From Streptosporangiaceae bacterium (GTDB lineage Bacteria > Actinomycetota > Actinomycetes > Streptosporangiales > Streptosporangiaceae), in assembly GCA_030039095.1 (NCBI GenBank), contig JASHQP010000242.1, forward strand, positions 1 through 9,669: DNA of 9,669 nt, read 5' to 3'. The notes under the pieces are model-generated. The model had not been told where the DNA came from. It did no database searches and saw only the letters and a program-made list of their open reading frames with translations. The stretch's first letter is position 1, and every line of letters starts with the position of its first letter. The position numbers and the translations under genes are program-made. Of the stretch, positions 1-9,669 are shown piece by piece.

Positions 1-1133
1 TCCGGGTACGCGGCTTCCTCAATGCGCACCGCTGCGACCTGGCCAGGGCCGCCAAGGACCTGTACCCGCGGCGGTGGCAGGTGGCCGGGACGCCGCTGCT
101 CGCCCGGCCGGAGTGGCTGCCGGGGGCACCGGTGCCGCTGGAGCAGGTCACGCTGTCGTGGAGTCCCGGCCGGCTCCCGAGCCAGGTCAACGGGACCGAG
201 CCCGCGTTCACCGCCGCTCTGCCGCTCGGCGACGACGGGACGCGGCTGCGCAGCTACGCCGCCGCGCTCGCCGCGCTGCGCCGCCCGGCGCTGTTCGAGG
301 ACCGGGCCTGCTACCGGCTGCTCGAGGCGCAGTCCACGCCCGCCGACGCGAAGCTCGGCTTCGGCGAGGGCCGCTACTTCGAGGTGATCAACACCGTCGA
401 GGCCCTGGCGCACGAGTACGCGGCCGCCACGCTCGCCGGCGAGGGAACCGGCCGGCCGCCGGCCATGGCCGAACTGCCGGCGCGGACGCTGATCGGCGAG
501 CCCACCGACCTGTCCCGGCGGCCCACGATGGCCGCGCTGTGCACGCTCGTGCTGCGGGCGGACCGCCGCTCCGGCGGCGCGGCGATGATCCTGCACTGGC
601 GGGACCCGGCGCGCGTCGCCAGCGGCGGGGGGATGTACCAGGTCGCGCCCGTCGGGATGTTCCAGCCGTCGCACGACGCGCAGTGGAACCAGGCCAACGA
701 CTTCAGCCTGTGGCGCTGCTTCGTCCGCGAGCTGGCCGAGGAACTCCTCGGCGGCGGCGAGGACTACCGCAGCGACGCCGCGCCGATCGACTACGAGCGC
801 TGGCCGCTGCAGGCCGATCTGGCCGCGGCGCGCCGCGCCGGCCGCCTGCGGGTGTACTGGCTCGGCCTGGGCACCGACCCGCTGACGCTGGCCACGGACA
901 TGCTCACGGTCGCGGTCTTCGACGCCGACCTCTTCGACGCCACGTTCGCGGGCCTGGTCCGCGAGAACGCGGAGGGCCACATCGTCGGTCCCGACGGAGC
1001 CGGGGCGGCCGCTGGCGTCGCGTTCGAGGCCCCGAACATCGAGCGCTTCACCGCCGCCGAGCCGATGCAGCCGGCCGGCGCCGCGCTGCTGCGCATCGCA
1101 TGGGAGCACCGGGACGTCCTGCTCGCCGGCTGA
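1..1133 (+). CDS. Actinobacterial regulator-like protein with partial Nudix-type motif, 5' end cut by window
   Basis: The reading frame is open from the first full codon (position 3) to TGA at 1131-1133, and the residues before the GTG at 81 (RGFLNAHRCDLARAAKDLYP) read as ordinary protein. The true start is therefore left of the window, and GTG 81 is not the start. The visible 376 residues are soluble, with no signal peptide or membrane segment. A segment encoded at about 720-752 reads FVRELAEELLG, which matches the REhxEExG half of a Nudix box, but the upstream Gly and Glu of the full box are absent, so hydrolase activity is doubtful. It is followed by a conserved-looking stretch, GRLRVYWLGLGTDPLTLATD. 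From memory of the family, similar proteins in actinomycetes carry an N-terminal XRE-type helix-turn-helix, which here would lie outside the window. The next gene starts 16 bp downstream, so co-transcription is likely. The function is uncertain; the coding call is firm. Confidence 0.8.
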   Translation, partial: RVRGFLNAHRCDLARAAKDLYPRRWQVAGTPLLARPEWLPGAPVPLEQVTLSWSPGRLPSQVNGTEPAFTAALPLGDDGTRLRSYAAALAALRRPALFEDRACYRLLEAQSTPADAKLGFGEGRYFEVINTVEALAHEYAAATLAGEGTGRPPAMAELPARTLIGEPTDLSRRPTMAALCTLVLRADRRSGGAAMILHWRDPARVASGGGMYQVAPVGMFQPSHDAQWNQANDFSLWRCFVRELAEELLGGGEDYRSDAAPIDYERWPLQADLAAARRAGRLRVYWLGLGTDPLTLATDMLTVAVFDADLFDATFAGLVRENAEGHIVGPDGAGAAAGVAFEAPNIERFTAAEPMQPAGAALLRIAWEHRDVLLAG

Positions 1134-1149
1134 GCGGGACAATACCGGG

Positions 1150-1872
1150 ATGGAACCCCGCGTTTTCGTCTCGCGCCGCGCCGTCCACGGCACCGACGTG
1201 GGCATCGACGGCAGGCTGCGCCTCGACGCGCTGGCCCGCTACCTGCAGGCAGCCGCCGAGGGTGACCTTGCGGGGGCCGGCTACGCCGCCGCGTACGACT
1301 GGGTGGCGCGCCGGACCGAGGTGCGCGTGCACAGCTACCCGCGGCTCGGCCAGCGGCTGCAGGTGCGGACGTTCTGCTCGGCGGTCGGGCCGCGGTGGGC
1401 CGAGCGCACCACGACGCTGGCGAGCGCCGACGCCGACACGGACGCCAGCGCCAACGCCGAGCTGGTGCGTGCCGTGACCGTGTGGGCTGCCGTCGACCGG
1501 GACAGCGGCCGCCCCTGTGAGCTGGGGCCGGACTTCCTGCGCGTGTACGGGCCGAGCGCCGCCGGGCGCACCGTGTCGGCCCGGCTGTCGCACCCGCGGC
1601 CGCCGGAACCCGCCGCGGGGGAACCCTGGCCGCTGCGGGCCGCGGACTTCGACCCCTCGGGGCACGTGAACAACGCCGTGTACTGGGCAGCGGTCGAGGA
1701 CGCGGTGGCCGGCCTCGGCTGGCTGCCGGCCGTCGCGGAGGTCGAGTACCACCGTGCCGCGCTGCCCGGCTGCGAGCCCCGGCTGCTGTCCTCCACCGCC
1801 CGCGGCGAGGCCTGGGCGTGGCTGCTGACAGACGGCCAGCGGCTCGCGTCAGCGCGGCTGTCAGCGCGCTGA
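1150..1872 (+). CDS. Acyl-ACP thioesterase (FatA/FatB-like, hotdog fold)
   Basis: The 240-residue protein resembles bacterial acyl-ACP thioesterases, which hydrolyse fatty acyl-ACP to free fatty acid in the cytoplasm. The N-terminal hotdog repeat shows GIDGRLRLDALARYLQAAAE (about residues 18-37), typical of the family. The second repeat has DFDPSGHVNNAVYW starting at residue 166. This is the D-x-D/N-x-x-G-H-V-N-N signature of the active-site helix, with Asp168, His172 and Asn174 the likely key residues. The plant enzymes have Asn in a position that is changed here, so the exact catalytic set is uncertain. The length fits a single-chain double-hotdog enzyme. ATG 1150 is the natural start; no strong Shine-Dalgarno precedes it, and the gap to the upstream gene is 16 bp, so it may be read by coupling. 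Its stop codon sits inside a 14-bp palindrome. Substrate chain length cannot be read from the sequence. A broader 4-hydroxybenzoyl-CoA-type thioesterase is the main alternative. Confidence 0.85.
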   Translation: MEPRVFVSRRAVHGTDVGIDGRLRLDALARYLQAAAEGDLAGAGYAAAYDWVARRTEVRVHSYPRLGQRLQVRTFCSAVGPRWAERTTTLASADADTDASANAELVRAVTVWAAVDRDSGRPCELGPDFLRVYGPSAAGRTVSARLSHPRPPEPAAGEPWPLRAADFDPSGHVNNAVYWAAVEDAVAGLGWLPAVAEVEYHRAALPGCEPRLLSSTARGEAWAWLLTDGQRLASARLSAR

Positions 1873-1890
1873 CGGTGCGCTGTCAGCGCG
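1849..1890. promoter_or_regulatory. Candidate operator: palindrome plus three TCAGCGCG copies before the ABC exporter
   Basis: A perfect 14-bp palindrome, GTCAGCGCGCTGAC, occupies 1860-1873 and contains the thioesterase stop codon. TCAGCGCG occurs three times in the same direction at 1849-1856, 1861-1868 and 1883-1890. A second inverted repeat, GCGCTG-T-CAGCGC, lies at 1877-1889. The cluster ends 11 bases before the first possible start of the exporter ATPase gene, where a repressor site would be expected. Drug exporters of this type are often controlled by TetR- or PadR-type repressors that bind such sites, but no such repressor gene is visible in the window. That the cluster is an operator is inference; the repeats are direct observation. 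Confidence 0.45.
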
Positions 1891-1900
1891 CCCGGCCAGC

Positions 1901-2878
1901 ATGGCGGGCATGACAACAGTGATCGAAGCCGAAGGGCTGACCAAACGGTTCGGCGCCACGCAGGCGCTGGCCGGCGTGGATCTGCACGCCGAGAGCGGGC
2001 GGGTGCTCGCGCTGCTCGGCCCGAACGGGGCGGGCAAGACCACGATCGTGCGCATCCTGGCCACGCTGCTGAAGCCGGATGCCGGGAGCGCCCGGCTGTG
2101 CGGCTACGACGTGGTGGCCGACGCGACGGTCGTCCGCCAGCTGCTGGCCCTGACCGGCCAGTACGCGTCCGTGGACGACGAGCTGACCGGCACCGAGAAC
2201 CTCATCATGATCTGCCGGCTGCTCGGCTTCGGCAGGGCGGCGGCCAGGACGCGGTCCCGGGAGATGCTGGAGCGGTTCGGCCTCGCCGAGGCGGCCGGGC
2301 GCGCGGTGAAGACGTACTCCGGCGGCATGCGGCGCCGGCTCGACCTCGCGGCCAGCCTGCTCGGCGAGCCCGAGGTGCTGTTCCTCGACGAGCCGACCAC
2401 GGGCCTCGACCCGCGCGGCCGCGGCGAGATGTGGGACACGGTGCGCGGCGTGGTCGCCAGCGGCGCGACGGTGCTGCTCACCACCCAGTACCTCGAGGAG
2501 GCCGACGAGCTCGCCGACGAGATCGCGGTGATCGACCACGGCCTCGTCGTGGCGTCGGGCACGCCGGCCGAGCTGAAGGCGCGGACCGGCAGCCAGACCC
2601 TGGCGGTGCGGGCCATGGACGCCGCGCACACCGCGCAGGTGGCCGCCGTCGTGGCCGACGTCGTCGGGCTGCGGCCGGACGTCGCGGAAAACGGCCTGGT
2701 CACCGTCGCAGTCAGCGATCCGGCGATGGTGCCGGCGGTGGTCCGGCGGCTCGACGACGCGGGGATCGTGGCCGCCGAGCTCAACCTGCGGCTGCCCAGC
2801 CTGGACGAGGTGTTCCTGACCCTCACCGGGCACCGCGCCGAAGACGACGAGCTTGAACGAGAAGGGAGCGCGGCATGA
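1901..2878 (+). CDS. DrrA-type ABC exporter, ATP-binding subunit
   Basis: This is a 325-residue ATPase of the daunorubicin-resistance (DrrA) subfamily, which powers export through a separate permease at the cytoplasmic membrane. All ABC motifs are present: Walker A GPNGAGKTT at residues 40-48, Q-loop Gln87, signature SGGM at 140-143, Walker B VLFLDEP at 159-165 with catalytic Glu164, and D-loop GLD at 168-170. The H-loop position is Gln196 (TTQYLEEAD) rather than His, a variation usual in DrrA-type proteins. Residues from about 225 to 325 form the C-terminal domain typical of this group, ending in LPSLDEVFLTLTG. In-frame ATGs at 1901 and 1910 are both possible starts; neither has a clear Shine-Dalgarno, and the protein beginning MTTVIEAEGL from 1910 looks most like relatives. 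The stop overlaps the permease start (ATGA), showing translational coupling. The exported substrate is unknown. Confidence 0.95.
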   Translation: MAGMTTVIEAEGLTKRFGATQALAGVDLHAESGRVLALLGPNGAGKTTIVRILATLLKPDAGSARLCGYDVVADATVVRQLLALTGQYASVDDELTGTENLIMICRLLGFGRAAARTRSREMLERFGLAEAAGRAVKTYSGGMRRRLDLAASLLGEPEVLFLDEPTTGLDPRGRGEMWDTVRGVVASGATVLLTTQYLEEADELADEIAVIDHGLVVASGTPAELKARTGSQTLAVRAMDAAHTAQVAAVVADVVGLRPDVAENGLVTVAVSDPAMVPAVVRRLDDAGIVAAELNLRLPSLDEVFLTLTGHRAEDDELEREGSAA

Positions 2879-3735
2879 CCACGCTGAGTGAATCGATCGA
2901 GGGGCGGCTCCCGGCGGGGGCCGACTCCGGCACGGCCGGCGGGCCGCCGCGCGTGCTCCGGCGGCGCACCGGCCTCGCCCAGACCCTGGCCAACGGGCTG
3001 ACCCTGGCCTGGCGCAACATCATGCAGCTCAAGCACTCGCCGGAGAAGCTGATGGACGTCACGCTGATGCCCATCATCTTCCTGCTGCTGTTCCTGTACG
3101 TGTTCGGCGGCGTGGTGGCGGGCAGCACGCACGCGTACCTCGAGGTGCTGCTGCCCGGCCTGATCGGGCAGATGGCGATGTTCGCCACGATGGGCCTGGG
3201 CACGGCGCTGTGCGAGGACATCCACAAGGGCGTGTTCGACAGGTTCCGCAGCCTGCCGATCGCGCGGTCGGCACCGCTGATCGGCGCCGTGCTCGGCGAC
3301 ACCGTGCGGTTCTGCGTGGTGATGGCGGTGCTCACCGGGTTCGGCTCGGCGCTCGGCTTCCGGTTCCACACCGGAGTGCCGTCGATCCTCGCGGCCTACG
3401 GCCTGGCCTACGTGTTCTACCTGGCGGTGTGCTGGATCTCGGTGCTGATCGGGCTCGTCGCGCCGTCGCCGGAAACCGTGCAGGGCATCTCGTTCATCTG
3501 GGTGATGCCGCTGGTGTTCGGCAGCAGCGTGCTGCTGCCGAACACGCGCACGATGCCCGGGTGGCTGCAGGCCTGGGTCAACGTGAACCCGGTGACCAAG
3601 CTGGCCGACTCGGTCAGGGCGCTGACCGTCGGCGGCCATCTGGGCTCGGACCCGCTGATCACGCTGGCCTGGGCGGCCGGGATCGTGATCGTGGTGTTCC
3701 CGCTGGCCATGCGCATGTACCGGCGCCGGGCGTAG
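2875..3735 (+). CDS. DrrB-type ABC-2 exporter permease
   Basis: The 286-residue membrane protein is the permease partner of the ATPase just upstream; the two genes overlap by 4 bases (ATGA). The start is supported by GAAGGGAG at 2861-2868, inside the upstream gene and 6 bases before the ATG. The first roughly 55 residues are cytoplasmic and arginine-rich near residues 26-32. About six membrane helices follow, near residues 61-82, 92-112, 135-160, 168-195, 203-222 and 259-280. The loop after helix 2 has CEDIHKGVFDRFRSLPIAR (113-131), the conserved ABC-2 permease element that contacts the ATPase. MPLVFGSSVLLP and VNPVTKLADSVRAL are further typical DrrB segments. The C terminus is short and basic (MYRRRA). 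Together the pair would form a 2+2 half-transporter complex. The family is known for exporting antibiotics and lipids; which substrate applies here cannot be read from the sequence. Confidence 0.95.
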   Translation: MTTLSESIEGRLPAGADSGTAGGPPRVLRRRTGLAQTLANGLTLAWRNIMQLKHSPEKLMDVTLMPIIFLLLFLYVFGGVVAGSTHAYLEVLLPGLIGQMAMFATMGLGTALCEDIHKGVFDRFRSLPIARSAPLIGAVLGDTVRFCVVMAVLTGFGSALGFRFHTGVPSILAAYGLAYVFYLAVCWISVLIGLVAPSPETVQGISFIWVMPLVFGSSVLLPNTRTMPGWLQAWVNVNPVTKLADSVRALTVGGHLGSDPLITLAWAAGIVIVVFPLAMRMYRRRA

Positions 3736-3873
3736 CACCCGTAGCAGGAGAGACCGTGCTAGCCGTACCGGAGATTCGGGAGGCTGCACGGTCGATCCGC
3801 TGCCCGGGCGTGGCGAGCATTGAGGTGTGGGTGACCGGAATGGCCGGCACCCGGCTCCACAGGAGGCATCCCG
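3736..3873. other. 138-bp gap between exporter and membrane-module/kinase operon
   Basis: No convincing gene is present. A Shine-Dalgarno-like AGGAGAG (3746-3752) lies 3 bases before a GTG at 3756, but that frame runs on through the next two genes out of phase and gives an arginine- and proline-rich shadow protein, so a gene here is unlikely. The gap is long enough to hold a promoter for the downstream genes, though I see no clear -35/-10 pair. GGGTGA at 3829-3834 also occurs twice before the peptidase gene. No good terminator hairpin was seen. Confidence 0.4.
3861..3866 (+). promoter_or_regulatory. Strong ribosome binding site for the small membrane gene
   Basis: AGGAGG is a full match to the Shine-Dalgarno core and sits 7 bases before ATG 3874. 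It is the strongest such site in the window. It fixes the start of the small gene and argues that the gene is translated in its own right rather than being a dead fragment of the kinase gene. Confidence 0.8.
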
Positions 3874-4134
3874 ATGCAAGCACCAGCCGACACCGTCCCC
3901 GGTCCCCGTCCCGTTCTCATGCGGCTCCTGGTCAGGTCGTGGGAGTACCGCCGGCCCCGCCTGGCGATCGGCATACGCTTCGCCAGCGGCGTCTTCAACG
4001 TCGCCCTCGGCGTCGCGCTGATCGCCGCGTCCCCCTGGCTCGGGCCGCTGGCGCTGCTGGGAGTGGTCCCGCTGGCGGGCGCAGTCCTGGTCTTCTGGAC
4101 CGCACGCCGTCTGCAGGCCAGTGTCCAGAGCTAG
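3874..4134 (+). CDS. Small two-helix membrane protein, paralogue of the kinase sensor module
   Basis: This 86-residue protein consists of a short tail, a basic cytoplasmic segment (RSWEYRRPRLA, residues 21-31), two predicted membrane helices (about 33-52 and 56-76) joined by a very short SPWLGP turn, and a short end. Residues 13-81 match residues 7-75 of the adjacent histidine kinase at 55 of 69 positions (about 80%, hand count), with no gaps. It lacks all kinase domains and stops at TAG 4132-4134, just after the point where the kinase continues into its coiled linker. A near-ideal ribosome binding site precedes the start. Most differences from the kinase copy are conservative swaps among hydrophobic residues, which suggests selection on an intact membrane module rather than decay. 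It may pair with the kinase membrane region or with the exporter; this is inference. No enzymatic function is visible. Confidence 0.82.
   Translation: MQAPADTVPGPRPVLMRLLVRSWEYRRPRLAIGIRFASGVFNVALGVALIAASPWLGPLALLGVVPLAGAVLVFWTARRLQASVQS
3910..4116 (+). repeat. Tandem duplication, copy 1 (in the small membrane gene)
   Basis: This 207-bp unit recurs at 4189-4395, offset by exactly 279 bp and without any insertion or deletion. Hand counting gives about 32 mismatches (about 84% identity). Both copies begin CCCGTTCTCATG and end CTGCAG, and both are read in the same frame. Flanking similarity is weak. Copy 1 has a proline-rich insertion just upstream of the block compared with copy 2. Confidence 0.9.
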
Positions 4135-4170
4135 CCTGTCAGCACCCCGCCGGCAGAACCGGAGATCCTC

Positions 4171-5070
4171 GTGAGCAACGGCGACACCCCCGTTCTCATG
4201 AGGATCCTGGTCCGGTCGTGGGAGTACCGCCGCCCCCGGCTGGCGATGGGCATACGCGTCGCCAGCGGCGTCTTCAACCTCGCCATTGGCCTCGCGCTGA
4301 TCGCCGCCTCCCCCTGGATAGGGCCGCTGGCGTTGCTGGCGGCGCTGCCGCTGGCAGGGGCGACGCTGATCTTCTGGACCGTCTCCCGCCTGCAGCAGGA
4401 CAGCCTGCGCCGGGTGGACGAGCTGGAACGATCGCGGGCGCACCTGGTGGACGACTCGGCGGCACGGCTGCGCCGGATCGAACGCGACCTGCACGACGGC
4501 GCCCAGGCGCAGATGGTCGCCGTCGCGATGAAGCTGGGGCTGGCCAGGGAGAAGCTCTCCGACGCGATCAGCGGGACCGGGCGGCCCTGCCAGCCCGATC
4601 TGGAGCGCGTCCTCGAGCTGGTCGACGCGGCGCACGGCGGGGCCAAGGAAGCCATCAACGAGCTGCGGGACCTGGCCCGTGGCATCCTCCCTCCGGTCCT
4701 CGACCACGGCCTGGGCACCGCGCTGTCCACGCTGGCCGCGCGCAGCGACGTGCCGGTTGACCTGACGGTCGATCTGCCCGAGCGCCCGTCGGCGGCGATC
4801 GAGACCATCGCATACTTCTGCGCGGCGGAACTGCTGACGAACGTGGCCAAGCACAGCAGCGCCCGGCACGCGACACTGCGGGTGGACTGCGGTTCCGGGG
4901 AAGTACGGGTGCGCGTCACCGACGACGGCTCCGGCGGTGCGCGCGTCGAGGCCCGCGGCGGGCTGGCCGGGCTCGCCGACCGGGTCCGTACCGTGGATGG
5001 CAGCCTGCAGATCAGCAGCCCGCCCGGCGGGCCTACGGTTGTCGCCGTCGAACTGCCATCGCGCGCCTGA
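4171..5070 (+). CDS. NarL-family sensor histidine kinase without extracellular domain
   Basis: The 299-residue membrane kinase autophosphorylates on histidine and passes the phosphate to the response regulator encoded 17 bp downstream. The only input region is the N-terminal two-helix module (helices about 28-46 and 51-70, short SPWIGP turn), so sensing probably occurs within or at the membrane. A coiled linker (about 72-100) leads to the HisKA_3 dimerization domain with IERDLHDGAQ and phosphoacceptor His108. The ATPase domain shows ELLTNVAKH (N-box, Asn224), DDGSGG at 251-256 (G1) and GGLAGL at 263-268 (G2). Start GTG 4171 is preceded by GGAG at 4161-4164; ATG 4198 is an alternative and is conserved in the duplicated copy. 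The signal is unknown. The exporter and duplicate small membrane gene upstream suggest envelope or drug stress, which is inference. Confidence 0.93.
   Translation: MSNGDTPVLMRILVRSWEYRRPRLAMGIRVASGVFNLAIGLALIAASPWIGPLALLAALPLAGATLIFWTVSRLQQDSLRRVDELERSRAHLVDDSAARLRRIERDLHDGAQAQMVAVAMKLGLAREKLSDAISGTGRPCQPDLERVLELVDAAHGGAKEAINELRDLARGILPPVLDHGLGTALSTLAARSDVPVDLTVDLPERPSAAIETIAYFCAAELLTNVAKHSSARHATLRVDCGSGEVRVRVTDDGSGGARVEARGGLAGLADRVRTVDGSLQISSPPGGPTVVAVELPSRA
4189..4395 (+). repeat. Tandem duplication, copy 2 (N-terminus of the histidine kinase)
   Basis: This is the second copy of the 207-bp unit, encoding kinase residues 7-75: the basic WEYRRP segment and both membrane helices. The homology ends where the kinase enters its dimerization linker, so the duplicated unit corresponds closely to one protein module. 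Confidence 0.9.
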
Positions 5071-5087
5071 CCGAGCCGGAGCAGCCC

Positions 5088-5744
5088 ATGCGAATCGTCA
5101 TCGCCGAGGACTCGGCGGTCGTGCGAGCGGGCCTGGCCGAGATCCTGGCCGACCGCGGTCACGAGGTGGTCGCCACGGTCGGCGACGCCGAGGCGCTGAG
5201 AGCGGCCGTCGACGAGCACCGGCCCGACGTCACCGTGGTGGACGTGCGGATGCCGCCCGGCTACACCGACGAGGGCCTGCGCGCGGCGATCGCCATCCGC
5301 CGCGACCACCCGGAAGTCGGTGTGCTCGTGTTCTCCCAGTACATCGAGACGCGTTACGCGGCCGATCTGCTCGGCGCGGCGTCCGGCGGCCGCGCGGCGG
5401 GCGTCGGCTACCTGCTCAAGGACCGGGTCGCCGACGTGGGCGAGTTCGTTGATGCGCTGAGCCGCGTCGCCGGCGGTGGCACCGCGCTCGACCCCGAGGT
5501 CGTCACCCAGCTTCTGGGCGCCAGCCGCCGCGCCAGCCGGCTGGACACGCTCACCGCCAGGGAACGCGACGTGCTCGGGCTGATGGCCGAGGGCCGCTCC
5601 AACGGCGCGATCGCCTCGATGCTCGTCATCTCGGAGCGAGCCGTGGAGAAGCACGTCAGCAACATCTTCAGCAAGCTCGGGCTGGCCCCGTCGGACGCCG
5701 ACCACCGCCGGGTGCTGGCCGTCCTTCGTTACCTCGAGTCCTGA
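5088..5744 (+). CDS. LuxR/NarL-family response regulator
   Basis: The 218-residue cytoplasmic DNA-binding protein is the likely partner of the upstream kinase. The receiver domain has Glu7-Asp8 of the acidic pocket, phosphoacceptor Asp52 (VVDVRMP), Ser83 in the Thr/Ser switch position and Lys111 (GYLLKDR). A LuxR-type helix-turn-helix lies at about residues 153-212, with LTARERDVLGLMAEGRSN and the recognition-helix region SERAVEKHVSNIFSKLGL. All residues expected for phosphorylation and DNA binding are present. The start ATG is preceded by a GGAG at about 5079-5082. The target promoters cannot be read directly; the gap before the kinase cluster (3736-3873) and the 5745-5851 gap are candidates because both carry GGGTGA, which is a weak clue. 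Confidence 0.95.
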   Translation: MRIVIAEDSAVVRAGLAEILADRGHEVVATVGDAEALRAAVDEHRPDVTVVDVRMPPGYTDEGLRAAIAIRRDHPEVGVLVFSQYIETRYAADLLGAASGGRAAGVGYLLKDRVADVGEFVDALSRVAGGGTALDPEVVTQLLGASRRASRLDTLTARERDVLGLMAEGRSNGAIASMLVISERAVEKHVSNIFSKLGLAPSDADHRRVLAVLRYLES

Positions 5745-5851
5745 GCAAGGGCAACGGCCGGGCCCGGCGATATGACCTTGATCCGGGTGATGTGTGACTC
5801 ATTTGGGTGAATGATGTCTGATGGCGTACTGCCATCGGAGAGGCGAGATTC
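5745..5851 (+). promoter_or_regulatory. Likely promoter region of the S9 peptidase gene
   Basis: This 107-bp gap is clearly richer in A and T than its surroundings from about 5769 onward, as expected of an actinomycete promoter. GGGTGA occurs at 5785-5790 and again at 5805-5810, exactly 20 bp (about two helical turns) apart, each followed by a nearby ATG(A/T)TG-like run. A short inverted repeat, TCATT/AATGA, lies at 5799-5803 and 5810-5814. A 12-bp palindrome, GCCGGGCCCGGC, at 5757-5768 lies just after the response regulator stop, but it has no U-tract and little room for a loop, so it is a poor terminator. No convincing -35/-10 pair could be assigned. The peptidase ribosome binding site, GGAGAGG, is at 5837-5843. 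Confidence 0.45.
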
Positions 5852-7792
5852 ATGAGCGTGGACACACCGGTGCTGACCGCGGAGCTGATCGTCGACGGCG
5901 CGGTGCCGGAGCAGCCCGAGATTTCCCCGGACGGGCGCTGGGTCGCCTACGTTGTCGCGCCGATGGGCCGGCCGGGGGAAAGCCGGCTCAGCGCCGTGTG
6001 GATCGCCGCGGCCGACGGCAGCTCACCGCCGCGGCAGCTCACCGCCGGCGCGGCCGCCGATTCCGGCCCGCGCTGGGCGCCGGACTCGGCGTCGCTGTTC
6101 TTCATGTCGGACCGCACCGGGTCGGACCAGCTGCACCGGATCCGGGTCGACGGCGGCGAGGCCGAGAGGCTGACCGGGTGGGAGGGCGAGATCTACGACT
6201 TCTGCCCGCTGGCAGACGGCCGGGTCGCCGTGGTGGCCTCGGACGAGCCGACCGAGGAGGACGAGCGCAGGCGCGCCGAGCGCGACGACGCGAGCGTCTG
6301 GAGCGAGCAGCGCGGCAACGGCAGGCTGCGGCTGCTCGACCCGGTCACGCGCGAGATACACGCGGCAGCCGACCTGGGCGGCCGTCACGCCGCCGAGCTG
6401 GCGCCGCGGCCAGACGGCGGCGCGGTGGCGGTGATCAGCTGGGAGAGCCAGGAGGACTATCCGGGCGCCAGCACCAATGAGCTGCACGTGGTCGATCCGG
6501 CGACCGGGGCATCCCATGACCTCGGCCGGGTTGCTGGCTACGCGCAGTCGCCGGCCTGGTGGGCCGACGACGGCACCTGGCACGTGGCCTACCTGGCAGA
6601 ACCCGACCCGTTCGGCGGATTCGTCGTCTACGACATCGTGCCCGGCGGGCCCGGCGGGCCCGCCGGGCACGCCTCGCCGCGCGACCTGACCACGGGCATG
6701 GACATGACCCCGGCCGGCCTGGCGCAGGTCGCCGACGGCCCGCCGCTGGCCCTGTTCGAGAGCGGGCTCGACACGCAGATCCACCGGCTCGACCCCGGGA
6801 CGCTGCGATTCCGGTGCCTGTCCGCCAGGGCCGGCGCTATCGGCTCCTTGACCGCCTGCCGTTCCGGTGAGCTCGTCGCAGCGCTGGCGAGCACCGCGCA
6901 CGAGCCGGCCGATGTCTGGGCCGGACCGCCCGGCGGCCCGCCCAGCCGGATCGGCGACACACGGCCGGAACTGCGGGAGATCGAGTGGGGGGCCCAGGAG
7001 CGCCTGTCCTACAAGGCATCCGACGGCCTCGCCCTCGACGGCCTGCTGATCCTGCCGCCCGGCCGAAGCCGCGCGGACGGCCCGTTCCCGCTCGTCACGC
7101 TCGTGCACGGCGGACCCGATGACCGGTACGCCGACGAGTTCATGCTCGCGGCGCACTGTCCTGGCCAGTGGCTTGCGGCCACGGGTTATGCGGTGTTCCT
7201 GCCCAATCCGCGCGGCGGCACGGGTCATGGCCGTGAGTTCTCGGCGGCCGTCGTGGGCGACCTGGGCGGGGCTGAGCTGAGCGACATCCTCGAGGGGATC
7301 GACATGCTGGTCGCCGGCGGTGTCGCGGACCCGGACCGGCTCGGGATCGCCGGCCCCAGCCATGGGGGGTTCATGACCGCCTGGGCGGTCGGGCAGACCG
7401 ACCGGTTCAAGGCCGCGCTGATGCTCGCCGGAATCAGCGACTGGGGCATGATCGCCGGCACCGGCGAATACGGGGCGATGGACGGCGTGCTGGCCGGCAG
7501 CTTCGGCTGGGAGGGGACCGGCCCGCACCCGCATGACCGGGTCAGCCCGGTCTCGTTCGCCTCGAAGGTCCGCACCCCGGTGCTGATCGTGCACGGACAG
7601 GACGACATCAACGTGCCGCTCGCCCAGGCCATTTACTTCCACCGCGCCCTGAGCCGGTTCGGGGCCGAGCACGACCTGGTCGTCTACCCGCGGGAGGGAC
7701 ACGGGCTGAGGGAGCGCAACCATCAGCGCGACCTGCTCCTGCGCACCCGTGCGTGGTTCGACCGGTGGCTCGGCGATCCCGGGAGCCGCTGA
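5852..7792 (+). CDS. S9 family serine peptidase (prolyl oligopeptidase / acylaminoacyl-peptidase type)
   Basis: The 646-residue protein has the two-domain build of S9 peptidases. The N-terminal part (about 20-370) is a beta-propeller that restricts access to short peptides; PD40-like repeats such as QPEISPDGRWVAYV (21-34) and SGPRWAPDSASLFF (71-84) are visible. The C-terminal alpha/beta-hydrolase domain (about 385-640) has the HGGP oxyanion motif at 419-422, nucleophile Ser503 in GPSHGGF, Asp585 in HGQDDINVP and His617 in YPREGHG, so the triad is complete. There is no signal peptide or membrane helix, so it should act in the cytoplasm on oligopeptides or N-acylated peptides. The start is supported by GGAGAGG 8 bases upstream. 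A Gly/Pro-rich stretch at about 264-271 is encoded by a GC palindrome and looks like an extended loop. The gene converges on the minus-strand regulator. Its link to the two-component operon is unproven, since an AT-richer promoter-like gap separates them. Confidence 0.95.
   Translation: MSVDTPVLTAELIVDGAVPEQPEISPDGRWVAYVVAPMGRPGESRLSAVWIAAADGSSPPRQLTAGAAADSGPRWAPDSASLFFMSDRTGSDQLHRIRVDGGEAERLTGWEGEIYDFCPLADGRVAVVASDEPTEEDERRRAERDDASVWSEQRGNGRLRLLDPVTREIHAAADLGGRHAAELAPRPDGGAVAVISWESQEDYPGASTNELHVVDPATGASHDLGRVAGYAQSPAWWADDGTWHVAYLAEPDPFGGFVVYDIVPGGPGGPAGHASPRDLTTGMDMTPAGLAQVADGPPLALFESGLDTQIHRLDPGTLRFRCLSARAGAIGSLTACRSGELVAALASTAHEPADVWAGPPGGPPSRIGDTRPELREIEWGAQERLSYKASDGLALDGLLILPPGRSRADGPFPLVTLVHGGPDDRYADEFMLAAHCPGQWLAATGYAVFLPNPRGGTGHGREFSAAVVGDLGGAELSDILEGIDMLVAGGVADPDRLGIAGPSHGGFMTAWAVGQTDRFKAALMLAGISDWGMIAGTGEYGAMDGVLAGSFGWEGTGPHPHDRVSPVSFASKVRTPVLIVHGQDDINVPLAQAIYFHRALSRFGAEHDLVVYPREGHGLRERNHQRDLLLRTRAWFDRWLGDPGSR
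6649..6668. repeat. Perfect 20-bp GC palindrome inside the peptidase gene
   Basis: The sequence consists only of G and C and is fully self-complementary around GGGCCC at 6656-6661. It is preceded by a further CCCGGCGGG unit at 6641-6649. It encodes a Gly-Pro-Gly-Gly-Pro-Ala-Gly stretch (about residues 265-272) in the propeller domain. It may be a slippage-expanded loop rather than a functional site. Confidence 0.6.
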
Positions 7793-7794
7793 CC

Positions 7795-7828
7795 CCGGGG
7801 ATGACCCCGGCAGCCCCTTGACGCCGGG
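7795..7828 (+). terminator. Weak GC hairpins just after the peptidase stop
   Basis: CCGGGG (7795-7800) and CCCCGG (7805-7810) form a 6-bp stem with an ATGA loop, starting two bases after the TGA. A competing stem, CCCGGC (7806-7811) with GCCGGG (7823-7828), is also possible. Neither has a following T-run. Hairpins without a U-tract are common at actinomycete gene ends, but the short stems make this a low-confidence call next to the stronger hairpin at 7856-7883. Confidence 0.3.
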
Positions 7829-7852
7829 AATCACGGACGCCGGGAATCACGG
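7821..7852. repeat. Exact 16-bp tandem repeat at the convergent gene ends
   Basis: ACGCCGGGAATCACGG occurs twice without a gap, at 7821-7836 and 7837-7852, with no mismatch. The second copy contains the stop codon of the minus-strand gene (7847-7849) and its last two bases' surroundings. ACGC follows as the start of a partial third unit. Confidence 0.85.
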
Positions 7853-9669
7853 ACGCAGCGCCAGGGCCTGGGCCCTGGCGCTGTCGCTGCCGCGGCCGCG
7901 GGCGTACGCGGCCTCGAAGTCCGCGTCACCGAGCGCGGTCCTGGCGGCCGCGCTCGCCCTGGCCACCTCGAGGCTCCAGGCGTCGCTGAAGCCCTGCAGC
8001 GCGTGTGCCAGGCCGAGCAGTTCGGCCGCCCTCACGTGCTCGCCCCGGGCGGCGGCCAGCGCGGCGATCGCGTCCACCACCCCGGCCAGCGTCCGGTTGA
8101 TCGGCAGGATCGCGACGAGACGCTGGTCCGGGCGGTCCTGGCCCGCCGGGCTGCCGGAGAGCGTGTCGATCGCCCGCTGCTGCAAGGCCGCGGCGCCCGC
8201 GAGGTCGCCTTCTTGCTCGGCGACGCAGCCCAGCCTGCTGAACGTGGTGGCGGTGATGGCGAACATGTCCGGCCGCTGCCGCCGCGGTTCCACGATCGCC
8301 AGGGCGCTCTGCAGCGGGTCGTGCGCACCGGCCAGGTCGCCCGCGTGCCGGGCCACCTCGGCGAGCTGAACGTAGCCCGAGGCCGCGTCGTCGAGCTCAC
8401 CAGCGAGCTCGGCCGCGCGCACGCCGTCCTGCAGATCCACCCGCGCGCGCTCAATGTCCCCGGCCCTGGCCCTGGCCTCGCCCAGGGCGATGCCGAGGAT
8501 GCCGCCCATGTTGCCGGACAGCGCTGCGGCGTGCTCGCGCGCCTGCTCGAGGGCACGGACCGCCTCGCCGGGATCGTTGCGCGCGATCGCCACCTGAGCG
8601 AGCCCGACCAGGCACCCGACGAGCCCGAACCGGTCCCCCAGCTGCTCGAACCTGGCCATGCCGTCGGCCAGGTCGGCGACCCCTGCCTCGATGTCCCCGT
8701 CGTTCAGGGCGAGGTGCCCGGTCACGCTGCGCCGCGTGGCCGTGACCCATGGGTCGCGGTGCTCCGGAATGTCCCGCAGCTGCTTGTAGGCCCCCTCGGC
8801 ATCTCCGGCGATGAACGTCAGCATCGGCGCCGCCATCGCGAGCAGCGGATGGTCGGGTTCTTCGGGCAGGGTCAGCCGGCTCAGCACGTCGAGCGCCTGC
8901 CGCGGGTCACCGGAGGGGTCGTTCATCGCACTGGTCATGGTCGCGACGATCTGGCACATCGCGTACTCCTCGGACAGGTCGTCGGGCGGGGCGTCTCCGG
9001 CGATCCGCAGCACCTCCGTCGACCACTCGCGCGCCTCCGCGTCGTAGTCGCGCAAGATCCAGAACCAGGCCAGCGAGCGGAAGAAGCGCAGCCCGGTGCG
9101 GGCGTCCCCGCCCGCGACCACGTTGCGCAGCGCGGCCCAGAGGTTGTCGTGCTCGGCCGAGAGAAGGTTCAGCCAGACGATCTGGTCCCGGGAGCGCAGG
9201 TGCGGCTCGGCCCGCTCGGCCAGGTCGAGGAAGTAGTCGATGTGCGCGGCCTCGACGAGACCGGCCTCGCCGGACTCGGCCAGCCGGTCGGCCGCGTACG
9301 CACGCACGGTCTCCAGCAGCCCGTACCGCACGTGCCCGTCGCCCGCGGCGGTGACCAGCGACTTGTCCACCAGCGACGCGATCACGTCGACGACCGCCGA
9401 CCGGTCTGCTGCGGCGCCGTCGGGCGCGCACACGCGCTCGGCGCCGTCGGGCGTGGCGCCGCCGCTGAACACCGACAGCCGTCGCAGCACCGCGCGCTCG
9501 GTGTCGTCCAGCAGGTCCCAGCTCCAGTCGACGATCGCGCGCAGCGTCTGGTGCCGCGGCAGCGTGCCGCGGGTGCCGGTCGACAGCAGCGCGAACCTGT
9601 CGTCCAGCCGCTCGGCGACCTGCTGCGGGGTGAGCGCGCGCACCCGCGCGGCAGCGAGCTCGATCGCCA
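7847..9669 (-). CDS. C-terminal part of AfsR/SARP- or LuxR-type ATPase regulator, 5' end cut by window
   Basis: The reverse-strand frame is open from the right edge to TGA at 7849-7847, giving 606 visible residues. It starts in the middle of a conserved motif (AIELAAARVRALTPQQVAER), so the GTG at 9643 is internal and the true start lies beyond the window. That motif and LPRHQTLRAIVDWSWDLL (37-54) with LRRLSVFSGG (61-70) belong to the end of an NB-ARC/STAND-type ATPase and its winged-helix region, as in AfsR-like and COG3903-type predicted ATPases. LLETVRAYAADRLAESGE (117-134) is also characteristic. Residues from about 140 to 606 are helical, alanine- and leucine-rich repeats resembling TPRs, usually used for protein or ligand sensing. 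The Walker motifs and any DNA-binding domain (BTAD/SARP or LuxR) would be upstream and cannot be seen. Such proteins often control secondary metabolism. The last residues are encoded by a strong hairpin and the stop lies in a tandem repeat. Confidence 0.9.
   Translation of the reverse strand, partial: AIELAAARVRALTPQQVAERLDDRFALLSTGTRGTLPRHQTLRAIVDWSWDLLDDTERAVLRRLSVFSGGATPDGAERVCAPDGAAADRSAVVDVIASLVDKSLVTAAGDGHVRYGLLETVRAYAADRLAESGEAGLVEAAHIDYFLDLAERAEPHLRSRDQIVWLNLLSAEHDNLWAALRNVVAGGDARTGLRFFRSLAWFWILRDYDAEAREWSTEVLRIAGDAPPDDLSEEYAMCQIVATMTSAMNDPSGDPRQALDVLSRLTLPEEPDHPLLAMAAPMLTFIAGDAEGAYKQLRDIPEHRDPWVTATRRSVTGHLALNDGDIEAGVADLADGMARFEQLGDRFGLVGCLVGLAQVAIARNDPGEAVRALEQAREHAAALSGNMGGILGIALGEARARAGDIERARVDLQDGVRAAELAGELDDAASGYVQLAEVARHAGDLAGAHDPLQSALAIVEPRRQRPDMFAITATTFSRLGCVAEQEGDLAGAAALQQRAIDTLSGSPAGQDRPDQRLVAILPINRTLAGVVDAIAALAAARGEHVRAAELLGLAHALQGFSDAWSLEVARASAAARTALGDADFEAAYARGRGSDSARAQALALRP
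7856..7883. terminator. Perfect 13-bp-stem hairpin, candidate terminator for the peptidase transcript
   Basis: CAGCGCCAGGGCC (7856-7868) and GGCCCTGGCGCTG (7871-7883) are exact reverse complements separated by TG; sterically this gives a 12-bp stem with a CTGG loop. It is the strongest simple hairpin I saw in the window. It lies 63 bp past the peptidase stop and inside the last codons of the convergent minus-strand gene (residues AQALALRP). No T-run follows on either strand, so it would be a U-less terminator of the kind described in actinomycetes. It is more likely to serve the plus-strand transcript, because on the minus strand it precedes the stop codon. Confidence 0.5.

Follow-up and report, generated by a model that had tools for sequence, protein, structure and literature searches.

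Why should a short open reading frame lying directly before a sensor histidine kinase gene repeat the membrane part of that same kinase? The question is raised by a stretch of 9,669 nucleotides from a Streptosporangiaceae bacterium (hereafter, the window), for which an earlier note had described, by hand count, a 207-bp block and its copy that were 279 bp apart, in the same frame, free of indels and about 84% identical. The exact count bears this out: the segments at 3910-4116 and 4189-4395 are 207 nt long, spaced by 279 and gap-free, with 175/207 identical positions (84.5%) and 32 mismatches distributed as 13/5/14 over the codon positions. Since the runner-up among all ungapped pairs of 207-mers at offsets of at least 60 within the window reached 103/207 matches, chance is excluded as the source of the repeat. 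Between the encoded modules 14 of 69 residues are changed, mostly from one hydrophobic residue to another, which is the conservative pattern described before. The features of the locus are as follows.

1901-2878, DrrA-like ABC ATPase (337 bits against a cut-off of 312, NCBIfam)
2875-3735, ABC-2 permease, exporter partner of the ABC ATPase, with its end 17 nt ahead of the conserved leader
3752..3873, + strand, conserved operon leader with the inverted repeat ACCGTGC (3753-3759) ... GCACGGT (3786-3792), a GCGAGCATTGAG block and the Shine-Dalgarno sequence AGGAGG (3861-3866)
3874..4134, + strand, small membrane protein of 86 aa with ATG start, which repeats the kinase sensor module as a separate protein and has its own tail RLQASVQS
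3910..4116, + strand, repeat copy 1 (module core), from the repeat search
4171..5070, + strand, sensor histidine kinase of 299 aa with GTG start: two-helix membrane input module, HisKA_3 and HATPase_c
4189..4395, + strand, repeat copy 2 (module core, within the kinase), from the repeat search
5088..5744, + strand, NarL-type response regulator (Response_reg and GerE)
5852-7792, S9 peptidase, downstream of the regulator
beyond the S9 peptidase, opposite strand, TPR protein

The first copy belongs to the 86-residue ORF with the strong AGGAGG site that had been claimed for it, the site lying 7 nt ahead of the ATG. Farther upstream, positions 1150-1872 code for an acyl-ACP thioesterase-like protein (PF01643, 45.7 bits). 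No Rfam RNA was above cut-off in the leader or the repeat, and one match of E 0.68, far under cut-off, fell at 4987-5061. A mobile origin was rejected after searches of plasmids and viral contigs gave no match.

In the kinase, Pfam placed the start of HisKA_3 at residue 101, followed by HATPase_c, and no other Pfam domain was above cut-off in residues 1-100; the module is thus the only recognizable input region, as had been proposed for the second copy. The protein has two transmembrane helices with only a very short loop on the outside, and it lacks any further input domain, the two helices being taken from the model and hydropathy of the window small copy, with the kinase module itself modelled only inside a fused chain (P0129, below) and at low confidence. 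Because no other input was recognized, we grouped it functionally with the intramembrane-sensing kinases. It reached 41 bits against the LiaS model (NCBIfam cut-off 450), and assignment to the MadRS two-component system was discarded on NCBIfam scores of 115.7 bits for MadR (cut-off 300) and 40.2 for MadS (cut-off 500).

A search of 5.8 billion proteins (E ≤ 1e-3) yielded 665 relatives of the small protein. Among the best 120 of these 665, 98 were exactly 86 aa long, 70 ended in RLQ[A/T]SVQS and 2 were kinase pieces. Of the 113 stand-alone proteins in the pattern-selected set, 90 had A and 21 had V as the residue following FWT, versus V in all 118 kinases, whose chain continues past the module mostly as RLQQDS and then RVxEL. 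This split, together with the continuing kinase chain, indicates that the small protein has a C-terminal end of its own. Judged by its relatives, the small ORF is a genuine gene of a conserved family with nearly fixed length and its own tail. The predicted structure (24 rows, mean pLDDT 72) consists of a short helix at 14-26 and long helices at 28-51 and 53-85; hydropathy gave two peaks in the window small copy, and one clear transmembrane peak in the small proteins of three of the loci described below (G032, G059 and G053). Membership in a known family was rejected, as Pfam and NCBIfam gave nothing above cut-off (a weak match to Phage_holin_3_6 had 11.3 bits against 28.4) and a PDB profile search gave no match; even at permissive E-values, of 10 in Pfam and 0.1 in NCBIfam, there was no LiaF-like match.

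Scanning 84,980 species genomes with a pattern returned three loci, all labelled actinomycete MAGs. In the order to which one of these belongs, a small-protein profile matched 14 of 345 genomes, with relatives in the operon and solo ones counted together. The same 345 genomes were searched from the kinase side, with an alignment of the kinases of G001-G003 as query and six candidates scored per genome. The ten best rows were G002, G003, G001, G032, G059, G339, G194, G054, G053 and G058, of which eight carried the short two-helix N-terminus and two (G054 and G058) long, different sensors; such sensors were also seen in further rows (kinases G059:C25, G336, G335 and G047), and the G055 kinase was cut at a contig end. 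The small copy was upstream in 7 of the 8 kinases with the short N-terminus; G339 has kinase and regulator without the small gene, and its leader stands directly before the kinase. One more pair, G397, came from 296 genomes drawn across the class, where the A1 profile re-found G002 only.

Altogether, the order small gene, histidine kinase, NarL-type regulator was found in nine loci (window, G001, G002, G003, G032, G059, G194, G053 and G397) out of ten, the first gene being in each a short ORF with its own tail directly upstream of the other two. The earlier note had made conserved synteny its first check, and synteny is indeed conserved; since most paired loci were located through the small protein, the 7/8 of the kinase-led search in one order is a fairer figure than 9/10. 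In G056 the small gene is at a contig end, so its kinase would lie beyond the contig. A relative of the regulator, 82-90% identical over its main piece, lies 3' of the kinase in each of the eight other paired loci (truncated by the sequence end in G194 and G397) and also in G339, hence in all ten. In G001 the regulator (L001:7415-8069) is split over two frames as sequenced. The exporter permease, which had been offered as a possible common partner, did not hold as such: tblastn (E ≤ 1e-5) found no relative of either ABC protein in the 3.3-20 kb around the eight other paired loci and G339. As far as the genome labels go, the small-gene arrangement is one of environmental actinomycetes.

We compared each small gene with its own kinase to get insight into how the two copies are related. 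Core identity was 0.84 in the window, 0.96 in G002, 0.88-0.89 in G003, 0.87 in G032, 0.81 in G059, 0.87 in G194, 0.94 in G053 and 0.85-0.86 in G397, that is, 81-96% in 8 of 9 loci, the exception being G001 (0.63). Tails, on the other hand, resembled one another across loci that share a module type, except those of G032 and G059, which are distinct. The true small-kinase pairing was the best of 362,880 permutations, a rank that is not a clean probability because the loci are related. The own kinase was the best kinase match for 7 of 9 small genes; the G001 small gene was closest to the kinase of G002 (0.87) and that of G194 to the kinase of G053 (0.89 versus 0.87 for its own). The G001 kinase module (L001:6504-7397) is strongly diverged while the small protein is canonical, as in an escape from homogenization, which means that matching is not obligatory.

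Site patterns gave the same picture in more detail. Counted as core/tail, sites shared within a locus versus sites shared between loci (small gene with small gene, kinase with kinase) were 35/0 versus 0/6 for window/G002 (Fisher 2e-7), 27/0 versus 1/5 for window/G003, 13/0 versus 0/4 for G002/G003, 20/0 versus 5/5 for window/G001, 12/0 versus 1/3 for G001/G002 and 10/0 versus 2/2 for G001/G003 (p 0.066), where the tail columns of small gene and kinase may be non-homologous and the tail sites show the common origin of the small tails. With sites before the core uncounted, the corresponding figures were 10/3 versus 0/8 for G194/G053, 16/2 versus 0/6 for G194/G397 and 27/0 versus 0/7 for G053/G397. 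For window/G002, core sharing by codon position was 12, 7 and 16; as third positions take part, the likeness is at the DNA level. The G032 pair contains a 95-nt tract with at most one mismatch and differing flanks. In a FastTree tree, small proteins and kinase modules did not form separate clades but were mostly separate with repeated mixing: the 184 modules showed 20 label changes, whereas 100 shuffles averaged 60.5. The test is a weak one, given such short modules and an input limited to the best-ranked proteins. The input was 240 proteins (the best 120 of 665 and the best 120 of 7968), of which 22 were dropped by the pattern, 112 small and 106 kinase modules passed, and 184 were left after removal of duplicates.

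The simplest reading of these patterns would be one old partial duplication per module type followed by gene conversion within each locus. The same likeness could arise if promoter and sensor part had been duplicated in tandem again and again, each time leaving a short-lived truncated gene and with no conversion involved. Such an account would explain why the own kinase is closer than any other small gene in the window, G002, G032, G059, G194 and G053 (it loses in G001, and in G003 the own kinase and the G002 small gene tie at 0.88 each), why the G397 small gene is nearer its own kinase (0.85-0.86) than two other type II small genes (0.76), and why leader pieces recur before the kinase in G001 and G002; with their own tails, G032 and G059 could be separate duplications. 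However, it would need a common breakpoint, as small-gene tails and 3' flanks are alike across loci (AGTGTCCAGAGCTAGCTTGGCAG in G001 and G002, nearly the same in the window and G003; NAKLSA-like ends in G194, G053 and G397), and identity is uneven along the G032 and G059 pairs. We consider repeated duplication improbable, and conversion after old duplications the better account. Conversion between close tandem repeats is possible without any benefit.

In G194, G053 and G397 the two-helix sequence is another one (GARHVKGVAV...LAYLVPRWN), again duplicated as a stand-alone protein. This type II copy had 172 database relatives; among the best 120 of the 172, 89 were 93 aa long and 79 had a NAKLSA-like end. 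DNA identity between types is 0.38-0.51, so the arrangement exists with two hardly alignable modules. The cores of G032 and G059 are nearer the first type, and their tails differ from both the SVQS and the NAKLSA types.

With regard to rates, small-gene pairs gave dN/dS of 0.25/0.75 (window-G002), 0.27/0.76 (window-G003), 0.11/0.31 (G002-G003), 0.16/0.24 (G001-G002) and 0.13/0.24 (G194-G053), and kinase modules 0.28/0.53, 0.33/0.49 and 0.14/0.27 for the first three of these pairs and 0.17/0.30 for G194-G053. The ratios for pairs of the window, G002 and G003 were accordingly 0.33-0.36 in small genes and 0.52-0.67 in the kinase module (0.54 and 0.57 for G194-G053), and the small gene against the kinase of its own locus gave 0.37-0.91. 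The catalytic part gave 0.11/0.44 (window-G002) and 0.07/0.13 (G002-G003), and in G002-G059 dN was 0.45 for the kinase module versus 0.12 for the catalytic part. By these estimates the kinase module changes more quickly than the catalytic part, and the small copy nonetheless changes along with it. In the unsaturated pairs the small gene appears about as constrained as the kinase module, or more, but its ratio partly reflects selection on the kinase, as conversion brings in kinase history, and pairs with G032, with G059 or across types are saturated, many near or above 1. Fast kinase modules beside slow catalytic domains, and two proteins (P0044 and P0061) that join a kinase-like start to a small-protein tail, would also be expected if the small gene were a sequence reserve from which conversion diversified kinase sensing. 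We regard this as very improbable, for there is a single donor and the visible outcome is homogenization rather than diversity.

The spacing of the two genes bears on whether the small peptide matters at all. From small-gene stop to kinase start there is 1 nt in G003 (if TTG is the start), 8 nt in G032, G194 and G053, and 10 nt in G397; by eye, G032, G194, G053 and G397 have no AGGAGG-like site ahead of the kinase start, and in G003 a GGAG is inside the end of the small gene. With starts this close in five loci, translational coupling is a real rival: the small ORF would be mainly an upstream cistron that couples translation to the kinase start, with an inert peptide whose likeness to the kinase comes from neutral conversion. 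The gaps of 36, 105, 137 and 242 nt in the window, G002, G059 and G001, with separate ribosome sites or leader pieces, do not suit this reading, and neither do the nearly fixed length of the small protein and its kinase-absent tail in many sequences. We judge it unlikely.

A like leader of about 120 nt precedes the small gene in the window, G001, G002, G003, G032, G059, G194, G053, G056 and G397 (G053 gave no usable row in the leader alignment). Both arms of its inverted repeat co-change in G397 (GTCGTGC...GCACGAC), and the arms are imperfect in G032 and G339; the leader is possibly an operator or a structured leader. A role as regulon box was rejected, since its core with up to 2 mismatches had 18 matches in 8 genomes versus 31 for the reversed control; of six exact matches, five were at the operon and one before the long-sensor kinase G059:C25.

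The same order also contains distant relatives of the small protein that stand alone; there the mixed profile A3 matched 18 of 345 genomes, operon matches included (G001, G002, G003, G032 and G059 matched through the operon also or only). Around 28 operon-free places no relative of the kinase catalytic part was found within 1.7-3.3 kb, and in 6 of the 9 solo places with upstream read a palindrome-like box replaces, by eye, the operon leader. Such a palindrome, for example CTATCAAAGTGATATCACTTTGATAG, stands just upstream of the relatives in L013, L014, L018, L020, L025 and L010 (also by eye), and is likely an operator. Solo relatives at places free of the catalytic part imply that the kinase may have taken its module from the small-protein family, and this suggests that the module started out as a small protein, though the similarity is low (27-55% to the first row). 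These observations would also suit a small protein that acts alone in the membrane, for instance on the same ligand or lipid state, next to a kinase that copied its module and has no contact with it. By itself, though, lone action does not predict the likeness within operons, and the distant link is a weak similarity; we take it to be unlikely, if the foremost of the alternatives.

We believe that a partner or co-sensor role fits best with these data. As the two copies are mostly alike within each operon, the small protein is suggested to work together with the kinase, and its most likely role would be that of a homotypic transmembrane partner that tunes a kinase of the intramembrane-sensing kind. 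In the membrane it would adopt the hairpin of the kinase module and associate with that module in mixed bundles; as first cistron with a good ribosome site, it would set the number of kinase-kinase module pairings, and the level of this pairing would in turn set the threshold of the kinase. Damping until a membrane signal frees the kinase seems somewhat likelier than activation, which is a guess. Homogenization would keep the two hairpins compatible during fast module evolution. We give a probability of roughly 0.5 to this main reading, that the small protein is a matched, separately made two-helix copy of the input module of the neighboring kinase, partnering that kinase and kept matched by conversion.

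Two modules in one chain were found in P0129 (405 aa) and in P0132 and P0136 (396 aa, near-identical to each other); after the first module, P0129 has a stretch that reads like a translated kinase-gene start region. These may be natural fusions, although for database records an assembly or sequencing error is possible. The P0129 model (pLDDT 61, pTM 0.37) was too poor for module packing. Within-locus homogenization, the second module type and such putative natural fusions go, as read from the sequences, beyond the earlier description. More tentatively, the whole could be a three-component system whose third part is a separate copy of the kinase transmembrane module, matched by gene conversion in each lineage, with sensing in mixed bundles, at least two module sequences and, sometimes, one fused chain.

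The signals of intramembrane-sensing kinases are poorly understood (PMC12239555). A matched free copy of a sole input module provides a direct test route, in which the copy is varied, the kinase is unchanged and regulator output is read, and the homogenization pattern is a natural record of matched (core) versus unmatched (tail) parts. If matching is selected, similar pairs could be sought by looking for short ORFs whose sequence recurs at the 5' end of the kinase gene that follows. In the portions of the open-licence PMC literature consulted, nothing was found on stand-alone copies of a kinase's own transmembrane module, nor on kinase sensors shaped by gene conversion.

Some intramembrane-sensing kinases are controlled by membrane partners, and several known systems are comparable. 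LiaFSR and VraTSR are three-component systems in which, as here, the gene of an accessory membrane protein (LiaF or VraT) precedes those of a HisKA_3 kinase, whose two-helix input is short, and of a NarL-type regulator. LiaF is a negative regulator. In contrast, the accessory protein described here copies the module of the kinase itself, is 83-100 aa long and has no LiaF-like match. MgrB is likewise a small membrane protein and inhibits the sensor kinase PhoQ, but it has 47 aa. It is not known to be a copy of the PhoQ module. ScrA of Staphylococcus aureus is not known to be related in sequence to the intramembrane-sensing kinase SaeS and is encoded elsewhere. It is an 88-aa membrane protein that binds SaeS via transmembrane domains and acts on the kinase by this contact, with one transmembrane helix as opposed to the two-helix small protein of the present operons (PMC12239555). 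Finally, ChrS and HrrS of Corynebacterium heterodimerize, and a catalytically dead paralogue, the ChrS pseudokinase, alters signalling (PMC9491836). That pseudokinase arose from a laboratory frameshift in the catalytic domain, whereas here the membrane module alone is found, naturally and in many sequences.
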